The position numbers were made by a program, and so were the translations under genes. Positions 1-64,000 of a stretch of DNA of 64,000 bases are shown here, piece by piece. Numbering within the stretch: the first letter of the stretch is position 1; each line of letters opens with the position of its first letter. This stretch comes from Volutella citrinella. Taxonomy: Eukaryota; Ascomycota; Sordariomycetes; Hypocreales; Nectriaceae. The stretch covers positions 4,241,429 through 4,305,428 of the forward strand of contig JAWZSP010000007.1 of NCBI GenBank assembly GCA_034401135.1. The letters are read 5' to 3'. Below the pieces are notes generated by a model. It saw nothing but the letters and a program-made list of their open reading frames with translations, was not told the origin of the DNA and searched no databases.

Positions 1-111
1 AAAAATTAAAGTAAAGAGTTATAAGAGCGCTCTATCTTTTTAAACTATTTTTAAATTAAGTAGTAATATATATATAAAAGGATAAAATAGTATTAAATAT
101 AAAAAGATTAA

Positions 112-675
112 AAAGCACCCTTTTAATTAATTTGCTTTTATCTATCTTATTATTAAGATACTACTATACTCTTTTTTATTAATATCTATAACTTAGATAT
201 TAGTTAAATAGGTTCTTATTAAAGCACTCTCTTAATTAGTTTACTTTTATTTATCTTATTATTAAGGTACTATTATACTCTCTTTTATTAATATTTATAA
301 CCTAGATATTAGCTAGATAGGTTCTTATTAAAGCACTCTTTTAATTAATTTACTTTTATCTATCTTATTATTAAAATACTATTATATTCTCCTTTACTAA
401 TATTTAAAACTTAGATATTAACTAGATAGGTTCTTATTAAAGCACTCTTTTAATTAATTTATTATTATCTATCTTATTATTAAGATACTATTATACTCTC
501 TTTTATTAATATCTAAGACCTAGATATTAGCTAAATAAGTTCTTATTAATATACTCTTTTAATCAGTTTACTATTATCTATCTTATTACTAAGGTATTAC
601 TATACTCTTCTTTATTAATATCTAGGACTTAAATACTAACTAGATAGGTTCTTACTAAAGCACTCTCTTAATCTA
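112..675. repeat. 109-bp tandem satellite, RIP-degraded
   Basis: Five copies and the start of a sixth follow each other at exactly 109 bp. The block that starts AAAGCACYCT begins at 112, 221, 330, 439, about 548 and 657. Copies differ almost only by C/T and G/A, and the whole stretch is very TA-rich, as expected for a tandem array hit by RIP. I see no coding potential. The array may continue to the left of the window in a degenerate form, since bases 1-111 have the same composition. Confidence 0.85.
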
Positions 676-1929
676 TTTATATAACAGGCTGCTTTTATAA
701 ACTATAATTCTAAAAAGCAGTATATACAGCTTGTATTTATAATGGGTATTATATAAGCAATTTACTAAAAGGTTAAAGTAGTTAGTATATTATTTATAAC
801 CCTACTATATAATAGAGTTAAAGCGCTAATATAATAAGAATTTATCTAATTAATACGAAATTTTAATATTAATATATATATAGACTAATTATTCTATATA
901 TAAAGTTTGAGCTATTTTAAGCAAGGTTAAGTCTTTGAAACTAACCCCTTCTTAATATAGTGAAACTGATCCCTGTCTTTTTCAGGTTGGCTAACCCTAG
1001 TTAGGGAATTTTATTGAAACTGACCTCAATTTCACTGAAACTAGTAGTTAGACTTCAACCGCACTAGGTGCAGATCCAGTGATGCTGAGTCGGAGACCTC
1101 GGGGGCTGAGCCGGGATCGCCATTTGGAGCCGAGTGTCTGTCGTCTCAGGAGCTTCCATCGCGGCGCCATTCTCGTCGCAGATCCTCACAGGCATATGAA
1201 GTGCTGCAAGGTACCGGTACGACCAAGGCGCAGGCACCGAAATTTCTGGCAGTTCCTGTTATCGCGCCAAGGCTGACTTCAATATACAGCCAAAGACACC
1301 TAGAATCATTTCCAAGTCTTTGGGCTGCAGTTAGTTGAGAGGCATCCTTGTACTTGTTCGAGTATTTTTAATGGGGGTGGTTCGATTGATGAGTTGAAGA
1401 TTCCCGCGCACTTGGTTTCTGGCTAGAGCGTGACATTTATTTTGAGGTTCTGGGCAACCTGACTTGGGGCATTGCTTATCACAAGGATCTTGGCCACCCT
1501 AAAGTTCGCAAGCCGCGAACTGAGATGAATCCCGAAGGGCACTACAGAAGGATTCCTTCTTCTCCTCGTCCATCGTTAGCTATGAAGAATTGAGTGATAG
1601 CTGGACAGTCTGTTTGGTTTTACTTAATAGTGATTCTGCTATTGCGCATGTCTAGATAGATGGTGTTGCCAGTCATTAGAATGATGTCGGGAACAGATCC
1701 ATATGAAACTGCGCAATCAGTTAGACGAGAAATTATTACCAAGCTAATTAAGTTTTTTCATAGCTTTGTTCTATTAAGCGCCTGCCACAAATCGTTCGAT
1801 GGCGAGGCGACGGCGCCAACCTTGGCCATCAGATCATGGCAGGTGCTGCTATATCGCCGAGAACATAAGTACGGTTTCGCTCGGCCGTGCCTCGTTTGTC
1901 GGGCAGCCGACACGCCTTGCCCCTCAACA
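676..1929. other. Gene-poor stretch between satellite and RING gene
   Basis: Bases 676-900 remain AT-rich and RIP-like; composition returns to normal near 930. Around 940-1050 a short phrase resembling GAAACTGAC recurs three or four times. Only short open frames are present and none resembles a family I know. I can support no gene here. Confidence 0.4.
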
Positions 1930-2573
1930 AATGGCTGCAATAACCAACAACTTTCGATCCAATGTCCTTCCTAATGAGGGCGATACCTCATCACTTCCGG
2001 CTTTTGCCTGGCTTCCCGCCATGTTGCTGCCACTACTTATTATGATGGTAGTCTTGGCCATCCTTCTTGGTTCCGGGTACGCATTCACAATACCTGATGC
2101 TTGTCCCCTTGCTAAGTAAGGAATGCAAGACTACGCAAACTCATTACACACTTCTGGCCTATCGACTCTGAAGAACCCGCAGGTTCCGAGAGCTCTGGGT
2201 CATCGGCTGGCAACAGAGACGCGCCGCGACTGGATTTGGTTGCACCCCCCGAGTCCTGCAAGAAGATGAGGGAGCGGCTAGCAGCCAGGGGAATACTTCC
2301 TTCCTGGGCGACGTTGAGCTCGCTCGCGGTCTGGTACGCTCCTTGATTGGTAAGCAGCCGTCGTGCTCTGGACTGACTGATCCATATAGCGCCATTTGCT
2401 TGGATTCTATCAAGGATGATGACCTGGTTCGCCATCTACCCTGCGAGCACACTTTTCATTCAAACTGCATTGCCCAGTGGTTCATGAGGAGGCATGACAC
2501 CTGTCCTGTTTGCGCGATTCACTTCATGCCGCCTCAGCTTGCGCATTGTAGGTTGGCGCGGCAGCAAGCATGA
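1930..2573 (+). CDS. Membrane-anchored RING-H2 finger protein (E3 ubiquitin ligase-like)
   Basis: The 3' part encodes a RING-H2 finger: C-x2-C (CAICLDS), then LPCEHTFH, SNCIAQWF and DTCPVC, the cysteine/histidine pattern of E3 ubiquitin ligases that bind an E2. The first cysteine codon is restored only if an intron is removed (2334-2389, GTACGC...ATAG), which joins TG to C. An upstream open frame from ATG 1930 encodes one strongly hydrophobic segment (about 1995-2090), so a small single-pass RING protein is likely. The junction between that exon and the middle exon (about 2116 to 2160-2190) is unclear: no splice choice I tried is fully convincing in phase, so the gene may be decayed. The stop codon lies at 2571-2573. 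RING identity is firm; the gene model and intactness are not. Confidence 0.6.
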
Positions 2574-3592
2574 GATTGAAAAATACGGAAGTAGGTGTTG
2601 GAACGAGACGGGCCAGTTAAGACTCCGACATTGCTGAGTGACTATGGTTCCATTCTGTGAGCTGATCGTTTGGTACTCAGAGGAGGTTGGTTTATACCTA
2701 GGTACTGAACACAAGCGGACCTATATGCAAGGCAGCGTGTTATTCAGGACAGCCATAGCCGGGTTTTTCTTCTTATGCAAACACTACATTCCTCACAGTC
2801 TTCGAGGTTTGGTCATTTGACTACATGCAAGAAAGCTAGACTGATCCTTACTGCGGTCCCCCACATCGCCTTGGACTCACCATGTGAATCTTGACGCCTA
2901 GTCAGCGACCTCGATGGAATTGTCTGCCCTGGGTGGCCGGCAGCGTGCTGCCTGGGATTATTATCAGGCACCCATACGCCTTCCATGCGCGTCCAGAACC
3001 AAAGATATGGGCCGGGATGCTCGAAGCCCACCATAGAGATTATCATAAGACTATCCTGGAAACCAAACGCGGCATATGGAGATCCGAGAGTAGCACTCGG
3101 CGGCTCCCATAGTACGTCAGGACCCTCGCAGCCACTGTTTTGGTGATGGCGGGGATAAAATAAGGGCATGTGTTGCATCAGGATCGCGTGATAGGAAAGC
3201 TTCTCGCTAGAGTAATGATGACCTCACCCACTTGGCCGCCCGCACCTTGCACCCAATTGTAAAAGGCTAGGGCCACCAACGATGCGTTCAGGCCAAACAC
3301 GTCATTATAATTTATGTATAGAGCGGGTGTCAAATAAGTTCAAGCCAAGACGAATCCAGAAGGCTTCGTCAATGTGGCATGATCTCGTGTTCGTGGCTAA
3401 CCATCGATCATGTTAATCATGTGATAGCTGACATGCTTATTCCGTTCAGGCACTTGCATGGCACGTGATTTTCCGGCCATTTAGCTACTACATAGAAAAG
3501 GACAGGCAACGAAACGACTCTCTCGCATCTACCGGGCATCGGAGACAGGCACCATCAAATAACTCCCCAAGTCTCCTTCACGTGCTCATACC
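2574..3592. other. Intergenic region upstream of the ADH gene
   Basis: Normal base composition with only short open frames; a 121-codon frame on the minus strand (2813-3178) has no recognisable motif. The stretch presumably holds the promoter of the alcohol dehydrogenase gene. I see no other feature. Confidence 0.4.
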
Positions 3593-4712
3593 ATGGCCAC
3601 GCCCAATCTTCCCACCGAGCAGTGGGCTCAGGTTGTTGAAGCACCCGGAGGATGTAAGCGTTCCATCTCTCTAATCTGACTCTGAATGGTCACTCACCGC
3701 AAAAATCATAGCTGTAACCTACAAGAGAGTCCCTGTGCGCGCACCAGGCCCTGACGAGGTCCTGGTCAGCATCAAGTTCTCTGGTGTTTGTCACACGGAC
3801 TTGCATGCCATAATGGGTGACTGGCCGTTGGAGAGGAAGATGCCTCTCATCGGCGGCCACGAGGGCGCGGGCATCGTTGTCGCTAAGGGCGGGCTAGTCT
3901 CCAACATCGAGATTGGTGACCATGTAGGCATCAAGTGGCTCAACGGGTCATGTCTCGACTGCGACTTTTGCCTTCAAGGAGACGAGCCGCTCTGCCCCAA
4001 GGCACTCCTGTCCGGTTACACCGTCGACGGCACGTTTCAGCAATATGGCATAGCCAAGGCTGCACACGTCACCAGAATCCCTTCCGAGTGTGACCTTGAG
4101 GAGGTCTCCCCGATACTCTGTGCAGGACTCACCGTGTACAAGGGTCTCAAGGAGGCTGGCCTTCGCCCGGGGCAGTATGTTGCGATAGTCGGCGCAGGCG
4201 GCGGGCTTGGGTGCTTTGCTCTTCAGTTCGCCAAGGCCATGGGCATCCATAGCATCGCCGTTGACACGGGGGAGGACAAGCTCAAAGTCTGCAGAAGCCT
4301 GGGCGCATCGGCGACTGTCGATTTCAAAACTTCGTCCGACGTCGCCCGCGACGTGAGGGCGGCTGTCCCGGACGGCTACGGGCCTCACGCGGTTCTCTTG
4401 CTTGCAACCCGCGATGAGCCATTCCAAGAGGCTCACAGCTATGTCAGGCCGCACGGTAGCATTGTTTGCATAGGAATGCCAGCCCAGGGGTTCCTTAAAG
4501 CACCGTTATTCGAAACTGTCGTGCGAATGGTCAACATCAAGGGCAGCTATGTTGGCAACCGGCAAGACGCAGCCGAGGCCATTGAATTCTTTCGACTCGG
4601 ACTGATCAAGGTGCCGCACAAACTTATGGGCCTCAGCCAGCTCCAGGATGTATACAGCAAGATGCTGAAGGACGAGGTGGTTGGCCGGTATGTAGTTGAT
4701 ACAAGCGGATGA
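3593..4712 (+). CDS. Zinc-dependent alcohol dehydrogenase (yeast ADH1 type)
   Basis: Model join(3593..3653,3712..4712), 353 aa, the usual length of tetrameric yeast-type ADH, which interconverts acetaldehyde and ethanol with NAD. The 58-bp intron (GTAAGC...CATAG) joins an N-terminal peptide ending APGG to SVTYKRVPV, which starts the catalytic domain. Catalytic zinc ligands are Cys47 (GVCHTDLH), His70-Glu71 (GGHEGAG) and Cys157. The structural zinc site is Cys101, Cys104, Cys107 and Cys115. The Rossmann loop GAGGGLG lies at 181-187, and an Asp at the end of the second strand (IAVDTGEDK) favours NAD. No stop or frameshift is seen and composition is normal, unlike the neighbouring pyruvate decarboxylase remnant, towards which it is transcribed. 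It looks like the one surviving enzyme of a fermentation locus; the physiological substrate is inferred from the family. Confidence 0.93.
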
Positions 4713-5076
4713 TGTCTCATGTACTAGGTCTCAGTAAAGGACCCTAGTTTACTACAGAGTTCGGTTTGTTGCGATCTTGATGTAGGTCGTTTAGGGTTGC
4801 TATATGTATATTCAATTCAACAGTAAATGATCACGCCTGGTTGCATGGGTTGGCCTGAAGAATGAACACTCTAGTCCCTTAGTTACTTAATATTTATAAA
4901 GCCATAGGTTAGCTACCTGGACTTGTAAGGAGAACACGAAGATTGAAATTAAAATTAAAAAATCCTTTATAAATTAAACAACAAGGCCTTCCAGGGTAAG
5001 CTAAGATCTCAAAGACTGAATCCCAACACCTGCAAGCAGCAGCAGGGGGCGACCCCTGTATAAACAATCTGGCTCG
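4713..5076. other. Convergent intergenic region, left edge of RIP block
   Basis: This lies between the 3' ends of the ADH gene and the decarboxylase pseudogene. Composition changes from normal to AT-rich at about 4870-4990. No gene or clear terminator can be named. Confidence 0.4.
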
Positions 5077-7224
5077 TCAATTTTTGGCCGGACGCTGTGC
5101 ATTAGACGCCGCAACAAAATGGCCCTAAGTAATCAACTCCCTGCTATAATCATCCTAGTAGAGATTGCACTTAATGAGGGTCAGCCCCTTAGTATGCGCA
5201 GTTGCTCTGTCAAGAGCGCGAGATAATTTATCAATAGTCTGGGCTTTAAGGCCAAGAGCATGCCCTCTGCCCTCCTTAAAGTTAAATATCTATATTAGCT
5301 GCGCATAGTCCTAGTTCTAAAGCCAGTTATATAGTCTATTATAGATCTCAACCTCGATTATATAGCCTTGGTTATTTATTAGAAGTATAATAATAGGTAT
5401 ATAGAACTGCACTATTTGCAAGATCTCTTAAATAGTTATTTAAAACGCATTGTTACTGACTATAATAACAGTCCTCCTTGCTAGTTTGGCCAGGGAATAG
5501 CTAAATAAGGCAGGAATTGTCTACCTAATATAGCCTTATTATATCTCGATCTTAAAATCTGCCCCCTTTAGAAAGCGTAGCTAGATGCTATTAAACTACG
5601 AATTGCTTATATTAGTAAACACTATTGTCTTTAAAGTCAGGAGGAGCTGGGTCTGCTTTATAAGCTCCCTTTTAATAAAGTTGCTATATTTATTAAAGCA
5701 GTATATTAAAAGAGAATCAGAGCACAGCTAGTTATACTTAACTATTATATAGTTATTCTAGCTAACTGCCTTAGCTAGAGTGGATAGAAAATCGCATAAT
5801 TAGATATAGCTAAAATAGGCACTTAGTTTTATTATAGTTATACTATTAAAATTAATAACTAGCTATAAAATACTAAGTAAAGCTATTTACTTAATAATAC
5901 TATAGTTAGTAAAGATAGTACTAATATAGATAAGTATATCCGCCTAGTTAATAATAGTATTAGCTATAAGTATACTAACCTAGCCCTAAAAGATACCTAT
6001 AAACTAGGTATAGTCCTCTAAGAACAAGCTCTTTACTACTAGCTGTAGAACTATAGCACACCTAAAAGCCTCTGCTAGACAGAGCAGCTCCTTCTTAGCG
6101 CTAGCCCTTTATATCTTAGGCTTAATAAGAATAATAGGCTTCTTTATAATCCTTAAGTATATTAATACCTTAGCTATAGCAGCATCTAGGGTCGGCCTGT
6201 CAGTCGGGGTCAGCTTAAGAATAGCACTTATAGGCCTAGGTTATACATATAGCTCCCCGGACAGGTTTATAAGCAGCTCGAGATAGGCCAGCTTCTGCTT
6301 TAAGAGCGCTATCCAGATAGTCCAGTTAATAGCCTCTAGCGCTTAAGTAGTAGTATATATAGCTATAGCACTGCAGGTAATAGCCTTAGCTATCTCGAAC
6401 TAGTAGTTTAAGTTATACTTACCTAGTATATAGTAGAGGAGATAGTAGCCTAGTGTGACGATCGGGTAGGTTCTAACTGTGTAAACCTAGTACAATGTAC
6501 TGGGGGTTTATATTAGCAGTCCGACATGGCGTATACTGAGCTTTAAATGAGTTGGCTGTGATCCCAGGCGTGGCGATCACACTGTCACGTTAGGTAATAG
6601 TCAATCGAGGTGATTGAGGTAACCAAGTTGTATTGATAGCTGAAGAGCTGCTCATACTAGATGTGCACTCTTCACAGGTCTATATAGTTTGTCTAGTCCT
6701 TTGTTACGTGGCCTACTGCCTGTCCTTTGTTCACGGAGCGTGGTATGCCAGGGAGCGCAGCGCTCTAGGAGCGCCGTCGCTCCCTTGTTCATCGCTCCCA
6801 TTCTGATTGGTCCGTAGTCACGTGGGTGGGGCGCTGGTTCTTCCGTTCCGAGCGGCTGTACCGCGGGTCCGGGCACCGTGCAGTAGCGTCAGGTCCTGAC
6901 ACCTAGGTTATTAGTATTAGGCGCTTTACTAATAAAGATAACAGGCAGGTTCTCTGTATAGGCACTCTTAATACTATTAAAAACTAAGAATACACCTATG
7001 CTATATATAATAATACAGGCAGCTGCTCTATAGGCGCGTGTATAGCCCTTGGAGGCAAGGGAGTAATTGAGTTTGTTTATGCAGCCCACCTTGGTTAGTA
7101 ATGGGTGCGCCTTGAGCTTGTCAAGGAGAATAAGGTTGTAGTCTCCTAGGATAATAAAGTGATAGCGGATCCCGATCTAGGCAAGCCTCTTGGCGAGATA
7201 GTCGCTGACTGTGAACGAGGCCAT
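5077..7224 (-). pseudogene. Pyruvate decarboxylase (Zymomonas-type), destroyed by RIP and split by a solo LTR
   Basis: Read on the minus strand from ATG 7224, with the LTR and one target copy (453 bp) removed, the remnant has 565 codons including the stop, matching the roughly 565-residue Zymomonas-type family and keeping one frame. Recognisable stretches are MASFTVSDYLAKRLA at the start, ILGDYNLILLDKL, SAYTENLPVI, FEIAKAIT, KLTPTDRPTLDAAIAKVL and, near the C terminus, GLKAQTIDKLSRAL. These follow the family order: thiamine-diphosphate-binding N domain, linker, C domain. Residues known to be catalytic are changed by transitions: the cofactor-activating Glu (CNELNC) is now Lys51 and the His113-His114 pair is Tyr-Tyr (codons 6430-6435). 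Several Trp or Gln codons are stops. The enzyme made acetaldehyde and CO2 from pyruvate, the substrate supply for the adjacent ADH. It is certainly non-functional. Confidence 0.9.
6454..6901 (+). mobile_element. Solo LTR (448 bp) of an LTR retrotransposon inserted in the decarboxylase pseudogene
   Basis: The element begins TGTGACGATCGGG and ends GTCCTGACA, with TG...CA ends. It is flanked by perfect 5-bp duplications CCTAG (6449-6453 and 6902-6906). Removing the element plus one CCTAG restores the reading frame of the interrupted pseudogene. No internal retrotransposon sequence is present, so the element was probably reduced to one LTR by recombination. Its composition is normal while both flanks are strongly RIP-mutated, so the insertion probably came after RIP. 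Related copies lie at 20664-21108 (minus) and 44469 (plus). Confidence 0.92.
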
Positions 7225-8064
7225 GATTTGTATAGGCGAAGCTTTCACTGGTAACTGTAGAGGTGCTGCTGGGAGAAGCTGGAGCCACTGAGCTGCCTTT
7301 GGGTGATCGGTTGGCCATGCGGTCGTCATTTATGCCAGGCAGGAGAGGGCGAGCTTGTCGAGATGTTACGTGGATCGAGTGAGTCTGTGTACACTCATAG
7401 CTTTTCTCTGGCCACTGAGGATATACAGCCTTGGATGATATCACGATGCGCGACTAATTGTCTTAGGCAGACTGGCAGAACACATGCAAGCGTCGCTATT
7501 AGAATGATGCGCGATGCAAATTGCCGACTCCGTAGCATGACAGAGGCATGATGATAAGGGCCACCAGCTGATGGCATAAGATCCTAAAGGTGTTGCCATC
7601 ATCTAGCCGACAGGACATGAATCACATCATGCCCTGGAACATGATATAATAACTCCCGACACTAGATGCAGACGCGGCGCAAAGGCAAAGTTGATGGTGG
7701 GCCTCAGAGAGCCCTTATTAGTGAACATCGCTGACGGAAGTCAAAGTTACAACCTCTAAGATAGTCCCCGTCGGACAAGCGGAGAGCTCCGCGTTCCGGG
7801 TGGTGTCATTAATAGCCGACTAGCGAAATCCACCCCTGAGAGGTTCGCATATAGGCAATGCCCGAGGCTACTATAAGTCCGTTTTTCTCTTAATTATGGC
7901 TTATAATTATTAGATACTGCTTTAAACTGCCCTTACTAGATATTATATACTATAGATTTAAATAACCTAGCTATTTATACTATCAGCTTAGAGCTATAGA
8001 ATAAGCAGGCTTTTTTAAACTAAGGATATATAAAAGCTAGCTTATATTAAATACTATAAATAAT
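7225..8064. promoter_or_regulatory. Shared upstream region of two divergent pseudogenes
   Basis: This stretch separates the starts of the decarboxylase (minus) and PEP synthase (plus) pseudogenes and so once held both promoters. Bases 7225-7860 have normal composition, whereas both flanking coding regions are TA-rich, so RIP spared the middle of the block. Short open frames here resemble nothing I know. Confidence 0.45.
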
Positions 8065-10443
8065 ATAGAGACTAAAGGACTACTAGTCTATAACTTAGAG
8101 GACTTATTATATAATAATAGCCCCTAGGTTAGTAGTAAGAACTCTTCTCTAAGTAAGATAATTAGAGCCCTAGGCTTAAAAAGTATTATAGTACTGCCTA
8201 AGTTTATAACTATATTTAATATATACTAGCACTTTATTAATACTAACTATATTTAAGGTAAGATAGACACCCTTATTATATAGTAATAAGACGGGTATAT
8301 TATGCTAGCTAAGGCAGGCTATATAGTATATAGTTTATTCTTTTATTATAGTAGCTAGCTAGTAGACACAGCTTATACTATTAAAGTAAGCTATTATAAG
8401 CTATTTATAAAGCTTAGTATTAAGAACCTAAGTATTACTATATACTTTAGTACTATAGTTAAAGACCTTTTAAATATAAGCTTTACTAACTAATAAGAGA
8501 CATTCCTTAATATCTTAAGTAAGTAAGCTCTTCTAGATACTTACTAATACTATTATATATTACTTTTTACTAATAGGGCTATTAGTTACTACTAGGTTAA
8601 AGGGTTTAATTATACTAATATTACCCTCTTAGTTAGTATCTAAGCTATAGTATACTCTGACTTAAGTAGCTTAAGAATTTTATTTTTTATTAATACTAAG
8701 AGCAGCTTTAATAAGGTAATACTTATTAATACTGCCTAAGGGCTTAATAAAAACATTATCTAGGGTACTATTAACTTAGATAAGTATTAGGTCTTTAAGC
8801 TATTACTTTTAGACTTTAACTTATTTTTTATCTTAAGTAAAAGATATAGTAATAAGGATATTAAGATAATTTATAATAACTAGGATAAGTATATATAAAA
8901 TATACTTATTTTAAAAGCTAAGAGGGCTGCCTTTATTCTTAGTAATAGTAAGATCTTCTAGCTAGCTTACTAAGAGTATATTATTAAGAATTATTATAGC
9001 TGCTTTATAAATATAGAGTGGGCTAAGAATAGTATTATAAGCCAGCTATTTATTATCTAGGCTTAGCTTAAGATAGTGTACTTATACTATAATACTACTG
9101 TCTTTAAGACCTATTTAATAAGTAATAAAGGCTGCTTTTTAATCTTAAGCTTTTTAATTAGTAATAAGGCTGTCTTTAAGCAGCTCTACCTAATAGTATC
9201 TACTAAGAATATTAACTAGTTTATTAATAACTTAATTCTAATAACTAAGGCTATAGACTCTAATTAAGTGCTTATTATAAAATATACTACTATTATTATT
9301 ACTAATTATAGCAGGCGCACTTTATATACTATTATTATTAGCTATAAGTTAAGTATTCTAGCTATAATAAGTACTAAAAACACTATATACTTATTATATA
9401 GTAGCTAGAATATAATTATATCTTATACTAAAAGTAATATAAGCTTTATATATAAAGGTATCTTAGATATTATAACTTAGATAGTAGACTTAGTTAACTT
9501 GTTTTAAGTATATACTAAGATTATACTTAACTTTATTAACTTAAGCACTGCTTTTTATTAATAGCGCCTCCTAGCTAATAATATCAGCTTTATCTATATA
9601 GAGTTTATTATAATTAATACTATCTAGGTCTACTTTATAGCTCTTATTTACTTTAACTAGCTTAGAAATACAGATATAAAGTAAAAGATATTATAGCTAA
9701 TAGTTAGCTATAATATTAAGCCTAACTACTTTATTAATAAGCTATCTTATAGCCTTATAGCTCTTTATACTATTATTTACTTAAAGCTAGTAATTATCTA
9801 TATAAGTAACTTTAAGATAAATAAGTATATAGGGCTTATTAATAGTATATAGTTTAAGATTAAAAAGGATAACTTTATATTAAGCTTTTATAATACTTTA
9901 TACTATTACTTATTATTATATAAAAAAGGCTTTATACTTAAATATTATATAGTTAAGTAGCTTTATAAGAAAATAGGCCTAATTAATACTATTATTATAA
10001 TCCCTTTCTACTAGACTATTAATAAGGCTAAAAAGGTTATTAATATTATAATTAATAATAAGCTCTAGTATAGTAAGAACGGCCTGGAGGTCTATATTAT
10101 ATATAAGATTCCTTTTAATATTATTCTAGCCTTGAGCTTTATTAAGCACTTTAATAGCTTCTCTATTAGCTTTAATAACTTAATACAGCTAACTCTTAGT
10201 ATTAATTACAACTTAAGTAAGCTAGCTAGCCTGTTTAATAAGCAGGATGAGGTTATTAAGTAGATAATTGCTTGTATTATCTCAGTTACTTATAAAAAGG
10301 GATATAAGATCGGACTCTACGGCTAGGCGCTAAGCGACTACCCTAAATTCGCAAAGTTCTTAGTTAATATAGGTATTAACTCTATCTTAGTAAGCCCTGA
10401 TAGTTTTATTACTATTAAAAAGCATATAGTAGCTACTAAGTAG
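8065..10443 (+). pseudogene. Phosphoenolpyruvate synthase (pyruvate, water dikinase), destroyed by RIP
   Basis: A single frame from 8065 (ATA, presumably a mutated ATG) to the TAG at 10441-10443 holds 792 sense positions, the length of bacterial PpsA, but is full of stops. Diagnostic remnants in order: KNSSLSKIIRALGL (KNASLGEMI near the N terminus); TNYSRRTLYTIII, the phosphohistidine loop, in which the catalytic His is Tyr at codon 421 (9325-9327), the same number as in the E. coli enzyme; YKIPFNIILALSF (EIPSNALLAEQF); FNNLIQLTL (SNDMTQLAL); ASLFNKQDEVIK; and SDYPKFAKFLVNIGINS. The enzyme converts pyruvate and ATP to PEP, AMP and phosphate. Differences from family consensus are mostly explained by C-to-T or G-to-A. 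Bacterial-type PEP synthases are uncommon in fungi, so an older horizontal origin is possible (inference). Non-functional. Confidence 0.88.
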
Positions 10444-10922
10444 TTATAAATACAAGGCGCGGGTTAGTGCAGGGCGATAAATAAAGCTATTGCAGTTATA
10501 TTTTAAGTGTATTAATTAAAAAGTATCTGAGACTTATATAACTAGAGTTTTAAGTATTGCAGCTTTAATATTTATTCGTTAACGATTCTATACTATTCTC
10601 TTATATAAGAATGCTTTTTACTATATTAAAACATCTACTGTAATAGTGAATTGCTGTGTTCTGAATACCCCTCGTGGTGGCCCGCCAGAGTGAGATAAGG
10701 AGACGCTGTTACCGAAAACAAAGGACATGTTTCGACTCAAATATTATGCCAGAACCAAACTTATCGGTGCCTCCTACCTTTTGATATATAGCGCAACGGT
10801 TATCTTTAGTTCCACAATAGATCAGGTAAAATCAACTCTGAAGAATATTGCCATTAACTTAAGTAGACTCCCAACAAATACATAAACCTCAATCTGTTAT
10901 ACAGCGCCCTACCCCACCCTAC
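10444..10922. other. Convergent intergenic region, right edge of RIP block
   Basis: This lies between the 3' ends of the PEP synthase and lactate dehydrogenase remnants. RIP composition fades at about 10640. Nothing else is recognisable. Confidence 0.4.
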
Positions 10923-11958
10923 TCAGTAGCTATGATGGATCCTTTTAAGAGCCCTTTTCAGCTCCACAGCTGACCGGGCTATGCTGGACTCTTCCTCGCT
11001 GTCCAGAGGTCTCCGCACGGTGCTGATAACTCCCTGTCGTCTGATGATAGCAGGAAGGCTGAAACAGCAATCGAGTTCTAGCTGGTAATAGCTGACAGGG
11101 CGAACGTCACCCTTATCCAGGAGAATAGATAAGCAGATACTAAAGATGATAGAGCCTAGCCTAAATAGAGTCGCACCCTTAGCTTAGATAATACTCTGCG
11201 ACCGATTCTTATACTTATCCGCCAGCTTATCGCGTTTAAGAATGCTAGCTACGGCCGACTTATCTATAGGCATCCTGCTGACTGTTGCAGTTAACTATGC
11301 TATAATCTGGGCATCACTGTGGACGCCTAGCACGGAGATATCTATTGTATCTGCTGCGACCTGGAGCTTGCTCAGTATATAAAGATCCCAGCGCATAAGC
11401 CCAGGGTGCACTTACTCCCGACTGCCCAGCTATTATTCCACAAAGCCGCACTGAGTCTAGATAGGTGCCCGAGCTAAAGACCTGCGAAACCGGGAGATTG
11501 GAAAGCTCATGGGCGATAGACGTGAGAAGGTCGACGGGGTTTGCCACGATGAGTAGAATGGTGTCCTGCCTGAACGGCTTCATAGACTCGACCACCTCGC
11601 GGACAATCGATATATTCCGCGATGTGTAGTCGAGGCTGGTCTGACCTGGGGGGAATTCGAGTAAGTTAGCGCTCTCAACCACTGCTTCTCATCCGCTTAC
11701 CTAGGGTGTGCTTGGATCCGGCCGTCACCACTACTATGTCAGCCTTGGCTGCCTCGTTGTGAGAGGCCGCTCGCACGCGCGTGCCGTTGTTGTAACCGTA
11801 GGCGATATCGCAGAGGTCCCGGACCTGGCCGTTCCTACGATGATATTTGTGTCAACTAGCAGCAACTTACTTGCGAGGGAGCTGAGGATGAGTGCGTAGG
11901 CTGCTGCGCTACCGACTTGACCTACGCCAATAATCGCGATCTGGAATCTCGAAATCAT
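10923..11958 (-). pseudogene. L-lactate dehydrogenase remnant
   Basis: From ATG 11958 on the minus strand the remnant opens with a Rossmann fold (IAIIGVGQVGSAAAYAL, then LLLVDTN). After a one-base frameshift near 11848 it continues DLCDIAYGYNNGTRV and ADIVVVTAGSKHTL. A family-like intron (GTAAGCGG...CCCCAG) precedes LDYTSRNISIVREVV, then VANPVDLLTSIAHEL and SGTYLDSVRL, which keeps the Asp and Arg of the active-site helix. VLGVHSDAQ keeps the catalytic His. The C terminus reads LLDKGDVRPVSYYQLEL and ends at TGA 10923-10925. In-frame stops fit Trp-to-stop and Gln-to-stop transitions. RIP is milder here than in the two neighbouring pseudogenes. The enzyme interconverted lactate and pyruvate. Non-functional. 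Confidence 0.88.
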
Positions 11959-14900
11959 GGTCGATTACAGTATGATACTTTGCTATGGTCTCATCCAGCT
12001 TGTGCTCTCGATAAGAATCCGGTGCGGGTTACGACCCTTACTTAATAGGGTCGGCACCAGGTCAGCGACTGGTCAATCTCGAAGAGACGCACTCAAGCTA
12101 AGTTGTGTCATCGCAGAGGCAGAGCACGGTCGGTGGCTTGGTTTGAGTGGTGTTGTTTAGCCTTTGCATCAGATCATGGAGCCACGACAGACTGTGTGGC
12201 TGAACCTTGAGGCCAGTGTCACCCACAAGTTCTGGCTTCCAGACTGCTCCATGTTAAGTAAGGGTTTTCATGCTATCAGGTTTGGCTGAAGCCATGCGGT
12301 AAGCTCAGCGACGTGAATTCGGCGGCTCCCGGGTGAATCACACCAGAACTCTCGATCATACCCACAACATCGTGACACCACCAACACAGTGTGATTTGAT
12401 GGCTTTGGCTGCTTGAGTACGCACCTAACTCTATTGCCTGCCGCCAAGACGAAAGGTCTAGTTGTAGGTGTTGTCGGTAGCTAGTGTTGCTGCCTTATCC
12501 TATCCAGGGTCCTCTAGCATTCAACGACTATCGAGCGCGAACCTGTTAGGACAGCTGCAAAGTTGATAGCTTCATTCTATGCAGCTGTCTATTTGATACC
12601 CTTCCTTTCTTTCAGATGGAAGTACGGATGACTATACTCGGTGAATGCATCATTCTGAAATTCCCCTTTGATCATCGTCGTCATGGTATTCCACAGGGTT
12701 CGATTGCTCAACTGGGCTGGTGTCGACCGTTTTCTGAACTTTTTGCTATATTGGCCTGGCCTTTACGATAGATTCTCCATTTGGCTTTGGAATCCGTGTC
12801 AATGGTAGTGTTCTTGATATCGATCACACCGTCGTCGTACCATAGGCGGATTCTTGATAGCATTCCACGAACGCCAGCCGGCGTTGGGGATCGACAGTGC
12901 AAGATTATTTACATAGCATGATCAATATGGAACCATAGGCTTTTTATTAACTGGGATAATCTATGCTTCTTCGTGCGGCTCACTAAGCTGAGTCGTTTTC
13001 ATAGTCATGAAACTTTGGCAACACCACACGCAGCCTAGGTCGGTAGCTTCTGAGTTAAGCCTCGAGATAATGGATGGACCGAGCCTCCCATCCGGGTGTT
13101 GGGTCTTCTACCAGCCCTCTCTAGGGCGGAGTTTACATAGCTCGCTGCACCTAACCACGATACATGTGCAACCTGTTGGAGAGTTGTTCAGTGCGGTCAC
13201 ACCACACTCGCTGGTCTGGTCTGGCTACATGCCAAATGCTCTCCCGAACTAATTTTTTGTCATTGCTTGAGCCTTTCGACTCCTATACCGACGTCGGATA
13301 GCTCGATAGCACAGAGTCCGCAGAGTCGCCAGGTGATGCTGTTTGATAGCACCTTGGTACAAAGTGGTCGGCCGGCATCGGCGTAAGAAAATAGGGGGCA
13401 TTGCGAATTCGTAACAGTGGCCACCATTAGTTCAGCACCTGTAGAGTGCTAGGTCCCTTCCCCGTAGAGCTCAATTACTCTCCTTTTGTTACCAAGGTGA
13501 ATTCTAGATCTAGTGTTCTCGATACAGACGATGTGCTCCCTTTTGCCTTGTCTAATCGCTGCGGCCACTGCATGGCTCTCCTAAGGTCTTTTGAATTGTA
13601 TTGATATCAAGTAGAATCAGGCCTTCTCGGAAGATGTTAATATTATGTTAAAACTATCTTAACCTGGCGGAAGCTTGTAGTTGAAAAACACAGAGGCTCT
13701 ATGGAAAGTGCCTGTTATTGCCCTGGGTATACACTTTGATAGCTCCGTCTTGGGGTCTCACATGCTGGGCATGGATATTGGAGATAGGTTATGGGAATTT
13801 AAGTCAAAATTTTACCAGCGGTAACTCTACCATTGTTACCTAGTAGTCTCTGGCGGCATTCACTATGTTGGATATCTGGAAGACCTTGGCGGGGAGTCCC
13901 GCAGTACCAAGGGTATCAGTCTTGCATCTGGAGCGGCGGTGATACGCCTTGTAGGAGCTTCTCTGCCGCTCTTATTACATCCCGTGGGAGACGTTTCTGC
14001 CATCTCCGCGAGAGCATGCATATGTGGGCTTTGTTAAGCTCGCAGTCAACTCTGGTCGTACGTACTTACTGAGGACTTCCCTTCGCTCTCAATATGATCA
14101 CCCCTGGAAGACCATAGGGTGATTGACGCATTCGAGTAAGCTACTTTGAGAATTTCAAGGGATGGCTAGCTCTTTCGCATGTCGCATACTCTTTGTCGAT
14201 GCTGAGCCTCGGCCTCGTACACGCTGCGCCTTGACATCCACGATCTGGTCATCCAGGAGAGGAATGTTGAATTCCGTGGCTTGGTGAAGCGGTGCCGTAG
14301 GTCACATATAATGACCCTTAAAACGACAGTCATGGAGCTTATTAAGCAGGGGAAACTTATTCTGCTGATCGGCTGGGCAGTGTATCACATCGGATGCGAC
14401 GCTAGATACACTATATAAGCTGCTTCTTGCTCCTTCAAGGGCAAGTTGCTTCCACGATGATAAAGAACACTCTTTTTTGTTTTTTTCCACATCTTTGACA
14501 TCATGGCCCGATATCAGCACAGCCGCCTAGCAATAAGCTTCCTTGCCGAGGCTTGATACACGCCGGGGGTTGTCTCACCGCATGTGCATGCAGAATGTCA
14601 CCCCTTGGTAGAATGGAAACCTTGGATCTATATGTTGCTGAACTTGTATAATTATTGGTATTAAGAATAGAGGAGACGACGAATTCCTGGCCCTGGCTAC
14701 TGCATAGACAATCTGAACTACGTGGTCTTGTAGCTTCGAATGCCCACCACAGTTGCTCGCCGTTGCTTGGGCTACGACTGAATTTGAGTCATGGAATTAA
14801 TAACTCTACTCACTCACTTAGCAGACCGAATCGATACTATGATATCTAGGTACTATAATATCTAGGTCCCTACCCTCGTGTACTATAGCCGTCTTCCTTT

Positions 14901-16467
14901 AGGTCTCCAATGGCTTACAAGGAGAAGCACAATGAGATCCGTCACGCGGGAATGCCTCACTACCTCTTGTCCGGTGACAGCTGGGGACACGTCTCGACTG
15001 CCACGAGGATTGCTCTTCGCCGCTCCTTCTCAAACCGGGTACTCAATGCCTGGCCATTATATGTCAACTCTTGGTCCTCGATAATGATGAGGGGGATGAA
15101 ATGACTTGGCTACCCAGGGGTTGGTAATCTCTAAAGATCAGGAGTTGCCGACATGTTGGGTTCTCTCGATAGATGGTGGCTGGGTGTAGTTGTGATGAAG
15201 AGCCTTGGTTGTTTGCGATGCTGCGACGTCGGCTGTCGGCGGGGACTGGCAGCCAGGACCAGGCCTGGAACCGACAAAGTCGATAAACATCTCGACTGCA
15301 CCCAAGAGTCTAGGGCAGTCGGACGGCGCCGCCCGGAGACATATTGACGTATGGTGTGATGGGAAACAGCAAGGTGGTCTGTCCTCTCTTGCACGCCAGA
15401 TAAAACGACTCCTCGAAATCAACGAAACTATCGGCCCAGGTCCAGACAAGTGTTCGAATGGGGAGATTGTGGCTCCAACTAACCTTTCCCCTTGGGGCTG
15501 CGTGTAAGGAACCGTACTTACTATTACGCCTAGTCCCCAACTGAGGCAAAAGGTAAATCAATAATTGCAATGCTTGCAATTACAGGTACGGTTCACAGCT
15601 CTCATAAGGCATCCTGCCTTCTGTATTAGGGGGCTCTGTTCGCCTGACAGCACAGGTCGTAAACCTGTGGTAAGACAATTAATTCTTTATAATTGGCTCG
15701 GGAGCCATGTTTATTGAGAGAAAACGGAGGCTCCTCCAACTGCTCCCGTCCACAACGTATGCTGTTTAGTGCACACTGGTTCTTGTCATGCCTTCGTGAT
15801 ATTAGGAAAGCTGCGGGCTAGCCAGGCTATTACTGCAACGCCAGATTGATCCGCCGCGCACACCGTCCCAGAACGGCGTGACATCCAACCCCTTCCCCCG
15901 ATGCACGGTTGAATATCCTCCTGCAGCCTCTTCTTCACCAATCTCCTTGGGCTGGCGCCCCCAAAGGTACCGCGAAGTCCTGCTGATCTGATTGTTGCGG
16001 CACCAACGGCACCATAATCATGTCTGTTGCTGGGACTGTTGGCTCTCTGCTACATGTGACATCGGCGAAAACTGTGTTCTGAGGAGGTGCATCAGATCAG
16101 TTTCGGCTACTGATGACGGTGGCTGGAGTGCCGGCCGCTGCACGAAACCTCGTCTGTCGTATTGGGCGCGGGTGTTGATCACACCTTCACCCAGCGGCGC
16201 GGCCGGTGGCCCGGTGGTAACGCGATCTGCCGTATCTCGAGGACCGAGGGTTCATATTGATATCCTTGAACCACCATGTGTTCTTACAGCTTCAAGGGCC
16301 AGATTCCAAGCTATTTGGGCTTCAGCCAGTTGACATAAGACGTCCCCAAGAACGTCCTTGATGTTGTGCATGCCACTCGCCCCGATCTTCGTTATACACC
16401 CCACAGCGCTTCGAAGGCTCATGAGCACTGCCTTGCTTGATTGATCTAACCACCACCGCATGTCTCC
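11959..16467. other. Long gene-poor stretch
   Basis: About 4.5 kb of normal composition with only short open frames on both strands (longest about 113 codons). I checked the longer ones by eye and found no domain signature, membrane segment or zinc motif I could name. The stretch may hold decayed genes or noncoding transcripts. Confidence 0.35.
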
Positions 16468-17446
16468 TTGCCTTCATCGATGCTGAGCAAGAGACCGGGA
16501 CTCCCAAGCCTGAAGTCAACATCTCGACGCCAATATCCAGCTCCCTCACCAGCAACAGCTTTCCAGCTGCAGACCAAGGCAGAGGGCTGCACCACCACCA
16601 TGACCGCCACGGAGATAATAATGGAAGCCGACCTTGTGGTTGGTCGATTAGCTAGTTCCCATGCATACATGGACGACGAGCAGCCGTTTGGTCCCCGCCC
16701 GTTTTGGCTCCCTTACTGCACCCCTGGCAATTGGGTGCTTTCCTCTGCCCCATGCTTCACGATAAGCTCCTTCGCGTCATCTCCGCTGCCGTGGGACTCG
16801 AGCCAAAGCCCTGAAGTCTTTATCGACAACGCGGCCGTCAACAAATTTTCCAACAATATGGTTTTGGAGCGTCGATTGCCCACACCTACCGACTCCGACT
16901 TTCAACAAGCCGTGGAGATCCCTAAGCTCGCACTGAGTGCTTCTTCAATTGATCACAAAGAGGATAAAGAGCCAAGGCACGTCCACAGCTCGCGTAGCAA
17001 GAAGCAACAGCGAGAACTCGCCTCGTTACAAAAACCCACCGGCTTGAAGCCGCCCAAAGTAAAGCAGGGCGCGCGGAAATCAACGGCCACGCCGCAGAAG
17101 GGCAGCAAAGGGGCATCCAAAGGCGGTCGCAGGGGTGCAACGGCTTCTGGGGACGAGATCTGTCGAAAACGTCTTGAAAGAAACCGCCATGCGGCCGAAG
17201 GGTGCCGCCGCCGCAAGCAGGATGAGGCGCGGGCCTTGGCCGCGAAGGAGGAAGCTCTGCAGAGCCAGCCACCATGGGAAGACAAGGGGGGTGACAAGTC
17301 ACGGGGAAGGCAGGGAGTGTAATGGGAGCCCAGTCGACATTTCAGATTCCGCCAGAGACATGTCACCAGACGGTATTGCCGAGCTGCTATTGGAGCAGCT
17401 CTTTGAGCAAGACACGGCCCGGGAATCGCTCCAAGCTCTTCTGTGA
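16468..17446 (+). CDS. bZIP-like transcription factor, zipper missing or frameshifted
   Basis: The open frame 16468-17322 encodes a Ser/Pro-rich N terminus and a basic, Lys/Arg-rich stretch, then a bZIP DNA-contact region RKRLERNRHAAEGCRRRK with the invariant Asn and the Ala-Ala and Cys-Arg spacing. An ATG at 16600 in a good context (ACCACCACC before it) is an alternative start. After the basic region the frame runs only to LAAKEEAL and then loses similarity, ending at 17322 without heptad leucines. The +1-shifted frame up to 17446 ends with an acidic, Leu-rich tail (ELLLEQLFEQDTARESLQ). Either an unrecognised splice links the two or an indel removed the zipper. A regulator family is clear; function is doubtful. 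Confidence 0.6.
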
Positions 17447-18506
17447 CCAGGGTTTGAATTTTGGAGGTTGGAAGGGCGATCCCAGAAAGCAACATTCTTC
17501 TTTCTCTCTTGAGGTTTTCTTTGTGTTTTCTTCTTTCTTTTCCCTCAGAATGCCCCAAACGAGTCATTCACATCCTTCAGCTCCAGTCTGAACTTGATGA
17601 TGACATGGTCCTGGGCTTACGTAGACTTTCCAGGTAATCGAGATACGCATGCTAATTCCAAGCAATCCCAAGTCCGTCATTATAACCTGTTCCACCAATT
17701 GCGGGAGAGCCGCAAATCACGATAGGGCCAAGAGGCGGCAATCGAATGAAGCGCACGTCATTCCCTATCGGCTATTGGCTACTGCAAGCTCGACCCACTA
17801 GTTCGCGGATCCCGGGCAGTAGATGGAGGCGATCGGGTAGTGATGAGCTCGTAATTCGCTCGATGTCCCCCCCCAGGACGCTTCCCCATGCAGGCTGACC
17901 ATTACAATGCTTGCAATTGGACTAGGCTCCAAAATCGATTCAAATCTCGAGAAGCTAGACCAGGACGACACGCAGTCCAGAAATAGGAGGAGTCAGTCAT
18001 ATCCTGACACCTGTCTGCCACGTATGGAGGGTCATGAATTAGTTTACTATGTAAACCCCCCCTTTTTAAAAAAAAAAAAAAATATTGAAGAGAAAAAAGG
18101 ACCTCTACGGCGCAGTGGTCCAGTGCCAAGGGACCTGTGGGGGCTGGTTTGTTGCCAGTCCTCGCGGATTCGTAGCCTCCTTCCCGTTGTCCGGCAACCT
18201 GCTCAAACCCATGGCGCCTTGTCAATTGATCTCACAGTCTTAACCACGTTGATGACGCAGCCAGTCACAGTAGCTCCCCTAGCCAAATACAGACAAGGAA
18301 TTGCACTGACGCAACTCGTTGATTATTCAACAAAAGGTAACCAGTGATACATTGCATGAGCATCCATTATATCCATCGGATTTGCCCTTATTCCCGCCGT
18401 CACTAAGCAGCAGTAGAACCAAGCTAAAGTGCCGCGCTAAATACACATATCATTGCAAGCCAGTCCAAAATTATCCCCAGAAGCAGTTTTGACGCAGAGC
18501 AACATC
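17447..18506. other. Intergenic region with a poly-A tract
   Basis: Contains a pyrimidine-rich run (17500-17540) and a C/T/A homopolymer stretch (18056-18082). Short open frames only; no feature I can name. Confidence 0.35.
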
Positions 18507-19492
18507 TCAATTTGGGCCTCTGTGCATGGCCCGTTCCAAGGTTGCCAAGTCCCTTGCCAGCTGGTCACGTCCTGCAGTCAGTGTTTCAATTTCGTTTTGC
18601 TGTCTCAAGATGGTCTCCCTCGCAGCGTCCAGCACCTGGCCTCTACTGAAGCACTGGCCTGGATTCACCACGGCAATCTGGTCGATATGGTCGAGGGGCT
18701 GTGCCACCGGCAGCACGGCCAGCAGGGACTCGAACTGTGCCTTGAGTCGACTTCGGTACTGCTTCTCGACCATGTTGTGGCACTCCCGGGTGTTGGCCTC
18801 CTCCCTTGTCGGACTAGCTGGTCTGCGGCGGCGAGCAGAGTTCTTTGGCTTCCTGGAACCGGACCTGAGCGTGATATCTGGGCGAGCGGGGCGTCTGGAG
18901 CCCTCACCTGATGGGCTTTCCGGTGTGCCGTGGTCTGCCGGATGAGGGCTGCCATCTAGGCGAGTCTGCTCCGGGCTGAGACTGCAGCTAGCGTTGCTCG
19001 AGTCGCCTTCTGGGCCGGCCCCGGAGATAGGAGAGTAATTGGCCGTAAGGATATTAGATAGCGCATAAGCCAAGAGAGCATCTTGGTTGAAGTACTCAGA
19101 CCCTGATGATCCATCCGCATCCCAGATTCCCGGGGGAGAAGGCCCTGCGCGGATAAGCTGCGTGAGCACCTGTTGGATGTGCTATCTGAGGGACGATGTA
19201 GGGGATTACCTTGCTCCCACAGTGTTGATTCAAGTGTCATCCGCTGCAGTTGATGTAAGTCTGCTGAATGGTGGCAGCGCACCAGGAAACAAGGGATCAA
19301 GACAGTCCGAGTGACATTCTTTCGGGGAGGGGGGTTGGGTGGCGTGGTGGCGTGCAGTGGCTGACATCAAAACGTACCAAAGGCGCTCACCTGAAGCTGG
19401 TCCTGACCCCAGTAGAGGATTCCAAAGTCGTTGTCACTGTCGATGGGGCCTGTCCAGGGTTTCGAGGTCGGTGACATGTCGAGTGAACCCAT
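18507..19492 (-). CDS. SREBP-type bHLH transcription factor
   Basis: Exon 1 runs from ATG 19492 to 19391 (MGSLDMSPTSKPW...WGQDQLQ, donor GTGAGC). One short exon (RMTLESTLWEQ) probably follows, and the main exon covers about 19150-18507. The basic helix reads HNMVEKQYRSRLKAQFESLL: His, Glu and Arg of an E-box reader, with Tyr at the position that marks SREBP-type proteins. A loop with DHIDQIAVVN and helix 2 GQVLDAARETILRQQ pass into a short leucine-zipper-like coiled coil at the C terminus. The N-terminal half is Ser/Pro-rich and disordered. There is no membrane segment, so this is a soluble regulator and not the membrane-bound sterol sensor. The exon 2/3 boundary is uncertain. Targets unknown. 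Confidence 0.8.
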
Positions 19493-20663
19493 TCTGCGGT
19501 TTCGTGCAAAGATAAGGAATCGACTTGTTGCAAAAAAAGCTGGGACGCGCCAAGAAGCTCGTAAGATGGGCCCGCATCATTATATCTATCGACGCCGTCC
19601 GTGAATGGTGCGACAATGAGATAGATCGATGAACATCGGTTGATGAGGCTGAGACCGGGCCAATGAATCCCGGACCGGTCGCCTAAGAGATGCTCCCGAA
19701 GACTGCCGATCATCCCACCAAGCATATGGGGCCACCCTCCTCCTTCACGAGAGGCGGGTAGGCTAAAGTTGTGCTTGGCCGTTGTATGGGCGGCCGGGGG
19801 CGACCTCGACGAGTCCCGCTTTTTAGGCACGGTGTGCGAGGGCCTCTTATGAGGGGTTCGAAGCCCCAGGGCCAGACCCCGCGACGCAGCAAGATGTGGA
19901 GCACCAAGTGCCGGGTGTGCGCGCGCCACCGGATGACACATGGGTCGATTTACGAAGCAAGATGTGATGATGTGGAGCATAGCACGATGGGAATAATAAC
20001 CCTTTGTGAGTGGGAGTGCATTAGCCGGCCTTACGCGTGAACGACGGGGAGAGTGGAGGAGAGGATCGCAGGGTTCGTCAGTGCCGGAGGGGTCTGGACC
20101 CCGGCCCTGTGCATCCCCCCCCCCAGCAAACCAGGATTAAGCCACCATCAGACCACCCATCATCATGACGTCTGCAAATCAACCCCCCGGCAACGCCCGA
20201 CTCACGCTCGACCAATGTTGGGTGACAGCTTGTAGGTCAACGTCTGGGTTTCTGAGCTCGCGACCAAGGCATTGAGGAGACGAGGACGACAAAAGTTTTC
20301 CTCTGCAAGAAGAGACCACCAGCCGCCGACATTATACCAGAGGAATGGTGTCCTTCATGATTTAAGGCATAGGGATGATTCTACTTGATTTGAACTATAT
20401 ACTAAATAAGCCACGGCCCCCATGATATAACGGCTGAAATGGAAGAGCCCTTACGGCTTCTGGTCCTCCGACCGTAGCACCACCACGCCCATCTCGTTGT
20501 AAAAAAGGACTAGAAGTGACCTCATGAAGGGTCTGGACCGGTAGAGAGAGAACCGATCGTGCATGCACGTATAATTACTGCATATTATGGTTTGTGGCGT
20601 CGTTTTGCGTGTGTAGAACGGCCACTGCCCTGGTGCGCCATCCTAGAAGTGCCGGGAGGGAGA
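19493..20663. other. Intergenic region
   Basis: No gene recognised. A sequence like a tRNA T-arm (GGTTCGAAGCCCC at about 19855) occurs without the rest of a cloverleaf. Short open frames only. Confidence 0.35.
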
Positions 20664-21108
20664 TATCAGGACCCACGCTAATGCACCGTGCCCTGACGTG
20701 CGCACAGCCGCACGGACTCGGAAGAACTACACACCGAGCCCCACGCATCAAGCATGCGACCGACAGACAAAGGATCGGTCGGGCACTCGACCGAACCTCT
20801 TGGAGGCGGTCGTAGCAAACGACCGACGAACACAAAGGCGGTCGACGAAAGGAAGAGGAAGTACAGGTACAACAGCTAGTAGTATATAGACCCCCGAAGA
20901 GTGCACATTTAGTATGAGCAGCTCTTCAGCTATCAATACAACTTGGTTACCTCAAATACCTATTTGACTATTACCAGACGTGACCAGAGATCTTCCACGA
21001 AGATCGACCCCCAGCAACGCTCAGTATACGCCACGTCAGTTCTGCTAACATAAACCCCCCAGTGCATCGCACTAGGTTTACTCAGTTAGAACCTACCCGA
21101 TCGTCACA
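20664..21108 (-). mobile_element. Solo LTR, second copy (inverted)
   Basis: This is the reverse complement of the LTR at 6454-6901. On the minus strand it starts TGTGACGATCGGG at 21108 and shares the body (GTAGGTTCTAAC, GGTAACCAAGTTGTATTG). The other end reads TATCAGGACC where the first copy has TGTCAGGACC, a G-to-A change at the terminus. The flanking five bases (20659-20663 and 21109-21113) do not match, so no target duplication survives. Confidence 0.85.
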
Positions 21109-22980
21109 ATAATAAGTAGTATTTATCTAGCCTCAGCTCTATATCTTATAAGTGCTGTCTATATATATATTCTTTCACCCCTTTTTATTTACTTTTAGCA
21201 GGGTATAGCTGCCCTAATAGTACCTAACGCACTCTAGCCTACTAGCTAACCTTACCTCTTACTTTACTAGTTGTCTTTTCTACGCATCTCGGTGCCGGCC
21301 CGTGATTGATAACCGCCTGGCCCCGAACCGGCTCGTGGCTGCCGCCATGTCTAACCCTGCCCTGCGATTTGGGTTTACTTAATTAGGTAATTTCACGTCT
21401 ATTAGCTTGCCTCGCTAGACCCACTTTCGACTATAATAATAGATAACCCTGAAAAACAACAACCCGGGCGCAACGGCGCAATACTAGTTAAAAACGGCTG
21501 AAATAACGATAGCGGTTGCGCCTCTTTATAATGAATTGATGCATCTTTATTTCAGCATTTTACCTTACTTTTAGGCGAGTTTGAGTAGAGCTGAATGGCC
21601 ATTCGGATGCACCCCCTGTCTTCAATAGCGCGGTTTGAATTTGTATGGGATTCCCATTCGGATGCACTGCATCCCTCGTCGCAGCTAGGATAGGCTCTAA
21701 CCACACAGTCCGCATCAATCAGTTGGGCTCCACCAAGCGCAACACGTACTGCAACCTCTGGACTTGCGCACCGTGCCGTGCCCGAAACGCAGCAAAGTAG
21801 GTGTCCGACTCGGCTCGATGCCAAGTCGAGGTCGCTTACATGTCGTCAACATCATCAGCTAGGTTTTTTGGTTCCGTTGACACCTCGACATGGATAATCC
21901 GACGGAGGAACATAATATTGGCGGGATTGCCCAATGTGGTCTAGCGAATACTGATGTAGTACACTTCGCCTCGCTACCGACGAGTATGTGTAGCCCAGTG
22001 CTCTCCCCAGCTTCCCCGTGCTCGAGCCTTCTTCTTCGTCTCTGTCCCCTCAACATGCCAGTTGCGATCACGGCAGCATATCCTGTGACGCCCATCCTTT
22101 CCAGATAAGTAATGTTTGGAAGACCAGGTCGAAATTGGTCAGGGATTCGGAGGTCGGGGCAGGCCTCCATGCCTCCAAGTTGTTCAAAAAACCCGTCATA
22201 GAAGATGGTACGCTCATATTCACCACAGGTAATAGGTCGGATCGAGAGGTCTAGCTGCTTCTTGACAGCGTGGGCAATCGACGCAGACGTTGTTGCAGCT
22301 AGATCCTCGGACACCGTTTCCGCATCGTAGTAGCCCAACGTACGTTATTAAATTATTTGGAACGCCCAGACGCGGGATGTATAGCTTTTACTAGACCTTG
22401 TGCAGGGTACTAAGTATTTTATAGACTCCTGTGTCTAGATTCGGCTCCTTTTTTCACCTACTTATAGCCCGATCCACTTTTTCTGCCCCGGTATATACTA
22501 TTCGGGTTAGTGAGAAATGTCGGGGTCGGGAGTCGGATATAGCACGGTGTCGGCTCCGTGCGGCTCGATTCCGACGCTGCGTCCACCAATATGAACATTC
22601 CCGGCTACAAGAACCAATTGTTTCCACTACCACTATTGTCATAAGAGTCAGAGACAAACGCCCACAGCCGGCGAGATCTGCGCCATGTATACTGGTGGTG
22701 CATGGCCCAAAATAATCTCGTAGAGAGAGGACGGAGAGAACCATGGCGCAATATGCTTCTTTAATGCAGACTTGGGCCTTGTCCCTTCCCTTATCCGACC
22801 CGCCAGCCGTCCATGCCCGCCCAAGTCACGTTTGAGTTGGCACCATCTTTCGTCTCCGTTGTTTCTCCCACCTCCATCCTCTTGTTCTACCTCGCCAGCA
22901 TGGCCTAGAGTCCCTTCTCGCTCAGTGCAGACATCTTTTTTGCCGTAGGCTTGTCCAGTTCGTCTTCTCCCAGTCCTAAA
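21109..22980. other. Intergenic region, partly repeat-like
   Basis: Bases 21109-21290 are AT-rich and resemble decayed transposon sequence. A 159-codon minus-strand frame at 21859-22338 may be a gene remnant, but I recognise no motif in it. The right part presumably holds the promoter of the Zn2Cys6 gene. Confidence 0.35.
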
Positions 22981-25647
22981 ATGAGCGCCACGACCGAGTT
23001 TGGCCCCTTGGTGCCCTTTGAAGTCACAACCCTGGATGCGCAGCACCACACGACCCCAGACAGACCCAATCGTGCTTGTTCGGCATGCAGAAGGTAGAGC
23101 CGCACAAACACAATCCACCACCGCCACCACCACAAATTGAGGCTTAGGTGAATCAATCTTGCTGACCCGTCATTGCAGAAAAAAGACCAAGTGTCAGTTG
23201 TTCCATTGCCTGGAGCAGGCTGGAGACGTCCTTCATCACAAAGCTGTCTGCGGCTAGCTGACCAGCAAAACAGGCGATATGAAGCGACCGAAATGCACTC
23301 TGTGTGCCCGAGTCGGTAGTCATTGCACCTTCCCAACAAGACGCCAGTACGCGGCACGGAAACGCTTGTCTGCGTGCGCATCGGCCGGGCCCGATGGTCT
23401 GGTGAGCCATGGTCTGTTGCCCGCTCTTTTACCTGTGTCTTGCCCACCCGCCAGCGATACATTACTGACTCCGCTTGCCCACAGGTCAGGTTATGGACTT
23501 CTCCGACCCGGAAGATACGCATGGAGCGCCTTGCCAATCTATAGCGCCTAGTGCAGTATCGATAAACTCAAGCCCGAGTCAAGCAGCTACCGAAACAATC
23601 GCCGACACCGGCACGGCGAACTCGTCGTGGCCCACAGATTTTGACAGCTCCTGTGGCCAGCTGTCCTCTAATGGCGAGGTGCACCTAACAGTCGAGGACG
23701 TAATTCTGGGATCCCAATCTTGGGACTTTCTCCAAGACATCAACCCCTCGTTCCCGCTCCTTGATCCTGACTTCGAGCTCGGTTTGGATGCCTATGTCGA
23801 CCTCCCTCCGGCCTGTACAGTTCCGTCTGTACCACAGGAGCACATCCCGTTTTTAAACTTCGAAAGCGCGATTAATACTGTCATACCTGTGTCTGTACGA
23901 AGAAGCACCACTGTGGCCGAACTTGAGCTGCCCCGGCCAGGAGCCTATGTAATTCAAGTTGCCTCGGACGTCCTACTGGAGCTGTGAGTTGATCGCCGAG
24001 GACATGTACTTTGCTGAGGGCTTGGCTTACCAGATGAGTATAGCATTGGCGTCTTCTTTGACAAGGTCAGCGCCTCGTTCCCGATTTTCCACAGGCACAA
24101 ATTCTACGACAAGTATGCTCCACGTCAGGATCATGACACAGCCTCGGCCTCGAGAGTAGAGCCACGCGAAACAGCACTGATTCTATATGGCGTCATGGCG
24201 TTGGCTGCCCGATTTTCAAACACTCCGTCCCTTGCTGCTATAGATCCGCTACGCAGAGGTGACAAGTTCGCAAGGGAAGCGCAGCTCATCTACGGCGACA
24301 CAACTGCGGTACAGGAAGACGAGCCGCCAACACTGGCCCATCTTCAGGGGTCTTTGCTACTTGCGTACTACCACTACTCAAATCGTTACACTTCTTTCGG
24401 ATGGACCTTGACTGGGGTTTGTGTTCGAATCGCTTACGATCTATCGATTGATACCTTGGACCAAGATCAGAAGATTGACATGTTGGCCTTCAAACGGCAA
24501 ACCCCTGAGGAGTGGGTGGTGAAGGAAGAGTATCGTCGGGCTTGGTGGGCAGTTTGGGAGATCGACACATTCGCCGCAATGGCCACGCGCCGGCCCGGCA
24601 CCTTACGCTCCGCCAACCACAGCGTGCTGCTCCCCGTATCTGACGAGGATTGGTATACCGGCCTACCAGTTGAATCTGCTTTTTTGGACCATGGTCCCGC
24701 AATCGCCTGGAGGTCTCTCCAGACGTGCCGAGGACAATGTGAAAGGGCCTGGTACCTTGTGACCATGTATCTCCTCGCCGCTGCTTACGATCTTCGGTTG
24801 CAAAAGGGTTGCACAGTGACCGCAAAGGAAGATATTGAAAGCGCCCTTGTTTGCTTCAGTTACAGCCTTCCAGAGCGATTCATACTGCCAATGAGTGGCC
24901 TGACATTCACTGACAGCAACTTTCCCAGAAGCAATTGGGTTATCGCTACACACCTCTTTCTACAGACGTAGGTGTCAGCGTGGTTGCGTTGTGCTCGTTT
25001 CATTCTTGCCACTAACAACCAGAGTAGTGCATTGATCCATGCCGCCCTCATATTACCATCCAGTAATACGGATAGTACACAGGTTTCGACACAGGATGGT
25101 CTTCATAACTTCAGCACACCGCAAAGCCAACGCGAGGTTTCCATTTCAACACTAACAAGAACCACCCGTGAATCAATACAGGCATTAAAACTATGGCCGC
25201 CGCAGTATGCCGTATATGCTTCGCCACTCGTGGTGTGCTCCCTGGTTGGCACGGCATGTATCGGCATCAGTAAACGCCAGGAGGTTCAGAATAATGGACC
25301 AACTGCCCTGGATTTGGAACTTGTTACGGCCATAATGCAGCGATTTTCCCGGTTTTGGGGTCTCGCTGGCTTGATGCTAGGTTTGTACGCGACTGTGCTA
25401 CATGAATCTTACGAGGCTCTGACAATTTCATACAGACTTGTGCGCTTGCCTACGAAAACTTGCCAGCAATCCCGACGGGGCGTTGTCTTCATTTACCCTT
25501 GAAGAGCGCCACATTTTGTCCCGGTATCTAGGAATTGCACCGAATATTCGCGACAAACTCGCCATGGATGGCGAGGGTGCGTCAGGAAGCTCTCACGATG
25601 AAGAAAGCCTCTTGGATCTTTATCCGATTCGGGCGAAGGGAGCCTAA
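22981..25647 (+). CDS. Zn2Cys6 transcription factor with fungal-specific regulatory domain
   Basis: Seven-exon model join(22981..23093,23179..23192,23274..23401,23490..23983,24044..24967,25025..25380,25436..25647), 746 aa, continuous in frame. Splicing a 14-base exon assembles the binuclear cluster Cys33-x2-Cys36-x6-Cys43-x6-Cys50-x2-Cys53-x6-Cys60 (ACSACRRKKTKC, CTLCARVGSHC). An acidic, Ser-rich linker leads to the fungal transcription-factor domain: FFDKVSASFPIFHRHKFY, the TLTGVCVRIAYDLSID helix and RRAWWAVWEIDTFAAMATRRP, a typical middle homology region signature. Such proteins bind CGG triplets as dimers. It is the first gene of the metabolic cluster and points at the esterase and aldolase genes, whose shared promoter carries repeated CGGCAG units, so it is a candidate cluster regulator (inference). 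Confidence 0.9.
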
Positions 25648-25980
25648 GCCTTGTGATAGATGTCTGAGTCTCGCTTTATAAATACAACATTGTACAGTAC
25701 TCTTGGGGATTATTAGTTGCATGATTTTGCAGAACACGGCCGTTTAACCACACCTACCAAGCGCACCTGCTTTGATCGATACGTGAAAACAACAAAGTTA
25801 AAAAAGATCTTGACTTTTACGTCTTCACTCTTGTGTCAAGCGTCGTGTCATTGAATGCGGGGTATTGGGAGGGCCATTGTCGGTTTTAATAGAAGCGCAA
25901 GAAAAATCTTTCAAAGTGTATATATTACTCACTCCTTCTATTGAATGGTCAATGGAAATTCTTGACACATATCCCCGTCC
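25648..25980. other. Convergent 3' intergenic region
   Basis: AT-rich spacer between the 3' ends of the Zn2Cys6 gene and the esterase gene. Nothing else seen. Confidence 0.4.
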
Positions 25981-28218
25981 TCAGGTTCTACCCTTATAGT
26001 TTGCTTCTACTAGCGGATACCAAAATGCGCATTCAGCTTGGCGGAACTCGAGAGGGGAGAAAGGATGTAAAGAACCGTTGCCTCGTATCGCAACTGCGCT
26101 AGGCTTGGACGGTGTAGATTCTTGCCACCCTATAATGCGCCAAAGGTTAGTTTTGATGCTAGATTCGGCGACTAGTGATAAATTACCTGGATTCCCAGAA
26201 AGTGCAAAGTCGGCCCAGAAATTTCCAACGGCACGAGCGGTCTTGGCATCGGTGGACTCTTCGTTATATGACCACAGGGCAGCATAATTGAATACTAGAG
26301 GAATCTCTCCCGTGTGGAGAACGCCCAGGTACTCAAGATTTTCCTCCAGCCGGCTTACGATGTACTCAAAGTGGCATACGTAAACCTTTGTCGTCCTCCC
26401 GCTATATATATTAGGCACTACTGGAAGTGTCTTGAGAATCTGACTCAAGGGAACGATGAATGCGGTATCATCTAGCATTGTTGCCAAAGAGGGTCAGTAC
26501 ATAATCTTAGAAGTAGCTATTTGATGCTCCAACTTACAAAGAAACCTCGTTGAGGCAACCTCTCTTATGTTAGATTTATCATCCAACACTTCCTTTGATG
26601 GATAGAGGGTTGCAAGTTCGTCCTCCCTTCCCTCGGGATAGACGCCGCGAGCTTTGAGAATATGAGATAGTTTGTCGCCTTCCCACCACTGCTCAACCGT
26701 TAGCTTACAAGCTCCTTGTAAAATACCATATGATACTCATACTGCTCCTCGATTGCTGAAGAAGGTGCCCTCGTCCTCATTGATGCTAACGAGAATAGAT
26801 TCAATCCAGGGGTCGTATTTCCCTACGACTCGCAGTCAGCTTTGTATTATTTTGGGAAGACAGCGTTCAGAAGAGATTGGACAAAACCTTCTTCAAGTTG
26901 GTCCCAAACGGAAGTGGCCCATCCCAGCTCAGAGGGGTCTGACGTTACGCCCCATGAATCAGGAATAAAGACGCGAGCAGCAGCGTCACGTAAGACTTCC
27001 ATGGGAACACTCCTCATTGCCTTTACGCGTGCTTCGGGCTGAAGACTAGAATCTATACCCAGGATCCCCAACAGCTTCGCATAGGGTGGATATGAAGGCT
27101 TAGGTTTGAAAGACTGCAGGCATGTCAGCATTATGAATGAAACCTCATTGGCCAAGGCAATGGGAATTTTTACCATGGCAGCGTGGCTTCCAGATTGCAT
27201 TATTGCTTTCTTATACAGCTTTCGGCCTGAATGTAGAAGTGTACCGATAATGAAGGCACCGGCTGATTCACCCATGGCTGTGACATTTTCTGGATCCCCG
27301 CCGAATGATGCAATATTTGACCTCGTCCATTCCAGTAACTTGATGGCGTCGTGAAGGCCTAGTTGAAAACTTGTGAGGAATAATTTCAAATAAGCTCACA
27401 ATGTACAGCCATACCGAAATTGCCAACGTTGCCATTGACTTCGACCAGATCATTCATGCTCAGCCACCCAAATATCCCGACCCTAGGACACGATTACAAG
27501 GTTAACACTTGACTGAATTCTGCCTTGGATTTGGTGGCGTAGCTAGTATACCTGTAGTTGCCAGTAACGACGATGCAAGGTCTCCCAAGATCGCATTGCT
27601 CACGCACAAACTCGCTTGGGTCGTAGACGGGGAAGTTGGAACCTCCAGAGTTGAGGTTTCCACCGCTTTGACGGCCAGTTAGCGCCGTGGTGTTGCACTC
27701 AACTAGGTTTGACTTACTAAAACCATACCTAGACAAGATAATGCGCTTCAGCTTCACATGTCACGTCATGTGGGAGGGATTTAAATGGTGCTTACCAGTA
27801 CAGGAAGTTTAGTCGAATCGGGTACGTCGGGAGCGAATACATTGGCTGAGAAGGCATTCTCCGACTGTCCCAGGAATTCGCGAGTGAACCAGCCTTGTTT
27901 GCCTTCATAGAGGGCGTCAAATGGATTGCCCATCTGTGGAAATACAGGACCAAACTCAAAGCACTCCAGCGGGGTGCTCCAAGCAGCAGGGCCAGTGGGC
28001 CTCTCCCAACGGCCGGCCTGGGCATAGGGGCTGCATCACGGTTATTGTCACTTCATGTCAAATAATGACAATTCAACTTACACCCCAAGCCATTTACGAA
28101 TCGGCTTGCGATCGCCCTTTTCCTTGGTCGTAGCATGTGAGTGCTGAGATAGCCGCGCAGTATCGACGAAGCCGATGACGGGTCCGGCAGTTGTTTGGGC
28201 CTCCACTGTTTGTGCCAT
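25981..28218 (-). CDS. Type-B carboxylesterase/lipase (alpha/beta hydrolase)
   Basis: Start ATG 28218 (MAQTVEAQTTAGPVIGF); stop at 25981. Several short introns interrupt it. Exons in order give YAQAGRWERPT and FAPDVPDSTKLPVL; the oxyanion-hole region VWIYGGNLNSGGS; the strand-turn WTRSNIASFGGDPENVT; the nucleophile elbow MGESAGAF with the catalytic Ser; the acid region SINEDEGTFF with the catalytic Glu; and the His region LHTGEIPLVFNYAALW near the C terminus. This is the Ser-Glu-His triad of the cholinesterase/para-nitrobenzyl esterase family. There is no clear signal peptide, so it is probably intracellular. It is divergent from the aldolase gene, sharing a 480-bp promoter. In this neighbourhood it could hydrolyse an ester or lactone made by the Baeyer-Villiger enzyme (inference). 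Exact exon borders not all fixed. Confidence 0.85.
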
Positions 28219-28701
28219 GGTCACGATGATGGAATTTCAATCTGTAAATGGGGATCAATTAGGAATGGCTAGGTAGTAAACCGATGTAGCGTTCAGATTC
28301 AGCTGACCAGCTGTATTTGATAATTGCCAGCAGCACGCCAGGCCCGAGTCCGGCAAACACTGGTCGGCAGTATCCCACCCGCTTCGGCAGCCACCCACCC
28401 ACATCGGCAGCCACCCACCAGCTTTCGGCATTGGCACCCATTCTTTGGCCACCGTTCCAACCCCTGTCACCTCCGAGGTCACAGCTGGAAGCGCAGCAAA
28501 CGGCCCCACACTGCCTACTTGGCAGCTTCCCGCGGATTCCGTGCGTTGCGCTTGTGCTGATGCTCCCGACACTGTAGTCAGCTGCTTTTCGACTACATAA
28601 GGCTAACTTCGCCGGGTCCAGGGGGTACATGACGATTCAGTATTATCTATGGAATAATTTAGAACCATCCTTCTGCTCGCACTAGTCTCGAAATATTGGC
28701 C
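28219..28701. promoter_or_regulatory. Divergent promoter with 20-bp-spaced CGGCAG repeats
   Basis: Between the esterase and aldolase start codons, units starting TCGGCAG or TCGGCAT occur at 28364, 28384, 28404 and 28425. Three are followed by CCCACC or a close variant at the same offset. A fifth partial unit (CCGGCA) lies at 28350. CGG triplets about two helical turns apart on one face of the DNA suit binding by Zn2Cys6 dimers, and two such regulators are encoded in the cluster. Binding is inferred. Confidence 0.5.
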
Positions 28702-29918
28702 ATGTCATTCAGTACCGCCATCAATAAAGCCATCAGCCAGCAGGGGACAGCCTACGGTATCTGGCTCACGCAAGTCTATCTTTCCCACGCCATCAGGAAT
28801 CGGATTAAGCATTGTCACATGATGACTCGCAGCTAATATGTACTCGGTGTGTTTAGGTATCCTACTGTCGCATTGGCCAAGACGCTGCTCCGTTCTACTG
28901 CCACACAGTCGACAGGACAACTGACAGCTGGCTTTCAATGGGCAGTAGTGGATGGGGAACACGGCCTAATATCAGATTCACACTATTATGAAGTACTTCT
29001 GACCCCGCTTCCCATCATATCTGTTGCCTCCATCTCTGTTCAACTGCCCTTCCTTTCGTTATCCCTGTCCGTGCTTGATCCGCGGGCCTGGACTAACGCA
29101 TGAAGCAGATTTGTTCGGCTGTAGCGGCAGAAAATACCAGCCCAGTGATACGAATTCCAGTGGGAGAGGAATGGTTAATTAAGCGTGCTCTGGATTCTGG
29201 AGCTCATGGCATCATGTCACCCATGTGCCACAGTGCCGTGAGAATAAGCCTCTTCAAGTCCCTATCAGAAAAAAAAGCCTAACTGTCCTCCAGGAGCAAG
29301 CCAGAAAGATTGTGAGCTACACAAAGTACCCTCCAGCAGGAACTAGAGGCTATGGGCCACTGTTTGCCCCCCATTCCTTCCCGGATATGCCACAAGCAGG
29401 GCACTACGAAAAGGGGGCCGATTCTTCATTGATAGTCGTTTTACAAATCGAGTCGCGCCAGGGAGTTGATGAGGTTGAAAAGATTGCTCGAGTGGACGGG
29501 GTGGACGTTTTACTCATCGGTAAGCACAAGCAGGTTCTCCCATCGTACCTTTGAGTGATTAATAAGTCGAAAGGGCCCTTTGATCTTGCAAACCAATTGG
29601 GCGTCACCCGGGGCAGCCCAGAGCATGAGAGCGCTATTAAACGCATCATGGATGCGGCTCACGCAGCTAATAAAAAGGCTGGCATATTTTGTATGCATCC
29701 CCTCTGACCACTTCTTCATCTCTCGTGCATGTATCCCAAGCTAATACTATGACGTTCCGGCAGGCTCCGGTGGCAGTGAAGCACGACGGCGTGCAGAACA
29801 AGGATTTGACCTGGTGGCCGTTACAACCGACGTTGGACTCATCAGCGGCGCCGTTGTGAATGAGTTGGCCATGGCTTCAGGAGTCAAACCTGCGGCGAAC
29901 AGAAAGAGTGGATACTAG
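28702..29918 (+). CDS. HpcH/HpaI-family aldolase
   Basis: Start MSFSTAINKAISQQG at 28702; stop TAG 29916-29918; four or five short introns. Family landmarks in order: FQWAVVDGEHGLIS (metal-binding Glu and general-base His region), SPVIRIPVGEEWLIKRALDSGAHGIMSP, YPPAGTRGYGPLFA (substrate-binding Arg loop), LIVVLQIESRQGVDEVEKIA with the metal-ligand Glu, VDGVDVLLIGPFDLANQLG, and a C terminus with DVGLISGAVVNELA. These class II aldolases cleave 4-hydroxy-2-oxo acids to pyruvate (or oxaloacetate) and an aldehyde, often as the last step of aromatic catabolism. About 280 aa after splicing, as usual for the family. It is divergent from the esterase. Confidence 0.87.
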
Positions 29919-30515
29919 AATCTGTCTGTTAACGCAGGTAAAATACTAGCTCACCATGCTAAATTACAAAATGACCATCTCTACAATGTTGAAAACGTCA
30001 CGCGAATGCAACATCATGAAGTCGCAACCATGAAAATAAAACTCCCCCCGTCTCTATAACCCGAACAGAGTCTAGAATCTAGTAACATTTGGGTTGACGC
30101 TGACTTCAGTTGTGCGTTGTTAAGGCCAGTGTCAACTCCCTACGCTTTTCATGTACGTAGTAAAGGCACGAAGATTCATACGGTTATTGGTTACCTCATC
30201 CTCCGCCATAGCGTAGTCTGTCTAGGCTTGTCCTAAGAAACTCTATGTAACACTGCAAAGTTGAAGGGCATTCGAATGTGCAATTTATCGAAAAGTTGGT
30301 ACTAACAGAGCAATGTAGAATGTATGGAGGATTTCTATTCACGCAATAGAATAGTTTGTCTTTTAAAATATTTGAAAAAATAACATACGCCATTGCCAGA
30401 GGCCATACAGACCGGTTCCAGTACAGCAACCTATCCCTCTGCCTTGAGCCTTGATGTCTGACATTGGGCCGGACCCCCGGATGGCCACAGGCTCCCAGGA
30501 CGCCAAACGCTTCGA
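29919..30515. other. 3' intergenic region between aldolase and P450
   Basis: Convergent spacer; short open frames only. Confidence 0.4.
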
Positions 30516-32516
30516 TCACTCAAACTCCTTCATAAACTGCAACGAATCTTGGTATTCCCTCTGAAGTGTCTCCCTGTGGGCCTCGCTTCGAATCTTGAAC
30601 TGCGCTTTGAAGGCAAGAGGGGCGTTGACGGCGCCAACGCAGAACTCAGTATCCTTGAGCGGGACTGTCTTGCCCGTGGCAGCGTCGATAGGCTCAGTCA
30701 CCTCGAAAGCCCACAGGAGCTTGGAAACAATGCGCCACATGCTGCGTTCGGCCAGATGGATGCCAGGACAGATACGTCGGCCCGCACCATACACGTAGTG
30801 ATCGCGGTTCTCATAGTCTGAGCTTGCCGCGTAAGCGCTAGCCAGCTCCGGCTTATCGAGAAACCTGTCCGGGTTGTATTGATGAATATCATCGTATCTA
30901 CCCTCTTCATGGTGCATGGCTGCAATCGGCAGGAAGATTGTGGAGCCTTTAGGGATCAGCATGCCCTCGTACGTGGTGTCTAGCGCACAAGAGTCAGAAT
31001 GCGATACTGTGTTTCCATGAAGTGACCATGGAATTCTGATCTACATACCTTCACGAGCGGTGTGCGGCAAGTTAATCATACCACTAAGGACATGTTAATT
31101 ACCAAGTCCCTTGGAACCAGATGCTGTCCGACCTACCTGGGCTGCCATCGAACCGCCTCCTTGATGAGACAGTTCACATAGGGGATCTTATTAAAGTCAG
31201 GGAAGTCGGGAGATCTTTCAGTGCCGCATACAGCATCAATCTCCCGTCTGGCACGTTCCTGAAACTGCGGGTGGCAAGCCAAAGCCAAGATGATGGTTTG
31301 CAACTGCGCGCTTGTCGTGTCAGAGCCACCCTCGATGATCTCGCCCATGAGGTTGTTCAGGGCGTGTTCAGATAGACCCTCAGGCCAACCCTTGGCCTCG
31401 AATCCGTCAAGGACAGTGTCAATGATGCTGTTCCTCTTGTCACCAGCCGCACGACGCACGTCTACCTGAGCTCGGCACCATCCCCAGGTTTCGTCCATCT
31501 GTGCTCTAAGCCGAAGGGCTCTGCGCTTCCAGGAGGCCAGGGGAGCAGGAACCCAGGCTAGGATAGGGAAAGCATCGATAGGCGGGTTGGCACCGTTTTC
31601 AGTCGCAACCATCCACTAAATACCAAATTAGATATCATTAATGCAGAGATGGCGAAACTATGCGAGCATACCTTGTCCAAAAGGTCATATGGCTTCTGTA
31701 TCGCATTGCAGTCAGCAAAACCTTGTTACAAGAAGTCATCCAACGTAGCGCTTAGTACCTTGTACCAGGGGGATTCAGTATCGGGCACGCGATGGCCCCA
31801 AGTAATGGACGAGACGACTGAGATGGTGTAGCGACGCATCTCGCCATACCACCCATCCGGGTTTCTGAGAATGTTGGTCATCAAGATAGTAGCCCTTATG
31901 ATTGTCAGCTAATCTCGACACACCATTCTGCCAATAGTCCAACTCACTCCGCATTCTGAGTTGAGCTGTGTCGGTTGTCGACCTCGGTTGCCGAGTAGTT
32001 GGAAGTGATGATCTTGCGCTTCAAGCGAACCAATGGAGTGAGATTTTCCAGGATCACATGGTTTCCGCGGGTGATGAAGTTGCTGACATAATTGGGAGGA
32101 CGATCAGACATGATGCTGCCTTTCTCAACGAGCAGCTTCTGGATGGCCTTGCGGTCGCACAGGACAATGATGGTTCCCGCCCCAACCTTCAGACTGAAGA
32201 TCTTGCCATACTTTTTGGCCCATTCCGGGAATCTATGTCACATTGGAAAATAAAGTAAGCTATTGCGCGCTAGCCATGTCCAATCCAGTGCCACTCACTT
32301 GTTGTGAATGCCCGACTTGGGGATGAGATGGGCATTCCCGATAATGGGGAGCGTCGCAGGGCCACCGGGCAGTCGAGGGTCACGGCTACCAATCCGGAGC
32401 ACTGACCAGGCCACGGCAGTTATTGCTAGCACCAGCAATGTAGCTGGCAGGGAGGCGAGTGCCACCTCCACCAGCTGTGCTGCCGGTGACGGCGGCGGCG
32501 ACGACGACGATGACAT
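30516..32516 (-). CDS. Cytochrome P450 monooxygenase
   Basis: Start ATG 32516, stop at 30516, several short introns, about 520 aa. The N terminus has one membrane anchor (SLPATLLVLAITAVAW) followed by the proline-rich hinge LPGGPATLPIIGN. The I-helix oxygen-binding motif is GGSDTTS, the K-helix ExxR is EAVR, the PERF region is NPDRFLD and the haem loop is YGAGRRICPG with the Cys thiolate ligand (Tyr replaces the usual Phe at its start). The pattern around LAERSMWRIVSKLLWAF recalls the fungal OrdA-like group. It would sit in the ER membrane, needs a P450 reductase encoded elsewhere, and probably hydroxylates the cluster's substrate (inference). Confidence 0.92.
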
Positions 32517-33359
32517 TTTGTTGGGTTGGCTAATGAGTCTCTGTGTTTCTTACACACCTTAACAATGTGAGGGAGTAGCCTAAACGTGAGAGTTATTCTC
32601 TAGTAGTGCAAGACTGGCTTTCTGGCATTTTTTATCTTCGTCAACCTCGATTACGGCACTTGAAGGCCAGGGAAGCTACCGCCAGTAGCTTGGCCGCACG
32701 GACATTCGCAAATGCCGAGCAGAGCGCCTTCGTTTGGCGCCAAGTGGGGACGGCAATTGATGCCAATAAGAGAACAGTATAGATAAGCGAAGAAGGACCC
32801 ACGCTGTGGGTGTGGGATAAAGCCGACTAAGTGCGTGTCACCACCCCGACTATATCAACCATGCCTTGAGGGGTTGGAGAGGTACAATACTAACCAGAAA
32901 CAGAAGTCTAACACAGGTTAATCTTAACCGAATCCTAGCCGGCCTCTCTCACACTAGTAGCTCAAGGCCCGGAATTTTTCTTATTCTCTCTTATTACAGT
33001 TTCACTTTCATCTGCCTTATGAAGTCATCAACGCAAAAATATGTGTAATTCTTCTGCAGTATGTTTCACTTAAGCCGCTGTCAATTAAGCACGTACACAA
33101 GTTATTAGAGATACTAGTCTAGTCTAGGGTAGCGTACTAAGCTGCTGTAGTATCGGGCCAACTTTGGAGAGACTAGGAGTGGAATCCAGAGCACAGCACA
33201 AGATGAGGGAGTATCAATGAGGATGCGAAATGATTTATTCTCAAACTCTATAAAAATAGTCAACGATTTATTATAGAGTGAAATGTTGCGCTGGCGCCCA
33301 CGAAGAGGTCGTAACGAGGCTTCTCCCCTCTTTTCAGCAGACAAGTGCTCCCTACGTTA
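32517..33359. promoter_or_regulatory. Upstream region of the P450 gene
   Basis: Spacer of about 840 bp between the P450 start and the 3' end of the MFS gene; both genes are on the minus strand, so it holds the P450 promoter. I see no repeat or clear operator. Confidence 0.4.
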
Positions 33360-35220
33360 TCAGGCCTTTTCGGATAAGACTGCAGCAGAGACGGCAGGGC
33401 TCTCTACTGGAGACGCTGCGGCTTCAATCTCCTCCGGCCTTTGACTAACCGGGGCATCCACAGTGTCGCTGAATTCTTCTTGGGGATTCTTTACAAAGAA
33501 ACTCGCTAATCAACCGTCAGCGAAATTGGGTATTTTGGAGGCTTTCAGCTAGGACTTACCAATGACAGACAGACAAATGATGCAAGCAGCCGCAGTCCAG
33601 GCGTTTCGGAAAGCAATGACGTAGCTAGCCTTTACACCCAGCAGTCCAGCCTCGGCGATGCTGGGGGTCACCCCTGGTAGACTCTCAATCCGGATTCTAT
33701 CCCTGGACATCAAGGCCGGGATCAGAGTCTTTAGGGAGGAGGCTGGAAGGCCTAGCGGCAAGACGGCGTCTGCAACTTTGGCGGGAATGTTGGAATCCAA
33801 GGCGCCGTTGAGGATGGCGTTGTTTACGGCGAGGCCCACGGCGGCCCCCAAGCTGCGGGTGGCTATGGTTATGGCAGAGGCGGTTGCAATGAGCTTGGGA
33901 GGCGTGCTCATTTGAGCACAGGCCACGGTGGTGGAAACCAAGCAGCCGACACCCAGACCAGCGAAGATGGGGTAAGCCCAGAAAACGTCGGGTGTCGTCT
34001 CCATTTTGACTGTAGCCATCAAGACATTGAACAGGACCAGAGAGAGGCAGCCGACGACCATGGGCCATTTCAGATCTTTTCGCAAAGTTGAGTAGAGCCC
34101 AAACACAATGCTGGAGACCATGCCTGTGAGAAGAGAAATCATGAAGCGGAGACCAGCGTCAAAGGGCTCGAGGCCGTGTAGGATCGACGCCTCCATAGAG
34201 AGGAAGCTATTCGCTGCGAAGAAGGAAAGGCCCTCACAGAAGAGGACGGTACCTGCGAGGATGAAGTTTCGCGTGAACAGGCCTTTGTAAAGCGGGCTGT
34301 TCGTTGAATTGCGCCACTTGAGCCAGGCAAACACGCCGACCAGCGCGAAGCTGAGGACGAAGGGTGCCAGGATTTGTGGCTGGTTCCAGCGATACGGATT
34401 GTTGGACCAGGTCAAGGACACACAAAAGAGCGTCAGCGCGGCCGGAAGCACAGTCATGCCAGACCAATCCAGCATCTTCAACTTTTGCATCAAGGTCAAG
34501 GAAAGTTGCTCCTCTCGCGGGGCGGGATCGTAGAATAAAATGCAGCCAAGTGTCGACAAGGCATATAGCCCGGCCACCAGATACCAGAAGTTGCGGAATC
34601 CACCCGGATTGCCGGCCGAGACCATTTTGCCAGCTGCAAGCAGAGCAACGATGCCGCCCACCTGGCCAGAGGCATTCATGACCGCTTGTGACATGGCTCT
34701 GTGCTTTCGAGGCAGGACTTCGGATGCGACGGCCATTGCCAAGGACGAGTTGGCCACAGACAGGCCGAGCACACAGAACCCACCCAGGAGGACGCCAATA
34801 TTTTGGGATCGGGACTCGATGATGGCCCCAACCGCCCCGAGGCCAGTGGTTATCGTGATGACCCATTTGCGACCCCAGAGGTCGGCTGCTTGGGACAGCG
34901 GGAGGATCAAGGACACTATGAAAATGTTGGGAATGGTGCTGAACCAGATCGTCTGGTTGGTGCCGCCCAACAGCCCGGTGACGGTACCGGCCAGCAGTGG
35001 CCCGCCAACGAAGACGAACAGAGAAACAAAATAAAGCAGGTTGAGCGCCTGCCGCGATCAAAGTTAATATCCATAGCCTCAGTCGTGGAACGGGAAAAGG
35101 CAGTCTTCAACTCACGATGACAACCATCACGGCTTTGGCGGTGACGCCACCATGTTTGTTCTCCATCTCGATCGTTTGACCGGCGCTCGCAAGCGAAGAG
35201 GACATCTTCAGATTGGGCAT
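33360..35220 (-). CDS. MFS transporter, TRI12/DHA2-like (14 TM segments)
   Basis: Start ATG 35220 (MPNLKMSSSLASAGQ), an intron near 35115-35050, the main exon to about 33560, a second intron, and a short C-terminal exon ending at TGA 33360-33362. The protein has many hydrophobic helices, motif A-like DLWGRKWVITI between TM2 and TM3, and the family phrases SEVLPRKHRAMSQAV and QMSTPPKLIATASAITIATRSLG seen in TRI12-type toxin or siderophore exporters. It sits in the plasma or vacuolar membrane and uses proton motive force. It resembles the plus-strand transporter at 38292-40273 over its whole length (SEVIPRKYRALGQAF, QMSTPPQLIAL), so the two are likely paralogues. Substrate unknown. Confidence 0.9.
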
Positions 35221-35817
35221 CGTAGGCAAAGTCTAGTGCGGATACTCTTCAGACGGTGACAAAGCAGGAGGCATCCGTCTCCATAAATAGCTGCGACAGT
35301 AGGAACACTCGCGACAGTGTCCTTCGATCTCGCAAGGCTCGTTGACCCAACAATTCACAACTCTGGACAAGGGTCCTGCGGGCGCGCGCACACGTACGTG
35401 GCGGTGCCAAAAGCAGCCCGGAATTCACCCACAACGAAGCGTTCTATAGATTGAGGGTCAGTTCCGAAGTGGCTTGTGGCCGCAGGCCCCAGATGTTAGG
35501 GCGTTGCTGTCTACTGCGAGTTACTATGCATGTAGGTTCGTGAAGTGTGCCTGGGGACCGACATAGCGATCTTATCCTGAGGATCGTAATGTCCTGTCAG
35601 GCTGGCACGAAAGCGGAGTGGCAGTGGTGTGGAGATGATGGATCTCAGCGAGATGCGGGCAAGGCTTATTGCATTTATCACCGTGCCCGAGATAGGGCAT
35701 GCAGTGAGGATGGATGCGAAACGACGGATGACGGGTGAGGCTCGGATCCCGGGTTCATGGGTTGCGATTTATTCACTATCTAGTGAGCTACGACCGCCAT
35801 GTCCGTCATGACACTGT
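35221..35817. other. Intergenic region upstream of the first TRI12-like gene
   Basis: Both flanking genes are on the minus strand; this is the promoter region of the MFS gene and the 3' end of the amidohydrolase. Nothing specific seen. Confidence 0.4.
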
Positions 35818-37302
35818 TCAAATTTTCCTGAGCCAATCACCCTTGATCTCCCGGGACCTATACGCCACGGCGAGGTTGGCTCGCGTCGACTTCTCGCTGG
35901 CGATCAGGAAGTCACGAATCTCCTCGGGCGTCATGCCAGGTGGCAGATCGGCCAGGTTAGCGTTGATGCGCTTGAGAGCCTCCTCGGTCTTGGCACGGAT
36001 CTTGGCGCGGTCGTAATCCATCAGGCGCCCGTTGCGCTTACGGATGTGGCCGTCGACAATGACGGTGTCGACGTCAGCCGCGGAGGAGTACAGGACGGCG
36101 GTGCCCAACGGGTTAGCGGACGGAGTCAAGGCGCGCGCGGTGGAGATGAAGACGACGTCGGCGCGCTTGCCAGGCGTCAGGGTGCCAATCTCGTCTGACA
36201 TGCCAACGGCGTCGGCGCCGTTCTTGGTCGCCCAGGCCATGGCGTCGCGGACCGTCAGGGAGACGGCCTCGGGCATCTTGCGCTTGTCGTGCTGAGCCTC
36301 GTTATCCAGGCAACGCTGGAATTGGAGGCCCAGGCGCATCTGGCCCAGTAGCTCGGGCGAGGCCGCGCTCGACGTATCGAGGCTGAGCGACGGACTGATA
36401 CCGTGGTCGATGCAGGCCCGGAAGGGAGGGAAACCCATGCCCATCTGCATCTCCGTCTCGGGGGCAATGGACACCTTGCCGCCGGTCTTGGCAATCAGGC
36501 CGAGCTCCTGGTCGCTGAGGTTGGTGCAGTGGATGTAGACGTGGCCCGGCAACATCAGGTCGTTGTCGGCCCGCTCCATGATGCCGTAGCACAGGTTGGT
36601 GCTTTTGACGGCAGCCGAGTGCGAGCAGCAGAGCATGCCCCGCTCGTCCGCAAACTTGATCTCGGCCTCGGTCTTGTCAAAGGGCACCGTCCCGGGGTGG
36701 CTCAACGAGAGCCCGACATGGACGAGCCCCTTACCGTTGGCTAGGTTAGCCTTGTGCATGGCGTCGAGGTGGGCGAGGCGAGCGCCGTGGCCCTCATCAC
36801 CCTGGGCGGCGTCGTCGTACTGGTCGTCACTCATGCCAAAGCAGAAAAAGCCGCGTACGCCCGCGTCCTGGAGGCCGCGCAGGGCTTCCTCGGAGTGCGC
36901 ATGGGAGCGGCAGCAGTCGGCCGGGTCCAGGATGGTAGTGACACCACTGTCGATGGCCTCGAGAGCACCAACGAGCGCAGCCAGGTAGATGTCTTCTGCC
37001 TCATTGGCCGGGAGGTACCTGACAAAGCAGTTGGCGAGGTACTCTAGCAGAGACTGGTCGGAACCAATGCCTCGCATCAGAGACATGCAGGTGTGACGGT
37101 GGGTGTCAATCATTCCAGGCATGACGACACCCCCTGTAGTATCAATGACCTCGTCGACAGCAGTATTGGCCAGGTCCTCGGCCTTGCCCACTGCAGTAAT
37201 GCGTCCATGCTCGACCAAGACAGCTCCGTTGGGAAAATCACCGATGGCGTCGTCCATAGTGGCGACGTAGCCTCCAGTCAGCAGGTACTTGCCGGTGGCC
37301 AT
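35818..37302 (-). CDS. Metal-dependent amidohydrolase (deaminase/chlorohydrolase group)
   Basis: Intronless, 494 aa from ATG 37302 (MATGKYLLTGGYVATMDD). The frame stays open upstream, and an ATG at 37545 would add 81 residues with a basic, hydroxylated, mitochondrial-presequence-like start (MRALGRIPSRTATL). Metal ligands of the amidohydrolase superfamily are visible: His68-x-His70 (GMIDTHRHT), His in CCSHSA, His in VYIHCTNLS and Asp in SLSLDTSSA. The C-terminal beta domain (LTPGKRADVVFI, VIVDGHIRKRNG) is typical of the ATZ/TRZ, guanine-deaminase and SAH-deaminase branch. It would hydrolyse a C-N (or C-Cl) bond on a heterocycle or amine. The substrate cannot be read from sequence. It lies between two paralogous transporters. 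Confidence 0.9.
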   Translation of the reverse strand: MATGKYLLTGGYVATMDDAIGDFPNGAVLVEHGRITAVGKAEDLANTAVDEVIDTTGGVVMPGMIDTHRHTCMSLMRGIGSDQSLLEYLANCFVRYLPANEAEDIYLAALVGALEAIDSGVTTILDPADCCRSHAHSEEALRGLQDAGVRGFFCFGMSDDQYDDAAQGDEGHGARLAHLDAMHKANLANGKGLVHVGLSLSHPGTVPFDKTEAEIKFADERGMLCCSHSAAVKSTNLCYGIMERADNDLMLPGHVYIHCTNLSDQELGLIAKTGGKVSIAPETEMQMGMGFPPFRACIDHGISPSLSLDTSSAASPELLGQMRLGLQFQRCLDNEAQHDKRKMPEAVSLTVRDAMAWATKNGADAVGMSDEIGTLTPGKRADVVFISTARALTPSANPLGTAVLYSSAADVDTVIVDGHIRKRNGRLMDYDRAKIRAKTEEALKRINANLADLPPGMTPEEIRDFLIASEKSTRANLAVAYRSREIKGDWLRKI

Positions 37303-38291
37303 GGTGCTGGATGTCGGGGCTGGTGCGTGGGTGGCTAGGCCGCGATGAGGGACAAGGGGAAGGATTGGGGGAGATGGGTGGCAGCAGTGATGGTGCTGGC
37401 GTGTTTGAGTCGTTGTCTGTGTCGGTGTCGAGGCGATCAACGAGCTCATGTAGCCTGGCACAGATATACCCGACATCCGACGGGCAAAGGCCTGGTTCCG
37501 ACAGAGGGTGGCCGTCCGGCTCGGGATTCGGCCAAGGGCGCGCATGACAGGGCCGTTTAGCTCGACGAGCAGGGTGCTTATTATCCGTTGCGTTGGTGCT
37601 CTTAGGAATGGGAACAGCCAAGGGGGGGGAGCATCTGTCAAGAGCACATTGGCGGTGGGTCTGATCTCTGGGGTACGGGTTCTCGGGGCGTAATGGCATT
37701 CCCGTCCTTGCTGGGCCTGGCCAATGGAGATTGCAAGCGGGCCCTTCACTCACCGTGGCGTGGTGGATACAGCATGGGTCTCGGATGCGGCACCAAGATA
37801 CGGACCAGACACGATCTAGGGCTGCTCCAATGCTCCAACCCAGCCTGCAGCGCAGGGTGACGGTGCGGCGAGATGGCTATCAGTGGGACCCTTGGCTTCC
37901 CCGCGTTCTCCCCTCTCCCCGCCTCCGCTTGTGGATTTCAGCTTGAGCCTTATCGGTGCGCACGCTATCTCTGTGGCCACACGTTGTACCAGACTAGCTA
38001 GACTAATCTCTCAGGCGGGATTAACCCACACGATTGTTGGTACGGGGCACTAGCTGGAGGCCAGCCACCCACGAGACCGACCTAGGTCAGGCGAGTAGTC
38101 GAGCCATCCATCATCCATGCCGAGCAGATAGCACAGACTACTCTCCTATCCGACGCTTGCTCTTGATGGTCACTACCCGACAGGTTATAACACAAGCTCC
38201 TTGGCCTCAATAACTCGCCCATTGCTAGCATCAACAGTCGAGCCAGGACCGACACAGGGCATCACAGGCAACACACATCACCGTCTACACC
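37303..38291. promoter_or_regulatory. Divergent promoter of amidohydrolase and second TRI12-like transporter
   Basis: About 1 kb if the short amidohydrolase start is used, about 750 bp with the long one. Pyrimidine-rich stretches near 38200-38290 precede the transporter start. No specific operator can be named. Confidence 0.45.
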
Positions 38292-40273
38292 ATGAACCAG
38301 CCAAGCAAGGTCGCGCAGGGCTCTCCTCAAGCCCAGCAGCCACAGCCACAGTATGAGCAAGTCAAGCTCAACTCCTTCAAGGGCGAGTACGCTGCGTCCA
38401 TTGCCACGGCCCAAGGCACCGACGTCGAAGATGGCCAGACTTCCACCACAATCCACGCCAAAACCTGGGTTGTCCTCATCGTAAGTGTTTCGCCCCAGCC
38501 CTGCGTTGGCCCGCCGCGGAGGCCTCTAATTCGACTCTCTGCCGTCTCTAGTCCATCAATTTCCTCTACGCCGCCCAAATGATTGCCATTGTGGGCGCGG
38601 GCGTTCTAGCCGGCCCGATGACCCGGGTTGTCGGCGGCAGCGACAAGTCGGTGTGGTTCACGGTGCTCGTAAACCTGCTCTTGGTTGCGCTGAGCGCGCC
38701 TCTCGGCCAGGTCAGCGACTACTGGGGGCGGAGATGGGTCCTCATCATCCTCTCCATCTGCGGATTCGTCGGCGCCATCATCATCTCGAGGGGCACCAAT
38801 GTCGGCACTCTCATTGCCGGCTTTGGCATCATGAGCATCAACTTTGGAGGCATCTGCCTGTTGTATGCCATCACCTCCGAAGTCATTCCCCGAAAATACA
38901 GGGCCTTGGGTCAGGCGTTTCAGCAGGTCGTCTCTTCGGGTGCGACCGTCGCGGGCCTCATGCTGGGCACCGCCCTCGTCAATAACGTTGAGATCAACGA
39001 GGACAAGTTTCGCATCTACTGGTACCTCACGGCTGGGCTTTTTGCGGCGTCCGTAATTGGTCTCTACTTTGGATACACACCTCCGCCAAGAGAGCTTGAG
39101 CTCGCTCTGACCCGATCCCAGAAGATTAGAAGTTTGGATTGGATTGGCATGGCGCTTTTCGTCCCTTCCCTCGTTCTATTCAGCGTTGCCTTGGCTTGGA
39201 CCGACAATCCGTACACCTGGTCCCAACCCGCCATTCTTGTCCCATTCCTCTTCAGCATAGCATTGATCATCGCCTTTGGAGTCTACGAGTCGCGATTTAA
39301 GCGGGACGGCATCTTCCACCACGAACTCGTTTCAAAGAACTTCCTGATTGGAGGTTTCGTTGCCTTCAACGAGGGCCTCTCCTTCTTTACAGCCAACTCC
39401 TACCTGGTCTACGAAACGCAGGTTTTGCATAACAAGACGCCGCTGGATGCCAGCTACCCATATCTCATCCTTCTGATCTCGGCGATTGTTGCTGTATTCA
39501 TCATGGGCTTCTTGGCAACTCGGTTCAAGTCTGTCAAGGCCCCCGTTGTTTTGGGCATCGGTTTGGTTATGATCTTTAATGCCTGCATGGCCACTCTTAA
39601 GCCCTCAGATTCGATTGCAAAGCTCATGGGTTTCTCTGTCTTGGGAGGAACCGGCGACGGAATCATCCTTCCTGCTGTTCTCACTCTAACACAAATGAGT
39701 ACCCCTCCACAGCTAATTGCTCTCACCTCAGCCATGATCATGACGCTTCGGAGTGTGGGCGGAACCGTGGGACCGGTCATCAACGGCGCCCTATATAATA
39801 ATGCCTTGTCCAAAAGCCTAGCAGGCAAGGTTGCAGCGGAGCTGCTACCAATGGGGCTTCCAAAAGAGTCTCTGGACGCTTTTGTTGCCGCGTTGAAAAT
39901 CAGCGATTTTGCTTCTATGGCAGAGCTTGGAGCAAGTGACGAGATGATCACTGCCGCGTCAGCTGTTTTTGTTGATATCTTGTCCATTGCTTTCCGAAAC
40001 CTTTGGATTTCGGCTGGCGCGTTTGCGGCACTTGGATTCATGGGTAAGTTGTTTATTAGGCCTGACTCGACGCCCGAAGCCAACACTGGGACTAATGATG
40101 ATGCAGCTTCTCTCCTCTTAACGAACCCGACATCGGCGTTCAGCGCAGAGATTGATGCTCCAATTACAAGCGAAGTCACAAGACAAAACTCAAAGCTTGA
40201 GATGGGAGACTTGGAAGGACAGCAGCCGGTTAATAGGCCTGGTTTCCAACCCGGAAAGTCTGGTCAGTGGTAA
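38292..40273 (+). CDS. MFS transporter, TRI12/DHA2-like (14 TM segments), second paralogue
   Basis: Model join(38292..38480,38552..40273), 636 aa; the 71-bp intron (GTAAGT...TCTAG) lies just before the first membrane segment. A Gln-rich cytosolic N terminus precedes helices starting SINFLYAAQMIAIVGAG; motif A-like DYWGRRWVLII; SEVIPRKYRALGQAF; DNPYTWSQPAI; TQMSTPPQLIALTSAM; and a polar C-terminal tail of about 80 residues. The intron sits at the position of the first intron of the minus-strand paralogue (33360-35220). Likely exporter or importer of the cluster's compound (inference). Transcribed divergently from the amidohydrolase. Confidence 0.92.
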
Positions 40274-40726
40274 GCCTTATAACAACCATTTACGGGCAAA
40301 GGGACCAGGGCTAGTAGCATCTTCATTTCGACAATGGTATATGTCGTTACCACACACCCCTTCTGTTCAGAGCAAGCTTCAAGTTTGTATTTTGATTACA
40401 AAGATTGATTAGAATCCCGATACACGGTGCCTTGTGGAGGTTCATATGGTCTACTAGATGGTCTAGGTGTATGCCAAGTGTAACCGCTGGAGTGGAATGT
40501 TAAAAACTGGCCGAAGGCGGCACCCTTGTCTATGCCCTTATGCACGATTTCATTTCCATCTTCGGCCCAGGAATGTCAATTTGCTAATACCCAGTCTGAA
40601 CGCTGCTTAAGGAAGAACATATCCTCAGAGCATTTGGCCGCCACCAGGGGATTGATTGTGATTTTCTTCTAGATGCAAAGGTCACGACAAAGTGCAAGAT
40701 TTGCTGGGAGAAGCTTCCGCGCACCA
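40274..40726. other. Convergent 3' intergenic region
   Basis: Spacer between the transporter and regulator 3' ends; the regulator's last exon may extend slightly into it. Nothing else seen. Confidence 0.4.
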
Positions 40727-43035
40727 TCAAGCAAGGTCAGTACTACGGTATTTCAACAGCAGCTGGTGAAACGGTTCCAGGCTGTTAACATCACAAGACA
40801 AGAGTTCCTGTTCATCAGTACCGATCCGTAGCATCAGTTTCGCCAACCACCAGAACTCCTCGCCAACCTTAATCAAAACCTGCTCACTTAAGTGAGTAAC
40901 CGATTCCCGACGTAGCTTTGCTTGCCACACTGCTCTCCAGCGATGTATCGCTTTGCCTAGTATCCTAGCGAGGTTGGAAAACGGATAATTTGCGGTTGCA
41001 AGGAATATTAGGTGATGGATACCTGTCGTCTCTAGTCAGCCAATCACGCATTGACGAGTAGTCAGGTGGACCCCGACTTTCAATTGAGTCAACTGCATGG
41101 CCATGGAGAACGTACCACTGAGGACATAGAACAATGTGATGATGGAGAGGCTCCGCAATAGACACTCATCCTCATCATCTAGCATGTCCTTCATAATGCA
41201 TTCAAGAATGAGCAGCATCGAACAATTCCTCGCCGGACTGCAGTCTTTCATCAAGGCAGTCCAGCTTTCTAAATCCGACGCCAAGAAGCTTGCCGCGCTC
41301 GCCGGCGAGTCGCACATCAGCTCTGATATCGCCAAGCGCGGAGGCTGGCGGTAGAATATTGTAAATTCGCATTCCATGAAGAAGATGGTATGCGCGGTTC
41401 TATCAATAACGAGCGGTTAATATGCGGCCTCAAGCCACGGGATAGGGGCCAGCACCAGTACAAACCTTGACAACGACTCTCGCTTCAACCAAAGCTGGTG
41501 ATCTTCAGGCGTAGGTATGTGCGAGTCGTCGAAAATAGGACGCCGCGTGGTGAAGAGCGAGAGGAGTCTTGCTGCCCGGAGTAGGACCGGGAAGCGGAGG
41601 GTCCTCACTCGCCACCTCTTCTGGTCATCCTTCATGCCCATCTGGAGATAGGTGATGAGGATGGCGGACTTGAGTATTTCGGCTTGCGCGTCGCTGATGT
41701 CCGCGATGGGGGAGGCGTACTTTTGGATTATGCCCTCGCTTAGACCCTTGTCAAAAATGATGTGCTCCACTTGGTTGAAATGATCCAAAGCAAAGAGGTA
41801 ATTCTCGCTCACGGGTGAATATATGGATCCTGCAAAGAAGATAGTCAAGGCCAAGGGTAGCGACATGGTATCGTGATGAATGTCTTGTGGCCTGATAAAG
41901 TGATAGTGGGGTGTCATCCTCTTAGAGAACGCCTTGATAGCGTCGCGCAGGGTTGAAGCTGTGACAAATTCGTCGACTCTTAAGTCCCATTTGTTTGATG
42001 TGCTATCCAGCGGTGGTGAAGAGAATCGGGTTTGCCGGAGGGCGTGGATGATGTCCTTTGCCCGCCGCTCTAGCGAGTAGATCTCGAGTCCATCGCTCGG
42101 AGGAGATGGCTCGGAGTTGTCATTGCTGGTAGGTGTGGCTGACGGGGAGGGTTGCAGATTTTCGGACCAGTCCCACGGGTCCAGGTCGAAGGTGAACAGA
42201 AAGTCCTGCTCGAGATCGAAAACCATGTCCGTTGTATTGGACCATTGCAAGTCTGGGGTGCTCGTCGCGCGGGGCTCCACCGCAATCCCCGTGCTGGGGT
42301 CTTCAAGGTTGTCATCATCCAGGGTGCTTTTTTCAATGCCCCGCCGGAAATCTAGAACGGTTCTGTTTTTGCAATCGGTGTAACTCATCAGGAATGGAAT
42401 GGCGCCGACCACCGCCTTCCTGGACTCTACATGATCCGGGGAATCTGTATCGGCGGGAGGGGTACCGTAGGCTGACGCTGACGCCGAAATCGCTGGCGCG
42501 ACGGGCAGTATCTCGGATGAGGCCCATGATGAGAGGCTGTCTCGCCTGTCGACGACCAGCCGGTTGTAGGTGCAGTCTCTACCGTACACGAGGCAGGTCT
42601 CGCATGGCGACTCCGTGTCACAAGCGAGCTTGGCTTGAGCGCAGTTGTCACAGGCGCTGAGCTGCTTTCCCCGTCTCTGTGACTCAGGCAGCGGACGACC
42701 GCGTCTCCCGGGACAGACCTTTGCGTGCCGGCGTGCCGCATCGCTGGGAATGGATTCAAGTCAGCATTCGAGCCCAGTGTCCCGGATTGGGCCTCCGTAG
42801 TCGCTGGCTGACCTTCTAGTGAACTGTTTTACGCAGAATGGGCAGTTATAACGACCCGAGACGTCATCTATGGCGTGCATGTGAGCGACAAAGTTGCTAG
42901 CAGGCAGGGGGGATAACACAGAGAGCAAAGGATCAACGCAGTGCAATGTGCCTTACGATTCTTGGAGTGCCGCTTGAGATGGCTGCGGCTGGAGAAGTGA
43001 CAGTCGCACACGTCGCACACATATGGCCGCTCCAT
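40727..43035 (-). CDS. C2H2 plus Zn2Cys6 transcription factor
   Basis: From ATG 43035 (MERPYVCDVCDCHFSS) the first exons give two zinc fingers. Finger 1 has Cys-x2-Cys, then 12 residues to His (SHLKRH), and its second His three residues further on is supplied only after splicing to GATGACGTC. Finger 2 is YNCPFCVKQFTRR...RRHAKVC. A fungal binuclear cluster follows: ACDNCAQAKLACDTESPC, then CLVYGRDC. The remaining exons carry the fungal-specific regulatory domain: TPHYHFIRPQDI, then, after an intron with donor GTTTGT at about 41470, FFMECEFTIFYRQPPRLAI, and after another intron GIHHLIFLATANYPF. This two-zinc-system layout is a known fungal regulator class. It is divergent from the NTF2-like gene. 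C-terminal end tentative. Confidence 0.87.
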
Positions 43036-43526
43036 CTTTACGGCCAGGCACACTAGATAGCGTGCTGAGTGAGAAGCTACCAGATGTGAGGACGCAGAAG
43101 GCTGGACCTTGAGTCATTTCATGGATAACCACCAAGCTTTGGCTGCCAGAAAAGAGGACAGTTTGGAGACAGAACCAAGCAGAGCGGGGTCAAGTTCTGG
43201 GCCCGGTGGCGTCACGTTAGTCGAACGCGCCCCACAGCCAACCCCACAAAGATTCCCGATAACAGCTTTCACGGCATTAGTCATGTGCCCAATCACAAAC
43301 CGTGTAAAAATCCACCCCTGGCTAGTCGGGACTCACCCACCAAACGAAGACAACCCCGACGGATCCAGACACCTGGAAGCCCAGAGACCGCATCCGACAG
43401 GTGCCCCGCACCACGCGCAATGGCGCGTCGCTTTCTTTCCCATATCAGCACTGCATCCGCAGCCGATGCAATACATGAATGATTATGCAGTAAATCCACA
43501 CCACTCGATATAGAACTCATCTCTCA
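43036..43526. promoter_or_regulatory. Divergent promoter of regulator and NTF2-like gene
   Basis: About 490 bp between two divergent start codons, of normal composition. No repeated operator could be picked out by eye. Confidence 0.4.
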
Positions 43527-44360
43527 ATGGCGGACATGATCGAAACCGCCTCCGCCTCAGCTACCCTGGACTCCCAGGTTGGCTTCCTGACTAAACGGTT
43601 CAGGGAAGCCATCAACTCAAACGACCAACAAAAAAAAGCGGCCGTCTTCGAGCCTAATGCAATCTTTGTCACTCAGCCTGGGCAGTGCAGCAAGTTATCG
43701 GACAAGGAAGAGGGTGGTGGCCCCATGAAGCTCGACGCCGAGCTTGGTGCTCTTTATCTCGCTGACGACTTGGCAATGTTGCTAGTCGAGTGGACGGTCA
43801 CCATACCCAACGACCGAGGAGAATTGACTCGCTCGACAGGCAGGTCAACAGATATTGCCCATCGCGACGAGACGGGTCTATGGCGCTGCATCATTGACAA
43901 CGGGGCGGGTGGCGGTCCACCCATTGTCACCAGGGCTCGAACTGGATCGGACGAAGCCCTTGACCAACTGGTAGGCAACTTGGCGGCGAGATTCCGGAAG
44001 GCTCTTTTGAAGGGGACTTTAAGGCAACTAGGCGAATGTTTTGAGCCTGCTGCCGTCGTGGTCACCATATTCGGAGAGGCAAAGACGAGACTTCAGCTTC
44101 CACTCGAGCAGGCTTTTGACCACATCGGGAGCGCACACCACTATGAATCGGCCATCCGACACGTATATCAAACCGAGGGAGTGGCGCTTATAATTGAAGA
44201 CTGGCAGTTGACACCAAGTAGCGAGAAGTCCAGCACCCGAGAGGGAACCAGCACCCACGTCGCACGGCACGGAGCGGATGGCAACTGGCGCTATATAATT
44301 TACAATGCCCTCGGCACGATGCCTTACAGGGATTCAACCGAAATCATAGAGAAAAACTAA
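43527..44360 (+). CDS. Tandem NTF2-like/SnoaL-like domain protein
   Basis: Intronless, 277 aa. Two halves resemble each other. Half 1 (about 19-130) starts FLTKRFREAINSND and has AVFEPNAIFVT, LLVEWTVTIPND and GLWRCIIDN. Half 2 (about 148-268) starts LAARFRKALLKGT and has ECFEPAAVVVT, LIIEDWQLTP and GNWRYIIYN. Each fits the cone-shaped alpha+beta fold of NTF2-like proteins (SnoaL, DUF4440 and ketosteroid-isomerase relatives), which act as isomerases, cyclases or small-ligand binders. No signal peptide. An internal duplication of a domain normally found as a dimer suggests a pseudo-dimer. Role in the cluster unknown, possibly isomerisation or sequestration of an intermediate (inference). Confidence 0.8.
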   Translation: MADMIETASASATLDSQVGFLTKRFREAINSNDQQKKAAVFEPNAIFVTQPGQCSKLSDKEEGGGPMKLDAELGALYLADDLAMLLVEWTVTIPNDRGELTRSTGRSTDIAHRDETGLWRCIIDNGAGGGPPIVTRARTGSDEALDQLVGNLAARFRKALLKGTLRQLGECFEPAAVVVTIFGEAKTRLQLPLEQAFDHIGSAHHYESAIRHVYQTEGVALIIEDWQLTPSSEKSSTREGTSTHVARHGADGNWRYIIYNALGTMPYRDSTEIIEKN

Positions 44361-44468
44361 GACAAAGGCTCTATTTGAAAGTAGACAGAACTACTTGACA
44401 TACCTTAGATAGATGCTAGTAATTCTCAATCCGTTTAATATCGCTATTCAGCTTCGAGACACCTCTTA

Positions 44469-44680
44469 TATAACGATCGGGTAGGTTCTAACTGTGTAAA
44501 CCATGTACAACGTACGGGGTTTATGTTAGCAAAACGGAAAGGGTAATACTACTGAGCGGTGATCCAAAGGTTAGGATCGCTGTCACGTTTGGTAATAGTT
44601 CAATGAGGTTTGAGGTGATTAAGATAACCAAGTTGTATTGATAGCTGAACAGGCTGGTCCTCTTCATTGTACTCGCGCCT
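44469..44680 (+). mobile_element. LTR fragment, third copy
   Basis: Starts TATAACGATCGGG, where the intact copy has TGTGACGATCGGG (two G-to-A changes). It follows the other LTRs through GTAGGTTCTAAC and AACCAAGTTGTATTGATAGCTGAA with many differences and indels, then loses similarity near 44665-44680. The remaining half of the LTR is missing. It abuts the 3' end of the Baeyer-Villiger gene. Right boundary approximate. Confidence 0.75.
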
Positions 44681-44687
44681 GTCGCAA

Positions 44688-47357
44688 CTATTTATTTCTA
44701 TTTAAGACCTCGCTCGCGGCCCCAGCAATATCATCTACAATCGATCCGTATTCTGGCAACTCCGTGCTGTTATCCAATAGGCCAAGGTAGTAAGTCTATG
44801 AACTGTTAATCCCCATGGCTCAAGCCAAATTTCTGTGGAACAAGAACTTACATCGTCATAGGTGCCAAGTTCCTTAGGGTGGGTACCATTGCCCCAGAAC
44901 CGGAAACGGCTGCGTCATTGTGTTAATTGTGGCCATCATGCTGTGTCTGACCTTGGTAGTCAACTTACTTTCCAGATGGGTAAGTGAACTTCCAGTCCTG
45001 AGCCCGAAAGTTCTTGGCAGCTTCAATGATAGAGACTCGGCTTCCAGGGAAGCACATTGGCAACCCTATTATTCGAATGTCAGACATACCCACTGCACCC
45101 ACCAAAAGGCGACGCGAGGTCTCTTACCGCTCTTTCCACTCTTCCACCACGATCTGCAAGGCTGCATAAAGACGGTTCTCTGAAGCCACAGAGCGGCATG
45201 TTCCAAAAAATCATCTGTGGCCTCCCTTGTTGGCTCCATGGACGAAATCTGTTCCGTGGACATCATGTTGACCTTGAGCACGTTAGCATAGTCACACACC
45301 GGAGAATACATCTGTCCTAATAGCACTGACCCAGTTCAAGAAGCTCTCGATCATAATTTCAGAAATGGGAACGGCTGATCCATCTACCAGAGGCGTTAAT
45401 TCATAGCGTTCACAACAGCAAATTGAAAACTTACGAGCAGTGGGACCCCATGGTCCACAGGTGAAGAAGTAGTTGGGGAAACCGGGAGAAGCCATCGAAA
45501 GATAGCAATCGGGCTGAGAGACATTAGTCCGGTGACACATTGGTATGCTAGCAGTAACAGACTTACGTCATTCTTCGACCACTTGTCTTGGAGATTGACA
45601 CCTCGGGACATGATGGGGAAATGGGGAACATAGGTCGAGTCAAAACCAGTCGCCTGTCAGGTGGTTAGCAGGTTAAAACAGTAGAGAAGAATGGTTCGCG
45701 CGTACGCAAATGAAGACATCAACTTGGTGCTCCTTGCCTTCAGCATCCAGAAAGCCATTCTCTGTCATCTCCTGTAGACCCTCAAAGAACATGTGAACCT
45801 TCTCGTGTTTCAACGTTTCTAAGTATCCAGGGCCTGTGGTGGGTCTTCGGCAACCAACAGACCAGTTCTTGGGGATGACCTTGTCGATCAGATCAGGCCG
45901 GCCTTCCAGCTTCCTCTTCATATCTTCCACACATAGCTACGAACGTTAGCGAACCCCAGTCTGTCGACGTTATGACGTAGGTAGTTTACCTTTGTTACCC
46001 TCACCGAGTCCTCAGTGCCGGACATCAAGACTTGAGCAAACGAGCTAACGCAGTCAGCGCCCGCCCTGAACATGAGGGGTCCACTTGATTCAACCTACTT
46101 TCCACGGTGCTCCAAGGCCTTTCGATACTTGAGATAATAGGCGGGATCGTCCTTGAATTGCTGGAGCTGTTCTGGCGTGTACTTGAAGTCCGCTTTGCCA
46201 GTGTCGGAGGGAAGAACATACGTCGGCTGCCTGACCCAGTGATAGATCTTGTTGACATCGTTGACGATGGCAGGAAGGATTTGGACACCGGAGGCTCCGG
46301 TTCCGAGGACTGCAACATTTTTCCCCTTGAGATCCAAGTCGTCGGGATAGCGGCTAGCGTGAACAAAGGCGCCTTGGGACCATCAGCTTAGCTGCATTCT
46401 ACAGGCCATCAAGTGAAGGCACGTACCCTTGAAAGCGGAGGAGTTTTTCAACTCGGGCCACTTGGGATGGTGAAGACATCCAACGCAGGAGATGACCACT
46501 GGATTATTTTGTAAGTCAACAAACGGGACTAGGGCTTCTAAGTTTAAAGAGGGAAGGAGATCACCGCACCATCGGCAGTCTTGACTAAGATTTGGCCAGT
46601 CACTAGGTCCTTAATAGTGACCGACCATTGGCAGTCATCATCACTCCATTCAGCACTGATGACCTCAGAGCGCATTCGAAAGTACTTTGCCAATCCGTTT
46701 TTGGACACCAAACCCTGGAGATAGTCGCGAATCTCTGGACCTTTTGCTATAAGTCCGGTCAGAGGCCATCCACTAGACGGATGATGAGGGTGTAAAACGT
46801 ACAATAAAAGCTTGGCCAATCTGTGGATATCAAGGTCAGACTTGGATGAATCAAATGGAGAGCGCAACCACTAGCTTACCAGGGATCGTGTCTTTGATAA
46901 ACTGATAGGTGATACCCTGCATATCCGGTCAGCAAACTGTCGCCTCAATTTTCTTGAGGCTTTCCGTACGGGATTATCGCATGCTAGGCCTGGGTACCTA
47001 ATGATAATGGTTAGAGCAGATTCAGACAGCGCATGCGTGACGGGCATACTTGTTCCAAAACCAGTTTCCACCATAGTTGGTTCCTTGCTCATAAATTTCA
47101 AGTTCCACGTCCTCGTTTCGTCGGGTGACCTGCATGGCCAGAGAAATTCCAGACATTCCTGATGTCATATTAGCCACGGAGGCGCCAGAAATGAAAGCCG
47201 CCGGGCGTCATCTTGGCTCACCTGCACCAATGCCAATGATCTTCTTCTTTGAAGGGGCAAGCGCGGGGCGCTCATCAATGGTGTACCCCCTCGCATTCCT
47301 CTTGGGCCAGATGCCCTCCCTAATCTGGGAGGGAACATCAAGGTCAAGGCTTCCCAT
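44688..47357 (-). CDS. Baeyer-Villiger / flavin-containing monooxygenase
   Basis: From ATG 47357 (MGSLDLDVPSQIREG) to TAG 44688-44690, with about ten short introns. First FAD fold IIGIGAGMSGISLAMQ, then GGNWFWNKYPGLACDNP (FAD/NADPH contact region). CVGCLHHPKWPEL is followed by the signature FKGAFVHASRYPDD, which fits the type I consensus FxGxxxHxxxWP except for Tyr in place of Trp. The second Rossmann motif VAVLGTGASGVQ binds NADPH. The C-terminal part has PNYFFTCGPWGPT, CRSWW and FRFWGNGTHPKEL. The enzyme inserts one oxygen next to a ketone, making an ester or lactone. All exons I could join stay in frame, so it looks intact. The last exon ends close to an LTR fragment. Exon borders not all fixed. 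Confidence 0.87.
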
Positions 47358-48344
47358 GATGAACTAGAGAGATAAAGAATTGGTGATGTGAAGTTCAACG
47401 TTTGGTCTTGCAGTGCCAATGGACGGCTGTTGAACTAAAACACTCTGTTCAATTGGTTGGTAAATAATGCTGGTCGAAAGGTGATGATCGACTCAAAGCA
47501 GAGCCCGCCCATCGACTTAAGACTATTGCGTATACGTCGGGCTTCGGGATGGAGAGGACTGTGAGGGTAAAGAATGCCGCTTCCATTCCAGCCCCGCCGC
47601 ACTCCGTTCAAGCCACTTTGGCCCACCCATGACTGTCAGAATCAACGCCGTGTGGGTTTATTCCGACTAGATTCAGGGAGTAAGTATCCAATGGTTGTGC
47701 GAGGCCGCGCCCCGCGGGCTGCGGTAGGCGAGGGAGGTTATCGGTGGCAAAAGGGGGGGGGAGGGGCGGTAAAAGCCTCCCGTTACGCAGCGATAAGGAC
47801 TCTTCGGTGCCCGAGAAAATGCCGTGGCGGATGACTGAAATACGCTGGTCGGATACGTGAGAGGCCATCTCCGAGTCGGGTAACGAGCCGCCACCAGCTT
47901 TTTGGCCGCAATGATTGGGGACTCGCTAGCGTGTGCGGGGGCTTGCCGCCCCGCGACACCGGATTTTGCCGCGCATGGTCGATAAGGCCGGCATGTATCT
48001 CGGGCTATCTCAGCCGAGGCGCTGCGTAGGGGCAGTTGAGAGCGAGTTGCATCCGGGGTGCTGGCGTGCCATGCGCCGCCGCGAAAAAACTGGCGGGAAT
48101 GCATCATGATCGCATCTCGACTGAGCCTCAACTGAGCCCTCTAATGTTACCGACTCTAGACAAGGGAAAAGTTCAGTTGGGATTTACAATATGGAACCGT
48201 CCAACTAAGACATCTCTTCGACAAGACCGTCTTGCGGTGGCCCGGACATATCAATATCAGAACTGAGAAACGTACACATGGTAGCTGCATTGTCAATCAC
48301 GCTAGATTTCGCCCTCTACTTCTTTCAGAGCTACTGGAGGCTAC
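47358..48344. promoter_or_regulatory. Upstream region of the Baeyer-Villiger gene
   Basis: Nearly 1 kb between two minus-strand genes; GC-rich with a G-run near 47753. Overlapping short frames on both strands look like composition artefacts. Confidence 0.4.
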
Positions 48345-49654
48345 TTAGTGTACAAAAAGAGGACTGTCGCTTTTTAATCCGGGGAGATCATGGGCCTGAA
48401 ACCCTGCCTCTCGGCTCAACAGCACCGCCTTCCTGGCTCTGGGCCTCATTTCGGCCTCATAGTCAGACACCGCCTGCTCCAGGGTCTTCTCTTGTTTATT
48501 CCACTGCTCCAACTGAGACGCCAGCTTGATGGCGTCTAGCATACCATGGTTTACTCCTTCTCCCCGGTCTATCATCACGTTAGCTTGGTTCTGCACGACC
48601 TTGGAGCCTAAGAGGGCTTACACATAACCATCGGATGCGCAGCATCTCCGAGAATCGTGACCTTTCCCTCAGAGGAGGGCCAAACCTCGGGTGGCCAGTC
48701 CTGCAACTTGATATCGATCACTTCAATCTCGGTCTTAATATCAGACAAGGCTTCGGCAAACCCGCTAAAAAACGACGAAGCGATTTCCTTGAACAGCAAC
48801 AGCTTCTCTTCGTTAGTCTTTGGCATAGGGCGACCGAGAAGCTCAGGTCTCCAGCTCATGTTAAACTGTCCCTCATAGTATTCGCTTTCAGATCCAATGC
48901 TTTCGTTGGAGACTGGGGTAGAGATGATAGAAAACAAGAAGAATATTCCGAAATCAGGTAAGGTGCCTTGCCACAGCACGGGGCATTTCTTCATGAAGAA
49001 TTCGGCTGACTTCTTGCCCATCCTGCTCTTGAGCCCGATCTGCTCCAGCGGGATATCATTCAACTTGCCGAGTTCACGTCCTACGAGCTGAAACTTGGAA
49101 GCACTGGTTTTTCCATCACAGGCAGCAAGCATGCGACCACTGACCTGCGTACCGTCTGAAAGATTGACCTGTACCCCTTCCGCCGTGCACTCGTAGCCCT
49201 TGACGGCCTTGCCCCAGTTGATTTCGATACCCTCTGCCAAGAACTCGCGCAGTCTAGAACGAGAGATGCGCACATATGTGCCGACCTCAACATCAAATTT
49301 AGGAATTCCGGTTTTCAAGTCAATCCACCTGAATGGAAGCGTCGCTATTGCCATGTTAGTATCCGAGGTCCTTTGACGAAGTTTCGGCGCATATCTCATC
49401 TTACCCTTCGACGCCGCTTCAGGATCGACATGCATCCGGAACAGCTGCTGATAAAAGTCCTCGGGTAGGCTCTTCTTCAATTCTGGTAGGATCCAGTGGA
49501 GCGTAATGGCCCAACCTCCGTAGCGCGAGTCTGCAGCAGTATCGCGCTCATAAACTTGGAACGGGATGCCGGCCATCTTCAGCAGTCGGGCCAGCAGAAG
49601 CCCGACCATGCCGGCTCCGGCAATAATAACAGGAGGGCACTTGGTGATGGACAT
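48345..49654 (-). CDS. Group A FAD-dependent monooxygenase (salicylate hydroxylase-like)
   Basis: Model complement(join(48345..48568,48622..49654)), 418 aa; the 53-bp intron (GTAAGC...GATAG) joins GDAAHPMVM to YRGEGVNHGM, rebuilding a conserved FAD-contact motif. Dinucleotide-binding GAGMVG at 13-18, CDGKTSASK in place of the DG motif, and GDAAHPM as the GD motif. No membrane segment. Such enzymes hydroxylate aromatic or polyketide substrates using NAD(P)H and O2. It is divergent from the DHA1 transporter and lies 1 kb upstream of the Baeyer-Villiger gene on the same strand, so two flavin oxygenases sit side by side. Confidence 0.9.
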
Positions 49655-50286
49655 GTTGAGCGGTGGTTGCCAGTGCTTCAGACTTTGTCAGAAATGTTGA
49701 ATCGATTTAGCGGATAGATGCCAGGTCAGTCCATCCGCTTACGAGGGGATAGGCGCTGGATTTGTAGCTGGATCTCTGGCTAGGCCAAGTGAAAACCGGC
49801 AGTGATGTAGTAGATCGCAATATGGTAGTGCGCGGTCGGAACCAAGCCACTGATCTCCTGGTCACCCGCCCGCCAGTAGTCGGGATTGACCCACGTCAGC
49901 CATCGGGAGGACAAGGACGAGGATGCAAATGCCGAGTTTCGACCCAACACTCTTCCTCACCCACACCATTTCGCCCAGATAATTCCAGAATCGAAGCCAA
50001 TTCAAAATCCTACTCTTTATTTGTCCCGGGCCACGGTCCAATTGCAGGCAGCTCAGCAGAGAGACCACCTACTCACGTGCATTCAAGACCATTCGCCAAG
50101 TCCACCCTTTAACCCATGAATACCTACCCTGGACGAGCCGACAGAATTTCGAAGACTTTCAAACCATACAGAACAATAATCGAATGAGATTTTACGACAC
50201 GACGGGCGAATGCTAAAAGGGCCACGCATGCCAATCCGTTTCGTGTGTTGACACATGCCAAGAGACGTCGAATTGCCACTCCAAAG
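49655..50286. promoter_or_regulatory. Divergent promoter of flavin monooxygenase and DHA1 transporter
   Basis: About 630 bp between start codons; no repeated operator identified. Confidence 0.4.
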
Positions 50287-52089
50287 ATGGCCAATCAACA
50301 TCACATTGGCCCCGTTGCCGTCGGTGAAAACACCAACATAACGCACCTATATCTCACATTCGACGGGTCAATTCCGGAGCCTAACCGAGCGCATCTCTCT
50401 GACAATGAGCTGCCTACACCACCAGACCTCAACGTTTACCAAGATCCACACAAATGGCCACTTTCTCGAAAATCATTGATGCTTTTCCTAGTATGCGTCG
50501 CGACCTTTGCCACTGCATACACAGCGGGCGCCTACTCTCCCGTCGCACCACTCATGGTAGCGGAATTCGGTAGCTCCCACACTGCCGTGATGGCAGGCAT
50601 CACCATGTATACAACGGGCTTCGCCATTATCCCCATGGCCCTCGCACCTCTTTCGGAAATGAGTGGCAGGTACAGAGTATTTGTTGTTTCTGGCGTTGTC
50701 TACGTCGTCTTCCAGATTGTTTGCGGCTTGGCCACCAACCTGGCTGGCATGCTTGTTGCCCGTTTCCTCTGTGGCTGTGGAGCGAGTGTCTTTAGCAGCG
50801 TAGTCGGTGGTGTCATAGCTGACATGTGGCCCAACGAGAGTCGAAACACACCCATGGCCCTTTTCAGTGGCGCTGTACTGTTAGGCACAGGATTGGGTCC
50901 CCTGGTCGCCAGCGTCATCGTGCAGCGACTGGGCCAGCCTGACCAAGCCCTTAGAGGTATCATAGCCCCGTGGAGGTGGGTGTTTTGGCATCAGGCCATC
51001 TTCGGTGGCCTTCTGGTGTTGGCAATGGCTTGCTGCTTTCACGAATCCCGTGGCAACGTGCTTCTCTGTCGCAAGGCCGGGCAACTGAATTCGTGGTATG
51101 AGATACTGGAGAGCAGAGGCGCGTATGGAGTTTGGATGCCGCCGCCGTCGGCTCGGAAAGTCAACGGCTCTGATCAGGGACAGGAGCCGTCGCTACTCTA
51201 CAACGGGTTGGCTAAAGAAACGAAGTCAACCAATTATTCGAAAGCTGAAGAAAGGGAAGCGCGGGGCTTCAGGCTCGTGAGGGTACGCTGGCGTGTCAGA
51301 GGAGTGCAAGAGGGCGTCTCAACACTCGAGGCCATTTCGGTCTCCGTCATTCGTCCCTTCCACCTCCTTGTTACTGAACCCATTGTATTCTTCTTCTCTT
51401 TATGGGTCTCCTTTGCTTGGGCAGTACTGTACCTGACCTTTGGATTGATCCCACTGATATTTGCCGCGCAGTATGGCTTCAATGCGGAGCAGTCGGGTCT
51501 AATATTCGCCGCCATTGCCATCGGATCAGTTCTTGCCACAGTTTCAGGCATCTTCCAGGACCGTGTCCTTCGATACCGCAGATGGCAACCTCAGAGTAGT
51601 AGCCAACCGCACTGCAAAGACAAGGGCAACTCCGGCTGGAGTTTCATCAGGAGAAAGTTTCCGGTTGATGTACCCGAAGCTAGACTGTACGTCAGCTGTA
51701 TTGCCTCGCTCTTTTTACCACTGGGACTTTTCACGTTGGGGTTCGCAACAAAGCCAAGTCTTCATTGGATTGTGCCAAGCCTCGCTCTCGGAGCAGCCAC
51801 AATAGGAATCTTCAACGTCTATCTTGCCACCTTCAACTACCTAGCCGATAGCTACCAGTCTTTTGCATCATCTGCCCTCGCCGCTCAGTCCTTCTGCCGT
51901 AATGTACTGGGTGGCATCTTTCCTTTGGTCATTGTGCCAATGTTTGCTGCGCTTGGTCAACAAGGCGCATGTGGTCTACTAGGCAGTATTGCCATGGTCT
52001 TGACCTTAGTGCCGTGGGCTCTCATCCTCAATGGTAAGAGAATTAGAGCTAGAAGCTATGTTGCTATGGTGAGTAATACAGATTTTTAG
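50287..52089 (+). CDS. MFS transporter, DHA1 family (12 TM segments)
   Basis: Intronless, 600 aa from ATG 50287 (MANQHHIGPVAVGENT). The DHA1 drug/polyamine hallmark DPHKWPLSRKSLMLF precedes TM1; SEMSGRYRVFVVSG is the motif A region after TM2; VARFLCGCGASVFSS and GLGPLVASVIV fit motifs B and C. A long charged loop (about residues 275-345) joins the two six-helix halves. C-terminal helices include GIFNVYLATFNYLADSY and AQSFCRNVLGGIFPL. Proton antiporter of the plasma membrane, probably exporting a cluster product or toxic intermediate (inference). Last gene of the metabolic cluster. Confidence 0.9.
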   Translation: MANQHHIGPVAVGENTNITHLYLTFDGSIPEPNRAHLSDNELPTPPDLNVYQDPHKWPLSRKSLMLFLVCVATFATAYTAGAYSPVAPLMVAEFGSSHTAVMAGITMYTTGFAIIPMALAPLSEMSGRYRVFVVSGVVYVVFQIVCGLATNLAGMLVARFLCGCGASVFSSVVGGVIADMWPNESRNTPMALFSGAVLLGTGLGPLVASVIVQRLGQPDQALRGIIAPWRWVFWHQAIFGGLLVLAMACCFHESRGNVLLCRKAGQLNSWYEILESRGAYGVWMPPPSARKVNGSDQGQEPSLLYNGLAKETKSTNYSKAEEREARGFRLVRVRWRVRGVQEGVSTLEAISVSVIRPFHLLVTEPIVFFFSLWVSFAWAVLYLTFGLIPLIFAAQYGFNAEQSGLIFAAIAIGSVLATVSGIFQDRVLRYRRWQPQSSSQPHCKDKGNSGWSFIRRKFPVDVPEARLYVSCIASLFLPLGLFTLGFATKPSLHWIVPSLALGAATIGIFNVYLATFNYLADSYQSFASSALAAQSFCRNVLGGIFPLVIVPMFAALGQQGACGLLGSIAMVLTLVPWALILNGKRIRARSYVAMVSNTDF

Positions 52090-52582
52090 AAATGAAACTC
52101 AATCTAACGGGCTTTCTTTAGTCAACACAAAATTAATTTATTTTTTTACACTTTATAACTCCGCCGCGGGCATTAGCCAGAGCCCGCCCGTTTACGGATA
52201 TGGATGGCAATGTGAGTCTGGTTGTCCTAAGGGTGGTCAGGCTGTCGCAGCCTTACCTCTAAGATAGAATTTTATATTGGTAGTTCTTAGTCAGTTAACC
52301 AAACTGGGCGGGCCCCGTGTCTGGAGCCGCGCCCAAATTGGGCCAAGGGACTTACTAATCTATGCAATGCTGCCCAATTCCCCTCACGTCCTTGCCTAAG
52401 TTTCGAATTCAACAAGGCTAAGAAAAGTATAAATCACTACTATCGAGCTACAACAGGTTTGCTTCGCTGTCGAGGCTATTTTATCCTTGCTTGTTATATG
52501 AAAACGAAGAACTCATGACTTTACTGCTTTTTTCTCAGCTAATTACAAATTCCTTTTCCTAATAAACCCTGATCCTTTTCCG
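52090..52582. other. Intergenic region at the cluster's right edge
   Basis: Contains GC-rich blocks (GCCCGCCCG at about 52183, GGGCGGGCCCC at about 52306) in an AT-rich background, which might be a decayed transposon end. I cannot support a specific element. Confidence 0.3.
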
Positions 52583-53411
52583 ATGACCCCAAAAAGTCTT
52601 TGCCGAGACTGTCAAGTGCTTCAATCCTTTGACGGAAAACATGGAGATCACTTCGCGAAGCTTGACGATGGGAGTCTGAGGCTGAATACAGGGGTAGGTG
52701 AGACGAAGATGCCATATCGCCAACAAGATGTTTTACCTACGCTACCTACGATGAGAGCAGCTGCCATGGCTGGCTGTGAATTCTGTTCCCTTGTGCGTTG
52801 GGCACTCAGGCGCAGATACGTATCAGCTGACGATGGCGACAGCTACCGGACTCGTGGATTACTGATCAACAACCTTCGGTTCCATTGGAAACATGATTCA
52901 TTTGCAAATGCTCTACGTGGAATCGTGTCATTAGCCTTTGTGTCCATCGATGTGACAAATCAGGCTACGACCGATCCGATTGATATCATCTATTTCGAGG
53001 TCCATGGTCCACAAGGTAAAGAACAGCCCATGATATAATCCACTTATTTAAACCTTGTAAACTTACAAATATAGAATCCTGCGCAAATTTGCTCAACTTG
53101 ACCTCGGGTGGGCCCCTGTGGATGAGTGTATCTCGTTGATAAAGGATTGGTTGAGTCAATGTGCGTCTACTTGTTGGCGAGAGCAAGTCACCGGCGACCT
53201 GCCTGTTAGGCTCATAGATATCGTAGATCGACCTGATCAGGCGGATCCATGCCTTGTCAGGACTTCCGCACCATCTCGATGGAGACTTGGGGATTCGCTG
53301 GTCTCCGAGTCTATGCGCCACTATGCTATACTCAGCTACTGCTTAGGCAATGCACCGCAGTTTACGATGAAGAAAGAAACCCTTAAGTGTGGAAACCCAG
53401 GTCAGGGTTAG
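52583..53411 (+). pseudogene. HET-domain gene, truncated and frameshifted
   Basis: Exon 1 (ATG 52583) has an N terminus typical of HET proteins: paired cysteines (LCRDCQVL) and MAGCEFCSLVRWAL, an N-terminal region common in these genes. After a putative intron (GTAAAG...ATATAG, near 53015-53074) the frame LPVRLIDIVDR and YAILSYCLGNAPQF matches the start of the HET domain, where the usual motif is YAxLSxCWG; Trp is Leu here. The splice phases do not agree, and the frame stops at 53411, just after HET block 1, at an AT-rich boundary. HET proteins trigger incompatibility cell death between different strains; this copy lacks most of the domain. Confidence 0.7.
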
Positions 53412-53570
53412 GCCGACCTTAGGAAATCGAGGGGTACACTTTTTTTGAAAAATAGAAAATAAACCTTATAGCGATTTAAACTGATTTATTTCTTAATTTC
53501 TACCTCTTCCCTTTTTTTCATATCTATTTTTGCTAATTAGTTATCGATTTTTAAAGATCGTAGGGTATTA

Positions 53571-53720
53571 GTGGGTCTCACGCAAAAACATCATTGGCCC
53601 TGAGACTGGGCCGGTGGGTCTCACGCAAAAATCACCATTGGCCCTGCGACTGGGCCGGTGGGTCTCACGCAAAAATCACCATTGGCCCTGAGACTGGGCC
53701 GGTGGTCTCACGCAATAACA
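53571..53720. repeat. 44-bp tandem repeat, about 3.4 copies
   Basis: The phrase GTGGGTCTCACGCAAAAA starts at 53571, 53614 and 53658, and a shorter form GTGGTCTCACGCAA at 53702. Each unit ends in GACTGGGCCG. Copies are nearly identical, so the array is recent or homogenised. AT-rich sequence (53411-53570) separates it from the HET remnant; it lies just upstream of the AT-hook ORF. Confidence 0.85.
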
Positions 53721-53784
53721 ACTCGACCTGGGCATACCCAAACAACGTAAAACAAACAGAGCTTTTTAATAAAGACCTATTATT

Positions 53785-54408
53785 ATGCCGGCTCACGCTA
53801 CAATCCCTTCTATACCTAGGCGCCGAGGTAGACCAAAATTAGATTTAACCGAAGAACAGCGAGCAGAACGACGACGCGCACTCGAGAGAGCGCGATCCTA
53901 TCGTCACTATCACCAGCAACAAGCACGAGCCATCGCGCCGACCGAGACGCGCGCAGGCATTCACCACAACGCGCCTCACCTACCAGCACTGCCGTCTACC
54001 ACTGATCCAGTCATCGGTCTGCATATAGAACCGAATATCTCGATCCCTGTGCCGGCTGAAGAGCCGCCCTCCCCTCGGCCCGTGGCAGAACCACCTCGCG
54101 ACCAGCAAGACGCGCTGCAGCATGGTCGACCCGTCTGGAACCCGGTCGAGAATACAAGGGCGATCCAATCGACACAAGACGACAGTCAAGATCGCAATCG
54201 CCTTTTCGAGAACTCTCGTACCCAACTCGAGATCGTGTCTAAAGGCGGCGATGCAGCAGATGCCGTCGTGCTGGAAAGCCAGGCGAATGCCGACCAAAAC
54301 AATACTCGAGACGAGGAGCTGCGGTCACTAACCGATACGGTTGATCAACTGCTTATCAGTCCACACAATGGATCACGTTCGGGTTGGTTAAGCATCGTGC
54401 TTATATAA
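53785..54408 (+). CDS. AT-hook-containing N-terminal ORF (family not recognised)
   Basis: 207 codons; starts MPAHATIPSIPRRRGRPKLD (first ATG 53785). RRRGRPK is an AT-hook core that grips the minor groove of AT-rich DNA, followed by a very basic helix (EEQRAERRRALERARSYR) and a disordered Pro/Gln-rich tail. It ends 24 bases before the 1358-aa ORF and on the same strand. Lack of its own globular domain suggests it may be the first exon of that gene, but I found no splice pair with matching phase. Unknown function; nuclear DNA binding is inferred. Confidence 0.55.
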   Translation: MPAHATIPSIPRRRGRPKLDLTEEQRAERRRALERARSYRHYHQQQARAIAPTETRAGIHHNAPHLPALPSTTDPVIGLHIEPNISIPVPAEEPPSPRPVAEPPRDQQDALQHGRPVWNPVENTRAIQSTQDDSQDRNRLFENSRTQLEIVSKGGDAADAVVLESQANADQNNTRDEELRSLTDTVDQLLISPHNGSRSGWLSIVLI

Positions 54409-54432
54409 GAAAGGTCCCCACAGGCTGACCCT

Positions 54433-57400
54433 ATGCACATAGACGGAGGCAATCGGTCCCAGGCCTCCAGCAGTAGTGTGGGTGCATTGAGTGACCCAGT
54501 ACTGGGCTGGAGCCCGCAGTCGGCGCCTTCGGCTCAAGGAACAGCGCGTTCGGGGGCGAGTGCAGGCACGCAAACGCCTCGGCAGTCCCGCCAGCAGACC
54601 GAGCAGCCGCCGTCGTCGTCAGGTCGGCGGTCGGGGTCCCATACGCTTGATGCCTGGATAAAGCCCTCCCAAAGCTCGCCCACCGCCGCGGCTACCATGG
54701 CCCGGGATCATCATCAAGGTAGAGAGACGTTGAGCGTGTCTGGGATCATCAGCCCTACGGTCGAACCGGGCGCAGCCAGGCTCAACACAATCGTCAGCTC
54801 CAACGCGACCAGCCCGAGTATAACAGAACGAAGAAGCGAGGCGGTGGAGGAGCCAATGCCGGAAGATCCTGCTGTACTCTTATTCCGAGAGTGGACCGGC
54901 GAGGTAGGCTGCACGCGCCGGGAGCATGAAGACGGCCACCAGTCGCAGTTGAACAAGGCCACGGAGGCACTCGGGGCGGAACCGAGCTGCGCATCGCTGC
55001 TTGATGTAGCCAAGAGGCTCGAGGGTCGGGTATCTAACAGCAATGGGCGTGAGGATCGGTTGCCAGTCGTCCTCGACCCAGCACAAGACCTCTTACGGCC
55101 AGGGTACCGCAACGCAACGCTGGGGACGGCACCGACACGGCATAGCAGCTCCTGTAAGGCAGCCATGGAGGGGCTTACAGACCATGAGCCGTCGCCGCCC
55201 TATCTGTGCATGCACTCGCACTACGGCGAGCAGCAGGGCGAGCAGAGCGCTATACAGTCGACGTACGATGTCGACAGCCTCTGCAGCTTCCCCGTGTCGC
55301 TCGCGGTCGCGCAGATGGGGATCCAGTGGTATACACAGCCGCACGTTGTACTGAACCTGGTCGAGAACGTGCACCTCAGCATCCCGGTGCCGGAGTCGGT
55401 GCAGGGACCCGACGGTATTAAGGCGCAGCCCCTGCACAACATACCAAACTACTGCTTCGGGCGCGTGGTCGGCCTCGTCGACACCTTCATCTGGGTCTTC
55501 TTCCCCGCGCTATTCCGAACGCCCGTAACGGAGCCGTACAGCCAGACGGCGATCCGCCGAGACGTCTTTGTGTGCTGGTACGAGGAGGTGGTGATGCCGG
55601 CTATGCAGGCCGCGATCGACGACAACAACATCCTCCAGTACATCCCCAAGACGCACGCGATCGCTACGTCAGACAGCAGCGCACCTCGGGAAGCACTTGC
55701 AGCAGGCGAGGTGAAGCCAGCAGAGCAGGCCGAGATGGAAGACGATTTCGGGGCAGCCGGCAAGAAGAGGAGCCAGCCGGGTGCCGGGAACTCGGGGGCA
55801 CGGCGCAAGCACTTCTATATCACCCTGCAGCCGCAATACCTCGACGCTCTGTGGTGCGGGATCCAGTATAGGGCGGCGGCCTACAGTGAGTTTGAGGGTG
55901 TGCGGCTGTACATGGCCGCAAAGAACACCAAGCTGGCCTGGATGCAGCCGAGGTTAGATGTAATGCTGGAGAAGTGGCAGCGGCACTGGGTCCAGGCCGT
56001 GGACGAGACATACCTCAAGCCAGAATCAACCTATATCGACATCGGGCGCCAGTGCACGCCGGCAGAGAAGGGTCCGCAGGGCAGGGTCTTGCTATGGCGG
56101 CGATGCTGCTTGGACAAGGCATGGCGGCGGCGCCTGCAGTGGAGCCGTATACAGGACCGGCGGTGCATCAGCGAGGATGTCAAGGGCCGCAAAGCCCCAA
56201 TCACGAGGACGACGTATCCCTTTGTGACGCTCCGCGACGCTTGGGGCATGACGGTAACGCCGCGACCGGGGAGCTGGGAGATGGAGAACGGGCTCGTGTA
56301 TAGTCAGTTCTACGACCTCATCAAGGTGCCGTTCGACGCGGCCAAGCAGTATCCCTTCCAGAACAGGCACACAGAGAGCATGTCGCTTGACCCGTCGTAT
56401 CTCCGCGACCAGAATAACTCGACGAAAGGGATCCACGCACACCAGTCGCGGGTGCAATGCGCATACCGACTCAGCAAGCTACGCATCCATCGGAACATCC
56501 CGACCTGCGCAGATGACCCGCCGATCCAAGAGCTACCCGAGCATCAGTTCACGTACGGCATCCGGTCGGAGGACAGGGTGTCTCTCGCACTGCTGCGGCG
56601 TATCACAGAACTGTTCCGAGCGGACCCGCCACTAGAACAACCCGAGGGTCTGGGGTCCGAGGGCATCGTGGACAGGCCCTTCTTCTCAATACCGTCTGCT
56701 ACCATGGCACGATTTCTTCGAGCGAGCGTTAATCGGTATTGCTTCCTGTTCGAGCACATCAAGTCCCAGACAGGGTTAAAGTACTCACTTCCCGAGACGA
56801 TCACCATGGCCGTGGCGCTCCGCGGACTTCGCTTCAGCTACGACTCGTCATTGATCGGCAGTGAGAGTGTGCTGTGGAGCGACAGGTGGGAGTCAACACG
56901 GCGCACTCGTACGCAAGAGGGGGGCACCGAAGAGACAAAGACGCAGCGGGAAGGTCTGGGTCTGGGCAAAACCTCGAAGCTGCATGGATTTGGCTGGTGG
57001 CTGCCGGGGAAGTTTGACTGGAACATCTGGCGATTCCACTCGGAAGTGGGGGATCGACTGGCCGTCGGAAACGATCTGCTCCGTCAGGACTACAAACGGC
57101 AGTGGCAAGTGCTCAAGGACATCCGGGATGTCCACGTACGTATGTGGCAGGCCCAGAGCTGGGTCGGCCGATTCCAGGTAATGGAGAACGCGGCAGCTAA
57201 AAGGGTATGGCTCGAGTATCTCCATTCGACCGTTATCGAGCTCTTCCAACGCGATGTCTGGCGCGTGGCCCTTAAGAGCACAAAATGGAAGACGGGCTCC
57301 GACGTCACAGATGAGGCCGCCAGTCGCTATCCCGACTCCGATGCGCCCAACCTTTGCTACGATGGACTCTGTGATCTATTCCATGACCGGATGAGCGATA

Positions 57401-58509
57401 CCAGCCACACTTGGCCTCACTTGATTACCGGGAATAAGCTACGATCGACGGAGGTGATGGACTTGTTTCACGATCTGTTCTCCCACAGCAGTTCGCATAC
57501 AGCCCTAGGAGAGCGGAAAGGGTGGTATTCACTCCCTTTTCGGATTGCAGCACGGCGCAGTATCGAACTTATCACATTCTACTTTGGTCTCGTAGAGGCC
57601 CAACGATGGTATAAGGACCTCAGTCGATTAGTCTTCCTCACTCACTGGATCTTGCCTTGGCCATCATCTACAGAGCTTATCGGCACCACGAAGGAAAATA
57701 AGCAGAAGGACTTGAAGCGGCGGCTGATGTGGGCATCGATCATCTATATCGAGCCGACTAGCACGTCTCTGGGTTTTCCCAATCCTACCGTAGCACCGCG
57801 TAAGCTCGAGGACCCAGACGTGCGCATCTCTGTACAAAGCAGCCTTTCACGGGTACTGGCACCTTTATGCCGCCAGCGATTTGGCGGTTCAGGTTGGAAA
57901 GACGACGAGGACAACACAAACAGCCAGTTTCATTGGTCGACGCGCGACTTGCTTTTGAGCTCGAATCAGACAGTGCATATAGACGCATTGCGGCTGGGTC
58001 GTGCTGTAGAGCCGTACAACAATGGCAGCTTGTTTCCCGTCGTCGAAGGTGGCCGACCGCCGCAGCTTCGTCTGGTCAGCGCCATACGCAAGAAGACTCT
58101 GGACGAGCTTGAGGCTGTATTCAACAAGACGCTGGAGGCAGATCAGGCTAGGCGGCAGCGTAAGATCAGCATGGCGCGGTCCAGCCAAGCAGTCTACACG
58201 TCTTCCCCCACGGCATCCTTCCCGTCTCGCCACTCGGTGGCCGTGGCAAGCGAGTCAACGGTATCTCGAGCTGGATCTACCGGATTTTCACAAGGATCTA
58301 TTTGTTTGGAAGAAATTCGAGAACAGCGTCGATTGGTGTTAGAGAAGCTATTAGAGGAGGAGGATGAAGATGCCTCTAATACATCGGACGGGACCGAGGG
58401 GACAGCCTTCACCATACAGACTATGGACAGCACGGGCTCGTGGCGGCCGCAGAAACGGCTAAGGAAGCAAGTCAAGCAGGAACGGGAAGAAAAGAAAAGA
58501 AACGCCTGA
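54433..58509 (+). CDS. Large subtelomeric protein, 1358 aa, family not recognised
   Basis: Uninterrupted frame of 4 kb. Residues 1-150 are Ser/Gln/Pro-rich and disordered. About 270-950 looks globular, with phrases such as LQPQYLDALWCGIQYR, YIDIGRQC, LVYSQFYDLIKVPFDAAK and SMSLDPSYLRDQ. Region 1150-1240 is again structured. The C terminus has a short coiled coil (EEIREQRRLVLEKLLEEEDED) and a basic nuclear-localisation-like tail (KRLRKQVKQEREEKKR). I see no helicase, recombinase, reverse transcriptase or transposase motif. Bacterial-type signal or membrane segments are absent. Intact codons and lack of RIP argue for function or recent arrival. The position next to a telomere recalls telomere-linked gene families, but no homology is claimed. 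Confidence 0.7.
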   Translation: MHIDGGNRSQASSSSVGALSDPVLGWSPQSAPSAQGTARSGASAGTQTPRQSRQQTEQPPSSSGRRSGSHTLDAWIKPSQSSPTAAATMARDHHQGRETLSVSGIISPTVEPGAARLNTIVSSNATSPSITERRSEAVEEPMPEDPAVLLFREWTGEVGCTRREHEDGHQSQLNKATEALGAEPSCASLLDVAKRLEGRVSNSNGREDRLPVVLDPAQDLLRPGYRNATLGTAPTRHSSSCKAAMEGLTDHEPSPPYLCMHSHYGEQQGEQSAIQSTYDVDSLCSFPVSLAVAQMGIQWYTQPHVVLNLVENVHLSIPVPESVQGPDGIKAQPLHNIPNYCFGRVVGLVDTFIWVFFPALFRTPVTEPYSQTAIRRDVFVCWYEEVVMPAMQAAIDDNNILQYIPKTHAIATSDSSAPREALAAGEVKPAEQAEMEDDFGAAGKKRSQPGAGNSGARRKHFYITLQPQYLDALWCGIQYRAAAYSEFEGVRLYMAAKNTKLAWMQPRLDVMLEKWQRHWVQAVDETYLKPESTYIDIGRQCTPAEKGPQGRVLLWRRCCLDKAWRRRLQWSRIQDRRCISEDVKGRKAPITRTTYPFVTLRDAWGMTVTPRPGSWEMENGLVYSQFYDLIKVPFDAAKQYPFQNRHTESMSLDPSYLRDQNNSTKGIHAHQSRVQCAYRLSKLRIHRNIPTCADDPPIQELPEHQFTYGIRSEDRVSLALLRRITELFRADPPLEQPEGLGSEGIVDRPFFSIPSATMARFLRASVNRYCFLFEHIKSQTGLKYSLPETITMAVALRGLRFSYDSSLIGSESVLWSDRWESTRRTRTQEGGTEETKTQREGLGLGKTSKLHGFGWWLPGKFDWNIWRFHSEVGDRLAVGNDLLRQDYKRQWQVLKDIRDVHVRMWQAQSWVGRFQVMENAAAKRVWLEYLHSTVIELFQRDVWRVALKSTKWKTGSDVTDEAASRYPDSDAPNLCYDGLCDLFHDRMSDTSHTWPHLITGNKLRSTEVMDLFHDLFSHSSSHTALGERKGWYSLPFRIAARRSIELITFYFGLVEAQRWYKDLSRLVFLTHWILPWPSSTELIGTTKENKQKDLKRRLMWASIIYIEPTSTSLGFPNPTVAPRKLEDPDVRISVQSSLSRVLAPLCRQRFGGSGWKDDEDNTNSQFHWSTRDLLLSSNQTVHIDALRLGRAVEPYNNGSLFPVVEGGRPPQLRLVSAIRKKTLDELEAVFNKTLEADQARRQRKISMARSSQAVYTSSPTASFPSRHSVAVASESTVSRAGSTGFSQGSICLEEIREQRRLVLEKLLEEEDEDASNTSDGTEGTAFTIQTMDSTGSWRPQKRLRKQVKQEREEKKRNA

Positions 58510-59321
58510 ATGCAAACGCGGGGTTCGTATACGTATAGCGAGAGCATGTCCATAGAAACCTCATATCAAAGAGTAGCGTAGATTCAGGCTAGATATCATT
58601 TATCTGGCCGATAATAATCACACATTTGTCAAGTGTGCCTAAAGCCTTTAGGGCTTATCCTCGATGTCGTCTAGAGGCTAGGTGGCCTATCTCAGTTTGG
58701 GTGTCCGTAAGAGCGTTGGCAGCCCGTATACTAGCGTGCTCATCGCAGAAGTTGAGCTGCTTCTTAAGCAGATCGATCGTGGCTAGTATATCGACATCCA
58801 TAGCATTCTTCTCCGTCATGATTGGGTTTGAACTTTTTGCTCGAGGTTAAATGGCATAAAAGAGTGTGTCAAGGGTATGTAGGGAGAGTAAAAACAGAAG
58901 GGATGGCATGAGGGGCGAGACGATTAGGGGGGCAAGAGTTCAAGGGCGGCGGTCAGTGGAACATGTCTCGGAATAGTATTGATGCGGATTCGAAGTTGGC
59001 CCTACGCCCTGCTCTGTAGACACACGATGAGCACGATGAGGATCATATTTACAGAAGGTTGCGCATATATATGAAGTTACAGCTCTATGTCATATGGCGA
59101 GGCCCGTATACCCCACAAGAGGATTTGATTGCTGTATCTACAGGGAGTGTACGTCGTTGGCTAGGTGCGTGGCGAGACAGCCAATAATCAGTGCAGTTGG
59201 TTGACGTGGCATCACAAATACCCCGCAGTATCCACCACCGCCTCACTCTTCTCTTCCTCTTTACATCAACAGTCATCAGGTCGCGTACGAAATATAAAAG
59301 CCCGAAGTCTTGACGGTGAGA
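58510..59321. other. Intergenic region
   Basis: Only short frames; one of 74 codons (58626-58850) has no motif. Presumed promoter of the next gene at its right end. Confidence 0.35.
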
Positions 59322-60559
59322 ATGAATACATCGGAGTCGAATCTACCAGCAACAACGGGGGCTGCACTGGCTCCATGTTCTCGATGCGGTCCGGAGGACG
59401 CTCAACAGACGCTACTGATCTGTGCGACATGCCTCACTCGCGATGAATTGACCGAGCCTCATTCAACGGGTCCAAGTGACCAAGATGTCTATCACGCTCT
59501 AAAAAGCGTCTTTAAGAACACCAAGCCGCAACGCGCAAAGGAAAGAAACTTTATCAAGAACAGGATCCAGAGGTGTCAAGGCCAAGAATGTATCCAATTA
59601 ATGGATCGCTTCGACGAGGATCTTATCATTGCAAAGGCTAAGCAGCTGATTCTCAATGGTGCATTTCGAGATTCTGAGAAAGCAGCAGAACTAGGGCTGC
59701 TGGGTACGCAGGAGATGGAAAACTCAAGTTCAGGTAAGCGGTACCCGTCTTTACATCGATTTAAAATACCTGACCAGCATTATTAGGAGAACCCTTATTG
59801 CCGACTCATTTTCTTACAGATCTCTCATACCCAGCACAGCATGCAATTATGTGCAGGCTGCAGGCGGCTCTGGAAAACCTCTGCTATGCTTTTGCACAAG
59901 AAAATATGCAAGAAACGTTACAGGCACGTGGGTGGAAGTGCGCCGAGTTGGTCCAACTTAGTCAATGGGTGGATGAATTCCGGGAAGACCTCACCTATCT
60001 TACTGCAAGAGGCAACACTGATCAGAGGACGCTGGAAGGACTACTCCAGTCAGTGGCCAGAATCCAACCTACTGCGGAGGGGCGTGTTCCTATGTCCTCC
60101 AGGAATCTGCAAGCTCTCCTATCCACGGCCCATGCTTTTTCCGAGCTGCTCGATACCGGGGCACAGCACGCCGATGTGATCAAGAGGCTGTATGATGAAA
60201 CTCAGATGGCGTTCACATCCATTGTCGAGAACACACGCACGTTAGAGTCGAAGCTGGATAATGAGCTATCGAAAATTAGTGATAAGAAGTCGGATTTAGA
60301 GGATAGGCTGCTAAGGATTCAGGAGGAGCTGGCGGTTTTAAACAAGGACGAGCGTGCTGCGCTGGCTATGTATATTGCCAAACGCGACGAACATGCTGCT
60401 CTTGTAGGGGAGCGACTTGTTGTGAGCGTTAAGAAAATGAACCTGGTGGGCTATTCCTGCTTGGGGCTCGGAGACTTGGGTCCGGTGGACCTTTTAAGCG
60501 AGCCTGGTGTACGAACCCCAGAGGAGGAGGAGGGAGTAGGAGGAGGAATGGGAAGGTAG
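59322..60559 (+). CDS. Coiled-coil protein with N-terminal Cys-pair motif, unknown
   Basis: Model join(59322..59733,59787..60559), 394 aa, with a 53-bp intron (GTAAGC...TATTAG) in phase. The N terminus has two cysteine pairs (APCSRCG and LICATCL), a possible small zinc site. A basic segment (KNTKPQRAKERNFIKNR) follows. The C-terminal half is helical, ending in a long coiled coil (about 285-345: TLESKLDNELSKISDKK and DRLLRIQEELAVLNKDE). No catalytic motif. Family and role unknown; located between the 1358-aa gene and RNase H on the same strand. Confidence 0.6.
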
Positions 60560-60867
60560 TGGTTCAAGTTACTGCTGTTTTTTTCCATAATGTAAGCACT
60601 ATAATGATACTGGATGGCTGAAAAGTATATATTAGGGCTACCTTAATCCTACCTTTTTACCACATAGCAATGAAGCTACAGTTCTATAGTACTATCAGGC
60701 TGTCCTGCGGCTTGCCGCTTTCACAGCAAATTTAGGCTATAGAGAGACATAATGAACTGGTTATACAGTAGTTGGAACTATCTAAAACCCGGTCTTCGTG
60801 CCCTTAGTGGCATATATAATCGTTTATTGTGGTAATGCATCAGTAGGTCATATGTCAGCTGCTGCAT
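60560..60867. other. Intergenic region
   Basis: Slightly AT-rich, no open frame of note. Confidence 0.35.
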
Positions 60868-60960
60868 GTTGGGCAGCCTAGTTGGGCAACCTCGTTGGGC
60901 AGCCTCGTTGGGCAGCCTTATTGGCCAGCCTTGTTCGGCCGGCCTTATTCAGCCAACCCC
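60868..60960. repeat. 13-bp minisatellite, about 7 copies
   Basis: Imperfect head-to-tail units of GTTGGGCAGCCTC: four near-perfect copies followed by three diverged ones (ATTGGCCAGCCTT, GTTCGGCCGGCCTT, ATTCAGCCAACCCC). It lies about 180 bp upstream of the RNase H start codon. Confidence 0.8.
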
Positions 60961-61141
60961 GCCTGTATGACTCTTTTGTTCTTTCTGTATCACCCCGCCT
61001 TTTCACCGAAAGTGGCCACTTTGCATTTTGCTTGTTGCACACAGCCCAGCGCACCCTTTAGTAAGGGTTCCTTCCGCTCGTCAATCGCTCTTCATGTCAT
61101 TTTTTCCCTAATTACCTTTGCTCTACATCGGCTGGTTCCTT

Positions 61142-61798
61142 ATGCGAAAGGCACACCGCAAACCGCAGTCACGGAAGGGGCAGCAGAGTCGACTGTTTGA
61201 TGTTGCTGCTCTATTTGGAGAGGACGTAACACCTGACGACGTGGAAATCTGTGACGATAAGCTTTGGGTCAACGTGGCATGCGATAATGCAAGCCCTTGT
61301 GGGGTTTGTGATTGTCGAACGTCGCACTTAGACAGCATCGTGATTGCCGTCGACGGCGCTTGCAAGGGCAATGGGACACCACTCGCACGAGCGGCGGTGG
61401 GTGTGTTTGTCGGCGCGGCATCAGCATACAACCAGAGCCGCCTACTACAAAGCAACCCAGCCACGAATCAGATTGCCGAGTTAGAGGCTGGAGTGCTTGG
61501 TCTTGAACAGGCTCTCAACATCCAGAGGAACAGGCTCTCCGATGAATCACTTTCTCAAGTGGTTATCAAGGCAGACTCAGAGTACTTGGTCAAGGGTATG
61601 ACGGAGTGGATCTTTAAGTGGCAGGCCAATGGTTACCGGACTGCAAAGGGGACCCCTGTTGCTAATATGGAATTATTTCGGAAACTCGAGGGGCTAGTGA
61701 AGGACTTAGGGAGTATTGGCGTCGAAGTACTGTTCTGGCATGTAAGACGCTATTATAATAAAGAGGCAGACGAGCTGGCTAATAGAGCTTTTACATAA
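61142..61798 (+). CDS. Stand-alone ribonuclease H (RNase HI fold)
   Basis: 218 aa from ATG 61142, no intron. A basic N-terminal stretch (RKAHRKPQSRKGQQSR) precedes the RNase H core. The four catalytic acids are visible: Asp in VIAVDGACKGNG, Glu in IAELEAGVLGL, Asp in VIKADSEYLVKGM and Asp in NKEADELANRA. A tryptophan-rich segment (EWIFKWQANGYRTAKGTPVAN) matches the substrate-handle region of cellular RNase HI. The enzyme cuts RNA in RNA-DNA hybrids. It lacks reverse transcriptase or integrase neighbours, so it is not obviously part of a retroelement. A duplicated piece of its 3' end lies at 61905-62034. Confidence 0.88.
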   Translation: MRKAHRKPQSRKGQQSRLFDVAALFGEDVTPDDVEICDDKLWVNVACDNASPCGVCDCRTSHLDSIVIAVDGACKGNGTPLARAAVGVFVGAASAYNQSRLLQSNPATNQIAELEAGVLGLEQALNIQRNRLSDESLSQVVIKADSEYLVKGMTEWIFKWQANGYRTAKGTPVANMELFRKLEGLVKDLGSIGVEVLFWHVRRYYNKEADELANRAFT

Positions 61799-61904
61799 TA
61801 GTTGGCGAGGAAATTAGGAAGGGGGGTTAAAAAACTTGGCTGGTTAGGGTTATAAGTGCTAGCTGTTCGCCTAGTCTCGCATTAATATGGTTCCGAGACA
61901 AATC

Positions 61905-62034
61905 TCATCTCGAGAAACTCGATGAGCTGGTGAAGACCTTGAACAGTGTTGGCATCGAAGTCCTGTTCTGGCATGTATTGCGCAAATTCAACGAAAACGC
62001 AGACAGGCTGGCCAAGAGGCAGTCGACTGGTTGA
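61905..62034 (+). pseudogene. Duplicated 3' fragment of the RNase H gene
   Basis: Encodes LEKLDELVKTLNSVGIEVLFWH followed by VLRKFNENADRLAKRQ and a stop, matching the last 40 residues of the adjacent RNase H (KLEGLVKDLGSIGVEVLFWH) with many substitutions. The upstream sequence aligns only after a frame change. The final catalytic Asp position is kept (ENADRLA). Confidence 0.8.
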
Positions 62035-62049
62035 GGGCTATCATCAATG

Positions 62050-62273
62050 AAGTTAAAGTAGTCTCTTGCTGCATTGTGTAGGTCGTTTCGAGTGATATCT
62101 CGACGGCTGATGGCGCTTGCTATGACTGGAGCCCTCTGATGAATGAGAAGGCGATGGGCTGTGTAAGACTTAGCGGTCGAGATGAGGGTGAGGTCGGAGT
62201 ATTGGCCGGTGCTTAGGGCACTGAGAGTGAGTTGATCTAGGGTACACGCGCAGTGGGGAAAAGGGCGGAGCAC
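62050..62273 (-). pseudogene. BTB/POZ-domain fragment
   Basis: On the minus strand the frame from 62273 contains LSTGQYSDLTLIST and TAHRLLIHQRAPVIASA, which resemble the first strand and helix of fungal BTB domains (GxYSDLTI...VHRxVL). The rest of the domain is not found, and no full gene could be assembled around it. Probably a decayed fragment. Confidence 0.4.
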
Positions 62274-63057
62274 CTCTGGAAAGAAGCGAGCAGCTAGTCC
62301 ATAGCTAAGGAGCGTAAGGTGGTAGGAGGAGGAGACTCGGCGCAGGTCACTCTTGGTTCGGATGGAGACGAGTGAAACAGCTCGGGAAAGAGTAGGCGGG
62401 CGTCGTAAATGGACTCAAAGACGCTTTCCTTCAAGAGGTACTAGAGAGCCTCGACAAGTGTCTAATCGGAGAAATAGAGGACGGAAAGACGATGACGAGT
62501 TACAAGGTGTTGAATGAGTTTAATCTTGCGTATCTTTGCGTTATTTGGCTGGGTAAATACTTGCCGACAAGGGGCAGAGCTATAGACGGCGCGATAATGT
62601 GTTCGGTGTCTTGGTCTAGGGTAGGGTTCACAGGTAACCCTAACCCTACACCGAGTGTCAAGGACGGTCAACAGTGAGGGCCTCTCGTTGGCGGAGCCGT
62701 TGTTATGCCGGAGGTCAGTAGTGTAGGGTTAAAAGAAGGCACTGCCTTGTTTCTAGTAAGGTCTAATGTCACCGTGCGTTCCGGACAGCCGACGTAGGGT
62801 TACGGACAAGAAAAGGGAAAGGTGTTTCAATTTATCTACAACAAGGAGTTATTGCGACGGCACCGGGGGTACGTTAAGGCACTGTTACGGCATGGGGTGA
62901 CGCACACGCTAGCGAGACCGAGCTGGACTGGCAGGTCCTACGCCCAACCGTACATCTAATCCTACGGGTGACGGTACGGGCAGGCTGAAGGCAAGGAGGT
63001 GACCCTAACCCTAGAGCAGCCCCCAGGGGGGCCACTACAACTACAACCCCAACCCTA
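62274..63057. other. Subtelomeric non-coding region with interstitial telomere-like motifs
   Basis: No gene. The C-rich telomere phrase CCCTAACCCTA occurs at about 62637 and 63003, inverted with respect to the terminal array. Confidence 0.5.
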
Positions 63058-63213
63058 CCTACGACTACGACTACGACTACAACTACGACTACGACTACGA
63101 CTACAACTATAACTACGACTACAACTACAACTACGACTACGACTACAACTACGACTACGACTACAACTACGACTACGACTATAACTACAACAACGACTGC
63201 AACTGCGACGGCA
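63058..63213. repeat. CTACGA/CTACAA simple repeat
   Basis: About 155 bp of three-base-periodic CTACGACTACAA-type units on the plus strand, with scattered CTATAA variants. Polypurine/polypyrimidine bias is weak. Replication-slippage array; no coding sense. Confidence 0.85.
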
Positions 63214-63869
63214 AGTAGAGCTACAAGGCTGAGGAGTGTAGAGTGAGGTAAGCAGCCGCGGTAAGGGTTAAGGACAAGGAGACTAACTGTAGGTAGCAGG
63301 CTGGTTGCGTCTACCCCAACCTACCGCCTGGCCTGTTGAACCCTAACGTGTACAGCGGTACAAGCTGTAGAAGAGCAGTGAGCAGAGGCGTAGGGTGCTT
63401 AGTGTTGTGGAAGAGAGTGAAGAGTGCTAGTAGAGTTGTGCAGGGGGGGTTGAAGAGTGGTAGAAACAGGACGGGGGTAGAGACAAGGAGCTAAGAGAGA
63501 AGTAGGGTGTTAAAGTAGGTGGCACTGGGGTGTTTTAGACAGCGACGTCGACTTTTGGACGGACAGGAGAAGTGAAGGGGTGGGAGTGGTAGTAAGACTA
63601 GAGAGTGAGGTGGAAAGGGCAGAGGAGGGTAAGGAGAGAGGAGTTAAAGAGGGCTAACCTCTGAGGTGTGTAAGGGCGCTGGCGGCAGTAAAAGTTGAAG
63701 AGCTAGGGTTGAGGTGTTAAGAAGGGTGTGGTACCGAGTCTAAACTAACCGCTAACCGCTGAAGAAGGAGGGCGCGCCGGCGGCACGTTCGGGGTTGGAG
63801 TTAGGCTTAACAGGGTGGTTTAGGGTTCCGTGGAAAGCGTTCACGACAGTAAGCGAGTTTGCGTCGCAA
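63214..63869. other. Subtelomeric non-coding region next to the telomere
   Basis: G-rich on the plus strand with many GAGTG and AGGG runs; no gene and no clear repeat family. Possible template for telomeric-repeat-containing RNA transcription, but no promoter can be shown. Confidence 0.4.
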
Positions 63870-64000
63870 GGGTTAGGGTTAGGGTTAGGGTTAGGGTTAG
63901 GGTTAGGGTTAGGGTTAGGGTTAGGGTTAGGGTTAGGGTTAGGGTTAGGGTTAGGGTTAGGGTTAGGGTTAGGGTTAGGGTTAGGTTAGGGTTAGGTTAG
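63870..64000 (+). repeat. Telomere repeat array (TTAGGG)n
   Basis: About 20 uninterrupted TTAGGG units run to the end of the window, G-rich strand towards the terminus, which identifies the chromosome's right end. The last 20 bases contain two shortened TTAGG units. Any open frame through the array (Gly-Leu repeats) is an artefact. Confidence 0.98.

Follow-up and report, generated by a model that had tools for sequence, protein, structure and literature searches.

Genes of the same families as those of the locus studied here have been described in the genus Aspergillus. In A. nidulans, AN5842 is ldhA (PMC4684279) and AN5843 is pdkA, a PEP synthase (PMC3641053). In A. fumigatus, transcripts annotated as alcohol dehydrogenase (ADH), lactate dehydrogenase (LDH), pyruvate decarboxylase (PDC) and PEP synthase (PPS) are present in resting conidia and drop at germination, according to the available part of the report (PMC2556354). 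The LDH (Afu4g07050), PDC (Afu6g00750) and PEP synthase (Afu5g14790) named there show no linkage by their numbers and may not be orthologues of the genes described below; the number next to the PEP synthase, Afu5g14780, belongs to a trehalose phosphorylase. The accessible portion of a 2020 review states that eukaryotic PEP synthases are mostly annotated in one fungal group 'without any functional evidence available' (PMC8100219). A description of a cluster of all four genes was not found among the literature matches listed (subscription journals and preprints being mostly outside the search), and papers on fermentation genes leave such a cluster unmentioned in the parts that are accessible (PMC3635940, PMC4869263, PMC10580998, PMC11502334, PMC6027865, PMC3293747, PMC4426372).

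The window analyzed here is a stretch of 64,000 nucleotides from Volutella citrinella, and its positions 3593-11958 very probably represent what is left of a second and diverged copy of a fungal cluster of pyruvate-node genes (PDC, PPS, LDH-like, ADH), located about 52-60 kb from a telomere, i.e., in a subtelomeric position. The anatomy of this cluster and the action of RIP on it are close to certain. An earlier note made from the letters alone had proposed four adjoining pyruvate-related genes with an intact ADH beside three broken neighbors; Pfam domains of all four families were indeed detected, and a 353-aa ADH frame without stops lies beside stop-filled PDC and PPS genes and a frameshifted LDH-like gene. 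The zinc ADH is encoded on the plus strand by two exons (3593-3653 and 3712-4712; intron 3654-3711) and matches ADH_N (E 5.8e-25) and ADH_zinc_N (E 3.5e-21). Its homology to solved yeast-type zinc ADHs is full-length, the closest chain being 5yat (mitochondrial alcohol dehydrogenase isozyme III, 408.5 bits), with 366.3 bits for 4w6z (alcohol dehydrogenase 1).

The PDC relic on the minus strand (5080-7224) matches TPP_enzyme_N, TPP_enzyme_M and TPP_enzyme_C (E 2.5e-13, 1e-8 and 5.2e-5) and is split in two. Codons from about 110 to the end, RIP-mutated and with 25 stops, occupy 5080-6453 (Pfam and alignment to the intact copy), whereas the N-terminal part of about 108 codons, with one stop and weaker RIP, was placed at 6907-7224 by alignment to that copy. 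Between them lies a solo-LTR-like dispersed repeat of 448 bp (6454-6901, TG...CA), bracketed by CCTAG, a target duplication of 5 bp, at 6449-6453 and 6902-6906; it has at least 47 matches genome-wide, its own copy counted, ten others being nearly full length (72-90%). The divergent intergenic region between PDC and PPS (7225-8055) is by its composition mostly without RIP, with a composite index of -0.39 overall, and AT-rich, RIP-like sequence restarts, by eye, about 200 bp before PPS. The PPS (pyruvate, water dikinase) relic follows on the plus strand at 8056-10440; it is full length and the most heavily affected by RIP, has 39 stops in 794 aligned codons, and was identified by PPDK_N (E 5.6e-29) and PEP-utilizers_C (E 1e-16) only. 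The LDH-like relic on the minus strand (10926-11958, three exons; Ldh_1_N E 2.4e-14, Ldh_1_C E 4.4e-14) is damaged in exon 1, where the frame shifts near codons 39-42, and in exon 3, which has two stops.

The second copy that had been predicted elsewhere in the genome exists: all four genes stand intact on another contig, C9 (2482882-2491582), with open frames of 796 aa (PPS), 565 aa (PDC), 308 aa (LDH, two introns) and about 353 aa (ADH). The PDC-PPS-LDH core is collinear with that of the window, on alternating strands; the expectation of the same gene order is borne out for this core but not for ADH, which neighbors PDC in the window but lies on the LDH side of the core on C9. Coding identity between the two copies is now 54% for PPS, 63% for PDC, 68% for LDH and 71% for ADH, and the two ADH proteins share 77% of their amino acids over codons 22-352.

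Of the four genes, PPS and PDC alone carry RIP-type mutation. Compared with C9, the PPS relic shows 388 C>T against 46 T>C changes and 370 G>A against 45 A>G, and 33 of its 39 stops fall where the C9 copy has a Gln, Trp or Arg codon; the corresponding counts for PDC are 205 against 46, 186 against 39, and 24 of 26 stops. Dinucleotide frequencies in the PPS relic relative to expectation are 0.21 (CpA), 0.25 (CpG) and 1.61 (TpA), and its composite index is 1.57, versus -0.93 for PPS on C9 and -0.44 for the window from 13 to 64 kb. Of the C/G sites of C9, the share that reads T/A in the window rises and falls again within PPS (0.45, 0.71, 0.37) and within PDC (0.23, 0.62, 0.23), the intergenic DNA being mostly spared. 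No excess was found in ADH (composite index -0.79) or in the LDH-like relic (C>T and its reverse, 35 vs 40; G>A and its reverse, 50 vs 46). The label 'RIP-killed', which the earlier note had applied to all three broken genes, is thus right for PPS and PDC, with their one-sided changes and stops, and wrong for the LDH-like gene, with its frameshift, two stops and no excess. Two DNA_methylase loci are present in the genome, with open frames of 1330 and 438 aa, assigned at the family level, which does not distinguish RID from DIM-2.

We suggest that, during a sexual cycle, RIP would have paired both clusters via PPS (2.4 kb) and PDC (1.7 kb), which offer the longest coding blocks with the best conservation and are each one open frame on C9, and would have mutated these two genes but not ADH, LDH or the diverged DNA between genes; segregation and selection would have kept the C9 copy, which is on a different contig, free of mutation, and the LTR insertion and the frameshift would have come after or alongside RIP. 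The genome yielded no more than two PPDK_N genes, and C9 is therefore the only visible RIP partner; we rate the chances that it was the actual partner as about even. Transversion distances to C9, which are invariant to RIP, are lowest for the RIPed genes (PDC 0.092, PPS 0.102, ADH 0.122, LDH 0.126). The identity before RIP, estimated from transversions, is about 75-77% for PPS and PDC (it may have been higher at the time of RIP), which is under the threshold of roughly 80% usually quoted for RIP. Local divergence correlates weakly with RIP across the PPS and PDC windows together (rho -0.15 to -0.20, p 0.29-0.37), somewhat more strongly within PPS by itself (rho -0.41 to -0.60, p 0.03-0.08) and in no clear way within PDC by itself (rho -0.19 to -0.46, p 0.10-0.44); with divergence measured by transversions across all four genes, rho is -0.52 (p 0.008), LDH being partly misaligned. 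An estimate from T>C and A>G counts (PPS 82%, PDC 81%; rho 0.86 with RIP over 25 windows) was discarded as upward-biased, because RIP itself erases such changes and so inflates identity; the transversion-based identity was used instead, and the argument from an identity threshold is therefore weaker.

RIP classically requires close duplicates and usually mutates both partners, and the C9 cluster is both diverged and unmutated. A trigger other than C9, be it another recent partial duplicate since lost or itself RIPed, or leakage from nearby transposons, is accordingly a serious contender, to which we give somewhat less than an even chance. A large AT-rich block does directly precede the region (window 1-950 and some 4 kb ahead of the window), but the untouched ADH separates it from the relic, a duplicated segment should have had its intergenic DNA RIPed as well, and a third PPS was not found in the genome.

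Judged by sequence, the window cluster has on C9 an old paralogue or xenologue and not a recent duplicate, because the window PPS and LDH join Fusarium nematophilum while those of C9 join Dactylonectria, and because coding identity is only 54-71%. In the PPS tree the window gene forms a set of four rows (98) together with F. nematophilum, F. phalaenopsidis and one metagenome protein; in the tree of LDH exon 3 it groups with F. nematophilum (93), inside a set with F. solani and F. falciforme (99). These placements, together with the subtelomeric location, would also suit a window cluster acquired from a Fusarium-like fungus, through introgression or horizontal transfer, instead of one that arose by an old duplication. 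We regard such a transfer as possible but rather less than probable: Fusarium has several divergent LDH-like and PDC copies, so that old duplication followed by losses fits the trees equally well, and RIP has made the branch of the window PPS extremely long.

The PPS of C9 scores 1097.4 bits against TIGR01418 (curated cut-off 739.75) and 1118.4 bits against NF005057 (cut-off 598), and it has both of what we take to be the PEP synthase motifs, the phospho-His motif GGRT.HAA (119 of 121 rows) and the C-terminal Cys motif CGQ (114 of 121). The presumed PDC motifs are likewise conserved, C9 included (catalytic Glu and GDG 121/121, HH 118/121, GYTIE 120/121). The best solved chains for the C9 PDC are ANC27 (696.5 bits) and 5euj (630 bits), compared with 240 bits for 2vjy; we take 5euj and its neighbors to be bacterial PDCs and 2vjy to be the yeast enzyme. 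A phosphonate-type cluster was considered and set aside, as the decarboxylase carries the TPP central domain and the PDC motifs.

The 'LDH' of the earlier note does belong to the lactate/malate dehydrogenase family (Ldh_1_C: C9 72 bits, window relic 58.8, cut-off 22.6; Ldh_1_N also in the window), but is probably not a plain lactate enzyme, being an LDH-like protein that lacks the loop Arg and, to judge from its residues, may not make lactate. What we take to be the substrate-polarizing, catalytic loop Arg (R109 in dogfish numbering) is Thr in C9 and Ser in the window, and is Arg in only 6 of 121 rows (C9 plus the best 120 of 999 matches). Arg171 and His195, presumably the substrate-carboxylate and the catalytic residue of LDH, are kept in C9 and found in 121/121 and 99/121 rows, respectively. 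The C9 protein falls below the NCBI LDH cut-offs (271.5 < 303.55 for TIGR01771; 252.8 < 339 for NF000824), but this library is bacterial and archaeal, and the cluster ADH (240.2 < 344) and PDC (360.6 < 946) are likewise below the cut-offs of their best models.

For the living cluster on C9 we tentatively propose, largely by analogy with the conidial transcripts of A. fumigatus, a role in pyruvate routing in resting cells, though we hold this to be somewhat doubtful. When cells are starved, at rest or respiring poorly, as in conidia, pyruvate would partly be converted to ethanol by PDC and ADH and partly be returned to PEP through PPS, with the LDH-like protein as a putative NAD-dependent 2-hydroxyacid enzyme. 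A plain fermentation cluster making lactate and ethanol is unlikely, even though all four proteins are annotated to families that fit fermentation and the PDC and PPS motifs are conserved. According to the available part of the A. niger study (PMC4684279), wild-type A. niger shows marginal lactate oxidation and disruption of a putative ldh in A. oryzae shifted the lactate yield slightly, but an ldhA-type protein of A. niger was inactive on lactate, even with its missing catalytic histidine restored. Together with the absent loop Arg, this leaves lactate fermentation unproven. The direction favored by PPS, moreover, is toward PEP, with ATP consumed; use of the enzyme in glycolysis is nevertheless described for one archaeon (PMC8100219, accessible portion). 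Returning to pyruvate routing, the reading that joins all parts, namely a cluster of filamentous ascomycetes centered on a PPS derived from Rhizobiales-like bacteria, with a bacterial-type PDC, an ADH and an Arg-less, non-lactate LDH relative, serving resting cells and with one copy erased by RIP at about 75-80% identity, is one that we offer as conceivable, with roughly one chance in three in its favor.

A reading of the AT-rich blocks as debris of transposons, with enzyme matches arising by chance, is refuted, notwithstanding stop-filled AT-rich DNA close to the telomere and one real repeat insertion, by a PPS alignment over 795 positions, three TPP domains in the correct order, a gene set and strands that agree with C9, and a check, suggested with the original claim, in which the six frames of 4.8-12.5 kb matched the PDC and PPS domains and no transposon family of Pfam at E 0.01.

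By locus tags and contig sizes, many ascomycetes have PPS next to LDH or in its vicinity, and some have PDC there as well; the linkage anticipated for related species was thus recovered for PPS with the LDH-like gene, and often PDC, in filamentous ascomycetes, whereas ADH was seen to join them in this genome only. PPS and LDH rows lie on equally sized contigs in 22 of the 26 assemblies that could be matched by name, with consecutive tags in 4 of 5, and PPS and PDC rows in 7 of 10; equal contig size is not proof of adjacency, and these data derive from 90%-identity protein clusters, in which the longest contig may not be that of the named member. Among 80 bacterial PPS loci, some only a few kb long, identity to the fungal PPS is highest, at 73-74%, in four: a Rhizobiales bacterium, an Arenimonas MAG, Ciceribacter and Agrobacterium. 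As a source of the whole cluster these loci were rejected, with no PDC and with LDH (2) and ADH (4) rare and weak (29-36% identical).

Compared with known systems, the A. nidulans pair AN5842/AN5843 represents the same two gene families under consecutive locus numbers and is not called a cluster in the available parts of its reports (PMC4684279, PMC3641053); it offers a laboratory system for studying the cluster genes, and linkage to LDH-like, PDC and ADH genes gives fungal PEP synthase a concrete, testable context. The ldhA-type protein of A. niger lacks the catalytic histidine that the C9 protein keeps, and the missing Arg of the family may help to explain an A. niger 'ldhA' without lactate dehydrogenase activity. 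With RIP-inactivated genes of other ascomycetes the window cluster shares the excess of C>T and G>A, the gain of TpA, the loss of CpA and CpG, and stops at Gln, Trp and Arg codons; it differs in that two of four cluster genes are affected while flanking genes and most intergenic DNA are spared, and this half-RIPed cluster, two genes destroyed beside spared neighbors, is a natural case for the similarity threshold of RIP.

The genome assembly comprises 45.1 Mb in 26 contigs, and the window occupies positions 4241429-4305428 of contig C7, where TTAGGG repeats (window ~63870-64000) close both window and contig; the relic locus is therefore subtelomeric, and the window end is the chromosome end. 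Pfam scans of all six frames, in which stops were read as X, recovered the four pyruvate-related genes that the earlier note had placed there, namely a zinc alcohol dehydrogenase (ADH, 3593..4712, +), a pyruvate decarboxylase (PDC, 5080..7224, -), a PEP synthase (PPS, 8056..10440, +) and a lactate-dehydrogenase-like gene (LDH-like, 10926..11958, -). A RING-finger match (zf-RING_2, E 2e-11) is located upstream of ADH at window ~2391-2513 (+). Upstream of the cluster, a strongly AT-rich block (GC 0.15-0.33) covers window 1-950 and C7:4237429-4241428 and resembles the product of repeat-induced point mutation (RIP) in its window part.

A functional copy elsewhere in the genome had been predicted, and an intact cluster was found on a second contig, C9, consisting of ADH (about 2482882-2484007, -, one intron), LDH-like (2484748-2485802, +, two introns, 308 aa), PPS (ATG at 2488704, -, 796 aa) and PDC (2489885-2491582, +, 565 aa). 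Six-frame genome searches yielded two PPS loci, that of the window and C9:2487664-2488638. Read on the opposite strand, the C9 order is PDC(-) PPS(+) LDH(-) ADH(+), as against ADH(+) PDC(-) PPS(+) LDH(-) in the window; the order is thus shared for the collinear PDC-PPS-LDH core but not for ADH, which has switched ends. Compared with 50 kb around the C9 cluster, the window matched the four cluster genes and, beyond these, a dispersed repeat and a single short segment rich in AT. Among the listed matches that carry an organism name, those closest to the C9 genes came from Dactylonectria and Ilyonectria (identities of 93% for PPS, 90% for LDH, 94 and 92% for PDC), which makes the fungus a probable nectriaceous ascomycete.

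Regarding the claim that RIP had killed three window genes, comparison with the C9 copy bears it out for two. Over 794 aligned codons, window PPS contains 39 stops; C9 has Gln, Trp or Arg at 33 of these positions, and the substitutions are one-sided (C>T 388 vs T>C 46; G>A 370 vs A>G 45). In PDC, 24 of the 26 stops over 563 codons fall at positions of this kind (C>T 205 vs T>C 46; G>A 186 vs A>G 39). The LDH-like gene, aligned in four pieces, showed no such excess (35 vs 40; 50 vs 46) but carries two stops and a frame change near codons 39-42. ADH has zero stops and a trend opposite to RIP (C>T 32 vs 74; G>A 26 vs 50). Dinucleotide shifts concur on which genes were affected: window PPS has a GC content of 0.247, with CpA at 0.21 and CpG at 0.25 of expectation, and the composite RIP index is 1.57 for PPS, 0.94 for the C-terminal piece of PDC and -0.79 for ADH, compared with -0.72 to -0.98 across the C9 genes and -0.44 over window 13-64 kb.

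Each RIP tract peaks over one gene and declines toward the gene ends, and the 831-bp PDC-PPS intergenic region was mostly spared, which suggests a partner sharing coding but not intergenic sequence. The C9 cluster shares sequence with the window copy in this manner. Transversions are unaffected by RIP, and by transversion distance PDC (0.092) and PPS (0.102) are the least diverged from C9 (ADH, 0.122; LDH, 0.126). The C9 cluster would then be the partner whose pairing triggered RIP of window PPS and PDC, a model to which we give an even chance. Against it count the freedom of the C9 copy from RIP mutation, the weak within-gene correlation of divergence with RIP, and an implied pre-RIP identity, by arithmetic from transversions, of about 75-77%, below the roughly 80% usually quoted as needed.

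The relic genes are nearer to other species than to C9. The best match of window PPS was F. nematophilum (46.5% after RIP; C9 41.5%, rank 7/121), as was that of the LDH-like gene (61% and 78% for its two pieces, with C9 at rank 7/121), whereas PDC best matched a metagenome protein (74% and 60%; C9 rank 4/121). Trees built from a subset of relatives (PPS 39/120, LDH 33/120, PDC 26/120) concur in placing the relic apart from C9, the window branch in the PPS tree being extremely long owing to RIP. The window copy may stem from an old duplication followed by loss, or may have arrived by horizontal transfer. In F. oxysporum both LDH-like and PDC exist in several diverged versions (strain 4287 has three LDH rows; PDC copies include FOBRF1_007283 and 015828), hinting at birth-and-death of cluster genes.

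A repeat of 448 bp, of the TG...CA form and flanked by duplicated CCTAG, interrupts the PDC relic; it has at least 46 further matches in the genome, of which ten cover almost the whole element at 72-90%. Its GC content of 0.526 suggests insertion later than RIP, the order being unsure because its own composite index is 0.51. Partial copies of the same dispersed repeat occur at window ~20883-21108 and ~44469-44652.

Linkage in related species, also anticipated, was assessed in 120 PPS and 120 LDH rows, each row standing for proteins clustered at 90% identity and carrying the longest contig of that cluster; pairing by organism or strain name was possible for 26 assemblies, leaving out other F. 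oxysporum isolates, A. flavus (different strains) and Bionectria ochroleuca (no contig given). PPS and LDH-like lay on contigs of identical size in 22 of the 26, equal size on megabase contigs being no proof of adjacency: D. macrodidyma, F. redolens, F. nematophilum, Truncatella, Mariannaea, Coniochaeta PMI_546, Chaetomium AT-0129, Triangularia, T. evansii, Achaetomium (5,233-bp contig), A. terreus, Cladorrhinum PSN332, P. maclennaniae, C. olivicolor, P. antarcticum, Cercophora newfieldiana, Parachaetomium, Hirsutella, Echria, Thozetella, A. nomiae and F. oxysporum 4287 (one of three LDH rows). Sizes differed in F. falciforme, Pseudogymnoascus australis, Cephalotrichum and A. granulosus; an additional F. 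oxysporum pair was matched by equal contig size alone. Ordinal tags, available for both PPS and LDH-like in five assemblies, were consecutive in four (ACJ41O_005690/005689, ATERTT37_003770/003769, N7477_004655/004656, VTI74DRAFT_2023/2022), P. australis being the exception. PPS and PDC shared a contig size in 7/10 named assemblies (including FOBRF1_007282/007283; not in T. cf. simile, Triangularia or A. granulosus), and all three genes did so in five. The comparison across other fungi covered these three genes; ADH was seen beside the cluster in this genome. Independent support for PPS-LDH-like linkage comes from A. nidulans, where the available text of two papers names AN5842 ldhA (PMC4684279) and AN5843 the PEP synthase pdkA (PMC3641053). 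The A. fumigatus locus numbers count against linkage: in the available part of PMC2556354, PEP synthase is Afu5g14790, the adjoining number Afu5g14780 belongs to a trehalose phosphorylase, and the numbers given there for LDH and PDC are far away.

The LDH-like gene is not to be assumed to supply the lactate step implied by the name lactate dehydrogenase. In two alignments the C9 protein has GQTT where the solved LDHs aligned with it have GESR or GETR, so that Thr replaces the loop arginine (R109 in dogfish numbering), and the window copy has GQTS. Among C9 and the best 120 of 999 relatives, this position is Ser in 50, Thr in 35, Asn in 12 and Arg in only 6/121, while Arg171 (121/121), Asp168 (115/121) and His195 (99/121) are conserved; Gln occupies the catalytic His position in 19/121. 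Many database entries still label this fungal family, which mostly lacks the loop arginine, L-lactate dehydrogenase. The C9 protein falls below the NCBI LDH cut-offs, from a prokaryote library, which counts little because the cluster ADH and PDC also miss theirs. An A. niger ldhA-type protein is described, in the accessible portion of Dave and Punekar (PMC4684279), as inactive on lactate even after its missing catalytic histidine was restored. The carry-over is indirect, since C9 retains this histidine and wild-type A. niger shows marginal lactate oxidation (PMC4684279, same portion).

Among 80 bacterial PPS loci kept from at least 594, the best four (Rhizobiales bacterium, Arenimonas MAG, Ciceribacter, Agrobacterium) share 73-74% identity with the PPS of the fungus, and in a 46-row tree, which we rooted on the five rows from bacteria, the 41 from fungi separate with support 100. 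A putative bacteria-to-fungus transfer is likely on these comparisons. PPS of the yeast Trichomonascus vanleenenianus groups with Coniochaeta (support 80), within a group at 99 with Echria, inside the filamentous-fungus tree, suggesting a possible fungus-to-yeast transfer.

PDC and ADH together lead from pyruvate to ethanol. PPS yields PEP, consuming ATP, according to the available text of PMC8100219. In the parts available of two further papers, germination of resting conidia lowers expression of A. fumigatus genes that carry the annotations ADH, LDH, PDC and PEP synthase (PMC2556354), and A. niger conidia contain transcripts for fermentation and gluconeogenesis (PMC3635940); these genes are likened to those of the cluster by annotation. 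By this analogy, our leading but tentative guess is that the living cluster might route pyruvate in resting or starved cells. A description of the cluster was not found among the matches listed in a literature search; it adds one more example to fungal metabolic gene clusters and to RIP decay, both of them kinds of system already known.
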